NCBI RefSeq assembly: GCF_000003815.2
Contig: NC_049983.1
Span: 16,508,856 to 16,572,855 of the forward strand
Reading direction: 5' to 3'
Length of the DNA stretch: 64,000 nt
DNA from: Branchiostoma floridae
Taxonomy: Eukaryota > Chordata > Leptocardii > Amphioxiformes > Branchiostomatidae
Shown here: piece after piece, positions 1 to 64,000 of the stretch
How the letters are laid out: each line of letters opens with the position of its first letter
How positions within the stretch are numbered: position 1 is the stretch's first letter
The notes under the pieces: generated by a model
The model's database searches: none
What the model was told of the DNA's origin: nothing
The model's input: the letters and a program-made list of their open reading frames with translations, nothing else
Program-made: the position numbers and the translations under genes

Positions 1-2406
1 GGAGCTGACTGCCCCTGTCAGTTGCCCATCTACTGCAAATGCGCAAGCCTGGGCCTCACCAGCATTCCAGAACTTCTGCCAAGATCTTTAACTACTTTGG
101 TTTTGGTTTCTAATCCCATATCAGGCATTCCCTCTGGCTCATTTTCAAAACTATCCAAGATTCAAAATATAAACCTATGCTGCAATCAAATAACAAACAT
201 TCAGCGTGGCACATTCTCGGATTTACCCCAACTCCGAAGTTTGATCTTAGACAGAAACAAAATCACCAGCATACAAAGTGGTGTATTCTCAGACTTGCCC
301 CGACTACAATTTCTCAACCTAGACCAAAACCAAATAGCTAACATCCAGCCAGGTGCATTGTCACGTTTACCCCAGCTCCAAACTCTGAAACTAGGCCACA
401 ACCAAATAACCAACATCCAGGATGGTATATTCTCAAATTTTCCCCAGCTCCAGGATTTGGAAATATACCAAAACAAAATAGCTACCATCGAGGTTGGTGC
501 ATTCTCAAATTTGCCCAAGCTAGTACATTTGTGCCTTCACCTCAACCAAATAGCCGCCATCCAGGATAATATATTTTCGGATTTACCCAAGCTCAAGGAT
601 TTGAACCTCAGCCACAACCAGATAACCACCATCAGGGAAAAATCATTCTCAGATTTACCCAAGCTACACAATTTGTACCTTGCCTCCAACCAAATAACTA
701 AGATTGAGCCTCATGCATTGTCAGAATTACCCCAGCTAAGAAGTTTGAAGCTAGGCTACAACCAAATACCTAACGTTCCGTCTGGTACAGTATGGGATTT
801 AACAAAGCTTGAAATTTTAGACCTGCAGTCAAACAAGATAACTACCCTTCCACGAGTAGCTATTGGCCTTTTGGCATCTATGAGTGGTGTTAACATTGGC
901 AATAACCCATGGAAGTGTGATTGTAATATTTCTCAATTTAGGCATGAAATGGCTAGATATTTTTCTGCTTCATTTGCAGAGCAGATGATATGTGTCGAGC
1001 CTGACAAGTTCTTTGGAAGACAATTGAAAGATATCAATCTCGAAGAACTAGATTGTAGAAAGAAAACAATAACAACATTGCCTGTTGCTATCCCACCCTC
1101 ACCTACCCCTTATGTGGAGCTGGGACATTCTTCAGTTGGTAAATATGAAGAAAATAATGCCAAACCAACACCACCTACCATAGCCCCAACATTTGCCCAA
1201 ACCCCTAGGCCTGTTGCTGAACAGACATCAGATCTAAGATCTTCATTTGGTAATGCAGGCAATAATTGTCACCCAACACCACCGGCACCTAAAAGTAAAA
1301 CATCCGGCAAAATCCCTGTTGCTATTCAGGCCTCAGCTACCTCGTTAACAGTGCTAAGATCTTCATTTGGTGATGCAGGCAATAATGGTCATCCAACACC
1401 ACCAACACCTATAAGTAAAACATCCGGCAAAATCCCCGTTAATATCCAGGCATCTCTTATCTCCTCTGAAGAGCTAAAATATTCCTCATTCAGGAATGCA
1501 GAAAATGATACTCTCACAATTACAACACCACCTGCTGTTAGTTCGGCATTTGACATAATGTCTGATAATACCCAAAGAAACGTGTTAGCAACAGTTACAA
1601 CGACACCATTAACCACTCGTGGTGGTTCGCTGAAACGAGAAAGGGACAGGCATTATGAATCAGAAACTGATATCTCTCTCCCTGTTTACATTGTCTCTCT
1701 TAGCGGTGCCGTAGCTGTCACTGCCCTCATTGTCGCCGTTATTGTCACAATCGTATACAAGAGAAGGGCAGGTAAACGTTCTCCGGACTCAGACGCAAAT
1801 AATGGTTTTAGCAACAGAAACATTACATCTACTATTGTAGTAACAGGCCAGGGAGGGCAATCAGAGACTGGACCCAAACCCACAACCACCCAGAACTCAC
1901 CATCAACCAATGCAAATATACCCTGTCATAACCAACCTCCCCCACTCCCCCCACGTCGCAAAGGTGCTTCTTTAGCACGCGAGAACGCCCAAGCGGAATG
2001 TCATGACACTCAACCCAGGCCCAACAATCAACACATACCAGAAACCAATGATGGTCATGATGGTGCAAATGGCACTACACACCACTACCAACCATTAGCG
2101 AAGTCATGGAATATCAACGGACCCACTGATTGTCATGACTACTTAATGCTTGTAGCAAATGCGCAGGCCAATACAATCAAACCATACAAAGATGAGCCTC
2201 CCCCTCTTCCCCCATCCCGTAAAGTTGCTTATGCAGTAGATGAGAAAAAACACTACCAATATCTAACAAAACCCGATAACCAGCCTGCTGATGCAGCTGA
2301 AACCCCACATCACTACCAATCTCTAAAACAAACCATGACAGTTGAAGGGTCCACTGATGAAAATGGTTACTTAGTACTTGAACCAAAAGTGAATGACAAA
2401 AATTAA
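1..2406 (+). CDS. LRR transmembrane receptor with YxxL/proline-rich tail (5' truncated by window edge)
   Basis: The frame is open from base 1; the first in-frame codons give a Cys-rich LRRNT remnant (CPC...YCKC), so the signal peptide and true start lie off the window. About eleven leucine-rich repeats follow (roughly nt 85-870), most exactly 24 residues with the core LxLxxNQI, then an LRRCT cap (NPWKCDCN to about nt 1065). A Pro/Thr-rich stalk with repeated RSSFG.AGNN...TSGKIPV units leads to one membrane helix at about nt 1681-1760, followed by a basic stop-transfer KRRAGKR. The cytoplasmic tail has two PPPLPPxRK SH3-type ligands and five YxxL motifs (YQPL, YLML, YQYL, YQSL, YLVL). Role inferred: cell-surface recognition receptor signalling through SH3 and phosphotyrosine (SH2) partners. 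The whole visible part is one exon ending in TAA. Orthology is not assigned because lancelets have many LRR receptors. Confidence 0.85.
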   Translation, partial: GADCPCQLPIYCKCASLGLTSIPELLPRSLTTLVLVSNPISGIPSGSFSKLSKIQNINLCCNQITNIQRGTFSDLPQLRSLILDRNKITSIQSGVFSDLPRLQFLNLDQNQIANIQPGALSRLPQLQTLKLGHNQITNIQDGIFSNFPQLQDLEIYQNKIATIEVGAFSNLPKLVHLCLHLNQIAAIQDNIFSDLPKLKDLNLSHNQITTIREKSFSDLPKLHNLYLASNQITKIEPHALSELPQLRSLKLGYNQIPNVPSGTVWDLTKLEILDLQSNKITTLPRVAIGLLASMSGVNIGNNPWKCDCNISQFRHEMARYFSASFAEQMICVEPDKFFGRQLKDINLEELDCRKKTITTLPVAIPPSPTPYVELGHSSVGKYEENNAKPTPPTIAPTFAQTPRPVAEQTSDLRSSFGNAGNNCHPTPPAPKSKTSGKIPVAIQASATSLTVLRSSFGDAGNNGHPTPPTPISKTSGKIPVNIQASLISSEELKYSSFRNAENDTLTITTPPAVSSAFDIMSDNTQRNVLATVTTTPLTTRGGSLKRERDRHYESETDISLPVYIVSLSGAVAVTALIVAVIVTIVYKRRAGKRSPDSDANNGFSNRNITSTIVVTGQGGQSETGPKPTTTQNSPSTNANIPCHNQPPPLPPRRKGASLARENAQAECHDTQPRPNNQHIPETNDGHDGANGTTHHYQPLAKSWNINGPTDCHDYLMLVANAQANTIKPYKDEPPPLPPSRKVAYAVDEKKHYQYLTKPDNQPADAAETPHHYQSLKQTMTVEGSTDENGYLVLEPKVNDKN

Positions 2407-4403
2407 CATCTGAACATTGCCCAGCCTGCTTCAATATCTACGATTAAGGTCTGTATCTAAAATTTCCATCAAATGCCACTATAAGGCCAAATATGGCCAG
2501 TCTCATGGGTCTCGTGGGCTCCAGGGTCACGCTGATGTATAGCTTATCAGATCTCCACTTACTCCTCCCAAACACCCCTTCTACATGTAGTTCACTTGTC
2601 TACGGGTAAACTCGGATCCGCGAAAAGCGTTCTGCATGAGTGCCACGCCTTAAGATATATTTTATTGCTTTTTGAGTTAAACTAGCCTTCCAACCCAAAC
2701 GCATTCAAAATTGCAACATTCCAACAAGGGTAGATCTGCATAGAATCATAATTTTCGTCTGCACACCAAATGCCAACAAAAATGCATCCGATAATTTTAC
2801 GTGGGCTGACATGCTGTTGTAAAGAGCAACTCAACAAGAGATTGTTGCATTGGTTCAGCTGAAGGTGCAAGTATATTACTAGCTATAAAGAGCAACTATC
2901 CGTTCGACGACTATGCTATTTGTTTACTTGATTATACACTCCCTGGAAGGGTGGAACTGAAAACTCACATATTATTTCAATCCCCGCTTCAAGTTAACAA
3001 TTATGGAGCATACCTGATAATGGCCACAGTAATAGTTACACATTCAACAATTTCGGGAACTTTTGCATGCAGATCTGTCAGAGACTTAGGTTCATGCATG
3101 CAAACCCGTAAAGACAAATTATGACGTTAGCTTTTTTAGCAGAGGTAACAATGTACTGCAGTACGTATACGTGTTTAGTCAAAAAACGAGTGTTCAAAGT
3201 AAATATGATGTGTTCTCAAAAATAACAATGAAAATATCTAAAGAATATCTTATTTCTCGTCCTTATAAGAGCAATAGTACGTTAAAGCAGTGTCTGTATT
3301 ACATTTAAGTTCAATTATCATCGATCTTTTATGACTTTATTGACAAGTCAAGACGTTTTCTCACCTTATATAACCTATGTATCAAGATTATAATGTACAC
3401 ATTTGTTAGTGGTGACTAAACCAGGGATTTAGATTTAGGGGATCAATATTTCATTCTAGAACATGACTGTATTAAGGTTTGTTTGGTAGGAAGTATGTAT
3501 CATAGTGTGTGTATAAAGATTCAGGTTTCCCTTTCTGACAAGTTTTCTATCTTTTAAGCATGTGGAGCAAATATGACATCTGCACATAAATTTCACCGTC
3601 TCCACAGTTACTTTGTATGTAATGGACAAAAAAGCTTGTTCAACTTGCATTAGACATTACTTGCCATTGTTAATGTCCATAGAAGTTTTCTGTCACATTT
3701 ATGTAAATTGAGTCAGATCTTATTACTACAGCAGTACTTTTCAATATTGTGAATACGTGGGGCATGATTGTTGCGTTGATTCAGCTGAAGGTGCAAGCAT
3801 TTTACTTCAATTGATAAAATCTAGAAGCATCAGAAAGAGTGGTAAAAGTATCAATCCATTTTTTGTAACTTTACAGTGAACTTGAACATTTTGACAATGT
3901 TTTCATTTCAATTCACCTTCGATTGCAAAACATTCGACCTTATTGCATGGGTGTTCTATTAGTTTGATTAGAGGATATTTCAGCGTACCATGGTTTCACA
4001 GAGCACTCACTGGTAGAAGAAGAAGTTTTTTCTTAATTGGTGCTATTCCACCATGTACCAAGATTCTCAAATGATTGTTCAAAAGTAATAATTATTCTCA
4101 GTGATTGTTGTACAGTTTTGACTTTCAGGAGTAGGTGTAAGTCTTTGACAAATAAAGAGACACAGAGTATACTTCCGTTTTTGGTATGTAGTAGAAGTCT
4201 CAACTCCCAACTTATAATTAATAAAAATTTTAACATCAAAATCCATGATTTTGTAAGTTTCAAATTCTTGACTTTTACCAGCTTTACAACATGTTTAACA
4301 GCTTACCAGAGCATAGACATCAAAAGGCAGAGGGAATAACACATTGGCATGTAAAAATTCAAACATTTCACAATGGTTACAAGCAGGTTATCATAATGGT
4401 TAC
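2407..4403. other. intergenic, AT-rich, no gene recognised
   Basis: No ORF here has splice signals or a recognisable motif. A 30-base phrase (ttgcattggttcagctgaaggtgcaag) occurs near 2843 and, slightly changed, near 3771, so a diverged repeat pair is present. No carboxylesterase exon 3 homologue was found although the esterase fragment to the right would need one here. Confidence 0.5.
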
Positions 4404-5223
4404 CTAATAGGATCCCCGCCGAAGTTGTGGATGTTCTCCTTCACCCAGACGATGGCTGCCCGCTGGTCCATGAGTCCGTAGTTTCCCGGGGAGTTCCGGT
4501 CCCCCGTGCTGAGGAACCCGAATACGTTCAGCCGGTAGTTCATGGCAACCACGATGACGTCGCCCCTGCTAGCCAAGCACTTGCCGTTGAACGACAACGC
4601 CGTGTCAAAGTTGAACCTTTTGGGGAATGGTAGCAGCTTTCATCGAGAGTTTTTTTTTTCATATTGTCATGATACACAAAAAGCCAGGTGTGATCGAGGC
4701 CATCTCAAGAATATCCAGAACACCTTACTATCTGAAGTATACATGGCTCTGCATTACTGATGCTGACAGAACAACAGATCTTATGTTATGGAGAGCTGGA
4801 GCTCACATGCCCAAACACACAACAACAACAGAAAACATACCTTCCGCCATGAATATACACCATGACCGCTGCACTCTGAGTTGCGTTCGAGCCATTGACG
4901 GGTACATAGATGTTCAGGAACAGGCAGTCCTCCGACACTGGTCCGTACTGTGTCCTGGTCTGCATGCACGAGGCTCCGAACGTCGAGGCGTTCCTTACGC
5001 CGTCCCATGGCTGGGCGGGCTGGGGCGGCCTGAAGCGGAGAGGGCCGGTCGGGGGAGCCGCGTAAGGAATGCCGAGGTATTCTTCTACTGTCGAGCCCTC
5101 GAAGGCGACGGTTCTGCCCGACACGCGGCCCAGACGTGTTGTCCGAGTTGGGTACGCATCCTGGGCCTTCACACAGAGCGACAACACTGCGAAAACTACG
5201 CTCAAGGATCCGGTCGAAGTCAT
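4404..5223 (-). pseudogene. carboxylesterase/cholinesterase-like 5' fragment (exons 1-2 only)
   Basis: Exon 1 is 5223..4841: ATG, a hydrophobic signal peptide (MTSTGSLSVVFAVLSLCVKA), then the type-B esterase landmarks [24 protein letters not shown] and YIHGG (oxyanion-hole region), ending at AG|GTATGT. Exon 2 is 4616..4404: [42 protein letters not shown], ending at AG|GTAACC. Exon phases (127 codons + 2, then 1 + 70 codons + 2) match the complete esterase at 45606-51890 exactly. No exon carrying the nucleophile serine, acid or histidine follows in the 4.4 kb to the left, so the copy should not encode an active enzyme unless later exons lie beyond the window, which the LRR gene makes unlikely. 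Exon 2 is almost identical in DNA to exon 2 of the right-hand gene, while exon 1 is clearly diverged. I call it a truncated duplicate; a short secreted product is possible. Confidence 0.75.
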
Positions 5224-6350
5224 GACAGGGCGCGAGGAGTACGTCACTGGCCGGCAATGAGACCGCGGAGTCACAGATGTGGGGTAAAAGCTTCCAAGGT
5301 CTTCCAATGTCTATGGAACGGTGCCAACAAAGACACATGCATTAACAACGTAAACACATCCACCAAGCACTTGTTTAAATGATCTGACAACTGCTAATAC
5401 GCTTGGGACAACATATGCAAATATGTTAGCATGAAACACATGCACATTGTCGAAGTTGTTTACAAACGTGAAGAAACCTTTAGCAACCTGAGTAGACTAA
5501 ACTGCCATTTTCTGTTGGCATAATACAAGCTTTGAGTCTGTGCTCTTTTATCAATTGACCTTGCTCAAAGGTTCTATCCAGATGCTGTATGCGAGTCACG
5601 AAATTGGCTTTAATTTCCGAGGGAAGTCATGTCCGTATACGACCGAAAAGTCTGCAACACATAGTTCTATTTGTGTCGGATAAAGCAACCTTTGTTTACA
5701 TGGACACGTACAGCGACAGCACTTGTCATTTGCTCGCATCAGTCACGAATGCCGATGTTTGAGGTTCCTGTTACAAGCTAAGGTCAATCAATGACGTCCG
5801 TACCGAAAACCAACTGCAAGCCATTATGTTATACAGTGACACATCATGTTGTTGTAAGTCATCATTGAGAAAGAAAAGGGGGAATTACTACTTCAATCCA
5901 CATCAGGCAGATCTTCCCCATTGCTGAACAATACACATCATTTTCTCCATTAAGTCCCTTTATTTACTAAAGCATAGTCCTCAAGGACAGAAGCTTTGCC
6001 CCTCAGGGAAGACAGGTCCTTATTTTTGGACCAACACTTTTTCTTTACCCCCAAGACGGCAAGAGACCTGTCTTCTGGGTCAGACGTTTATTCTACATGT
6101 CACATCGTCAACTATTGAATTTTCTTATCTGTTATTGCCCATATGTTCCCATAGCAGTATGTTTCGACAGCTCTCTGTTCCGACATCACCTATACAACCC
6201 TTACTGTAACATAAGGTTAATCTTGTTGAGAGAGAGAGTTTAGAGTTTATTTTGATCCACATTAGCCTCATTTTAGTTATCTCGGTTCTAACTAACTTTT
6301 TTTTGTGTGAAAGAAAACAACTCCATTATTGGAATGAAAACAAGGTATCT
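5224..6350. other. intergenic between esterase fragment and transposase array
   Basis: No coding exon was recognised. A short inverted repeat (GAAGACAGGTCC ... GACCTGTCTTC) lies at about 6008-6076. A GA-rich run occurs at 6229-6237. The right edge is the 3' end of array copy 1. Confidence 0.5.
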
Positions 6351-7225
6351 TTATTACAAACAACATTTGAATGAATGAATGAACGAAACGTTTGTTCGAA
6401 CTTTGCAAACTGAACGTTTGAGTTGAATTGACTTGAACTGACTACGACCTTTAGTACTAGTGCACTTAAAATAAAATTAAAAAAACAACTAAGTTGTTGT
6501 TTGAGCAAAGCAACGAACTTAACACATGATCTCTGTAATCTCTTCGTGTGATTACTTGGCACTAACACCAGTGCATGCCTTAGGTAATTAAATACCTGAT
6601 ATGCAAGTAAGACACTTGAAATTACAGGCTGTGGTTACATCAATCCAGTGTTTTTTCGGTCTTTACAAAGATCACGAAGAGCTACAAGAGGCTGCGTATA
6701 CGTATATGATTTTCTACCCTGGCCAAAACTCAACTATGGCGTATTTCAGCCAACCACGCGTACGGCGTAGTTTGACAAGGCACGACGTATTTGTGCAACA
6801 GTACCTTACAATTTGTTATTAAGACAAGAATGGAAACTGGACATTCGCTAAGTAGACAATAATTTCAACAACATTTAGTGCACCTAAATACTATGGGTGT
6901 ACCTGCAATTATTAGAACTTGCAATCTTTATCAAAAGTGGCCTTTAAAAACAATGATGTTCAATGCTATGGAATGTAATTTTCGTACAACCCTAACTAGA
7001 ACGAACCAAAACAGAAGACATGGTGCCAATAAGCTGAGACAGAGACCAGGTCCGTGCCCACAAACTTTAACGTCTGATGATGTACTTGTGCCTGTACAAG
7101 TTACGACACCACTGTTCACTCGATAAGACATCGCTCGTATCACAAGAAGAAGACATGTCGACGAGAAGCCGCGAAGTCTGTTCTTATGTCAGTCCTTCAA
7201 TGGCTGGTAAGAGGGCGCTTTCCTG

Positions 7226-8972
7226 TCAGCAATCCTGAGGATAAGAACATGGCAGATGTTACAGACATTTGTGGAGCGGAAGGGAAGATTATAAGGACGG
7301 TGAGTATGACAAAAAGCGGCTAATACATACCTCTGTTGAACCTGTGAAGAAGTCACACATCCATGATGGGTCCTCCGTCTCATCCTCGCGGAGTTGGTCT
7401 GTCTCTTCTTCATCACAATCAATCTGCGAGGACAAGATATGGGGCGCACAAATCTATGCCTCGTTATGCAGAGACAAAGAGGACGAGTATGTTTTATCAC
7501 ACTTTTGTTGTGTCGATGTCCAGACTGGCTTTTACAAGTCTGCTGTAGGAAACGAATCAATTTCTAAAGAAGCAGAAACAAGAACATGTACTACAAGTAC
7601 ATTTGTATTATCATAAAGGCATCATTCTGAATAATTGGATTACCTCTGGAACAGCACGGGATCGTCCTTTGTTACGGTGATACTCTTCATCTTCGAGTTC
7701 TTCTGCGCGTGCCATCATCTCCCTCTCTTCCGGCAGCAATGCCGGATAGCGATCTTCTGATTCATCGTCATGAATGTCGCCTCCTTTGCTGTTGTTTGCG
7801 ACCGACGGATGTTGGTTCGCACTGTTTTCTCCTACAGGAGTAACGCCAGATTTCTTGAAGGCTTTCTTGATCACAGCCTTTGAAAGAAGGCATTTTCTGG
7901 CTTCGTTGTAGATGTTGCAGAAGGACGACTTTGTGATGACGAAGTCGGGCGCAAGACGAGCCTTCACCGCCCGATGGAACTTTGTCTTCATTCGATCGAA
8001 GGGGACGTCTAGAGGATGCCTGAAAACAGTAGTACGAAATGGCAGAGCCATGAAGACGATGTCGTTCTGTGAAGCAAAATCTATGACTTCGGGAGTTACG
8101 TGAGTGCTGCTTGGATCCATTAACACCAGGACAGGTCGCACAGGCGAACAGAATATCAGAAAACATTCCTGCAGCCACCGCAAGAAAGCGTCTCCCTCGA
8201 CGAGTCCTGATGGTGTAACCGCATACAGGGCGTTGTTTGGACCCTCCGAAGTATAGTCTGCGGTGGGAAATGACTTTGAGAAGGTGATCAAAGGTGGGAT
8301 AGATGCACCATCGGCAGCTACGCACTCCAGGCAGGACAATTTGTGATCGTGACCGCCCTTCCTGATGGCAGCACCTGGGACGTTTAACTTGGCAAACGTC
8401 AAGGGCTCCAGTGCTGGGTCAAGGTCAAATCCAATCTCATCTGCATGGTAAACGCGATATGGCTGGCCAGTCAGGCCTTCCTTGGTCATTATGGTCTTCA
8501 GCTGATCAAAGTATTCAGTTCTATCTTCAGATTTTGTGCTCAAATTTTCCAAGAAACCTAGCTGTCGTAAGATCGTACTGTTGCGTTCTTTAAAGCCCTT
8601 CCACCATTTTTGAGACAGTCCCCTCTGAGGGTGTACCTTCGGGGCCGTTCCGTTTTCTGCGCAGTGTCGAAGATGGACTTCAAGAGCAAGCGCGAGAATT
8701 GCCTTCTTGGTGGTGGGAAACCCGTGCTCTGCACGGTACTTCATGTAGTAGATGATGTTGTCTTCTTCATCTTGTAAAATGACAAGGGGCCTCCCCAAAT
8801 TTGCGTCCAGAGCAGACTTGCCTTGTACCTTGTCTTGTAGTGTTGACCGTGGCACACCGTACTTTCTGGAAGCCGCCCTGGTTGACAGTTTGTTTTCAGC
8901 TATGTCTTTCAAAATTTCTTCACATTTTTCCTTGTCCCATTTCTTTCTCTGCTGTCTTGTCTTTATTTTCTT
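7226..8972 (-). CDS. pogo/Tigger-like transposase-derived protein, array copy 1
   Basis: Exons: 8972..7644 (443 codons, phase 0 at both ends), 7423..7331 (31 codons), 7234..7226 (two codons and stop). Splice sites are ttttcag|AAG, GAG|GTAATC, cgcag|ATT, GAG|GTATGT and ctcag|GAT. No in-frame ATG precedes the HTH in the main exon, so a 5' exon with the start codon is missing from this model. Domains, numbered from the main exon: psq-type HTH about 8-52 (AASRKYGVPRSTLQDKV), CENP-B-type HTH about 75-140 (GFPTTKK, KWWKGF), DDE_1 catalytic domain about 165-330. The acidic triad is visible as HADEIG (D178), LMDPSSTH (D286) and HPLDV (D322), with 35 residues between the last two. A charged tail (LPEEREMMARAEELEDEE) and an acidic final exon with WMCDFF follow. 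Family role: DNA binding and strand cleavage; a domesticated host role is plausible but unproven. Polyadenylation signal at 6351. Confidence 0.8.
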
Positions 8973-9786
8973 CTGAAAATGCAAGCAAAGCGAAATTAGT
9001 ATGGCCGAGGGAGAAGTTGGACTACACAATCGATGGACCTAGAATTAGGCAAAATTATTGCCATGTGAGTCTTTTATTTGTTTATACGTAGCTGTGCAAC
9101 TATCAACGATAATTTTCACAAGGAAACAACCAATCTGTATCACCTTGCTACTAATGGTCTATGCTTTAGGATCTGGTACACGAAGCGGCCGACATTTTAT
9201 CATATGTGCTATAGCATGTGTATCTGTACTTTTATCCCCAGTACCATCGCCCTTCGACGCAACACACCAACTTCACAGGCACCCGGCGAGGCAGCAGCTG
9301 GTTATATTCAACTGAATGACTTGTCAGCCCTAACCTTTGCACATCTACCTGCAAGTATCTCGCAAAAAAATGTTGGTATAAAACATACGTTGCATGAGTC
9401 TGTGCTGTTTCATCCAACAAAATCAAATAGATGCCTCGGTACAGTTTCAGCCGTATCAATTGACCTTACTCAAATAACATATCCAGATAGTGCGTGCGCG
9501 TCACGGAATTGGCTTAAAATCCTCGTGTGCTGTTTGATCATAGTTTATCTCGGTTCTTAGGAACGTTTATAGGATAGACAAAAATACTCCATCAATGGAA
9601 TGAAAACATTGTCTCTTTATTTCAAACAACATTTGAATGGATGGATGAATGTTTGTTCAAACTTTACAAACTGAACGTTTGCGTTACATTGATATGTTTT
9701 GCATTATTGCACTTAAAACAAAACCTCAAGGTGGATAAAAGAACAATAAAGTATCTGTTGAAGCAAAACAACAAACATATTATTTA

Positions 9787-10321
9787 GGCCACAACAAGTA
9801 AATTTTATGGATGACATCAGCGCGCGCATTAATTTTCGCCTGATTTCAGAAAAAAAAAATTTTTTTCTTCTGCAGGGATGGTCAACATGACGACAAAGTA
9901 CCAAAATGAGCAAATATGTTGTGTTGTAGCCTAATAATTGAACTTGTAGAAGTGAAACTCGCGAGGTACCTAGGACTGTAGTTGTGGAAATAAAACTTAT
10001 TGGATAGTTGTAAAGGTGACACCAATATGGAAGCCATGAGTGTGGTTACCAACTTTGTTGGTGATGTCAGTCTGCTACACTAGTGTCACTTTTACCACAC
10101 CAATACATGTCTTGAATACATGAATGAATGTCGTGTTGGCTCTGATACCATGTTTTGTCCCTTTAATTCTTGTTACAACATTCATCACAACTTAATTGTG
10201 CATATTTTTGGAAATGTAGCTATCTTGTTTTTTTTTCACCCATCTTGTTTTTTTTTCGCCCTATCGCACTATTTTTGCAGTCTGCAGAGAATGTCATCCA
10301 TAAAATCAACTTGCTGTGGCC
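9787..10321. mobile_element. Harbinger-like MITE in the 3' UTR of array copy 2
   Basis: The 535 bp segment is bounded by inverted repeats of about 31 bases (left GGCCACAACAAGTAAATTTT, right complement GGCCACAGCAAGTTGATTTT, continuing ATGGATGACAT) and flanked on both sides by TTA, as expected of PIF/Harbinger target sites. Array copy 3 lacks it at the matching place (about 13510), giving an empty-site comparison. No transposase is encoded. Confidence 0.7.
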
Positions 10322-10978
10322 TTACACAAGAACACATCTCTTCCTGTGATCACTTGGCACTAACAGCATTGCCTCAGGTAACCAAAATGCCTGATATACA
10401 AGTAAAACACGTGACATGAACAAGCCTGGGGTATACGGTATGCTCGTCATTTTTTAAAATCAATCCAGTGGCTCTTTAGTCTAAACAAAGATCGAGAAGA
10501 GCTTAGAATAGGCTTCATAATAAATAGGCTAGCGTACTTTCCTAGGACATTCGTGAAAACGGAACATGCCCTAACCTGAACAAAATTCAACAGTATTTAG
10601 TGCACCTAGATATTATGTGCATACCATACAAATAGTCGGGACTCTGTAATGCTGACGTCAAAATTCGTATTAAATGTGGCCATTACAAACAAAGGTTTTC
10701 ATTCGAAGCCACGCAATGTAACGTTCGGAGAATCCTATCTAGAACGATCTTAAGAATACAATGTGCTAGCATTAAGCTGAGACTGAGCCAGGTCCGTGCC
10801 AGACTATCCAGCCTCTGCAATGCCACCTAGTGATGCACTTGTGCCTGTACAACGTATGACACCACTGTTCATTTGAGATGACATCTTAGCACAAGCAGAC
10901 GTGTCGAGAAGCCGCGAAGTCTGTTTTTATGTCAGTCCTTCAATGGCTGGTAAGAGGGCGCTTTGTTGAATGTTGTCA

Positions 10979-12673
10979 TCAATCCTGAGGATAAGAACAT
11001 GAAATATGTTACTAATTTTAGAGACATTTTGTGGCAGGAGAAAAAATTTACAAGGACGGTATGTACGATATAAATGGCTAATACATTACCTCTGTTGACT
11101 CTGTGAAGAAGTCACACATCCATGATGGGTCTTCATCCTCGAGGAGTTGTTCTGTCTCTTCTTCATCACTATCAATCTGCGAGGACAAGAAATGGGACGC
11201 GCAAATTTATGCCTCGTTATCTGCAATGAGGAGAAGCATGTTTTCATCGCACATTTCTGGTGTCGACTTTCTAAGCAGCTTTATAAGTCTGCTGTAGGAA
11301 ACGAATCAATTTGTAAAGAAGCAAGAAAAAGTAGTAGCAATCATTCTGTATAATTTCATTACCTCTGGAACTGCATGGGTTCGTCCTTTGTCACGGTGAT
11401 ACTCTTCATCCTCGAGTTCTTCTGCGCGTGCCATCATCTCCCTCTCTTCCGGCAGCAATGCCGGATAGCGATCTTCTGCTTCATCGTCATGATTGTCGCC
11501 TCCTTTGCTGTCGGTCGAGGTATATTGGTTCGCCCTGTTTTCTCTTACAGGAGTAACGCCAGATTTCTTGAAGGCTTTCTTGATCACAGCCTTAGAAAGA
11601 ACGCATTTTCTGGCTTCGTTGTAGATCTTGCAGAAGGTTGACTTAAAGTCGGGCGCGAGACGAGCCTTCACCGCGCGGTTGAACTTGGTTTTCATTCGAT
11701 CGAAGGGGACGTCTAGTGGATGCCTGAAAACGGTAGTACGAAATGGCAGAGCCATGAAGACGATGTCGTTCTTTAAAGCAAAATCTATGACTTCGGGCGT
11801 TACGTGAGTGCTGCTTGGATCCATCAACACCAGAACAGGCCGTACCGGCGAACAAAACGGCAGAAAACATTCCTGGAGCCACCGCAAGAAAGCGTCCCCC
11901 TCGACTAGTCCTGATGGTGTAACCGCATACAGGGCGTTGTTTGGACCTTCTGATCTGTAGTCATTGGTGGGAAATGACTTTGAGAAGGTGATCAAAGGTG
12001 GGATAGCTGCACCATCAGCAGCGACGCACTCAAGGCAAGATAATTTGTGATCGTGGCCGCCTGTCCTGATAGCAGCACCTGGAACATTTAACTTGGCAAA
12101 AGTCAGCGGCTCCATCTTAGGGTCAAGGTCAAATCCCACCTCATCAGCGTGATAAATGCGATGTGGCCGGCCAGTCAAGCCTTCTTTGGTCATCGTTGCC
12201 GTCAGCTGATCAAAGTATTTCGTTTTATCTACAGATTTTGTGCTCAAATTGTTCAAAGAACCTAGCTGTCGCAAGATCTTACTGTTGCGTTCCTTGAACC
12301 GCTTCCACCAACTTTTAGACAGTCCCTTTTGAGGGTCTATCTTCGGTGCTGTTCCGTTTTCTGCACAGTGTCGAAGATGAACTTCAAGAGCAAGCGCGAG
12401 AATTGTCTTCTTGGTTGTGGGAAACCCGTGCTCTGCACGGTACTTCATGTAGTAGTTGATACTGTCTTCTTCGTCTTGTAAAATGACAAGGGGCCTCCCC
12501 AAATTTGCGTCCAGAGCAGACTTGCCTTGTACCTTGTCATATAGAGTTGACCGAGGCACACCGTACTTTCTGGAAGCTGTGCTGATTGTCAGCTTGTTTT
12601 CAGCTATGTCTTTCAAAATTTCTTCAATTTTGTCCTTGTCCCACTCCCTTAGTTGTCTTGTCTTTCTTTTCTT
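10979..12673 (-). CDS. pogo/Tigger-like transposase-derived protein, array copy 2
   Basis: Exons: 12673..11363 (437 codons), 11176..11090 (29 codons, ending TESTE), 10984..10979 (one codon and stop). The acceptor ttttcag and donor GAG|GTAATG are kept, and both junctions stay in phase 0. The psq HTH (STASRKYGVPRSTLYDKV), CENP-B-type HTH and DDE_1 domain are intact, with the triad in HADEVG, LMDPSSTH and HPLDV. No stop or frameshift interrupts it. From HADEVGFD to about KSTFCKIYNEARKC it is identical in protein to copy 3, while its HTH part is closer to copy 1. The 3' UTR carries a 535 bp MITE before the polyadenylation signal at 9616. The start codon exon is not identified. Same probable role as copy 1. 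Confidence 0.8.
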
Positions 12674-14322
12674 CTGAAAATGCAAGCAAAGCGAATTTAG
12701 CATGACTGGGGGAGAAGTTGGACGACACAATCGATGGACCTAGAATTAGGCGAAATTATTGCCAAGTGATTCTTTTATTTGTTTATACGTAGCTGTGTAA
12801 CTATCAACGATCATTTTCAGAACGAAACAACAACAATCAATTTGTATCACCTTACTAGCAATGGTCTATGCTATAGGATCTGATACACGAAGCGGCCAAC
12901 ATTTTTGCATATGTGCTATAGCATCTTTGTTCCAAGTATCATCGCCCTTCGGCGCAACACACCAACTTCACATGTACCGGCGAGGCACCAGCTGGTTATA
13001 TTTAACTGAACGACTTATCACACCTAACCTTTGCACATCTACCAGCAAGCAAGTACCTCACAAAACATTGTTGGTATAAAACATGCAGTAAGTCTGTGCA
13101 GTTTCATCCAACAAAAACAGAGATGCCATGGTAAAGTTTCAGTCGTATCAATTGACCTTAATCCAACATTATATCCAGATGCTGCGTGCACGGCGGCTCG
13201 AAATAAGCTGAAAATCCTGGTGTGTTGTTTGATTTTAGTTCATCTCAGTACTGAGGAACGTTTCTATGAAATAAAACATACTGCATACTGCATTAACGGA
13301 ATGAAAACATAGTCTCTTTATTTCAAACAACATTTGAATGGATGGATGAATGTTTGTTCAAACTTCACAAACTGAACGTTTGCGTTACATATTGACTTGC
13401 TTTGACTAAAGAATTAAGTGCTATTGCATGCTATTGCACTTAAAACAAAACCTCAAGGTGGATAAAAGAAAAATAAAGTATCAGTTGAAGCAAAACAACA
13501 ATCATATCATTAACACAAAACGAACAAATCTCTTCCTGTGGTCACTTAGCACTAACAGCATTGCCTCAGGTAACCAAAATGCCTGATATACAAGTAAAAC
13601 ACGTGACATGAACAAGCCTGGGGTATACGGTATGCTCATCATTTTTTAAAATCAATCCAGTGGCTCTTTAGTCTAAACAAAGATCGAGAAGAGCTTAGAA
13701 CAGGCTGCATAATAGGCTAGCGTACTTTCCTAGGACATTCGTGAAAACGGAACATGCCCTAACCTGAACAAAATTCAACAGTATTTAGTGCACCTAGATA
13801 TTATGTGCATACCATACAAATAGTCGGGACTCTGTAATGCTGACGTCAAAATTCGTATTAAATGTGGCCATTACAAACAATGGTGTTCATTCGAAGCCAC
13901 GCAATGTAATGTTCGGAGAATCCTATCTAGAACGATCTTGAGAATACAATGTGCCAGCATGCTAGCATTAAGCTGAGACCGAGCCAGGTCCGTGACAGAC
14001 TATCCAGCCTCTGCAACGCCACCTGGTGATATACTTGTGCCTGTACAACTTATGACACAACTGTTCGCTTGAGAAGACATCTTAGCACAAGCAGACGCGT
14101 CGACGAGAAGCCGCGAAGTCTGTTCTTTTGACAGTTCTTCAATGGCTGGTAAGAGGGCGCTTTGTTGTCATCAATCCTGAGGATAAGAACATGATATATG
14201 TTACTAATTTTAGAGACATTTTGTGGCAGGAAAAAATTTACAAGGACGGTAAGTATGACAAAAAGCGGCTAATACATACATTTGTTGAACCTGTGAAGAA
14301 GTCACACATCCATGATGGGTCC

Positions 14323-15879
14323 TCAGTCTCGGAGTTGGTCTGTCTCCGGATCCTCTTCATCATTGTCAATCTGCAAAGACAAGAAATGGGACGCGCAAAT
14401 TTATGCCTCGTTATCTGGAATGAGGAGAAACATGTTTTCATCGCACATTTCTGGTGTCGAATTTCTAAGCAGCTTTATAAGTCTGCTGTAGGAAACAGAT
14501 CAATTTCTAAAGAAGCAAGAAAAAGTAGTAGCAACCATTCTGTATAATTTCATTACCTCTGGAACTGCATGGGATCGTCTTTTGTCACGGTGATACTCTT
14601 CATCCTCGAGTTCTTCTGCGCGTGCCATCATCTCCCTCTCTTCCGGCAGCAATGCCGGATAGCGATCATCTGCTTCATCGTCATGATTGTCATCTCGAGC
14701 TCCTTTGCTGTCGGTCGAGGTATGTTGGTTCGCCCTGTTTTCTCTTACAGGAGTAACGCCAGATTTCTTGAAGGCTTTCTTGATCACAGCCTTAGAAAGA
14801 AGGCATTTTCTGGCTTCGTTGTAGATCTTGCAGAAGGTTGACTTAAAGTCGGGCGCGAGACGAGCCTTCACCGCGCGGTTGAACTTGGTTTTCATTCGAT
14901 CGAAGGGGACGTCTAGTGGATGCCTGAAAACGGTAGTACGAAATGGCAGAGCCATGAAGACGATGTCGTTCTTTAAAGCAAAATCTATGACTTCGGGCGT
15001 TACGTGAGTGCTGCTTGGATCCATCAACACCAGAACAGGCCGTACCGGCGAACAAAACGGCAGAAAACATTCCTGGAGCCACCGCAAGAAAGCGTCCCCC
15101 TCGACTAGTCCTGATGGTGTAACCGCATACAGGGCGTTGTTTGGACCTTCTGATCTGTAGTCATTGGTGGGAAATGACTTTGAGAAGGTGATCAAAGGTG
15201 GGATAGCTGCACCGTCAGCAGCGACGCACTCAAGGCAAGATAATTTGTGATCGTGGCCGCCTGTCCTGATAGCAGCACCTGGAACATTTAACTTGGCAAA
15301 AGTCAGCGGCTCCATCTTAGGGTCAAGGTCAAATCCCACCTCATCAGCGTTATAAATGCGATGTGGCTGGCCAGTCAGGCCTTCCTTGGTCATCGTTGCC
15401 GTCAGCTGATCAAAGTATTTCGCTTCATCCACAGATCTTGTGCTCAAATTGTTCAAAGAATCTAGCTGTCGCAAGATCGTACTGTGGCGTTTTTTAAACC
15501 GCCTCCACCATTTTTCAGACAGCCCTTTCTGCGGGTCTATCTTTAACTTTGGGGCCGTTCCGTTTTCTGCGCAGTGTCGAAGATGGACTTCTAGAGCAAG
15601 CGGGAGAATTGTCTTCTTGGTGGTGGGAAACCCGTGCTCTGCACGGTACTTCATGTAGTAGATGATGCTGTCTTCTTCGTCTTGTAACATGACTCGAGGC
15701 CTTCCCAATTTTGCGTCCATAGCAGTCCTCCCTTTTATTTTGCGATGTAGTGTTGCCCGAGGCACACCGTGCTTTTTGGAAGCCGCATAAACTGACAGCT
15801 TGTTTTCATCTATGTCTTGCAAAATTTCCTCTATTTTCTCCTTGTCCCACTCCCTCAATTGTCTTGTCTTTCTTTTCTT
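14323..15879 (-). CDS. pogo/Tigger-like transposase-derived protein, array copy 3
   Basis: Exons: 15879..14557 (441 codons) and 14370..14323 (15 codons then TGA). The frame is also open 5' of the acceptor to an ATG at 15987, so translation could begin there, but the conserved ttttcag acceptor argues for splicing as in the other copies. The psq HTH is the most altered of copies 1-3 (AASKKHGVPRATLHRKI), whereas the catalytic part is identical to copy 2. The triad lies in NADEVG, LMDPSSTH and HPLDV. In the small acidic exon the frame has shifted relative to the other copies, so the protein stops at LRD and loses the conserved WMCDFF end. Polyadenylation signal at 13317. Confidence 0.8.
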
Positions 15880-17438
15880 CTGAAAATGCAAGCAAAGCGA
15901 GTTTAGTAAGGCCAAGGGAGAAGTTGGACGACGCAATAGATGGACCTGGAATTTGGAAAAAGTGCTGATTTCTTTACACTGCCACATGATTCTATTGTTT
16001 CTGCGTGATTATGTAAGTATTATAAATCACTTTACAACATTAGGAATACTTTGTATCACCTTACTCCTATGGGGCTATAATACAGAGGATACATGGACAT
16101 GATACACAAACTATCAATCTTCCAGCAGATACTATTGTGGCATATCAGACATATCAGTTGGCCAAGGAGTTAACCGGCCAAGGAGTTTCATTTGCCGACC
16201 GTAGATTTATTTCCAATAATCATTGTTTATACCATTTTGAATCTTTTTATTTGTAAATCTTATTTGTGTCGTATAGACAACGTTAAAGGTCATCTGTCAC
16301 CTATTTTGTCTTAGTGTGCCTGGTGCTGGTCATCGATGCATTCGTAATAATGTCTGGTAAAAAGGTAACGACGTGACATTCAAATTGGACCCCATAAACT
16401 ACAACCATGAAACGCCAACAGACATAACAGTGGTAGATGTCATTTATTGACAGTACTGAATGCTATGCACGGAAAGTCAGATCATGATAGGGCTCAGTGT
16501 GTACTACTAGCATCAATATAGATTGTAAAATTCGATTACAATATACCTAATTTGAAGCAACATGCGGAAAAACTTAAGTACCACATGTTTTCTTACTTCA
16601 AATACAGTGCAATAATATGACGTGTCACAACTGCTGATCACTTGGTACCAATACTATTGTCTTAAGTAATCAATGCCTCATTGGCAAGTAAGACTCATTA
16701 CATGAATGCCATAAACAAGTGAATCATATGGTGTTTTGTCAGCTGTGTGCATGTCAATTTTGTTGATCTCAGGTCTTAACGAAGACCGCAAGTCTGGTAT
16801 CCTTCCTATACTAGCTCAGTTGGGGCACATTCTGCAGACATTACAGGCTTTGTACTAGGCTAGCGCTGTTCAATACTTCCTTAAAACTTGTTCTCAGAAC
16901 AAGCATAAATATACAAACATATATCTATCTATCTATATATATTTTAATATCTAAAAATAATCGCAGCACACTAAAAAACATGTGTATCACATGTGATGCT
17001 AAAACTTGCAAGAAATGTAAATAACAACAACTAACTCTATTCAAGACTTGCAATGTAGATCATGATATTCGTAGAATTCAAGAACGAATCTCAAGAAATC
17101 AAACCAAATCAAATACCGTGGGCATAGCACAATGAATTCTTCACAGTTGCAATGAATGTGGCCTATATCAACAAATGGTGTTCCATCCAAGCCATGCAAT
17201 GTAGAACCTTAACTAGAACAAATTAGAAGCCATGGCGCCTGCAAGCTGAGACAGAGGCTAGGTCCGTGTCCATAGAATTTAATCTTTGCAGCGCCTTCTG
17301 CTGACATAATTGTACAAATTTCACCCCACTGCTCACTTGAGAAGTCATCTTAGCACGAGAAGACGTGTCGACAAGAAGCCTCGAGGTGTGTTCTGATGTC
17401 AGTCCTACAACGACTGCTGAGAGAACGCCTCGTCGTCA

Positions 17439-19192
17439 TCAATCCTAAGGATACAAAAATGAAACATGTCGTTAAAAATTCAGGTAATTCGCCGAAAAAT
17501 ATGAACATGAAAATGAAACATAAAAGGTGTTTCAGACATTTTTTAAGGAAGAAGAAAAGCACACAAACAAAGAAAGTATATAAAAAATATATACCTTTGT
17601 TAACCATGGAAAGAAGTCACACATCCATCCTGAGCACCCAGCCTTGTCCCGGAACAGTTGCTCTGTCCCCTCTTCAACACTGTCGGGCTGTAGAGAGGAG
17701 AGTGCATTTTAATGCATATGCGCATTTGTGCTGATACAAAGTTTAAAAAAAAAACATCTTTGCTTTCTATAAGAAACAGGTCAATTGATTTTAGTTCAAA
17801 AAATAGCAGTCATCATTATGTATAAGCAAGATATTCAGTTACCGATGAGAATTTCTCGGGAATCTGATAAGATCGTCCTTCCTCCTCAAGTTCCTTTGCG
17901 CGTGACACCATCTCCCGCTCTTCCGGCAGCAATGCCGGATAGCGATCTTCTGCTTCTTCATCGTCATGATCATCACTTCCTTTGCTGGCGTTTGCGACCG
18001 TCGGGGCATCGTTAGACTTGAACGGCTGCTGGTTCATACTGTGCTCACCAACAGGATATACACCGGACGACTTGAAGGCCACCTCGATCACAGTCTTTGA
18101 AAGAACGCCTTCTCTAGCTTTGGTATAGATCTTGCAGAAGGATGACTTTCTGAGGGTGAGTTCTGGTGTAAGAGGATCATTAGCCACGCGATTAAACTGT
18201 GTCTTCATTCGATCGAAAGGAACGTCTAGTGGGTGTCTGAAAACACTGCTGCGACTTGGTAGGCCCATGAGGATAATGTCATTGTTCGAGGCAAAATCCA
18301 TGACTTCGGGTGTCACGTGAGTGCTGCTTGCATCCATCAACACCAGAACAGGTCGCACAGGGGAGCAAAACCGCAGAAAACATTCCTGCAGCCACCACAG
18401 GAAAGCGCCGCCCTCGATGAATCCTGAAGGCGTTAGGGCGTACCGTGCGTTGTCTGGACCTTCCGAGCTGTAATCTGTGGTGGGGAAAGACTTTGAGAAG
18501 GCGATCAAAGGAGGGATAGCTGCACCGTCAGCAGCGATACACTCCAAGCAGGTCAATTTGTGATCGTGGCTGCCTATCCTAATGGCAGCACCTGGAACGT
18601 TTATCCTGGCAAACGTCAGCGGCTCCAGCATAGGATCAAGGTCAAATCCGACCTCATCTGCATGGTAAATGCGGTGTGGCTGACCAGTCAGGCCTTCCTT
18701 CGCCATGGTGGCTGTCAGCAGTGCGGAGAAGTATTTCGTTCTGTCCACAGATTTTCCGATGACGTTGTTCAGAGAATCCAGCTGTCGGACGATCGTTATG
18801 TTGCGTTCCTTGAACCGCTTCCACCATTTTTGAGACAATCCCTTTTGAGGGTCTATCTTTGGCGCCGATCCGTTTTCTGCACAGTGCCGCAGATGGACCG
18901 CAAGCGTTAGCGCGAGAATTGTCTTCTTGGTGGTGGGAAACCCGCGATCAGCGCGGTACTTCATGTAGTAGATGACGCTGCTTTCCTCATCTTGTGAAAT
19001 GATGCAGGGCCTCCCGTTCGTCGCGTCCATGGCAGATTTGCCTTTGATCTTGTCACTCACTGTCGACTGGGGAACGCCGTACTTTCTGGACGCCGCACTG
19101 ATTGACAGCTTGTTCTCGATAATGTCTTGCAACATTTTTGCAATTATGTCCTTGTCCCACGTCTTTCTCGGTTGTTTGGGTCTTACCCTTGT
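17439..19192 (-). CDS. pogo/Tigger-like transposase-derived protein, array copy 4
   Basis: Exons: 19192..17843 (450 codons), 17687..17595 (31 codons), 17444..17439 (one codon and stop). Splice sites are ttttcag|ACA, TCG|GTAACT, ctacag|CCC, AAG|GTATAT and ccttag|GAT; every junction is phase 0 as in the other copies. It is the most diverged member (SISAASRKYGVPQSTVSDK; LMDASSTH; tail QIPEKFSS instead of AVPE) yet keeps the whole frame, all three acidic residues and the WMCDFF end. Retention of open frame and gene structure at this divergence suggests it has been under coding constraint. No in-frame ATG occurs before the HTH, so a 5' exon upstream of 19192 is needed. Polyadenylation signal at 16443. 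Confidence 0.8.
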
Positions 19193-19560
19193 CTGAAAAT
19201 TCAAGCAAAGTGAAGTTAGTATGACCGTCGAGAAGATGGACTACGCAGTCTACTAGAAGATACCTTTAAATTGGGAATAGAGTTTTTTCTTTCTTTTTTT
19301 CATTGCCACGGTGTCGTTTTATTGGCTTGTTTGTGACTAAGTATACGCATGTCAATGATCATTTCTGCAAAAGAAGAACCGCTTTATACCCTACGGGAGT
19401 ACAATATCTGAAACACAAAGCTGTTACATTCTATGTTCTTTCGCACCTCACAAGAGCGTCGCTCAGTCTTGCCATGGGCTTTAGGGTACACCAGAAATAC
19501 GTGTTATTCTCAATGTCCATGTTTATCGAAGTCTTCATAACAATAGCTGATGAAACTTAA

Positions 19561-20608
19561 AGGATGACGACTTTTAAACAACACTCGAGAAACAACCACA
19601 CACAGTAACAGGCATGACACTGGTTTTCAACACTTCATTTCTTCATAGTATTTTTCACCAACTTTCACGCTAGTGTAAAACGAATATCATTCATCGTTTT
19701 ATTATATGATCAACAACAAGACGGCGGTATCTTCTCTCACGTGTACAAAACTACTGTTAACAAAATACAACATGAACTATGACATTGTAAAACATACAAC
19801 AGGTGACAATGACACGTGAATGATGCAGTTTCAAACCACTAAGCCTATAACAGCCCTCTCAATCTAAACATACAGTTGTTGTATTGATTCTTCTTTAAAA
19901 GCTTTCGGTAATTCGTCAAGATACAGAATACTTACATGTACAATAACTACACGTGCACTGCCAGTAGCCATATTCAACTTGATTTTTTCAAAGGTTTCAA
20001 CTTTATCCTTATGTGATTTGGTCCATGACTGAAACTGAATATTGTTCGTATATTTCTACCATCACCAAGACGATTCTATAATAAATGATGAGGTAGTAGT
20101 TTGTTCCAACCAACACGTTACTACTCGCACCACATGTATATTGCACCGAATCCGTCTTTCCCAGTAAAGCCAATGTTCTTGTGTCCTTCAGAGGACCTGC
20201 TAAAGCATGTGAAAGCAAAACAAGAAAACATGAATCATACAATCTGTGATCCTCTCGGTCAATCAATCCCTCTATTCTTGAAATCATGAAAGTAGCATTA
20301 CAGACTGATAATTCAATAGCAATACAGACTGATAATTTACACTTTCGTTACATAATGTTGCCTTTTCATCCTTACTTCGGTTTCCAGCCCGGGCTTATCT
20401 TTACAAGCACAATAACCGGTCATTCAGCACTAAGGACAGATGCCTCGCGAAACTTTTCCTTAATTTTTGGCCCCGTCCTTCGATGCTTCCCTCCTTCCAA
20501 CTATCCCACTCCACAAGCCTGCTGATACCTGCGTCTTCCTGCCCCTGAACTACACTTGTTATTCCCGTGTCTACATGTTGTGCAGCACTTTCTTCTACGT
20601 AGCAAGTT
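19561..20608. other. intergenic between array and orphan exon
   Basis: No splice-supported coding sequence was recognised. A short duplicated phrase (acagactgataatt) occurs at about 20301-20337. Confidence 0.4.
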
Positions 20609-20977
20609 TCAAGGCGTCCCTGTATCTTTTTTGTTACGGACCTGTTGTTCAACCCTCTTGACATAAAGCTTCGACCTCCTTTGCCACTCTTCCTTGGAAA
20701 GCATCGCGTTCCTTTTGTCGCTCTGTTTTACACCCCTGATGAACTCCTTGCACTTCCAGCAGCGCACCTTGCCGGCTTTTTCAAGAGGGGTAGAATTGGC
20801 TGCGACTTTGAACCATTTCACACAGTGCTTGGAGAAGACAGTGTGATGACCTGTAGACATGTCATGCCGGGCGTTCGAGGGGAAGTAGTAGAGGTTCGTT
20901 GAAATTTTCTTGTATTGTTCGTAATCTATGCCGAGACATGGAAACATCTTTCCGATGCTACAGCCAGCCTTCCTTCC
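20609..20977 (-). CDS. orphan exon, basic Cys-containing protein of unknown function
   Basis: An acceptor (ccaatttag|GGAAGG) opens a 123-codon frame that runs to a stop. The encoded segment has CWKCKEF in the middle and a Lys/Arg-rich end (KEEWQRRSKLYVKRVEQQ). I do not recognise the family. It is on the same strand as its neighbours. It could be a last exon of an unfound gene. It could also be a 5' exon of transposase copy 4: CAACAG|GTCCGT near its end is a phase-0 donor that would join in frame to 19192. Neither is established. Confidence 0.35.
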   Translation of the reverse strand, partial: GRKAGCSIGKMFPCLGIDYEQYKKISTNLYYFPSNARHDMSTGHHTVFSKHCVKWFKVAANSTPLEKAGKVRCWKCKEFIRGVKQSDKRNAMLSKEEWQRRSKLYVKRVEQQVRNKKDTGTP

Positions 20978-22660
20978 CTAAATTGGACAATAAAAAAGTA
21001 TTACAACACCCGTGTCCAAAGACAAACTGTTGGTATTAAGTTTTATAAAGGCACTCAAATGAAAGTTAAATTGATACGACTGGTCTTTTTATTGAAATAA
21101 ATTCACTGTAGTTATCTCTATAGACTCACTAAAACCACTGTGAATATATTTCTAAATTAGTCAGCACACCAATTTGGAGCTAAAGCCCTTGTCACACATA
21201 ACTCGCCATGGCCTCCTGACCTTAGTCAGACCATGGTTGGGAGTTAGTCGTGAGCAAGGTCATCAGTGGAGAATTGGTCGTTGAGGTTGCCTTCATGTTT
21301 TTTTTATACTAGTCTTTAAGCGCCAGTGAATTTTGAAAAATCAAAGTCGGGAGAGTCGTGTTGTGCTTAGACGCAATCAGAGGAACGAACTGGAGATTGC
21401 ATAGGGTGGATTCTAGGGTAGGTCCTACACAGCGCCATCCTTGGTTAGGGAGTGGTCGGGAGCATTGTCGTGGGGAGGTCCTGAGTATCCTTTCGGCAAA
21501 AGATCTTGAGATAACACATGGACATGGTACTTGTTGATTACGCTAGCTTGCGTCATGCTCTGCTGACTTCAGCAGAAGTTTGGCTTATGTACTCTTCCAC
21601 ATAGTCTTATAAATGAACAAGTGAACTGCAACCGTTTATTGATTGCAATGGGGTGATTGTTAAGTTAAGAGCACATCTCTTTTCCATTGTTTTTATCAGC
21701 AAATCATCTCGAACTGTGTATAAGCAAAAGGGCAGGCTTGTAAAAGCACGAATCATACAAAATAGTCACTGTGGTATTGTCAAAAATTTTTTAAAGAAGG
21801 GCACATGGTGAATGACAAGACGATGTCTCTTAAAAAATGGCCATAAATTTTCCCTATAGTAGTTGATATTACTTCAACAGTACATGTAAAAACAAACAAT
21901 ACGTACATTGTGTAGAATTCACATGTAGTACTACTCATGGTCCTGCGAGACCAATGAGTGCCTTTACTTTACATGCATAGCACTTTGCTATTGCTACATG
22001 ATTGTATTTGGAGTTCTTGACAGTATAAAGCAAAGTGGTATGATACATTTTATATGTCTTTAATTTGTGTGTTAAAAGACTTATTAGGGTCACATTACTG
22101 GATTATGGAATGTAGTATATCATGACAACATGAAGAATCTTTCAGGTCTTTTTAATGTGCTACAAATGTAACTATTGACCAACAAAAAAGTCTAACATTC
22201 ACATTTGTTGTCTCACTTTGTTGTGTACTGACTAACATGTCATTACTTTGTTAAAAAAAAGATAGTTACTAAAAAAACTATAAAATTTGAAACTGACTTG
22301 TGCACTTTTTTTCTGAGCCTTGGTTACTCCTATCATGGTTAAATGTATATTGTTAACTTCCTCCTAATTATGCTTAACTCAGCATGCATAGCCCAGTGGC
22401 TATACTGCCTCTTGAACAAGAAGGCTCGACTTCTATGCCTGCTGTTCAGCTCACAACATACGAGCTACTGCTAAGAGTTACAGTCCTTAGGTTGGGACGA
22501 AAGCCGTGGTCCACTGTTCATTGTGCTTGTCAAAAATAGCTAGGGATATTTCCATGTACACAAAGTACGGTACAGCATCTGTATTCACTGTCAGGACCAG
22601 TGAAAGAGTAGCTCTTCAGTTAGCTAAACTGGATGGAGATCACCATCCCCATCACTGATC
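20978..22660. other. intergenic, no gene recognised
   Basis: AT-rich sequence downstream of the homeodomain/GTF2I-like gene. The 21190-21490 stretch is locally richer in GTCG/GGTCG words (for example gggagagtcgtg, ggtcgggag) and may be an old repeat. Nothing coding is supported. Confidence 0.4.
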
Positions 22661-25600
22661 CTATGGGTCTATGGAGATCTCTCCTCTCCCCTGTCCGGCT
22701 TGTGCTAGCCCACTTGAAACTTCTGCCAGAAGCTCATCAACTGTTTAGAGAACATAACAAATGAGTTAGTGGAATACAATTTAGCCATATAGGTTGTGTA
22801 TAATAATAGTAACCTCAGGCTTTTCAAACTCAAAACAGTACATTTGACGAAGTTTGAAACACTTAAGAGTGGAAAATTTTCTTTAAAGGTTTTCTTTTAA
22901 TGGCTTCAGTCTAGCTTTACTACTTAACATTGTGACGTTTGCATACGATCCTTACATGTACAAACGTTTTTCCTAGTGAGATGTATTCATACTGAATTGT
23001 TTCTGCCAGTTCATTCTAGTGACGCTGAAGAAGAGTGATGGATGTTACTCCAAGCGTCCAAAATTACGTCCGAAAGTAAGTCCGTTTTCATCCAGTTGTA
23101 GAGATTGACTAAAGTCTTGCGTTTGAATACTTCACAATGTGTTTTCTACATGAGTGGTTCATAATATATGTCAGGAAATTACCACTGGGACTTGGAGATT
23201 CAGAATCCAGTGTGTCATCTGGATGACTCAAGATGCTCGTACAGGACTCTTTGTCTTGTCCTGAAAGGAGAGAAACATACATTTTCAGCACCAAACGAAC
23301 ATTCTAAAGGTTGCTACACATGGGAAAGGCCAGAGAAAATTGGGTGAGAATCCTGTACCTTTTAATAATGTAGCTAAACAAACTCATTAAAACATGCATG
23401 ACCCTCATGGGTGTAAATAACTGCACATGATAAAAAGTCACTGACATTTTCTAATCAAATAGATGGATGTATTTGAGTGCTTATTACCATTAGGAGTATC
23501 AGCATCCTGTGTGTTGTCTGGAGAACTCTGGGCATTTAAACAGGACTCTTGGTCTTGCCCTAGAAAAAAACGTGCATATATGAGCTGAACTCAACATTTT
23601 GAAAAACTTAACAAAAATCAATCTCTGTGCTACATTAACAAAAAAACTTAACACGTTAAATGAAAGCTACCTTTTCTTTAAAATCTACTTGTACAATGTA
23701 ACGTCTGACTAAAACATACTTCTAGAAGGCTCTTAAAAGCCTGATGGCCAGAAGAGAATAGCCAACATCCAGCCTGTTTAAGTACTGGGACAGTATTTTC
23801 ATCTGCATAATCATTAACTATACATCTGGAAGATATCATAGCACATTTGGTGACAGAAAAGACAGTAATGAGAATCCTGTCCTGTAAGCAATGCAGTTTA
23901 TTTTATTTCATTTCTTCAAAATTAATCAAAATGATGAAAAGACGGCAGTCTCAGCCCATACCTTCTGGTGATCCATCCTCTTGGGTGTCAATGACTGCCA
24001 AAGGAGAAAGTGAAAGGTTCAATCATATAAGGCTGTTACTAATACTACACCCAAACTTCTTTTTTGCAAGATTGACTAATGAAGGAAACATATCTACATG
24101 TAGTTACAGTTTTTTTCTTCAAAGATTCAGGCAGTCTAATCTGTGGCTCAAGTGTGCATCAGCCTCGGGCATCAAACCTATGCAATAAAAGAGCCCAAAA
24201 ATTTCATCAAAAATCTTAGAGTTGGGGTAACCCAGTGTGCTTGTCTAAAATTGTGTGCCGTAGCAAAGTCGCACTTTCAGCTTAAAAAAGCTACTCTTTG
24301 TCTGACCCTTTCCCCTTCTGTCATGATCTCAATGAAAAGCGGCTTGCAGGCCGATTTGAGCTTTCATGAATAAAGTTTCAAACAAAAAAAAGGATTACAT
24401 AGTGTGCTTGAGTTTGATCCACTTTTATTACAAGTATTGGCCCACAGATTTGTCATTCCTATTTCTGCTTCAAATTCCAGCTATCATGAGTACTCACCAC
24501 GGATCACAATGTTATCCATATGCTTGAGGAAGGTCTTCAGCTTTAGAGCGCCTACTTCACTGGGCCTTTGGTATGTCACTCCATCCGGCAGCCCCTCAAC
24601 GACAATCTTTCCCTCTTTATACAACCCATAGGGAAAACGGCGCCTTCGTTTACCCAGTACTTTTACATTCAGTATAGCATCACCTATAAAAAAAGACATA
24701 AGTATTACTGATAAAAACATAATTGGTATTAATTACGTAATTGGTATCAATTACATTGACATTAACAGGTATGAAAGAAACAAGCCTGGATGCTTGTCTT
24801 TTTGGCTTTAGTACACTTTCTAGGTTGCCTCCAGCCAGACTCACACATCTTTTGATTATTCACATGTATTCAGAATTTGAGCAGGCATGCAACTATCATT
24901 CAACCTAAATGATGGAATTACTTAATAGTTACACAAATATCCAAGATCCTAGTACATGTTAAATAAATACAGCTTGGAGGACCTACAATTGCAATTATAA
25001 AAGAAGTATAACGAGATCTTACACCACTTCCTGTTCATCAATTCTTGGACTCTCTTCTTCAAGGCATCAACATCCTCCTTTCCTGGGTTAGCTAGAAGAA
25101 TAACAAAGACAAAAGTTGTAAAAACCTCATACTGTAGAAAGGAATTTTCCTTTATATTTTCCAAGATAGGAGTTTTAAGAAGAAATTATATGTACTCAAA
25201 TTGATATGGTTAAAAACAAATGTGGTTTCCTCAGTCAAACGAGGTACTGTTTTTGGTGTGTCCCAGTTTTTTACAACAACAAAATAACATTAGCACTGAA
25301 ACATTGTAGAGAAATATTCAACGTACTGCTATCATCTCCTAACTCTATATCTGTCTACCTAGGCCAATACAATATATGTAAATATTATGCAAAAGTGACA
25401 TTGTGCCATAACAATGTGAATTGCAATGTGCCTGGCCCATCATATTTTGTATTTAGTAATGATGTTACATAAGTAAACTAGTGTGGATAGTTTGTAGCTG
25501 TTAGTGATGCATAATGTATGTACATGTTATTTGCCATACATTGTACCTGATGCAATTGTTTGACTTGACATGACTATTTCACAGAGGTATGAGACCTTCA

Positions 25601-28600
25601 ATTTTTGTTTTGTAAGTTTTCTTGAGACACTCACTTTTTTCAGCATCGGTGGCTGAGTTGGACTCAAAAAGTTCGTTGCCTCCAGGTGTTCCACAACTCT
25701 TCCTCTTCTTTGTGTTGTGGTCATAGAATTTAACGACTCCATCCCACCCACAAGTGTGAAGATCTGTCACCTAACCAGAAAAGATGGTCAGCACTCACAA
25801 CTTTTAGGTATGATATAATATAAAGTGGAAATTTTCTGAATAAGGCAATATGTATGATATCGACATCAACTACACTATATTCTCACATTTACATAATTAC
25901 AGTCAAACCTGTATTAGCGGCCACCTTTGCATAACGGCCACCTGCCCATAGTGGCCACTTTTTGTCGGTCCCTTGGATTCGTAATTATTAAGAAATAGGC
26001 TTAGCGGCCACCTGTCCAACGCGGCCACGGCCACACGATTTCCGGTCCCGCAGGTACAAACACACTGCCGATTACGGCCACGCGGACCGCTGATCTATGT
26101 CTCCGCACGCGTTCGGCCATATACAGCGCTCGTATCGTCACCCTACGCCGGATTTAAAACCTCTTTGACTTATTTTCAAAACAAAACTTCGTAAACTGGC
26201 GCTACCCATACCTGCTGACAAACGAAGTCATATAAGGTCAATAGACGACACCAATATTACGGAGGTAAATTGTGTTTACGTTACGTTCTAATACACTATC
26301 GCTTAGGTTAATTTACATCACAAAAAAATCTGAATAATTGTTACAAAGACAAAATGATATGATCTTCAGACTATGGTGGATTGTATTCTTACATTTATTA
26401 AGAGATAAGTCTAAAATGACGTGACTTTTCTTGTGAGTACCACATTAGCATAATGGCCAAATCTGACGTGTGAACGCGAGCGGGAACACACGTACGGCGA
26501 AGTATCAAAAGATACAAGACGAAAGATCAAAGAAATATGACGATACCGGTCTCTTCAGACAATATCAACTGTAGAACATTTAAAACTTTTTATAGCTTTT
26601 GTTTTCTTAATACATATAGTGTAAAAATCATTGCAGTACATGTACAGTACTGTATTATGTGAATAGAGATCAGTGGGTACTAAAACTATGTGTAACTTGT
26701 TGCTTGTGGTCAATTAATTAGCATATTCTCTATAGTGGCCACCTCTCTATAGTGGCCAATTTTGACCAGTCCCTTGAGTGGCCGCTATAGACAGGTTTGC
26801 CTGTATTTCATACTTTGAGCAGTTAAAAATGGCACAATTAACTTACTGTTTTTTGTAAGACCTTGTATAACTCCTGGGCTGCCTGCTTTTTGCCTCCTGA
26901 GTCAAGTTCTTGGAGGGACGCTTTTGGATTGTTTTCAACTTTTTCAGCTTCTTCTTGGAACTTCTTCAGGAACTCAGGGTCCTCCTTCTTCAGCCTTTCA
27001 TATTCCCTCGCGGCATCTTTTAACACATTTGGTCCACTTTTTCCTGTGGAGATAGAAGTGGAGATAGAAGTGCATACATTTGTACATTCATTTGGCAAAT
27101 TGTAGCTTCAATGATACATGTAAGTGGTTTAAGTGTCATGTGGCACAAATCACTAGGTCATTTCACAGGCAAAAAAGACTTCCTTACACGTAAAGTTTAT
27201 GCCTCTCTTTTGAATACTGCTTGTGATGAAGCTGAACAAGTATGTTTACAAGCTTGATTAATCTTTAACAAAGTTGTTATGTAGTGTATATCATGCATCA
27301 AATGTGTCAAACAATGATACCCCCTGCAAGGATCTATTCTAATATGGTGGTTAGATAAAATGCATGCATCTAACATATCTATGTTTGGCTTAGAATTAAC
27401 ATACTGATGAATGAAAATGACATTACCTTTCAAGTACCAGCTCATGAAGCGATTGTAGGCACCACACTTTCTCTTTCTGAAAAGCCTTTTGCGTTTCTTT
27501 GTGGATGGTTTCTCTTCTCCTCTCCTCTGCCTTTCTCTTTCCTTATTTGTGTTATAAATCCAGTTCTGCTTAGCAAAAAAGATGCAATATGTAAATGTGT
27601 TACCATTACCAAGTACCAAGTATAGGTTTTTTAATTGTAAGCCGGGGTGTCTACTGACATGTCAATGGTGTTACATTGCTTTCTCATATTAATGGAAAGC
27701 AGTACATTTGTTGTAAAAGGGAGAACTGGGTATACATAGTACTTCACACTTTATAAATTATATGTAGCATGCTTGGCCAATATTTGAGGGACTAAATTTG
27801 AATTGGATCATTTTCCTCCCAGACTTCTGATTTCATTTTCACTGCTAGGTAAACTTTTCCCTTAAAATGTCTGAGAACTAAAATTGGTTTGGCCTATTAT
27901 CATATACTGTAAATGCAGAAATGTTCGCGGTGGATTAATGTTCGCGGTTTTCGCGGTGGCCGCTTCACCGCGAATTTAAAACCACCGCGAATATTTTTCC
28001 ATAACAGTAAGAGATTACAGTGCATGGTGCTACCGCGAAAAGTCCATTTTCCCGCTACCGCGAAATTAAATCCCCGCGAACTTAAATGCACGTAGTATAT
28101 CACTATCATACTATTCTTAACAAGCAATGTGCAATTAGGGACAGAGCTCCAAGGAAGACTAGATATTGTAGCCTGGTCATACCAAAAGACTGCTAAAAAT
28201 GGTGCATACTTCTTTCTCTGCTACACTACCAGCGAATTAGCCCTCTGCTGTGGTGCTTGCACCCGTAGGTGTGGCCCCAGGGCTATGAAACAGTGATGGG
28301 GGCCGGGCCTGATGGATCTCACTGATGTATGGGCAACTTAAGCTTTACTATTCTTACCTTAACATTCAGCTCGGGAAGCTTGATTTTCTGGGCAACCTCG
28401 GTGATCATCTTCCGACATGCCTCGTCTTTGGTGTTCTGCATACCCTTCTCGTAATACTGGTTAAGTATTGGGTAATGAGAGCTCATGTCTGTACGCACCC
28501 TCTTTCTACATGGAATCGAAAAATCATTCATAAGCATTGCACCAAACAATGTCTCAAGGCTTACAGGTAGTGGTGGGTACAGATAAATCTCCAAGCAGAT

Positions 28601-29226
28601 CCTACGGTAGCATAAGAGGCAAGAGGAGTGAAGCCAGCCTAGGAGTGTGTATGCTATCCGGTAGCCAAACACACTCCTAGGCCAGCTTCATTCCTCTGGC
28701 AGCTTTTGATACTACAATGTATCTTATGCTACAGTAAGATCTGCATGGAGATTACATCTACGTAGAGGCCTGCTTTATAATTAAGTCCATTGATAACACA
28801 ATAGGGACCAATAAATATTTTTTTCTTTATTCGTCTACTGAAACATATAGTGCACATGTATGATCACCCAGGCAGGTAGTTAAAGGAAGTTATGACCTGT
28901 GTCATATAACACCCTAAACCAAGAAAATACTGATTGTAATGTTTATTATATGTATTAAAAATGGGGCCTTGCAACATTACGAGCTACAAAATACAGTAGC
29001 ATTCCTAGTACATATACAAAAACAAAATGAACTGAACCATCCATCTAATGCTAATTTTCATTCTTATAGAATGTGGATGAAATAAATTCTAATAAAATGA
29101 ATGCATCATAGAAATGTTTTGAGGTTGAGTCACTGACCTTGGTCTCTCAAAAGTGACGACGCAATTGCTTTCATTGGACGATGGTCTCACTGAGGCAAAT
29201 GTCTGGGGCAAGTCTTCTGACGTGGC
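22661..29226 (-). CDS. homeodomain + HMG-box-like + GTF2I-like repeat protein, 11 exons (5' end not found)
   Basis: Exons: 29226..29138, 28505..28358, 27565..27427, 27043..26847, 25770..25635, 25091..25023, 24683..24498, 23994..23962, 23559..23488, 23260..23183, 22740..22661. All ten junctions have GT-AG ends and matching phases and give 408 residues to a TAG. Exons 1-3 encode an atypical homeodomain: basic arm RKRVRTD, helix HYPILNQYYEKG, recognition helix NVKNWIYNTNKERERQRR, with WIYN in place of the usual WFxN and extra loop residues. Exons 3-4 give an HMG-box-like helical stretch (AYNRFMSWYLK, AAREYERLKKEDPEFLKKF). Exons 6-7 form a GTF2I-like repeat (ALKKRVQELMNRKW, RRRRFPYGLY, VEGLPDGVTYQRPSEVG). 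Exons 9 and 10 are duplicates (QDQESC / QDKESC). The last residues form a short amphipathic end. A nuclear DNA-binding regulator is inferred. The start codon is missing: either an unseen 5' exon or sharing of the BEN gene's 5' exons. Confidence 0.75.
25900..26803. mobile_element. 904 bp non-autonomous TA-flanked element with pogo/Tigger-like ends
   Basis: Left end CAGTCAAACCTGTATTAGCG and right end complement CAGGCAAACCTGTCTATAGC are inverted repeats, with TA directly outside both. Internal GGCCAC words recur near each end. A TA target site and CAG-starting ends fit the Tc1/mariner-pogo superfamily, including Tigger. No transposase frame is present. It lies in the intron between exons 4 and 5 of the homeodomain/GTF2I-like gene. 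Confidence 0.7.
27903..28091. repeat. GCGAA-rich foldback repeat, copy 1
   Basis: Begins atactgtaaatgcagaaatg and consists largely of TTCGCGG and CCGCGAA words in both orientations, so it can fold. A second copy starting with the same phrase is at 49317-49500. It lies in an intron of the homeodomain/GTF2I-like gene. Confidence 0.65.
28585..28754. mobile_element. foldback MITE, 'AATCTCCAAGCAGATC' family, copy 1
   Basis: Terminal inverted repeats AATCTCCAAGCAGATCCTAC and complement AATCTCCATGCAGATCTTAC; arms continue inward through CCTAGGAGTGTGT. A second copy of the same family is at 53345-53518. Located in the intron before the homeodomain exon at 28505. Confidence 0.7.
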
Positions 29227-30436
29227 CTGCAACAGCTATAATTGGGTACTGGGGTGAGACCTTGCTTGGACAAGGTTGAAAAATCATGGGAATCCAAGTA
29301 GACAGCAAAAAAGTGAAGCCTATTAGTAAGAAATCCTTGCCTTTGCCCAAAGATTCCAGCTACTCGCCTTGACATGAACAGTTAAGTTGAACTTGGACAA
29401 GTTATGTTTAGAATATTTCATACCATACTAAAGTTAGGGTATTACAAAACTTGCTCTTCAGCAAAAGGTAGTGGATGCTTCGTGTACCTGAAACATCTGA
29501 CCATTTATAAAATCATATCCAGTTGCTTGGGTAACTGCTATTTGGTGCTGAGTTAAAATCTTTCCCTCTCAGTGTATGGGGCAGTCGCCATACCGGTTTC
29601 TATCGCCATTGTGCCACACAGGTAAATAATTATTTCATGATGTTTAAATAAATTGGAAAAACAAAAAAGGACCATTATAAGTCATCCTTTACCAACATTT
29701 GTACATTGTGAATGTTAGAACTGCCTATACAGCCTAGTTTATTACATGACTTTGTATAGATGTGACATTATGGCCATGTCCTACAGTTTGTATGGCTGCA
29801 TTTAACGTCTATTCTTCATTTTTGTTAGACTACTACCTTCAACTTGAACTGAATATTCTGTAGCTTATATACCACCACGATTTGATGTGATTTCCTTAAA
29901 ATATATCCGATTATATACGTATACATACGGAAGTATGGCATCACACTAAGAATTTCAGAAAAAGGGAGAAAATGAAGGACTACTAAATCACACAAAAGCT
30001 TTCAGTTCTTCTTCAGATTTAATCTGAATGACACAAGGCAATAACATGTGTTTACACAATCAAAAGATTTCTAGAACAACAATGTGATTATGGTGAGTAA
30101 AGTCAAAGTTAATATGATTGTCATATCATAATTATAATACTTCATTACACGTATTAAATGTTTAGAAACATTTCAAACTTACATATAAATATTAGTACTT
30201 CCCAACAGTTACTGTAACGGTTGTACAATGTCAGCATTACAATTAATGTTATGTCATCAATGTTAATGTAGGAACCATTAGAAAAAAGTCACTATTGACA
30301 AAAATACTTCCTGGAGACTACCCTTAAGTTAATCATATTACATGCATGTAGATAATGATAACCTCACTAGTAGTACTGCCGGAATATGTACATGAATATG
30401 AAGCTCTCACAGCAATGTGAGATTCACATTCACATA

Positions 30437-30600
30437 GTACATGATTGTACAACTTTGCTGTCCTATACTTACTACTATGCTATTCACACTGACATGGTAC
30501 ATGTACATGATTGTTCAACTTTGCTGTCCTATACTTACTACTATGCTATTCACACTGACATGGTACATGGCTGTTCAACTGTGCTATCCTACACCTTGCT
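30437..30600. repeat. tandem repeat of about 66 bp, 2.4 copies
   Basis: Unit contains caactttgctgtcctatact and tactatgctattcacactga; two full copies and a partial third lie just downstream of the third BEN terminal exon, probably in its 3' UTR. Confidence 0.7.
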
Positions 30601-30734
30601 GGCATCTTGCAGGGCAGCCAGCTTGCTATTGCGTTTCTTACGGCTCTTGCAGGTCGCCCGTACCCTTCCGCACTTCTCGTTGACCACCCTGTACAACCGC
30701 ACCTTCACACCGCCGTACTGTCTCTTCGTCTCTG
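30589..30734 (-). CDS. BEN gene alternative last exon c
   Basis: Acceptor gtttgcag|CAGAGACG; encodes ETKRQYGGVKV, VVNEKCGRVRATCKS, RKKRNSKLAALQDASKV then TAG. It is the least AT-rich of the three, with more GC-ending codons, and best resembles the BEN C-terminal consensus. Confidence 0.75.
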
Positions 30735-33700
30735 CTGCAAACAGAATTCACAGGGACCTTAAATTAAAAGCCTTGTCCTGCTGAGCCCGTTTATATATGG
30801 GATGGACATATTTAACCCTTGTCATGCTGAGCTGTGTTGTTATGGGTTTGGGGTATTTCTCATGTAAAAGTTGCATACCAAGTTGCAAAGCCCATGGAAT
30901 GGGGGAGTAAATCTGCAGCAGCACTGCACAGAACAGGTTTTACTGATCCGATGAAGCCATCAGTTTTGGGGAGTTAAATTGGCCAAAAATCGCCAGCAGG
31001 ACAAGGATTAAATGTTCAGTATGACCGAAGACATTTAGAGTTTGAAGATGTCATGATTCCATGAAAAACTCAGCACTTCTCTTTCATTTCTCATTGTGCT
31101 TTGATCTGATGACTTCTTCTTGTTGTGTTTCTTGCGGGTTGCCCGTACGCTGCTGCACTTTTCATTTACCACCTTGTACAAGATCACCTTCCCTTCACCG
31201 TACTGTTTCTTGGTCTCTGCTGTGAACAGAATTCACATGGATCTTAAGTTAAGGTTCTATTTTCCTGAGAACATTTAGAACAAGAGTTCAAAGATGTCAC
31301 AATTTCCCATTACGTTTATTGATGATCAACTGATGATTTCTTCTTGCGTGTCTTGCGAGTAGACCGTACACGGCAGCACTTTTCATTTACCACCTTGGAT
31401 AACATCATCCTCACACCATTGTACTGTCTCATGGTCTCTGCTGTGAACAGAATTCACATAGGAGGTACAATTTAGTTTCTCAGTGTTTCTCATAAAGCCT
31501 GGTTTAATAAACAAGTTTTGGTTGACATGTACCTTGATCAGTTCCTGTCACTGCAAATTTGAATACAGACCAAAAACAAAACCTTCTTCATTGAGACAAT
31601 GGCTAGGACAGTCATGACTGACTAATGACTACTTGTGCCGACTCTGACCTGTACTTCCTGGATCAGGAAAGTCTAGCCTTTGCGGTCATCTTCAAACTCA
31701 CTTCCTGCCACCCTACTTTCAGTGCATTAAAAACAATTTACCAACACACACCAACCTTAACCCAAATAAAAACAAACATGAAAACCAAAGACTTTGTACA
31801 TGAAGTCTAGCCTGTACCAGGTGCCCAATGCCACAGGAAAATGCAGCAGAAAGAGGCCAAATTGATGGATAATACAGAGGAACCAGCTAAGGGCGCGGTC
31901 ACATAGATTGTGTGATTGAGATACGATTTTGATGCTATGGGATTTTTAAGCAGGCCATGACAGAACCAACCGTCGACATGTATCTGACACAGCATATTGT
32001 GTACCAAGACTGTTGAACTTTGCTGGAGAAGTACATCTTTGTCCTCCAAAATGCCCGTTGTAAGCAATCATAGGACAATCGCACAATCTATGTGACCACG
32101 CCTGTAAGCAAAAACTAGTCTTGCTACATTTACTTCTGTATTTCCCAGTGGCATGGGAAGCCTGGCAGAGGCTGTATGGAGTCCATCACATGCCAGAAAT
32201 CCTTACCAAGAATAGCGCCGATGATAGCAGGATTCAGCGCCTCGTTGTTCCCGCCGCCGTGAAGGTTTCCCCTGAACAGTTCGTCCTCCGTGAAGTAGAT
32301 TCCCATCAGCTCCTTGAAGAACTGCTCAGGTGTCTTGGCCTTGTTCTTGGCCTGGGTCAGGATGTAGGGGTAGGTTAGCACCCCATGCTCCGGCCCTCCC
32401 AGGGGCACTGGGGGCTGTCTAGCCTGCAAAGTAAAGAATCAAACAAAGTCTTAACCCTTAATTCATGCAAATGGAGAACATTTCATTCAGTTAGTTATTA
32501 ACTTACATGCATAATTCATATACCAGTTGTAATGGAAAAAATCATTTGGCTAAGGTACAAATGTATGGGGTCGTGGAACTCTATTTCGCCAATGTGACCC
32601 CACTAAGCTGGTTAATTAATCAGATCAGCAAAACTAGACCTATACTGTGTTGCTGCTACAGAATCACCTAGTACCCAATTGATGCAGTTTGCTGCGGTAT
32701 GCTGCACTTAGTAAAAAAAAGACGTAAAGATACTAGACCCACATACAGGCATCATATATGTGGACCCAGGACAAGACTTGACATCTATGTACAAGTGAAG
32801 CAATGACTCATTCTGTAAATATTTTCTTCAACATCAGACCAAAGCCAAACCAGGACTTTCAATTCTCCAAGTATCCTATTACACCATTTCCAACTTGCAT
32901 ACTGGAAGGCTGCCACTTAATATCTAAATAATTGCCAACACATGCCCAGAATTATTTCTAGTTGTGTCCAAAGTGTGGTACGTGTATCTGAACGAATACA
33001 TGCACTTAACAATGACATACTCACTCTTCCAAAATGTTGTTTCCTTATTTTTTCAAAATTATATTTCAGTTGTTCATTGTGCTATTGGTGTACACATGTA
33101 GTTTGAGATCAGGCTTTATACTTACTTGTACATGTACATGGACCTGGTTTGGATAAATCCAGTTAACCTGCAAAGTGCAAAATTTCACATTTCATAAGGT
33201 AGATGTAATGATGATCAGACTATATGGGCTAGGATTGAGTTTACCAATACAACTACATGTATGATCAACTTATGGGGCATGCACACTTTTCAAGGAGTGT
33301 TCAAATAGTTCATATGATGATGACTAATTTACTTTAAGTATGTATCAAAATATGTTAAATTTATGTCTTGAAGAAAAGACTCAACTGGGATGAAGTGCTT
33401 CTCTTACAACAATGTAGGTAAGGTTTCTGTTAACCTGAGATATAATAACTTCCTGTCCCATACAGGCAAATTATTACTAAACAACCAAGTTTTACTATCT
33501 CTCACTTCCTGTCACTCTTTGAGTGTCAGTGCAAAACAAACAGATAACAGCCAAAAGTAACACATACAAACTCCACACACTGAATAATAATAAAAAGATA
33601 TTCTAGAAATGTCAAGTGGGCCTAGACACTCACCTCAGCTTGGCTCCTGTTATCACCAGGTGGTACCTGAGATGCAGCGGAATGTCCAGGTGAGTTAAAA

Positions 33701-35283
33701 GTGTTCTCAGGTGAGGTGGGATGGGAGTGGGACAGCTGGAATGGCACCCCACCATTACAAGCAGTGGAGGCTGACATTGCGTTAGTGTTAAATGGGGATG
33801 GCAGGGTATTTAGGGGTGGGCTTGTGTTGAGGAATGGGGGGATGTTGGGGGATGGTTCAGTGCTGGGTGGGTGGGTATTGGATGGTGAGCCAGTGGTGTT
33901 GTTAACAGTGGTACTGCCAGTGGGGGTACAGTAAGAGGTGGTCTTGCTAGCAGTGGTCCCTTCAGTGGTTGTGGCTCCTATGGCAGCAATGGGCCAATCA
34001 CAGAATGTGTGCTCTCTTTTTATCTTGTTTCGCCTGCGCGCTCCATTCATGCCCTGCAAAAATCCGGGGGACGAAGGAATTCGGTGTGTGGCCAAACATG
34101 CAGCTTGTAAAGAACGGTTTAAGTCTCATCCCTTCGAGTATAGGGTTCCATTACACTTTACACTGAATCAAAAATAGGTGGCCTCTATAGTCAGGCTTCT
34201 GCTTTTCAAAAACAAGAAGCTTTCTCTCCTTTCTTTGCCTCGAAAAAGACTTAAAAGTATGAGAATAGAATAATCCTAGAAAATAAAGGAGATTCAAATG
34301 AAAGGACTCTCTCACACAAATAATAATATAATAATATCAAATTATTCAATATTGAAACAAATCCATGGATATATGTAATAAAAATGTGCAAGACAAGACT
34401 GATCGGGTTCATCGACACACTCTTGAACACAGAATCTCTTGAGCCTGCAAAATTCTACACAAAGCCAAATAACGCCACATGAAATTAACTGCAAAAAATT
34501 GCTCAAATATTAACTAAATTATTTTCTTTTTTTTAATTGAGTAATTGTTTTACCGTGCACAGTACGTCATTCATACCCCTATAGTTTCTGTATAGAATAA
34601 CAATTTCTCGTGGCATACCCGGTAAAAGTATGATACAGCACTACCACTAATGGAGAAGCCTGCTGTTGAAGTTAACACACCTTGTGGCATTCTGACAGCG
34701 GGTAGTGCTTCCATGGGCAAAGGTTTAGCCGCAGGATATGCAAATTGTTCCATTGTGGTTTGCATGAGCTTAGTGCTATCTACATGTACAAACTGTACAT
34801 AAGAAGCATATCCATGTAGGAGAAGCATATTCGAGTAGGCTTCTACTTAGTTAAAGACTGAGGGTTGTGTATGCCAAGTCTTGAAAAACCTCTACACACA
34901 ATATAAATTTTATCTGAAAGTCATTCTAATGCCCTTTAACTGTTATTGACCATGAAGCAATGTTTTCCAGTGTTCCTTGACCGTCTGTTATTGCAGCATT
35001 TACTTGTTTAGGATGCAACTGCATTTACTGCAATCTGTGCACTAGTCAAAGGTACATTAATTTGAGAAGTATGTGGTGAGTGCGAGATAGGTGTAAGTTG
35101 ACAGCACAAAACTCAAATACATACAAAGCTCTGATTGTGCTAGTCCCTGCACTTGTCATTAGCTGCTCTATCTTAAAATACGGGTTTCAAACTTTCCCTC
35201 CCAACAGTTGATGAAACATTTACAAAACATGTAATACTATCATCTAAAAATCGCACACAAATAACCTATGAAGGATACGTACC
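30589..35283 (-). CDS. BEN-domain protein with three alternative last exons
   Basis: A probable non-coding first exon ends at 35283 (GGAG|GTACGT). Coding exons: 34765..34619 (ATG, 49 codons), 34053..33634 (140 codons, basic ARRRNKIKR then Ser/Thr/Pro/Asn-rich), 33167..33126 (14 codons, VNWIYPNQVHVHVQ), 32423..32207 (BEN N-terminal part: TPEQFFKELMGIYFTEDELF, NEALNPAIIGAILG), ending in phase 1. Three downstream exons each begin with CA in the matching phase and carry a stop: 31440..31316, 31219..31035, 30734..30589. Each completes the BEN fold with a variant of ETKRQYGGVKVRLYRVVNEKC and a basic tail. Predicted products are 316, 336 or 323 residues. BEN domains bind DNA and mediate protein contacts in chromatin repression; a nuclear role is inferred. 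All junctions are GT-AG and phase-consistent. Confidence 0.8.
31035..31219 (-). CDS. BEN gene alternative last exon b
   Basis: Same acceptor sequence as exon a (gaattctgttcacag|CAGAGACC); encodes ETKKQYGEGKV, VVNEKCSSVRATRKK, and a longer unrelated end (SFSWNHDIFKL) to TAA. The extra tail may reflect loss of an earlier stop. Confidence 0.7.
31316..31440 (-). CDS. BEN gene alternative last exon a
   Basis: Acceptor gttcacag|CAGAGACC; encodes ETMRQYNGV..., VVNEKCCRVR, ends KKKSSVDHQ then TAA. Phase 1 entry matches the donor at 32207. It is the last exon nearest the BEN exon. Confidence 0.75.
31891..32103. mobile_element. MITE with GGTCACATAGATTGTG ends
   Basis: Left GCGCGGTCACATAGATTGTG and right complement GGCGTGGTCACATAGATTGT are inverted repeats about 210 bases apart, with no coding frame. 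Lies in the intron between the BEN exon and its first alternative last exon. Confidence 0.65.
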
Positions 35284-36882
35284 TCCGTTAGGCTTAAGCT
35301 TGTTTGTCCAAGTTTAGGGGTTCACGAAGCTGATGTTCCTCCCGCCTCCATATTGATGGCACGAGTTCGGAAAGCGTAATTGCATGCTACGCATTGTGGG
35401 CCATAACGCTAGTCAGGCTTCATATAAAACATACATGTAACAAGGCTACATATAGAACTGGAAAGCTTTTCTTTGTTTTTTTGTTTATGACTTTTATAAG
35501 AACAGGGTCAAGACATTCAGCAACTTGGACTTAGACTGTATAGTACATATTGAGGATCTTTTACTAATAATAAATATGATGACACTCTTGAAGTAGTAGT
35601 AGTAAAACCCAGTATTTGAGAATAAAATGTGCTGAGATTGCAAAAAAAATGTATCCCTCCCACAGCACTGGAAGTAATAACTTGCTGGCCATAGCTATAA
35701 TGTTAAATGTGACGGTACGACGTATACTAAAATGCATTCACAAATGGGTTCTACATGTACAGATATCATATTCTAATGTTACATGTACAAATAGGGTAAC
35801 CATGTGCCCAATGAAGCCTTCCCATCAGCCTGTTAGTGTAGCAAGGAATGATTACTGAATCAGATATATATTATTATATATATACTGATATATGGGATAT
35901 ATTCCATATGGGATATATTCCATATGGGATATATTCCATATGGGAACAGACGTACTTCAGGCCATGGGCAATTATGATTGACTTTCATTATCCCTCAATG
36001 TCATTTAGAGTCAAATTTAAGCTACACATGTGCGCTGTGTGTTGCATTGTGGGTAATAAGTCAAAGTTCAAGGCCCCTACAACATCACAAGAAAGAGAAC
36101 ATGTCGTAATGTCATGTATAAAGTATGATCAAACAAGAACTGAATAAAGGTTAGGAGCCTTAAACTTTGACCTGGTGCATGTGCAGTCCAGAATGTGAAT
36201 GAGCTTTAATTGTATGTCACCCATTCTTAGTTAACGTGTGCCATGAAGGTTATAAAGTCAAAATGTGAAAAATATGAAGTTGTTGTATAATGGTCCTATG
36301 CTATTGCCCACACTATTGACTATATAACTTACATTTGTAAGGTGCCAGCTTTTCTTTATTTTCTGAACAATCTGAAGTATTGCACATTAAACTTAACCAT
36401 GTCACTTTCAACAGCCTGATGTAGGTTGACACAAAGATAACATTCTCATCTTGTATTGTTTATTGAAACAATCGATTCAAACTCAATTATCTTTTTAATA
36501 AGACTAAATTACCATAACCAGAAGGATATGTTGTAAGTATGGAGGGTCATGTCAACACTTTTCATGTCATTGAACACCACGCATTCATGCAAATACAAAT
36601 ACATATATATTATGTACATGTCATGTACTAGTACCATTACGCTGGTTGAAAATAAGCGTGACCCTTGCAACATTTTTTGTTACGCATGCAAATTTCTTTT
36701 ATGCCGTTGTTAGCCATCTCCATTTCTACCACCAGCTTGTTCTGTTACACTTTGATCCTCTTCCCGTGCCCACTCCCTCTTTAGCTCTTGTTGAAGTCCA
36801 TTTTGACGAGTAATTTTTCTGCATGTTTCCTTCCTCATCCTGTCTCTTGCGTTTGTATTTCGTCTCTCCATGTCTTCAGTAG
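35284..36882. other. BEN-gene promoter side and intergenic region
   Basis: Just above 35283 the sequence is richer in GC and contains a short upstream ORF (MEAGGTSAS then stop) in the probable 5' exon. At about 35889-35944 a 16 bp unit (tatattccatatggga), itself built on the palindrome CCATATGG, is repeated three times. No other gene is supported up to 36882. Confidence 0.45.
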
Positions 36883-39800
36883 TCAACGGCGACGTTTTTT
36901 TCCAGGTTTCTGGGCCCTGTGTCTCCTCATCCTCTCTCTTACGTTCGCATTTCTTCTCTCCCTTTCCTCGGGACTCAACAAAGCCACTGGCGTGTAATAT
37001 TTCTTGACACGATTCATCTCCCTTTCCTTGTACAGTACGCCTTCTCTTGCCTTCTTCCTTTCCCTGTATGCTCTCTGAATTTCAGCTCTTGTCTTCCCCA
37101 CTTTCTACGTGAAACCAAAGTAAAAACTATGTTTGCTTAATGCAAAACACACATAAACTCCTCGCATCTGATCACCTTTTAAAGTTTTTCCCACCTAGAA
37201 AAGTTAAGGGAAAATGTACTTTTGTCTGTGATTTATGCCCTTGTCTGTTTACATGTATGTAAGGTAACTAAAAAACCTGTGACTGTTTTCGAGTGGAACC
37301 AGGTGTAATACTAATATGAGCACAAAATGGACAAGCTCCTCCAACAGTTCTTGCTGGACCATATTTAAAAACCCGAACTCAAGCCAAGGAATGCACTTTG
37401 AACATTGTCAAGTATTGAATTATGTGCAATGTTTTAGTCGTTGATATGATCTGCCACAGGCGTTTTCACACTGTTTCAACATAAAAGGCTCCCATATATT
37501 AACAAACAGAACATGCATTAAAAAAATGATATGGCTACCTATCATAGTAAAAACATAATACATAATATTTCCAGAGTCTATAGGTCAGGAAAAAGTACCG
37601 TTTATGTGGTTGTAGAAGCTGTAGAAAGTACTAAGGTAGCCTGCAAGTAGCACTTAAGATAGCCTGATACTTTCTTGCTACAGCATTGGCACACGTTAAC
37701 TCAGAATGGGTGATTGTATAGGTGTAAAATGTAGTATAGACAACAAATTAGACAGTACCTAAAAATTTCTTATGACTACCTACATAAGTGCAATTTCCTT
37801 TTGACTGTTCACCCCAAAATTTATGACAAACCTGCAAGTGTGTGAAACCCTATACCCGAGAGAAATAGCCAAAATGAGTCAGCTAACCTTCACTGGTTCT
37901 TCAGTCGAAGTTGATGGCTTGGCGTCTCCTTCGTCTTCTGTGGACACTTCCACCTTGTCTAGCTCTTGAGACAGTTGTCTTGGCGAGGAAGGACAGTGCT
38001 CACTACTCAAGTCCTCCTGCTCAATATCTTCTGTGCCTTCTTCCACCTCTGACTCCGTCTTAATTCTCTCGGCCTGACTAAGGTTTCGTGCCAATCTTCC
38101 TTGTGACCCGTCTCCAATGCCTGGATGCCCCGTTTGACTCGTTGAGGGTTCTGTCGTGCTTGCAACAATGTTGGAAGAACTAGAAGATGTGGCCACACAG
38201 TACTCAACATCTTCGACAGGCTCTTTCTTGACCAGTACTTCTACAGGGTACGCACTAGAAGTACTTGGAGCCTCAGAGATGTTCATGTCTGCTGCTTGTC
38301 TGCTAGTAGAAGTCTGTTGAATCATCATTGTGGGTTCCTGGATATTATCTGTGGGGGCTTGTTCATTGTTTGGTCCTGAAAACACTTCGCTACCACTTGT
38401 CTCTTCATCAAGCCGAGAACTGTGCTCGAACGATGAGCTAGCGTCACTACGACTGTGCTCGAATGTAGAGCTAGTGTTACTCGTGTCCATGCTAGTACCA
38501 CTGTTCCCCTCCGCTTCTTCGTACTCTCTCGTCATGACCTCTCTCAGCACATGTTCAAGGTCGGACCTGCCCCTGGGCCTGTCTCCGCCTGCTGGCTTCA
38601 CCACGATGCTTCTCCGGTTGAGCTCGGACAGCAGCTCTTCTGTGAACATTCTGTTCAACAGGGCAAGGGTTGTCTCCTTGGAGAAGCCGAGGGTGCCCAC
38701 CATTGGAGTACTGTCCTGTAAGAACAATGATAGGAAACTTAAGAAAGACAGAAGTTGGAGCATGCTTGGTCTTGGGGTGAGCAATCCTTCTTGTTGACAC
38801 ATGAGTTGAGGGTTTCAATCCTGAGTTCAGGATTTAATTAGTTTTCCTGAAGAGTTAAATGCATGCAATGAATACACATACACACATACAAATGTACATG
38901 AATACACACATACATGTAGTATGTACACATACACACACAAGTACACACACATGCACATATACACACATGAATACACACACAAAATTACTAATACACAAAT
39001 GAATAAACACACAAACATACAAGTAACATACTTGTATCATCATATTCTTATGAAACAAATATAACCTAATTAGAGCCCCAGCCATAATATGTCTTTATTT
39101 GTGATAGAAACATTTATCAAAAGTTAAGAACCATTACCAAGACAACTTACCTCTTCACTGACATGGTCACCAGCTCCATGTAAATCTTCACCACCATGTT
39201 GTAAACTGTCCGAGACACGAGCACGCTTCGATGTGCTCGGTGCCGTGGTGTCACCTCCTGCCTGTGCTCCACCTAGTGCGTGATGGCACATGTTACATTG
39301 TTAGTTAGGATATATTGTGCATCATATGGCCTGGCAATTTGCAATAACCAACAAATTAATAAATCCACGGAGTAAGAGAAGCAAATAAAAGAAAAGGTGG
39401 GGCATTAATGACATTATCATAATTTACTGTATAACTCATACATCTTTTAGTGCTTTATACTACTTGTGCAAATGTAAATAAATAGCCAATAAAAATTAAA
39501 AGGTCTGCAGGAGGGCAGGAACTAAGGTTGAGATGGAATCATTGTAACGTTATCTATTTCAGTATCTATGTCCTACCTACCCTAGAAAACATTCATTTTA
39601 ACAACAACAATTCCAACATGGAAATCCAGAATTTGAATTTTTGACCACAGCTTGCATGCATGCATGGTCCACATTGACGATATGCGTTTGGATGATTCTA
39701 TGCAACCATATTATGTGATAAACTATAGAACCCCATGTGATATCCTAACTTTATTCACCACTTGTGGAACTTCTATGACGTTATGGCATAAAAAATGATA

Positions 39801-41027
39801 TAACGTTACATCGAGATTTCTGATTGGTCTCTATAATTTGGTGATTGTCAACAAGAATGAATAATTTTTATATGTTAAGTTATGAATTCAAATATGTGGC
39901 ATTGAATGCATTGCAATGAAACAATAATCTCCATTCTACTGCAAAATTGAGTAGAAGAACTGGAATGGGCCATGTAGGTATGATGTCGAAAAACATCTAA
40001 ATATTGTGCTTGCAAATGATTCCCTGCTGCCATGTTGGTGGGGGGGGGGGTATAAATCCAAGATGGCGACCAATAAATCCAAGATGGCGGCCGATAAATC
40101 CAAAAAGTCAGGCAAATATATATCAGCCAACAGAACGATTTTTCACCATCTTCTGATCAGCAAATTTGTAAAATTTTATGATAGTTCCATTGTGAGGCAA
40201 TTTTGAGCTAAATGATGTTACTTGAATGTTTCTCTTCGATACTATGCGCCCCAATCATCTGATGACCCGCTTCCCTCCTCCGCCTTTTCGTAAACTGTCT
40301 CCATGCTCTTTCCTGCGCCCTTTCCTCGTCTACGCTAATGGTCTGTAGCCTGAGGTTTAGCGTTGGCACCCAGTCTACGCTGGTCCTGTTCCACAGAGGC
40401 GCTGCCTTCCCCGATACGAAATGAGCCCCGCAGACGCGAGCATGTTGCAGGGTGTTCTCCGTGAGCTCGCCTCGGTTGATGGCGGCCAGCCACAGCCGCC
40501 GCCTTTCCTCGGACAGCCGCTGTGTTTCCTCGCCTTGGTTTGTGATGATGGCGGGGATGCGGCAGTACGATCGACCCTTGGCTCTACTTGGTGTCTGACA
40601 GTTCAAAACGATGCAGTAGCAAGGCATCTTGGATTGATATCAAGCTGAACGATTTCTCTCTCATAACAAAGAACCGCGCGACACTCTTTTCCACCAATAT
40701 GGCCGCCGCTGAATTTATGTCACCTGACTGAAATTGGGGTCACCGAAGGGCAAAATAGCATATCCGTACATATCCGTAAATTATGAGAATCTGCTCGATT
40801 GTGTTCGTTTTTCTAACATAATGGATTGACATAGCACTACTCAACAACAATATCTGTGCTATTTCTGTGACGCGATTTTGTAAAAAAAAAAAATTATCAA
40901 AACGGCGACGCTGACTAGGGGATTAGGGGGGCGGGGTAATGACAAAGAAAGGTCTCTCCTTACCTTGGTGTGCCCGCTTTACCAATCGCACCATTCGCAC
41001 ATTCACGGGCTTCTGTACTGCCGCCAT
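36883..41027 (-). CDS. four-exon nuclear-type protein, acidic Ser-rich centre and K/R-rich RAYRERKK C-terminus
   Basis: Exons: 41027..40964 (ATG, MAAVQKPVNVRMVRLVKRAHQ), 39272..39151, 38715..37888, 37104..36883. Splice sites are CAAG|GTAAGG, ctag|GTGG, GAG|GTAAGT, ttacag|GAC, AAG|GTTAGC and cgtag|AAA; phases agree throughout and give 411 residues. Exon 2 is short and charged (TSKRARVSD). Exon 3 starts with a helical, globular-looking part (LALLNRMFTEELLSELNRRS, DLEHVLREVMTREYEE) then a long Ser/Thr/Glu-rich low-complexity region with a sumoylation-like VKKEPVE. Exon 4 is strongly basic: AEIQRAYRERKKAREG, YKEREMNRVKKYY, SPEERERRNANVRERMRR, ending GKKRRR. This R/K-rich motif is, to my knowledge, common in uncharacterised invertebrate and fish proteins; its function is not established. 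A THAP ORF lies in intron 1 and could be an alternative first exon. Confidence 0.75.
38870..39020. repeat. (CA)n-rich microsatellite
   Basis: Repeated acacac/tacaca words on the plus strand, in intron 2 of the four-exon gene; it produces spurious VCVYV ORFs on the minus strand. Confidence 0.8.
40208..40627 (-). CDS. THAP-type zinc-finger protein or alternative first exon
   Basis: A 139-codon ATG-initiated frame. The first residues MPCYCIVLNC give the CX4C half of a THAP C2CH finger, ARVCGAHF gives the CX2H half about 54 residues later, with a conserved Trp (RRLWLAAINR) and Pro (VDWVPTL) as in THAP domains, which bind DNA and often derive from P-element transposases. A basic stretch (RQFTKRRRREAGH) follows and then a stop. 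It lies wholly within intron 1 of the four-exon gene on the same strand. A weak donor GCGG|GTCATC at 40267 would leave phase 1, which fits the acceptor at 39272, so THAP could be spliced onto that protein. Otherwise it is a small single-exon gene. Confidence 0.7.
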   Translation of the reverse strand: MPCYCIVLNCQTPSRAKGRSYCRIPAIITNQGEETQRLSEERRRLWLAAINRGELTENTLQHARVCGAHFVSGKAAPLWNRTSVDWVPTLNLRLQTISVDEERAQERAWRQFTKRRRREAGHQMIGAHSIEEKHSSNII

Positions 41028-41401
41028 AGTTGTATCAAGCACGGACAATGTTGTCCTTGGAGCTAAATCTGATACTTGAATGCTGGACCTCACACACCAA
41101 CCATGCACAGTTCTGCAGCTTCTCGAATTTTCAGCTGGGCAGGCCGTGCGTCCTTTCTATACGCTACCTATGAATGTTCCCCATTTTCTCCACCCTCGTG
41201 TGCAGAGAGAGGGGAAAAACCTAAGTCCGTAAAAGAGCCGAGAATACTGTACACGTCCAATTTATACCAACATGAGAAGAAATGGAGACGTGTGCGAATC
41301 CGTCTCACATGCAAAATGGCGCCAATAAATTTAACCTTTGACCTACATGTTTTGATTTGAGGGTGGCGAAGCTACCATTTCTAACGGGGGTGTTCAACCT
41401 A

Positions 41402-41501
41402 NNNNNNNNNNNNNNNNNNNNNNNNNNNNNNNNNNNNNNNNNNNNNNNNNNNNNNNNNNNNNNNNNNNNNNNNNNNNNNNNNNNNNNNNNNNNNNNNNNN
41501 N
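41402..41501. other. assembly gap (100 N)
   Basis: Exactly 100 Ns, so probably a placeholder of unknown true length. The 5' exon of the calmodulin-like gene could be near it. Confidence 0.95.
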
Positions 41502-41778
41502 ACATAGTTCTGATATGCAACCAAAATGTTGTCAATCGGTCACTTTGTTTACTTTTTTGTTAAACAAAGCATCAAATGATACATAACCTAGCTAGGTTAT
41601 ATGTAGGGAGCTCTACCGAACAGTAGCCTCTATATGTGAAGATACGCAATATGATACTGCATGTATGTCAGACATTTGCCAGGCCCTTGGCCCTATTCTT
41701 GACAGCCCCATCGACTTCACCCATCCTAGTGGGTTCAAGTATTTTCATGTATCCATAAAAGCATAGGAGCTTACATGT

Positions 41779-42517
41779 TTACCTCCATGAAAAATTGAGG
41801 TATAGTTTTTGGTGTGTGCGTGTGTGTGTTTATGTTTCCGGATATTTGTGGTAAGCATAACTTGTGTATGCGGGTAGGTAGGGGTATGTGGGTAGGGGTT
41901 GGGAAGACGAAGGTCAAGGTCAATTTTCGACCCCCCCCCCCTTAGTGTGTGACCTTGGTACTACAGCAGAAGTTCAATTTTTTGTATCTTTTTACCTGGA
42001 CATGCTATGGTCTTGATTTCTTGGTGGCAGATAGCTTGTGATATAAGGAATGAGTGGTGCATGTTTGGGCCCCCTGGCAGCTTGCTATGGAACTGCAGGA
42101 GCGGTTTTGTCAAAATCTTCCAAGGAGCATAACGGAGCATAGGAAAGATGGGTTTCCATGATATTTAGTATACAAGTACCTGTGGCAGAGATGTACATAT
42201 TGAAGTGCAAATTATGCAAATTAAGACATAATTTGCATATTTAATGAGAAAAATCTATATTTACTGTGTTTTCCAGTATAGAACTCAAATACATGTAACA
42301 TATGTAGGTGGAAGATAAGCAAATTCTAATTATGCAACTAAATCCCTAATTTGAATAATTAATGTGACAGTGTCCAAATTCTTCTTAGTACATGCAGTAA
42401 ATGATTGAGCTGTCAACATTCTCACTTGTGCAAATTAGTGCAAGGAGTACATAAGCAAGCATAAATTATGCAGATGTGAAAGTAATTTGCATTTTAATCA
42501 AAATATTTCATGGAGGT
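41779..42517. repeat. interspersed repeat with TACCTCCATGAAA ends, copy 1
   Basis: Starts TACCTCCATGAAAAATTGAG and ends with the complement TTTCATGGAGGTA, followed by gaggtctccgaactcttg. A diverged copy with the same ends and the shared phrase tttttggtgtg is at about 48316-48724. The right end lies about 40 bases upstream of the first identified EF-hand exon acceptor. Confidence 0.55.
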
Positions 42518-42558
42518 ATGAGGTCTCCGAACTCTTGTTTTACGTGTTTTGTGCAAAG

Positions 42559-44230
42559 CCAAAACGGCGGAGAACATCGAGGCACTGTTTCAGAAGTACG
42601 ATGTGAACAAGGACGGCTCCATCTCTGCACAAGGGCTGCTGAACCTGGCGAAGGACATGGGCCTTCCCTGGAGCAACAAGCTAGTCAACGTAATAATCTT
42701 CATACTTCAATATTTCAATACCAAATGAATGTCATCTCGATATATATGTGTATTTTGTTCTATCTGTACTTTCTTTTAAAGCACATTGTATAATAAAACC
42801 ACGCATAAAAAAGGAAAGTGATCTCGATCCAGTTTTAGCTCACTGAACTGGAGCTAGTCTTCCACCGGTCGTGACAGAGACATCCTCCTACACAGGGACA
42901 TCCATCAGCCAAACGGCCTGTCTGGATGAACTCTGCTCTTTTAACCGTCACTCTTAGTTCCTGTGAACGTCCCCCATCCCCCAAACCAGCTGTCAGCCAA
43001 TCAGATAGGCTTTACGTTTTCAAAAGCCGGGTCTCGCATATATAAGAGTAAGCTCATTAATATTTATAAGCAGGGTGGTCAGGAACTAAGGGTGACGGTT
43101 GAAAGAGCAGGGCACATTCAGACAGCTTGGCTGTTGGGTATCCCTGCTTAGGAGTGTGGACAGAGAGGACAGACGCTATGTAAGGTATTTACATGTTCAT
43201 TTTACCGAAGAAATTCCCCCAGCTCTTTTCGACAAGCATAATCGAACTCACGGCTTCTAGTTCCAGAGGCAGGCCCGCTAACTTCAAAGCTTAAGAGACG
43301 TGAATATAGCTTCATTTATCTACTCATCCATTGACTCATTCATTCATTCATTGTATTTCTTTGCGTAATATAGGCTATGATCAGGGAGCGCCAACTGCAC
43401 GCTGATGTGAAGATGGATTTGGACACCTTTCCTAGAGTTGTAAAAGCTTTGGAAGAAATAAAGAAGGCTTTATACAACCCACAGGAAACCCATGAGGCCA
43501 TGGTGGCGACGTTCAATTATATAGACAAGGTATTTGTCAATAAAAATCATTTCCTTTAAACGTATCATTAATTGTCAAGCGTTATATTTTGAAAAATGAT
43601 ATCACTCACTGCATACCATGGTATATTCACGTGCTAGTAGTATCTACAGCAGTATCTGCACATCAGTACTGAAAGTAATAGTCCATGGACAAACGTTCCC
43701 GACGAATCGGACACCTTGTTGCATAGGGGAAAAGGGGCCGCTTATGCCCCCCCTCGCATTAGGCGAAAATCAATCGGACGACGAGTCTGCGAGCTCTATA
43801 TTACGAGGAGGCATGACCCTGATGCCGACGAAGAAATGGCAGGGTTCGTCATTTTTTTTTTAATTCCCCCTTCTCGTCAGGGTCATGCCTCCTCATAATC
43901 TAGAGCTCGCAGACTCGTCGTCCGATTGATTTTCGCCTAATGTGAGGGGGGTACTACACAACATATGATAGTAACGTAACATCTGCAGTAAGAAACAAAT
44001 TTCTAAAATGTATGAAAAAATTATTATTTCATGATTTTCGATTTTTGTTGTTGTTTCAGAACGGGGACGGTTTCCTGAGCACGGATGAGTTGAAGGCAGG
44101 CATGGCCAGCGTCGTCGGCATGGAGCTGTCGAGCGAGGCTATCGCAGAGCTGATCCGACTCGCCGATTATAACATGGACGGACAAATAGACATCGCGGAG
44201 TTTGTGAAGATGGTCACAAGTTTCTTCTGA
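42559..44230 (+). CDS. calmodulin-like EF-hand protein (5' exon not found)
   Basis: Exons: 42559..42689, 43374..43529, 44060..44230 (TGA). Splice sites are gcaaag|CC, AAC|GTAATA, atatag|GCT, AAG|GTATTT and tttcag|AAC; phases agree. Four EF-hand units are visible: DVNKDGSISAQG (position 12 Gly instead of Glu), a degenerate second hand around HADVKMDLDTF, and two canonical loops, DKNGDGFLSTDE (split by the second intron) and DYNMDGQIDIAE. The length and helix pattern fit a calmodulin or troponin-C-like Ca2+ sensor with the C-terminal lobe binding calcium. The start Met must lie in an upstream exon, as the first visible exon enters with 2 nt. Cytosolic Ca2+ signalling is the likely role; the partner is unknown. 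Confidence 0.8.
43747..43951. mobile_element. foldback element in intron 2 of the EF-hand gene
   Basis: Two arms of about 75-80 bases are near-perfect inverted repeats (left ATTAGGCGAAAATCAATCGG ... GAGGAGGCATGACCCTGA; right TCAGGGTCATGCCTCCTC ... CCGATTGATTTTCGCCTAAT), ended by C and G runs and separated by about 55 bases. No coding capacity. Confidence 0.75.
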
Positions 44231-45605
44231 TTGACGTGTCGCCATGGTAACAACACACCATATATGGTCATCCCGACGGCTACCATTGGTTTCCCTTTAT
44301 AATCCTCAATTGTTGTCTTTCAGATTATGAATGGATGACAACTAAATGGGCGTGGTGTAAGATATGATATGGTACATGATATAAGTGGTATATGATTCAG
44401 AGGTGAAATTAGTGATGTAAGACAAATTTGATAATCAGTTGATTCCTGCTGAATTTGTTTACGACATTTGAGTAACATCATTCTGCAGCATATCAAGACG
44501 CTCCTGGCATGCCTTCTTTTTTTCTTTAATCAGGTTCGAGGTTCGTAGGGCCTGATGTTACCATCATGAAGATAAAGAGCGGCCCATAGCAATAACTGTA
44601 GCAGCTCTTCTCCCTAAGTCAGAAACATCAAGCTTAGGCAAGCTTGACTTCACTGACTCAATAGGCGAAGCAAGGTTACGAGGAAATTCCCTACCCCATT
44701 TTGACCGAAATGGTTTGATCCGCCCACACCGCACCATTAACGTGCCCGGAGTATGGCTCTCCCCAATCACAGGACCTCCATGTAATGTCCTATCCGAGGG
44801 ACGGCCCTAGCCGAAGCTAGGTACTCATTTTCATCTGAGTAAAGTCGTGAGTAAAGGCATGTAATGTGATTCGTGATCAAGATCGGTGACACGCAGCCGA
44901 ATTCGAACTCGAGACCTATAGTTCCCGAACCAATTACGCTGCAGCTGCGCTACGCGATCTCACTTTTATTTTTTAATTCTGTTTTTCAGGGTGGCCCAAC
45001 TCAGTGTAACAACACTGCTTTACAGTGGGGCCTTGGATAACACATAGTACATGACACATCGACACATAACATACAAATAACACAAAAGACCATTATCCAT
45101 AGTCAGTCCGGTCGTGAGGTATTCTTAATGTATTACATGGTGCATTTTTGTTATTTGGTTGTTTCATTTTGAGTTGCTCCGTGAAGTAATGTTGATGAAA
45201 CCCTTTGTTTCACATGCGACATAATTCTATCCAATTTTTCTGTTTTCGTTTTGCGTCACTGTTATATACGCAATGCTATAGCCTAAATTGAATGAAAACT
45301 TATTATATAGACACAGTGTCAACATTATCCCTGGTTGCCTTGTTTGTTTCTATATTCGATAACTGTATCAGGTTTGCAGTGGTATAATTAAGAAACCACC
45401 CAATAAAAGACGTTGACAACAAAGTGATATCACAACCACAACTTATACTGATTGGTTAAACCGAAAAATTTACATGTCATATGCATAGCCACGTGACTAA
45501 AATTACGTACACAAATAGCTAACAACTTCCGGGTTTAACCACCCAACATGGCGGAGAATTCTTACGTCATAGTCACGTGGGTGCGAACAACCAACCTATA
45601 GTTTC
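44231..45605. other. intergenic between convergent EF-hand and esterase genes
   Basis: Contains a tRNA-derived SINE (about 44545-44965) and otherwise AT-rich sequence. The two flanking genes are transcribed toward each other, so this region holds both 3' ends. Confidence 0.5.
44545..44965 (-). mobile_element. tRNA-derived SINE
   Basis: Read on the minus strand from about 44965, the head has an A-box-like GTAGCGCAGCTGCAGCGTAA and a B-box-like GAGTTCGAATTCGG at tRNA-like spacing, followed by an unrelated body of some 350 bases. The extent of the 3' end is uncertain. Confidence 0.55.
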
Positions 45606-48600
45606 CTAATGTCCGGCACCCGGGAAGTAGTTGTACACATGCGCCAATAGACCAGCGATGACGCACGCCACAACTGACGTCCCTACAAACGTGATAGCCC
45701 CAGACGTGGCGCCAGGGTTAGCACAAGTCTCACATTTGCACGTCTTCCCATCTAAAGATGGCGCCGTCTTCGTCCAGAAGAAAGTGTGTTTGGGTCGCAG
45801 GTTGGACTGTACCGAGTCGGAGGCCAGGTTGGCGGTGAGACGGAGGTACTGCTTGGTAGACGGCAGGTACTTGGGCCATTCTACCGGCAGGGTTGTGTCT
45901 GCTGGCGAGTTCGGGTTGCTGGGAAGAGATCATTCTTGATTAGCCATTATAATTGTAAAGATATAGATACATTGTATAAAAGCATTACTATCGATAACAA
46001 GCGGCCTACAGCTTCTAATGAATAAATAAAGGTTCAAACGAAACAAATACTAGTAACAAATACCATTCTATATGTTATGGCCCATAATTATGAAGGCGTA
46101 TAAATATATCGTTTTATCTGAGATTTACAAATGTACATTTTCTTGTCTTTCCGGGGAACATAGACCTTCGCAAATGTAAAGGTTGCGTGGCTCAATACAT
46201 AATTCGAATTTACCCGTTAGCCTTTATTCTAACTACTCCTTGTCACCTGCCGCTGACTCTACCCCTAGGCTGTGGCAGCCAGTGGCTGTACAGGTCAGAG
46301 CTGAGGACATTCCTGGCAAATTCTACATAAAATTAAAGCTCGACTCTTACCCTGTCTTGGCAAAGTTAGTCCAAAGCTTTATCATGGTTTGCATCAGGTT
46401 CTTCTCGTCGACAGTGGCGCGTTCCAAGAAGTCCGACGATGGAAAAATAAAGAAGTGGTTGTTTGCGTGTGAGGCACCGACTCCTGGCGGGAACGGTGAG
46501 TTCGACAGCCGATGGGCGAACTGGTACATGTAGGTCGTGTAGTTTCTCTGGACGTGATACCAAACAAAGTGCACCATCAGTGACATACAGTTGATACGTA
46601 AGAATACACCTGTGCTATAGCAGAGTGTGTGAACGATTCTCCTTGCATTCCGGCAAGTACTTGCACAATTGTGTGGCCCCAGGGCCAAGCAGAGATGGGC
46701 ACCACCCTATACACCTAAAGGTGTAGAAAACTCCTACTTTATCTGGTATCCTCATTTTAAAACCATTGTCCTACAGCTGCTTAGTCAGTATACATACAGG
46801 TTGCATAGGACAAGGGTTAACGGATGTTAAAACAGAAGGCAATACCTTACTGTTGATGGTCTTTCTGTTTTTGTTGTATTCCGTTCTTTCGGATAATATC
46901 ACTACACATACATACGAAACGTGTGAAAAATAACTCTTTTAGCTTTTCCTTCAATGGCTTATGCAAATATGGCACCGATATTGTAAGAATTTGAGTAAAA
47001 ATTGCAATATAATCACAAATAGTTGAGCTTGAAAAAGATGTATCAGTAACTATACGTACGAGGGGCGTTCAATAAGTAATGCCCCTGACTCACTTCCAGT
47101 TGTTTGATCTTAATGAAATTTTGCATTTGTAATGATTTATATCTCTATGAATTATGTTGCAAAAAACAGCTCTGAACTAATTGAGGTTTCTGATGTACTG
47201 GTGTTTGAACAGAGTCAGGTGTGAAATGGAACAGGTGTGAAATGGAGCCAGTTGAGTGTCGCGCAGTGATCCGGTTTTTGTATTTGAAAGGACGCAAACC
47301 AAAGAAGACTTTTGATGAAATGAAAGAAACTTATGGTGATGATGCCCCATCATATGACCTTGTAAAACGCTGGCATCGTGAACTTAAACATGGCCGTAAG
47401 TCTGTGGAAACAGCTCCCAAACCTGGTCGTCCCTCTTCTGCCATTGATGAGGCATCTGTTGGAGGACCAACCTGGGGTCTTCTATAAAAACGGTGCCCAG
47501 AGCTGCATCAAACGATGGAAGAAATGGGTGGTTCCTATATAGAGAACGACTAATAACTGTGCCAAGTTTCATTAATCTCCTGCTATGGGAAATGGGTCAG
47601 GGGCATTACTTATTGAACGCCCCTCGTATCAGGCTAAATTGAGTAAAAATATTGCTTGTACAGCTAAGAGAAGCATACCTTTGAATAGATGTTAGCTGTC
47701 TGTACTGTATTGGCTACGTAGGTGAAATCGCCGTACAAATCTACCAGAGACCTTCTCAGCGACGCAGGGTCTTCCTCATTCCACATGTCGTAGTCGTACG
47801 TAAGAGCTTCCAGGACATCCTGTCATGATTCAAGAAAAGTCTTCAATCACAGAAGTTGCAATCTACAGTGTATCAAATCATGACGTGTTGAATATTTGGT
47901 AGAACAACGGTTGTACCGTCTCGTACAGTTACAGTCACCATATACATGGCTACATAAGATTTATAAATATTTTGTGTGAAACGCATACACATAACATCGA
48001 GCAGATTAAAATNNNNNNNNNNNNNNNNNNNNNNNNNNNNNNNNNNNNNNNNNNNNNNNNNNNNNNNNNNNNNNNNNNNNNNNNNNNNNNNNNNNNNNNN
48101 NNNNNNNNNNNNNNNNNNNNNNNNNNNNNNNNNNNNNNNNNNGAATTGACTTTGTTCCTGGAGACATCTAATTGCATTCTGCATATTGATTACCTTTCAA
48201 TATACATTTTCACAAAATATCTGATATATAGTAGTCTGTGAAAGGCTACAAGCATTAGTCCAAAGTGCTCTGCTCAGTCCCATTTTAATCTGCTCGATGT
48301 TACATATCTTCTTATTACCTCCACGTACAAAGGTTTTGTTTTTGGTGTGGCTGTGTATTTGCTTGTTAGCCTGTTGTAAGTTTTATGCTGTAGATTGGTA
48401 GGAAGTGAAGGGGAGGATAATGTAATCGTAGACTGACAGGAAGTGGAGCTTAAATTTGAGGTCAAGATGATCTCCTGCAGACTAGTTTCCACATCCTAGT
48501 TTGGAATACACACAGGATGTTAGGCCATAAGTCCAAAATACGCCCCAAATAAAGCGGCTATCTTATTTTCTGTATTTCTGCTATTTGCAGTTCTTGTTTC

Positions 48601-51600
48601 ATGAGAGTAAGCTTAAGTGGACAGAATACATTCGACAGATTGAGTTAGATATTCATAATTGTGAATAAATTCAAAGAATAAATTCACAAAAACTAAAAAT
48701 ATTTCTTGGGGGTATGAAATGTTCGACTTCTTGTGTGACGAATAGTATGCAGGGTTTGAAAATACATTTTCATTTACACCTGCAAAAAGACTGAGTTATT
48801 TGTTTAGTCCATACAATTTAAGCTTAAAAGTCAAACGTACCTTACAAATTCACAGTTGAACCATTCAATATGGACAATGCAGTCTTACTTCAATCACACA
48901 CTAACCTCCGTAAAGAAACCGGGAAAGGTAACTTGAAGTAGACCTTTGACCATCGGTACGTTGTTCACAGCTAAAAATCCCGGATCTCCAAAGAGGTATC
49001 CCCCTTCGTCGTCGTTGCTACCGAGGAGTAAGTCGCGGTTCTGTAAGGCCCCAGACTCCAGAAGATGTAAGGGCTCTTCCGGAATAAAGTCTCCGTCGAT
49101 GACGGGTGCCCAGTATCTCAGGGGTGGCGTTCCTATAGTGTCGGTGCACGTCATTCAATAAACACGTTCGCGGTTCAGAGTACGCATGTGCAGCGACATG
49201 AATTGTGGGTAATATGATTTGAAAACAATTCTCATCTCGACAATTGTCTCAATTTGTGCAACAATGTCCAGTGTGATTTCTGAAATACTCTTCAGGACTA
49301 GGACCTCATACTATCATATACTGTAAATGCAGAAACTTTCGCGATTTTCGCCGCTTCACCGGTGCACCGCGAACTTTTAAAAACACCGCGAACATTTCCA
49401 GTCAAAAGAGTCTACAGTGTATGGTGCTACCGCGAACTTAAAACCAACGCCAAAAGTCCTTTTTCCCGCGGCATCGCCAAAAGTATATAAGAAGTTCGCG
49501 TGACCTCAATTACTTACTAACAAATGAGACTTACCTGTAAATGTAGCAGCGGCGTTGGTGAGTTGGACAGGGTCCGCCGCCCTGAGGTCCGTCACCATAC
49601 CAGCCGGGTCATCGCCAGTACAGTTCATCACGTTACAGAGTTTTCTGACTGACTCCAGGGGATGGTAGTTGATGGTACCTGGTCCTGTAGCAACGCCGCT
49701 TTCACAGATCACCCGGCTGAACAGTCCGTTATTTTTGGGAGACAGCATCTGGTGACTTACCGCGATGGACCCCGCGCTTAGGCCATACAACGTGATGCTG
49801 CAGAAGAGTAGAGTAAGTCATGCTGATGAAGTTTTAGACACCCAGGTAATAAGATGCGCCAAATACCAATTACTTATTACAAGCAACAGGGTATGATTTT
49901 GTAACGTCTGACCGTTTCCAACATCATATACAGTTGCTTGAGTAAGTACGGCATAACTTGTTGTTGGCCATGCGATGAAAATAAACTAGAGATGCACGTC
50001 TTTGCACCTTTAGCAAATGACGTTGTCCTTTACGAACGACGTATTATAAAAGTTTCTTATCGATAATGTAAATCAGGTTTTCAAGAAATTTCTTCAGAAA
50101 TTACGGTATTCGTTTCTCTCATGTGTATAATATATGTAATGCGTATAATGGTTAGGGGCGTTAAAATTCTCTCGGACTCGGGGATCCACTTCTCGATCTC
50201 GATCTCGGTGTGAGAGGATCAAACTAAGGGTTCTGTTCTTCTGCAGCTTGTTCACGGTATACAAACCTGCTGCGTTGCACCTGGAGGCGGTTTACCAGTG
50301 ATGCTGTGTAACAGTGGGGTTCAAGGACTGCTAAACTGACCACGCAGGACGGCTTTAAGCCTTTTGGCGTAACTAGCTGTTTATCGTCTGGGTTTGTGAT
50401 CTGGTGGCCCGGATTTGGCGCGGGTCTCCAATCCGGGAGTCAGGGCATTGTTTATCTCTATATCTACTCCTTTCTTACAGTTGAACAAACAAACAAACAA
50501 ACAAACAAACAAACAAACAAAAATGCCGAAACAGACCTATCTGGATCCCCGCCGAAGTTGTGGATGTTCTCCTTCACCCAGACGATGGCTGCCCGCTGGT
50601 CCATGAGTCCGTAGTTTCCCGGGGAGTTCCGGTCCCCCGTGCTGAGGAACCCGAACACGTTCAGCCGGTAGTTCATCGCAACCACGATGACGTCACCAAC
50701 CGCCGCCAACCAGTCCGCCCCTTCTTCTTTGTTGCCCGATCCGGATTGAAATCTGTTGGGTAAAATGATTTTTTTCATTGTCGCGAAAAAGACAAAGTAT
50801 ATAGATATCTACACAGCGGCGCCGCTTTCAGGCCGCGGTATTCAAGTTGTATATTCAAGTCCGTGTGAGGTCTGCATGGAATTCTCAGCTTCTACAAGGC
50901 TCCACAATTCGCTGAAAAATAATAGAAATTGGACAAAAAATACCATATAATATACAGATAACATTTGACAACTAACTCCTCTGTCATGCTATGTGTCTAC
51001 ACTGTGCTAGTATATTGTCCTACTCGTGTGACCCAACCTTAAGGTGTGTTCATAACTTCATATATCAAAGTCCGTATAAGGCTCCACGGAGGGTGGAAAA
51101 AAATAGAAATTTGATAAGTATAGCCAGATAACCTGCGGCCGCAGTTTCCTGGTCGAAATCCATACTACTTGGACAGGCAACTCCTCTGGTATGTTATATG
51201 TCTATATTGTTCACATTTCCACTATTTTCTATTTTCCAGTGACTAGTGGAGCCCGGTAGGGGCTAATAAATTCCATACGGACCTCAAACGGACTTGAATA
51301 TACACACACATGTGAACCTGACTTAAATATATCGTATCGCACAATTAACGAATGCGTTTATAAGTTGTGTTGAAATGAAATTGACAGCTCAGAAAGTGAC
51401 ATGCCCAGCTAAATAGCCGTTTTATACTTAAGACCATCTTAAGTCCTTTAACTAAATTTACATTATACAAACGTTTAAACAATGCAAACAAATGGGAAAC
51501 AACTTACGCCCCTCCGTGTATATACACCACCACAGACAACACTTGTGACTGTGCCCCCTGTTGTGGGACCCACACGTTCAGATACAGACAGTCCTCTGAC

Positions 51601-51890
51601 ATGGGCCCGCCGGGAGAGGTCTGTACGCACTCGTTGCCGAAGACCGACGCATTCCTGACGCCTTCCCAGGATTGCACAGGCTGGGGAGGGCTGAAGCGGA
51701 GGTTTCCCGTCGGCGGGGCGGCATAGGGGATACCGAAGTAGTTCTCCACCGTCCGCCCGTCCGCGACACTGGTGAACCCCGCGATGTCCCCGGACGCGGT
51801 GGTTCGGGTTGGACTGTCCTGGCCAGATACGCTGGTCAGAACAACCACCAGCAGCATGAACAGAAAACTAAACCGCCTGCACTCCTCCAT
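45606..51890 (-). CDS. carboxylesterase/cholinesterase-like enzyme with C-terminal hydrophobic anchor, 7 exons, complete
   Basis: Exons: 51890..51508, 50752..50537, 49797..49535, 49132..48906, 47819..47679, 46547..46351, 45918..45606. All junctions are GT-AG and phase-consistent, giving 579 residues. A signal peptide ([15 protein letters not shown]) is followed by the type-B esterase landmarks: [38 protein letters not shown]. The nucleophile elbow is GLSAGS, so Ser is kept but the usual preceding Glu is Leu. The acid is in GSNDDEGG and the base in GASHANN, so the Ser-acid-His triad is complete. The end is GNPN, WPKYLP, then a hydrophobic tail ([20 protein letters not shown]), suggesting a membrane or GPI anchor. 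A secreted or surface ester hydrolase is expected; a specific acetylcholinesterase identity is not supported. Introns hold a deleted mariner, repeats and a 130 N gap. Confidence 0.85.
47059..47626 (+). mobile_element. mariner-like element, internally deleted
   Basis: 568 bp with long perfect terminal inverted repeats (CGAGGGGCGTTCAATAAGTA..., continuing ATGCCCCTGAC) and TA on both sides. The internal frame from 47242 encodes the mariner N-terminal helix-turn-helix region ([43 protein letters not shown]) and then breaks off; the catalytic DDD part is absent. It sits in the esterase intron between exons 5 and 6 and could only be moved in trans. Confidence 0.85.
48013..48142. other. assembly gap (130 N)
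   Basis: Run of Ns in the esterase intron between exons 4 and 5. Confidence 0.95.
48316..48724. repeat. interspersed repeat with TACCTCCA ends, copy 2
   Basis: Left end ttacctccacgtacaaagg with tttttggtgtg, right end atatttcttgggggtatgaa followed by cgacttcttg, matching the family copy at 41779-42517 but shorter and more diverged. Confidence 0.45.
49317..49500. repeat. GCGAA-rich foldback repeat, copy 2
   Basis: Shares the start tactgtaaatgcagaaa and the central phrase acagtgtatggtgctaccgcg with the copy at 27903-28091. It ends about 35 bases from the donor of esterase exon 3 at 49535. Confidence 0.65.
50485..50522. repeat. (CAAA)n tract
   Basis: About nine CAAA units, ending 15 bases from the donor of esterase exon 2. 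It may be the tail of a short interspersed element occupying about 50150-50520, which contains a B-box-like ggttcaagg, but this is uncertain. Confidence 0.6.
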
Positions 51891-53344
51891 TTTTACAGGG
51901 GACCGACTGCTCTGGGTATTAGATGTTAAAGCACTATATTGGCCATGGACTTTGACTTAGTTAACCCACCTATCAGATGGTTTGAACGGCAATGCAAACA
52001 TATAGTGAGCGTAATGTGTACATCGTGCCCGCCCTGTGATCGCACACTACAGTATTCTAATACCTCCGGTGACTTAATTGTGAGTTTGTGTATCATCTCA
52101 AAACAAAATCAACAACGTGTTGTTGTTTATTTTACAAACATCATTGGATAGATCTATCATTGCAACTTGTAGGAATTTGACATCTAACATCATGGTATCG
52201 CCCTTCCATTTTTAACAAACCAGCATGGCGGCTGAGAGGGCAAACACCAGACCTTATACCAAAATAACTCGGTGCAGGGAGTCTATGTTTTCGGTGTTTT
52301 TGACATTTTGTTTGTGTTAGTGTTTGTCCGTAGACGTAGTTATTTGAACACACTACAGGTCAGTGAGTGGGACACAGAGATAAACACACACGCGGCGTCG
52401 GAAAACGAAGCCAATTTGGCAAACATTAAACACGCCCCAGCTAATTATAACTGCCCATCATGATTAGTGGTTCAGCCAATGATATAGCTTGACAATTTAT
52501 AAATCAAACTATTGGCTGCGTGTCCGTAAAATATTTGCGTTGCTAAAGTTTTTTTTTTTTTATTATTTTGCATTTTGGGAGGGACTATGGTACTATGGAA
52601 ACTAGATCAAGACTTTTAGCCAGGGCCGACAGCCAAGGCAGGTCTGAATTGCTGCATTGCTTTTCCGTTGATTATATGATACTAATTATCTAATCTTTTG
52701 TTTTCAAAATCAGTGTGGTTTGGGAGAAAAACTAAACAGGAGCTGATCCTATAGATAAGTTGGTATGTTTGACTCATTGACATGGTTTTTAATTTATTAT
52801 ATCCGCCGCATGAAAAAGGTGCTTAGTTGCCAGTTGAGGTCATAAACAGTCCAGGTCATCGGGTCAAAGTAAAATTCATATTACATAAGTAAGATTTACA
52901 TACATCTGTATTTTCAATTTACTAGTCAAGAATCACATTTATATTATTCAAAACCTTCTTTGCATAACTAATGAACTACAATTTTTACAAATGACATGTG
53001 GAACTCACAATATTTCATAATGTAATAAGATCTGCGAATTACCTTTCGCTTCAATTTACAATTGCAGATGATGCACAATGACAAGCGGCAACAACTTGAG
53101 TTTGAGATGTATGTGAAAATTTTATTTACTAAATCAACTAAAATCACAATGTATGACAGACTTCGTTACTGCAATGTATGGAAGTTTTGGCTACCCCACT
53201 ATCTCTATTTTTCCAACAGCTAGCCCACATAAAACCAGTTTGAACCAGTCAAAACCACATCACTAATACAACTGAGGTCACATGTACAATTTTTAGCCAG
53301 CAAATGCCTTCATCCACCAATCCTTGCTAAAGCCAACAAGACCT
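51891..53344. other. intergenic, esterase 5' side
   Basis: Upstream of the esterase start; includes a possible promoter but no TATA placement can be defended. A poly-T run lies at about 52549-52561. No coding exon recognised. Confidence 0.4.
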
Positions 53345-53518
53345 AATCTCCAAGCAGATTCCCGGTGACATATAAGATAGTACAAAAGCCAGCAAAGGAG
53401 TATAGTTGGCAAGTGTGAGTCTGCCACCTACCGGTGCCTGTTTGACTCCCTTTGGCCGGCTATACTCCTTGGCCAGCTTTGATACTATCTTAAGGCACCG
53501 TAGGATCTGCTTGGAGAC
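53345..53518. mobile_element. foldback MITE, 'AATCTCCAAGCAGATC' family, copy 2
   Basis: Terminal AATCTCCAAGCAGATTCCCG and complement TCTCCAAGCAGATCCTACGG, inner arms sharing CCAGCAAAGGAGTATAG / CTATACTCCTTGGCCAGC. Same family as 28585-28754. Confidence 0.7.
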
Positions 53519-53812
53519 TACAAAAGACCTTTTACAGATATGGCACATATTGCCAGTCTAAATTGATATGGCAACACAACCTTCAAATTAAAGGAGCATG
53601 TTCTTTGCATCATCATAGAATATAATTGTTTTGTGGCTGAATTTCTACATTTGTTTTCTGTAATATTAAAACATTTTTAACTGATTCTAGTTTCCTGCTT
53701 TGAAAACATTTTTAAGAGCTAAACAGAATAAATAGATTGTGGAGTTTGTTACTACCTCTGCGACTCACACTACCGAAGTCTAAGCCCCATACAAGGTGAA
53801 CATACCTTTCCC

Positions 53813-54173
53813 CATTGCAGTTTCATAATGACAGGTTGTACAGTGTATAACAATTTCATACACAAGTTTACGACAGCTTTCTGGGCTGGCTGTTGGACAG
53901 GGTGGTTCAAAAGTCTTGTTCCAGACACTTTGCCCAGACAGGACTTCTGCATCACCCTGTAAATGATATACCGATCGGAAATGCCCCTGTGGCATCGCCA
54001 AAAAATAACCCTACCTGCTGTGTACTTCTGAAGAGGGATGTACAATGAGGTTGCGAAATTTGCCAAACTTGCATTTTTGGTCCAAGAGGCCTTTCTATTA
54101 CTTTCGGTATGTCTTTAGGCAACTCCATTGTGACAACAAATTTTTCTAAATGCCTTTCTGTGCTCTTCTTCAG
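53813..54173 (-). CDS. possible two-exon gene fragment, Cys-containing, unknown
   Basis: A frame ending at a good donor (CAG|GTAGGG, about 54016) encodes VVTMELPKDIPKVIERPLGP and WQISQPHCTSLF. A second segment (about 53957..53813) opens with atttacag|GGTGATGC and ends GGGGAAAG|GTATGT, encoding DAEVLSGQSVWNKTF, CRKLVYEIVIHCTTCHYE. Its Cys spacing suggests an extracellular domain, but I do not recognise it, the 5' acceptor is weak and no further exons were found. It may be a decayed or partial gene. Confidence 0.3.
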
Positions 54174-54239
54174 ATGTACACAAGTACCAAGAATGTACTT
54201 CTTCAGGTATAGACATGTGTGAATACAAGACAACTTATA

Positions 54240-55668
54240 CTACTAGGACATCCCTTACATAAACATTAGATCTAGATTCACTTACTTTTCTTGATCATCT
54301 CAGTTCATGGCCCTATAGTACTTTCTTTTTCACAATGATGATAAAATGCAAAAAGTACAGGATCTTAATTCAAACCCTTTGAATACATATTCTTGCATTT
54401 TCATAGGGAGCAATGGGGGGTAGGCTAGGCTTACAACATATATTGTTTCTTTTACTATTGCAAGCAAAGTTTAGGAACATGGGAAAATAATAGAACAGAG
54501 TGATGACTTTGCACTTTTGTTAATTGTGATAAGTATCCTTTCCGTCTATCATGTATAACATTTGTATGCAGACATATGGGTCACAACTACCAAAACATAA
54601 GGAATGTCCTCTCCACGTACAACTGAATGTCAAAGTCCATTATGTGCTCTAGTCATGGTGCCAAACCGATCATAGCAGATGATTCGTACAACAGAACATT
54701 CACCAGAAAAGGAGAAGCTGAACCAAGCAGATGATTCGTACAACTGTACATTCACGGTCACTTCATAACAAACTAAAAATTTCTAAAAATTAGCGTTAAG
54801 CTGGGCAGGTGAAAGTGTTAGGAATTAAAAATTGGTCTATGTTAGGAACTGTCAATTTTAAGTTGTACAATGTTTTATTTTGGAAAAAAATAAACTTCAT
54901 TCAAGTCAAGGACACCAAAACCATACAAGCCTAAAACACAAATAGCAAAATTGAAGTTAATTCAGATGGCCAGATATATAAGATGTAACATACTGTTTTT
55001 TTGTCATTTGCAGGCAGATAAATAAGAATAGCTACAATTGTAAAAGCAAACAATTGTGATATTCATGAGATAATGAAAGTAATTCATAATAACATTAAGA
55101 AAGAAAAAACAATGTATCTTTATTTAACGCCTAATGTCATTTCTTTGTAGAAAGAGGGTCAAGATGGCCAGGTTGGAAAATCTGTGACTTTTTTTTAGTA
55201 TTTTTTATTGTTAATATCGGCCCACATGAACTATTTGCATAGTCCTTTTGGGGAAAAGTCAAGAGCTTTGTAACCATTCTTATATAATAAGTAATAGTTA
55301 ATAATGTTAAGTACCATGTTAATTTAACTCAGGCTGAAACTACAGTAACTGCTAGCTCGCACTATACACTAAAACTCGGGTCTGTTCTGCATTTCTAATT
55401 CTCTGAATCTTCTACAAATGTTCTTGCACAATTTTTCCTTTCCATTGTACGTGAAAGCAAAACACGAGAAAGAAAGTAAAAAGAATTGGGCCACATTTAC
55501 AATTTTTCACTCTTTCTAGCCAATAGCAACATACGTTTTTCTTATTCTTCTGGTATTCGAGAACAAGGGCCATGATATATCTACTAGGAGTCTACCCAAG
55601 AAATGTACATGAATTGGTTCATAGTTAGGAGGACAGTATGTCTATATATGGCATTGTGTGGGTGGGGT
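54240..55668. other. intergenic, AT-rich
   Basis: No coding exon recognised. A short duplicated phrase (gcagatgattcgtacaac) occurs near 54677 and 54728. Confidence 0.45.
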
Positions 55669-59423
<3,755 letters not shown>

Positions 59424-59535
59424 CCTGAAGGGTTAATCAGCTGATGTGTCACTCAGCTTTTGGCATAACACACCAGTTCCTACTTCCTAGCTACTGTCAT
59501 ATCAATTATCATTCATTGTATCAGATCTAAACATA
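59424..59535. repeat. direct repeat flanking the LINE, left copy
   Basis: Contains tgtcactcagcttttggcat and aacacaccagttcctact, repeated at about 61513-61615 on the other side of the LINE. Confidence 0.7.
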
Positions 59536-59539
59536 CCTA

Positions 59540-61220
59540 TACCGTATACGCTACCGTAAATAATTTCATCAGGTTGGTCAATACTCATAAAGTTCTTTTA
59601 GACCCAACCATAAACAGCTCGATAAACATCTCTGAGCCCGGAGTGCGAAAACTGATGCAAAACCTGGACCCCAAAAAGGCTCCTGGTCCCGACGGCATCA
59701 GTCCTAGGTTGCTGAAAGAATTGGCAGTCGAGCTAGCACCAGCACTCACTCTCCTTTTTCAGTCTTCACTCGAGTCGGGTGTCGTACCACGAGATTGGAG
59801 AACAGCAAATGTTACCCCAGTCTATAAGAAAGGGGAACGCTATCGTCCTGAGAATTACAGGCCAATTTCCCTTACCAGTATTCCATGTAAGATAATGGAG
59901 CATATTGTTACTAGTACGATTATGTCTTATGTAGAAGAAAATGAAATCATATGTAAAGAGCAGCATGGGTTCAGACGCCGCCATTCCTGTGAAAGCCAGT
60001 TACTCGGACTTGTGGATGACTTGTCTGTTGACCTTGAACAGGGGAGACAAACAGATGCCCTGATAATGGATTTTAGCAAGGCATTCGACAAAGTTTGCCA
60101 CTCCCTACTCATCCATAAGTTAAACTACTACGGCATCACAGGGTCGCTGCAGACCTGGATCCAGAGCTTCCTCACCGACCGCCGGCAAGCGGTAGTAGTG
60201 GAAGGCTCAACTTCAAGTTTTGTACCAGTAGATTCAGGAGTGCCGCAGGGATCTGTTCTAGGCCCCACCCTGTTTCTGTTATATATAAACGACCTCCCTA
60301 CCAGTTTGTCGTCTATTGCTCGTCTGTTTGCAGACGACACCTTGGCACACAAAACCATCAGCTCGACTAGGGATCAGGAAGTACTTCAAGAAGACTTGGA
60401 TCGTCTTGCTGAGTGGGAGCAAACCTGGATGATGAGTTTCCATCCAGACAAGTGCCAAGCACTCCATATCACAAGGAAGAGGGTCCCCCAAACAATGAAC
60501 TACAAACTTCATGGTCACACTCTTGTCTCAACCAAGGAAGCCAAGTATCTAGGAGTGACAATTACCTACAATCTCACTTGGTGTACGCACATCGCAAACA
60601 TCACGAACAAGGCCAGCAGAACCCTAGGTTTTCTGAGAAGAAACATAAAGGTAGGATCCAAAAAGATAAAAAACCTTGCTTATGTTACATTAGTCCGACC
60701 ATTACTAGAATTTGCTAGTCCCGTTTGGGACCCCTATACAGCAAAGGACATAGCGAAGCTCGAAGCGGTCCAGCGTAGGGCTGCCCGGTGGGTGTCAAAC
60801 AGGTATCGACGGTCCTCCAGTGTCAGCGAAATGCTTCACGACCTTGAGTGGCCAACACTCCAGGAGAGACGACGGAGGGCCAGATTGGTCACTTTTTATA
60901 AATACCACTCAGGGGATCTGGCTATTAACTGCAAAACGAGTCCCGCTCCACAAGCTAGAAGTTCGAGATCGACCCATCCCGCAGCATACAAGGTACCGAC
61001 TAGTAGAACCCAATATAGGCAAAATGCCTTCTTCCCACGTACAACTAGAGACTGGAACGGCCTCCCAGCGGAGGTGGCGCTATCGCCATCCTTGTCTATG
61101 TTTAAATCCAAAATATAATCCCCCCTCAGTCTGCGCAGTGAACCTCTCCATGTTGCCACGGCTGCAGAATCCTCAAAAAGATGAGGTTGGCAGCCTAACC
61201 GAAAGAAGAAGAAGACCATG
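59540..61220 (+). mobile_element. 5'-truncated non-LTR retrotransposon (CR1/Jockey-type LINE) with intact RT frame
   Basis: An open frame ending TAA at 61118 encodes about 510 residues of reverse transcriptase and its C-terminal part. Motifs in order: PKKAPGPDGISP, YRPISLTS, DFSKAFDKV, GVPQGSVLGP, FADDT (catalytic), EAKYLGV, then a C-terminal region with FYKYHSGDL and RDWNGLP. The endonuclease domain and ORF1 are absent, so the copy is dead-on-arrival 5' truncated. The 3' end runs to an agaagaagaag tail near 61215. It is antisense to the ARF gene. The lack of disrupting mutations in the RT implies a fairly recent insertion. Confidence 0.85.
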
Positions 61221-61352
61221 AGGGTAGTACTCACATCCAATGTTTGATGTCTGTCAGACACCACCATCAGGGTTAGAAGCAGATCCAGTCATTCTAACCC
61301 TGATGATGGTGTCGGACTGACATTGAAGCGTTGGGTGTGAGTACCACCCTGG
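61215..61352. repeat. inverted repeat just after the LINE 3' end
   Basis: Arms of about 60 bases (left GGTAGTACTCACATCCAATG ... CACCATCAGGGTTAGAA; right TTCTAACCCTGATGATGGTG ... GGGTGTGAGTACCACC) with a loop of about 16 bases. A foldback MITE or the hairpin 3' end of the inserted element. Confidence 0.65.
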
Positions 61353-61512
61353 TTGTGTTTAAAAGAACTTCACTGTATATTTATACTTTTCCCATGAAAG
61401 GGCACCGTCTGTCTTGTTGTATTTACCAATTATGTCAAGTATTGATTATTTCTGTATTTTCTTTCTGTCTCTGAAGTTTAAGGATGGAATGCTAGCTAGG
61501 TATAAATTTTCA

Positions 61513-61615
61513 GGCTGAAGGGCGTGTGTCACTCAGCTTTTGGCATAACACACCAGTTCCTACTCCTAGTCCTACTGCCATATCATTCATAATTGTACCC
61601 AAACATATCTATATC
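61513..61615. repeat. direct repeat flanking the LINE, right copy
   Basis: About 90 bases similar to 59424-59535, with small indels in the second half. Confidence 0.7.
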
Positions 61616-62280
61616 CTTTTCCAATGAAAAGGCACACATATATCTTAGTTAGATACTAATAGATAGTATCTATGCTTTGAAATCACATACATATAGTATG
61701 ATGTATATAGTTGATATTTTCAGTTGTGGTCTAGATAGTATTTACCACAAGGGAAAAAGATGAATTATAGATATACATGTACATGGAAATTTGATACAAA
61801 ATCTTGAGGGAATTAGAAAAAAAATGAAATCAGATTGTGTCTGGTTTCAACAGACAAGGACTCAAAAACCTATCCCCTAGAACTGAAATAAAACTTTGAA
61901 TTATACTCTCAACATATTGCAAATGTAGCACACAGTTGCAGTACATGTGTATAATTTGTGATATTCAAGACCACTAGAAATTGTGTACTACGTGATGATA
62001 TTGACAGGCATTTCCGTTAGAATTTCTGAGAGTTTGCTTCAACCAGAAGTAAGACCTAATACGAAACTATATAGCCCATAACCTATAAAAAAAGTCAAAA
62101 GCGCACAGTGAGAGAGGAAAGACAGCACATGTGACCATCTTCCGACGAAACAAGCGGATAATAGAGACAACAACAACAACAAACTATATAGCCCACGACA
62201 TATAAAAAAGTCAAAAGCGCAACATTAAATTTCTTGATTTCTTTCATTTATGTCCTGTACAAATGGAACAAACAGCCTTG
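61616..62280. other. AT-rich region with a short direct repeat
   Basis: A 42-base phrase (actatatagcccata...agtcaaaagcgca) occurs at about 62064-62105 and 62182-62221, with an (ACA)n tract between. No gene recognised. Confidence 0.5.
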
Positions 62281-62704
62281 NNNNNNNNNNNNNNNNNNNN
62301 NNNNNNNNNNNNNNNNNNNNNNNNNNNNNNNNNNNNNNNNNNNNNNNNNNNNNNNNNNNNNNNNNNNNNNNNNNNNNNNNNNNNNNNNNNNNNNNNNNNN
62401 NNNNNNNNNNNNNNNNNNNNNNNNNNNNNNNNNNNNNNNNNNNNNNNNNNNNNNNNNNNNNNNNNNNNNNNNNNNNNNNNNNNNNNNNNNNNNNNNNNNN
62501 NNNNNNNNNNNNNNNNNNNNNNNNNNNNNNNNNNNNNNNNNNNNNNNNNNNNNNNNNNNNNNNNNNNNNNNNNNNNNNNNNNNNNNNNNNNNNNNNNNNN
62601 NNNNNNNNNNNNNNNNNNNNNNNNNNNNNNNNNNNNNNNNNNNNNNNNNNNNNNNNNNNNNNNNNNNNNNNNNNNNNNNNNNNNNNNNNNNNNNNNNNNN
62701 NNNN
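62281..62704. other. assembly gap (424 N)
   Basis: Run of Ns; could hide the first ARF exon. Confidence 0.95.
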
Positions 62705-64000
62705 CATATACACCGAGGATAAGGCGGGGCATTAACGTTATTATCATATAGCCTATCCAACTGACAGTTATTTCACACAAATTCCTTTATAACAAATAAA
62801 CACTTTAATACATTACATAAAAATACATTTGCAATATATATATTGTACAATAGTGTCTATATATAATACAAACATTAAACTATTTCATCATCATCATTTA
62901 ACTAATAATTTTAACTAATCATCTGTTTGTGAGATAGCATATCAGCATCAACATGTGGCTTATTTGCAATACAAACTACATGTATTAAGTGGAGTCCTGG
63001 TACCCCCCATGCAGAGCCTTTTCACTTGGGCACGACAAAGTACGTATATATGAAGTGATTTAGGAAGGTACCGGCTTAATCACGTTAGAAAGCCATAATG
63101 AAAATGTGTAAAATCAGCATAATTCCTTTTCAAGTATCCCTATATTCCCCATGTGGAGCCTTAATTAACATAACCAATCAATCATAATATTTTTGACAGT
63201 TATGCATGGTTTACACGCAAACAACAGTACAAAAAAAAATCATGACTGTCCCCTGTATAATGGTGCGGTCCAAAAAGTGGTCGGTTATTAGAATAACCGA
63301 CCACTTTTGAGGTTACTGCCTGATAACCGATGGGAAATGGGGGCCTCTGATTGGCCAACTCCATCTGGCTATATGATAATAGACGATAAGATCCTCGCTG
63401 TGTCTCCTCTCCATCATATTGCTTGTATAAAATGGAGCCCGACTGTATAAAATCGAGCCTGAATGTAGTATGTATTAGATTCATGTTATTAGCAAATAGT
63501 CTGTAGCAACATTCTGGATTTGTTTCACATCGATGCATCATACACTATGTTCCTTCGAACATTGCATAACCTTCATCTATTGTTACTTCCACTACTAGTA
63601 TATTACTAGTTGCCTTATACATTATAACGTTACCTAAGTTTGCCATACATTGTACCCGTTTTACAATTGTTGTGCAATAAACTTTGACTTGACTTGACTT
63701 GACTTTGAAAGGCGCTCATCCGTCTATCATCACTCCACTCTCTGTCTCATTCTTTCTCTCTCTCCGTCCCTCTCTCTCATTCGGAGTGTGTGAGTGTATG
63801 CATGTGCTCTTGTATCTGATATCCGATATTGCTCAGGTATTCAATTGACCCTATCCAGACCGGGCTTTTTGGGCATTCCCTGGACTTGTGTGTGTGTGTG
63901 TGGCGGGGGGGGGGGGGGGGGGGGCCCTCCTTCGGCCCCCCCTCGGATTTTTCAAAAGGGTTACTGTGTCATCCCCCAAATTTGGGGGGGGGGGGTTACC
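62705..64000. other. non-coding right end, repeats and homopolymers
   Basis: Contains a perfect 17-base inverted repeat with 2-base loop at 63273-63308, a (TTGAC)n tract after caataaactt at about 63675-63705 typical of a retroelement tail, (TC)n-rich sequence near 63735-63780, and G runs at about 63905-63924 and 63986-63996. No gene is supported. Confidence 0.6.

Follow-up and report, generated by a model that had tools for sequence, protein, structure and literature searches.

Can a gene exchange only the DNA-reading part of a DNA-binding domain through its choice of last exon? This question is raised by a small gene on the minus strand of the 64,000-nucleotide stretch of Branchiostoma floridae DNA analyzed here (the window). 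The gene encodes a protein with one likely BEN domain, no other domain being recognized in the pieces searched, and its shared BEN exon is followed by three tandem last exons (e1, e2 and e3). The initial annotation held that the donor of the shared exon can join any of the three, so that the DNA-contacting second half of the domain, and with it binding specificity, could be chosen by splicing. The exons of the gene, in transcript order, are as follows.

33634..34053, minus strand: probable first coding exon, with an ATG at 34050, a low-complexity Thr/Ser/Pro-rich N-terminal region and phase 0 out
33126..33167, minus strand: possible 42-nt in-frame microexon, VNWIYPNQVHVHVQ, with AG and GTAAGT flanks and phase 0 on both sides
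32207..32423, minus strand: shared BEN exon, by alignment the N-terminal flank and helices 1 to 3 of the BEN domain plus most of helix 4
31316..31440, minus strand: e1, alternative last exon 1, ETMRQY...VVNEKCCRVRST..., stop TAA, elevated omega
31035..31219, minus strand: e2, alternative last exon 2, ETKKQY...VVNEKCSSVRAT..., with a longer tail and elevated omega
30589..30734, minus strand: e3, last exon 3, ETKRQY...VVNEKCGRVRAT..., stop TAG, the constrained and, by comparison with paralogs, putatively ancestral copy

The sequence, its translations and tblastn confirmed the three homologous last exons as described, with respect to coordinates, acceptor context, phase, core and separate stops. 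The shared exon (32423-32207 on the minus strand) ends in ATT CTT G before gtaagg, a phase-1 donor that leaves one base over. Each last exon opens with CA GAG ACC/ACG after an AG, in a common acceptor context that reads ...ATTCTGTT(CA/TG)CAG before the cut and CAGAGACC/G after it. From ET to the stop, the exons run for 40 (e1), 60 (e2) and 47 (e3) codons in the same frame, each to its own stop. In-window tblastn demonstrated protein identities of 55-64% among the three at E values of 1e-8 to 1e-10, which indicates homology and not chance, and found no further last-exon copy at E<1 in the 64-kb window. Their DNA identity is 76-82% over 118-133 bp. An assembly or haplotype artefact was rejected on two grounds: the aligned DNA of the exons shows 18-24% difference, and the scored genome matches include the full region only once. 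The acceptor of each exon is CAGCAG, which provides two candidate sites 3 nt apart. All 12 joined reading frames (with or without the 42-nt exon, at either candidate AG, into any of the three last exons) stay open to a single stop, and donor 32207 can accordingly join any of the three acceptors in frame, as had been proposed. With one donor, several acceptors of the same phase and a separate stop in every exon, the prediction of splice-competent alternative last exons is supported.

To establish which of the exons is the older, the paralogs of the gene are informative. A search of the B. floridae genome (513 Mb, 431 contigs) with e3 at E values up to 1 returned six matches, namely the three window exons and three elsewhere. 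The family therefore has at least three paralogs as found through the e3 query, and others whose last exon has diverged may have escaped it. Each of the three paralogous last exons has a copy of the shared exon upstream of it, with donor and phase conserved, and the identity of that copy to the window exon is 79% at L018, 81% at L019 and 72% at L020. L018 and L019 share 99% DNA identity in the shared exon, so that the three paralogs amount to about two independent comparisons. A second last exon was found in none of the three at E<1e-3 within about 10 kb around each. Among the window exons, e3 is the closest to the paralogous last exons; the DANQV tails of L018 and L019 match the DASKV of e3, the DDNQ of L020 does so in part, and no paralog tail (0 of 3) resembles those of e1 or e2. 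Since the paralogs have the same layout with a single, most e3-like last exon each, we take e3 to be the ancestral exon and e1 and e2 to be extra copies, seen only in this gene. The paralogs also bear on the acceptor. The ATTCTGTT tract recurs in one of the three (L018), whereas L019 and L020 carry close variants of it. The boundary of L020 reads TTACAG before CTGAAACC, which suggests that the first AG of CAGCAG is the ancestral site, in which case the junction would read ILAET and not ILET.

Splice sites were scored with a simple generic matrix and were ranked among all AGs or GTs on the strand. The first coding exon is open and in frame with the next exon, and its acceptor and donor fall in the top 0.4% of AGs and the top 0.05% of GTs, respectively; because no homologue was found in the three paralog loci, the exon is given as probable only. 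For the 42-nt microexon the corresponding ranks are the top 3.9% (acceptor) and the top 0.6% (donor), and one of the three paralog loci (L019, 3310-3342) has an INWIYP-like stretch, bordered by AG and GTACGT, ahead of its BEN exon. Directly upstream of the BEN gene and on the same strand lies a THAP-domain gene (40639-36885, minus strand, E 1.4e-9), with its THAP exon at 40639-40214 and, apparently, a very basic C-terminal exon at its end, followed by AATAAA signals; these signals and the exon joins were read by eye only. A THAP-BEN fusion was rejected because the THAP gene appears to stop near 36885, ahead of those signals, and the BEN gene carries a probable ATG exon of its own. A BEN-like stretch in the THAP gene (LLNRMFTEELLSEL) was also rejected, at an hhalign probability of 1.3.

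The assignment of the domain to BEN, made in the initial annotation, withstood profile comparison as a remote similarity. The BEN model (PF10523) has a curated family cut-off of 23.2 bits, which was not reached by any spliced window form or paralog, and the scores shift with the junction residue. Without the junction Ala, the e1 form scored 18.5 bits (E 0.0024; 17.9 bits trimmed), the e2 form gave no match either full or trimmed, and the e3 form gave none at full length and 14.7 bits when trimmed. With the Ala included, the e2 form scored 15.9 bits over profile positions 2-54, and the e1 and e3 forms, as well as trimmed e3, gave no match. The paralogs L019 (21.1 bits, the best of all) and L020 (18.1 bits) also remained under the cut-off. 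By this model, therefore, the relationship to BEN is remote at best; the genome contains three other BEN matches above the cut-off, and the window gene is not among them. An hhalign comparison of the family (5 rows) with a BEN set of four PDB sequences (BANP, Insv, NACC1 and BEND6) and three own-genome BEN sequences gave a probability of 93 and an E value of 3.3e-7, the alignment extending to the residue after the helix-5 Cys (VVNEKC). The window forms alone (3 rows) against BEN (4 rows) reached only a probability of 18.6 and an E value of 0.0013. Among PDB chains, the window proteins matched no BEN chain and the family profile matched BEND6 best (E 0.17), with none at E<0.1. When the last-exon tails were shuffled and scored against a small HMM of six BEN sequences, they did not stand out, as 203, 177 and 274 of 500 shuffles matched the scores of e1, e2 and e3, respectively. 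For the shared exon alone, AlphaFold gave a weak model in which four helices reach at least 4 residues (pLDDT 61), and a search of viral contigs for relatives gave 99 pattern matches, 0 of which were confirmed. On balance, we regard the BEN identity of the family, with helix 5 placed in the last exon by alignment, as likely.

What would be exchanged can be read from known structures. As described in PMC11472053 and PMC10206803, helix 5 is the base-reading helix that inserts in the major groove in NACC1, BANP, BEND6 and BEND3, and the base contacts include S313 and R316 of BANP and D462, T465 and R469 of NACC1. By homology, the exchanged last exon would thus encode the end of helix 4 and the C-terminal, DNA-reading helix 5. 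To map the contact sites, the family Cys was placed on BANP C315 / NACC1 C464, with numbering derived from PDB sequences and the residues named in those papers. The BANP S313 / NACC1 D462 site is Glu in e1, e2 and e3 alike, and the BANP R316 / NACC1 T465 site is Cys, Ser and Gly in e1, e2 and e3, respectively. In the same order, the BANP T317 / NACC1 N466 site is Arg, Ser and Arg, and the BANP R320 / NACC1 R469 site is Ser, Ala and Ala. The Arg that is changed in e2 is kept in e1, in e3 and in all three paralogs. Three of the four DNA-facing positions vary, as compared with 5 of 15 in the helix (P 0.08); this enrichment of variable sites is not significant and is suggestive only. The claim that the second half of the domain is exchangeable stands as far as the in-frame acceptors and the aligned helix 4 end and helix 5 are concerned; a choice of specificity by splicing is a hypothesis.

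The signals that would govern such an exchange, together with the repeats around e3, are as follows.

31315..31320, minus strand: AATAAA overlapping the e1 stop codon (about 1.3% expected by chance per 30-nt span on the strand)
30764..31011, no strand assigned: interspersed repeat of about 244 bp between e2 and e3, bounded by terminal inverted repeats and a TTAA at each end
30422..30591, no strand assigned: tandem repeat with a 66-bp unit (2.7 copies), past e3 in what is presumably the 3' UTR
30018..30023, minus strand: ATTAAA, probable poly(A) signal for e3, about 570 nt past the e3 stop

Donor 32207 scored 3.7 bits, in the top 1.6% of GTs. The acceptors of e1, e2 and e3 rank in the top 7.1%, 7.1% and 5.5% of AGs, respectively, and that of the shared exon in the top 0.5%. 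Splicing from one last exon to another, which the initial annotation had named as evidence against a choice among them, was rejected. No donor above 4 bits occurs inside e1 or e2, and the GTG before GTAAAT, seen by eye in these two exons, would exit in phase 0, a frame in which e2 and e3 hit a stop. The one donor-like site lies in e3 after 30703 (minus strand; GTGAAG before GTGCGG), and its 5.0 bits exceed the score of donor 32207, so that the simple matrix does not settle site usage. The expectation of a poly(A) signal after each last exon was not borne out, as a canonical signal lies near the stop in e1 only. Past the stop of e2, no AATAAA or ATTAAA occurs within 900 nt, and the weaker variants AGTAAA (30944) and TATAAA (30795) both fall within the interspersed repeat. 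Forms that differ in the acceptor alone and share an end after e3 would not require three poly(A) sites, and in that case the ATTAAA at 30018..30023 could possibly serve all of them.

The array itself retains traces of its origin. The exon starts lie 221 and 485 nt apart, the second distance being about 241 nt without the interspersed repeat, which makes up most of the stretch separating e2 from e3. With the repeat left out, the spacer after e2 is colinear along its length with the e1-e2 spacer, which indicates a locus of three tandem units of about 220-240 bp plus one later insertion. The inverted ends of the repeat read CCTTGTCCTGCTG...CAGCAGGACAAGG, and its TTAA ends suggest a piggyBac-like MITE. 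A genome query with 30589-32423, for which 40 of 1106 candidates were scored, returned the locus itself in full and at least 40 partial matches, all within about 31015-30756; these are other copies of the repeat, 81-90% identical to it. When its ends were compared with seven other copies, five were in the same orientation and shared the left end; the other two (L005 and L007) have the opposite orientation and were unhelpful for this comparison. Elsewhere in the window, four tandem open frames on the minus strand (7614-9038, 11309-12739, 14503-16008 and 17819-19240) encode Psq helix-turn-helix and DDE_1 transposase domains (pogo-like). They are uninterrupted over 474-502 aa from stop to stop, share 68-90% protein identity and start 3.2-3.7 kb apart, an unusual arrangement for transposase-like frames without internal stops. 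A reverse-transcriptase open frame (RVT_1, E 3e-34) lies at 59469-61115 on the plus strand.

A comparison of substitutions between the exons, as the initial annotation had recommended, demonstrated constraint on e3 and near-neutral change in e1 and e2. Pairwise omega values were 0.19-0.23 for e1-e3, 0.25-0.34 for e2-e3 and 0.74-0.82 for e1-e2, and the shared exon gave 0.06, 0.06 and 0.14 against L018, L019 and L020, respectively. A codon likelihood model in our own implementation (28 codons, 6 sequences) assigned omega 0.92 to the e1 and e2 tips and 0.04 to the background, a value that is rough because several background branches were fitted long (saturated), and was better than a model with one omega (P 2e-5). 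An omega of 1 was not rejected for the e1 and e2 tips (P 0.89) and was rejected for the e3 branch (P 0.007). Addition of the branch above e1 and e2 gave omega 0.79 with the same outcome (P 1e-5; for omega of 1, P 0.71). Fitting e1 and e2 separately gave omegas of 0.51 and of the upper bound (20), as the data are too few to split them. The nonsynonymous share of e1-e2 differences is 0.75, as compared with a neutral expectation of 0.76. In a neutral simulation of substitutions alone, both 36-codon frames stay open with P 0.31; selection is unneeded to account for the open frames in e1 and e2. Family-invariant residues carry 5 changes against 8.1 expected, a deficit that is not significant (P 0.095; neutral simulation with six ambiguous sites set at random). 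Two blocks are unchanged between e1 and e2, one of 28 nt spanning the acceptor and the beginning of the exon, the other of 22 nt coding KVVNEKC. The clustering of differences outside them gave P 0.0005 for both blocks versus uniform placement and P 0.037 for the coding part alone, in a test picked after the alignment was seen, and local gene conversion could mimic it. The e1-e2 alignment has no indel over 36 codons, whereas that of the spacers is gapped. Constraint on the exons is thus unequal, e3 being conserved while e1 and e2 look splice-ready and evolve almost freely.

We favor a minor, low-level or recently acquired alternative use of e1 and e2, to which we assign a probability of about 0.48. 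Two tandem duplications of a roughly 220-bp unit, made up of the 3' splice site, the last exon and the spacer, would have left three acceptors all within reach of donor 32207. The ancestral e3 would make the main protein, and e1 and e2 would be younger copies in which the acceptor still looks functional, the frame is open and the helix core is preserved, with fast drift elsewhere, including at positions that contact DNA in other BEN proteins. Simple competition among the acceptors would give e1 and e2 a minor share as alternative ends; e1 may have a poly(A) signal of its own, e2 would share the one after e3, and their proteins would carry an altered DNA-reading helix on which selection is weak or recent. 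That e1 and e2 are spliced in, that their proteins are made and that DNA binding changes is what we infer from the sequence. Against such use, an omega near 1 is the pattern expected of idle duplicates, the acceptors of all three exons are middling and e2 lacks a canonical poly(A) signal. Indeed, e1 and e2 look like recent copies that may be not yet, or no longer, functional. In a second reading, somewhat less probable and close to the first, e3 is the sole working last exon and e1 and e2 are decaying tandem duplicates, skipped or spliced as noise, too young to have lost their acceptors and open frames. The tip omega of 0.92, not different from 1 against 0.04 elsewhere, the neutral nonsynonymous share (0.75 versus 0.76), the 0.31 chance that both frames stay open, the missing e2 signal and the single last exon of all three paralogs agree with decay; the unchanged acceptor and helix-core blocks (P 0.0005) and the indel-free 36 codons beside a gapped spacer do not.

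A regulated three-way choice, providing three DNA-binding specificities with e1 and e2 under diversifying selection at the base contacts, appears unlikely. A mixture of diversifying and purifying selection would also produce an average omega near 1 with an unchanged core, and the BANP R316 site differs in all three exons; however, 28 codons allow no useful site-level test, the enrichment at DNA-facing positions has a P of 0.08, and e2 alters the Arg common to e1, e3 and all three paralogs. It is similarly doubtful that this is a BEN regulator that swaps only its DNA-reading helix through three tandem last exons, each providing a different DNA motif, with e1 and e2 early in diversification. Given a dN/dS of about 1 in e1 and e2, the gaps in poly(A) signals and the absence of extra exons from the three paralogs, equal regulated use of the exons for binding specificity is a hypothesis. 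Less probable still, e1 and e2 would be decoy or dose-lowering acceptors, whose unstable or non-binding ends tune the amount of the e3 form. They precede e3 with nearly equal acceptors (1.3 versus 1.8 bits), and a quickly changing protein sequence behind an unchanged splice site would agree with this role, but the second unchanged block codes the helix core, which is superfluous for a decoy. These likelihoods are not exclusive shares, as the regulated choice is a stronger version of the low-level use that we favor.

If e1 and e2 are used, the gene would be a compact natural case in which splicing replaces the recognition helix of a DNA-binding domain and nothing else, and the ancestral exon and the single-last-exon paralogs would serve as ready controls. 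If they are unused, it would be a clean example of terminal-exon duplication yielding ready-to-splice alternatives before selection. Comparison with the paralogs makes the question testable either way. Literature searches on BEN domains with alternative splicing or THAP revealed no such gene, as judged by titles and the starts of abstracts. Nothing was found joining the BEN domain with Branchiostoma, with THAP and amphioxus, or with last-exon isoforms, nor on tandem, duplicated alternative last exons in DNA-binding domains.

Several known systems resemble the arrangement in part. Exons 18 and 18b of FOXP1 are internal. These alternative exons alter residues within one DNA-binding domain and hence its motif, and they are mutually exclusive and have a demonstrated function (review, PMC11701043), while the window exons are terminal and carry stops, and their function is hypothetical. 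Turning to exchange at the C-terminus, mod(mdg4) displays a lola-like exchange of C-terminal exons. BEND5 and BEND6 are vertebrate kin of the BEN-solo proteins. Drosophila lola joins a common N-terminal part to one of several C-terminal exons, most of them with zinc fingers, and so swaps whole C-terminal exons in about 20 isoforms, also by trans-splicing (PMC1947980). Unlike lola, the window gene would swap part of one domain, and its three copies, candidates for use only, lie within 0.9 kb. BEN-solo is a term in use, as PMC6911014 indicates, and the Drosophila members Insv, Elba1 and Elba2 likewise have one BEN domain with the DNA-reading helix, whose role is described in PMC10206803, at its C-terminal end. 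The window family is remote in sequence from the BEN-solo proteins, BEND6 being its best PDB chain at the E value of 0.17 given above, and, unlike theirs, the BEN domain of the window gene is split, by alignment, by an intron inside helix 4, with its last exon present in triplicate.
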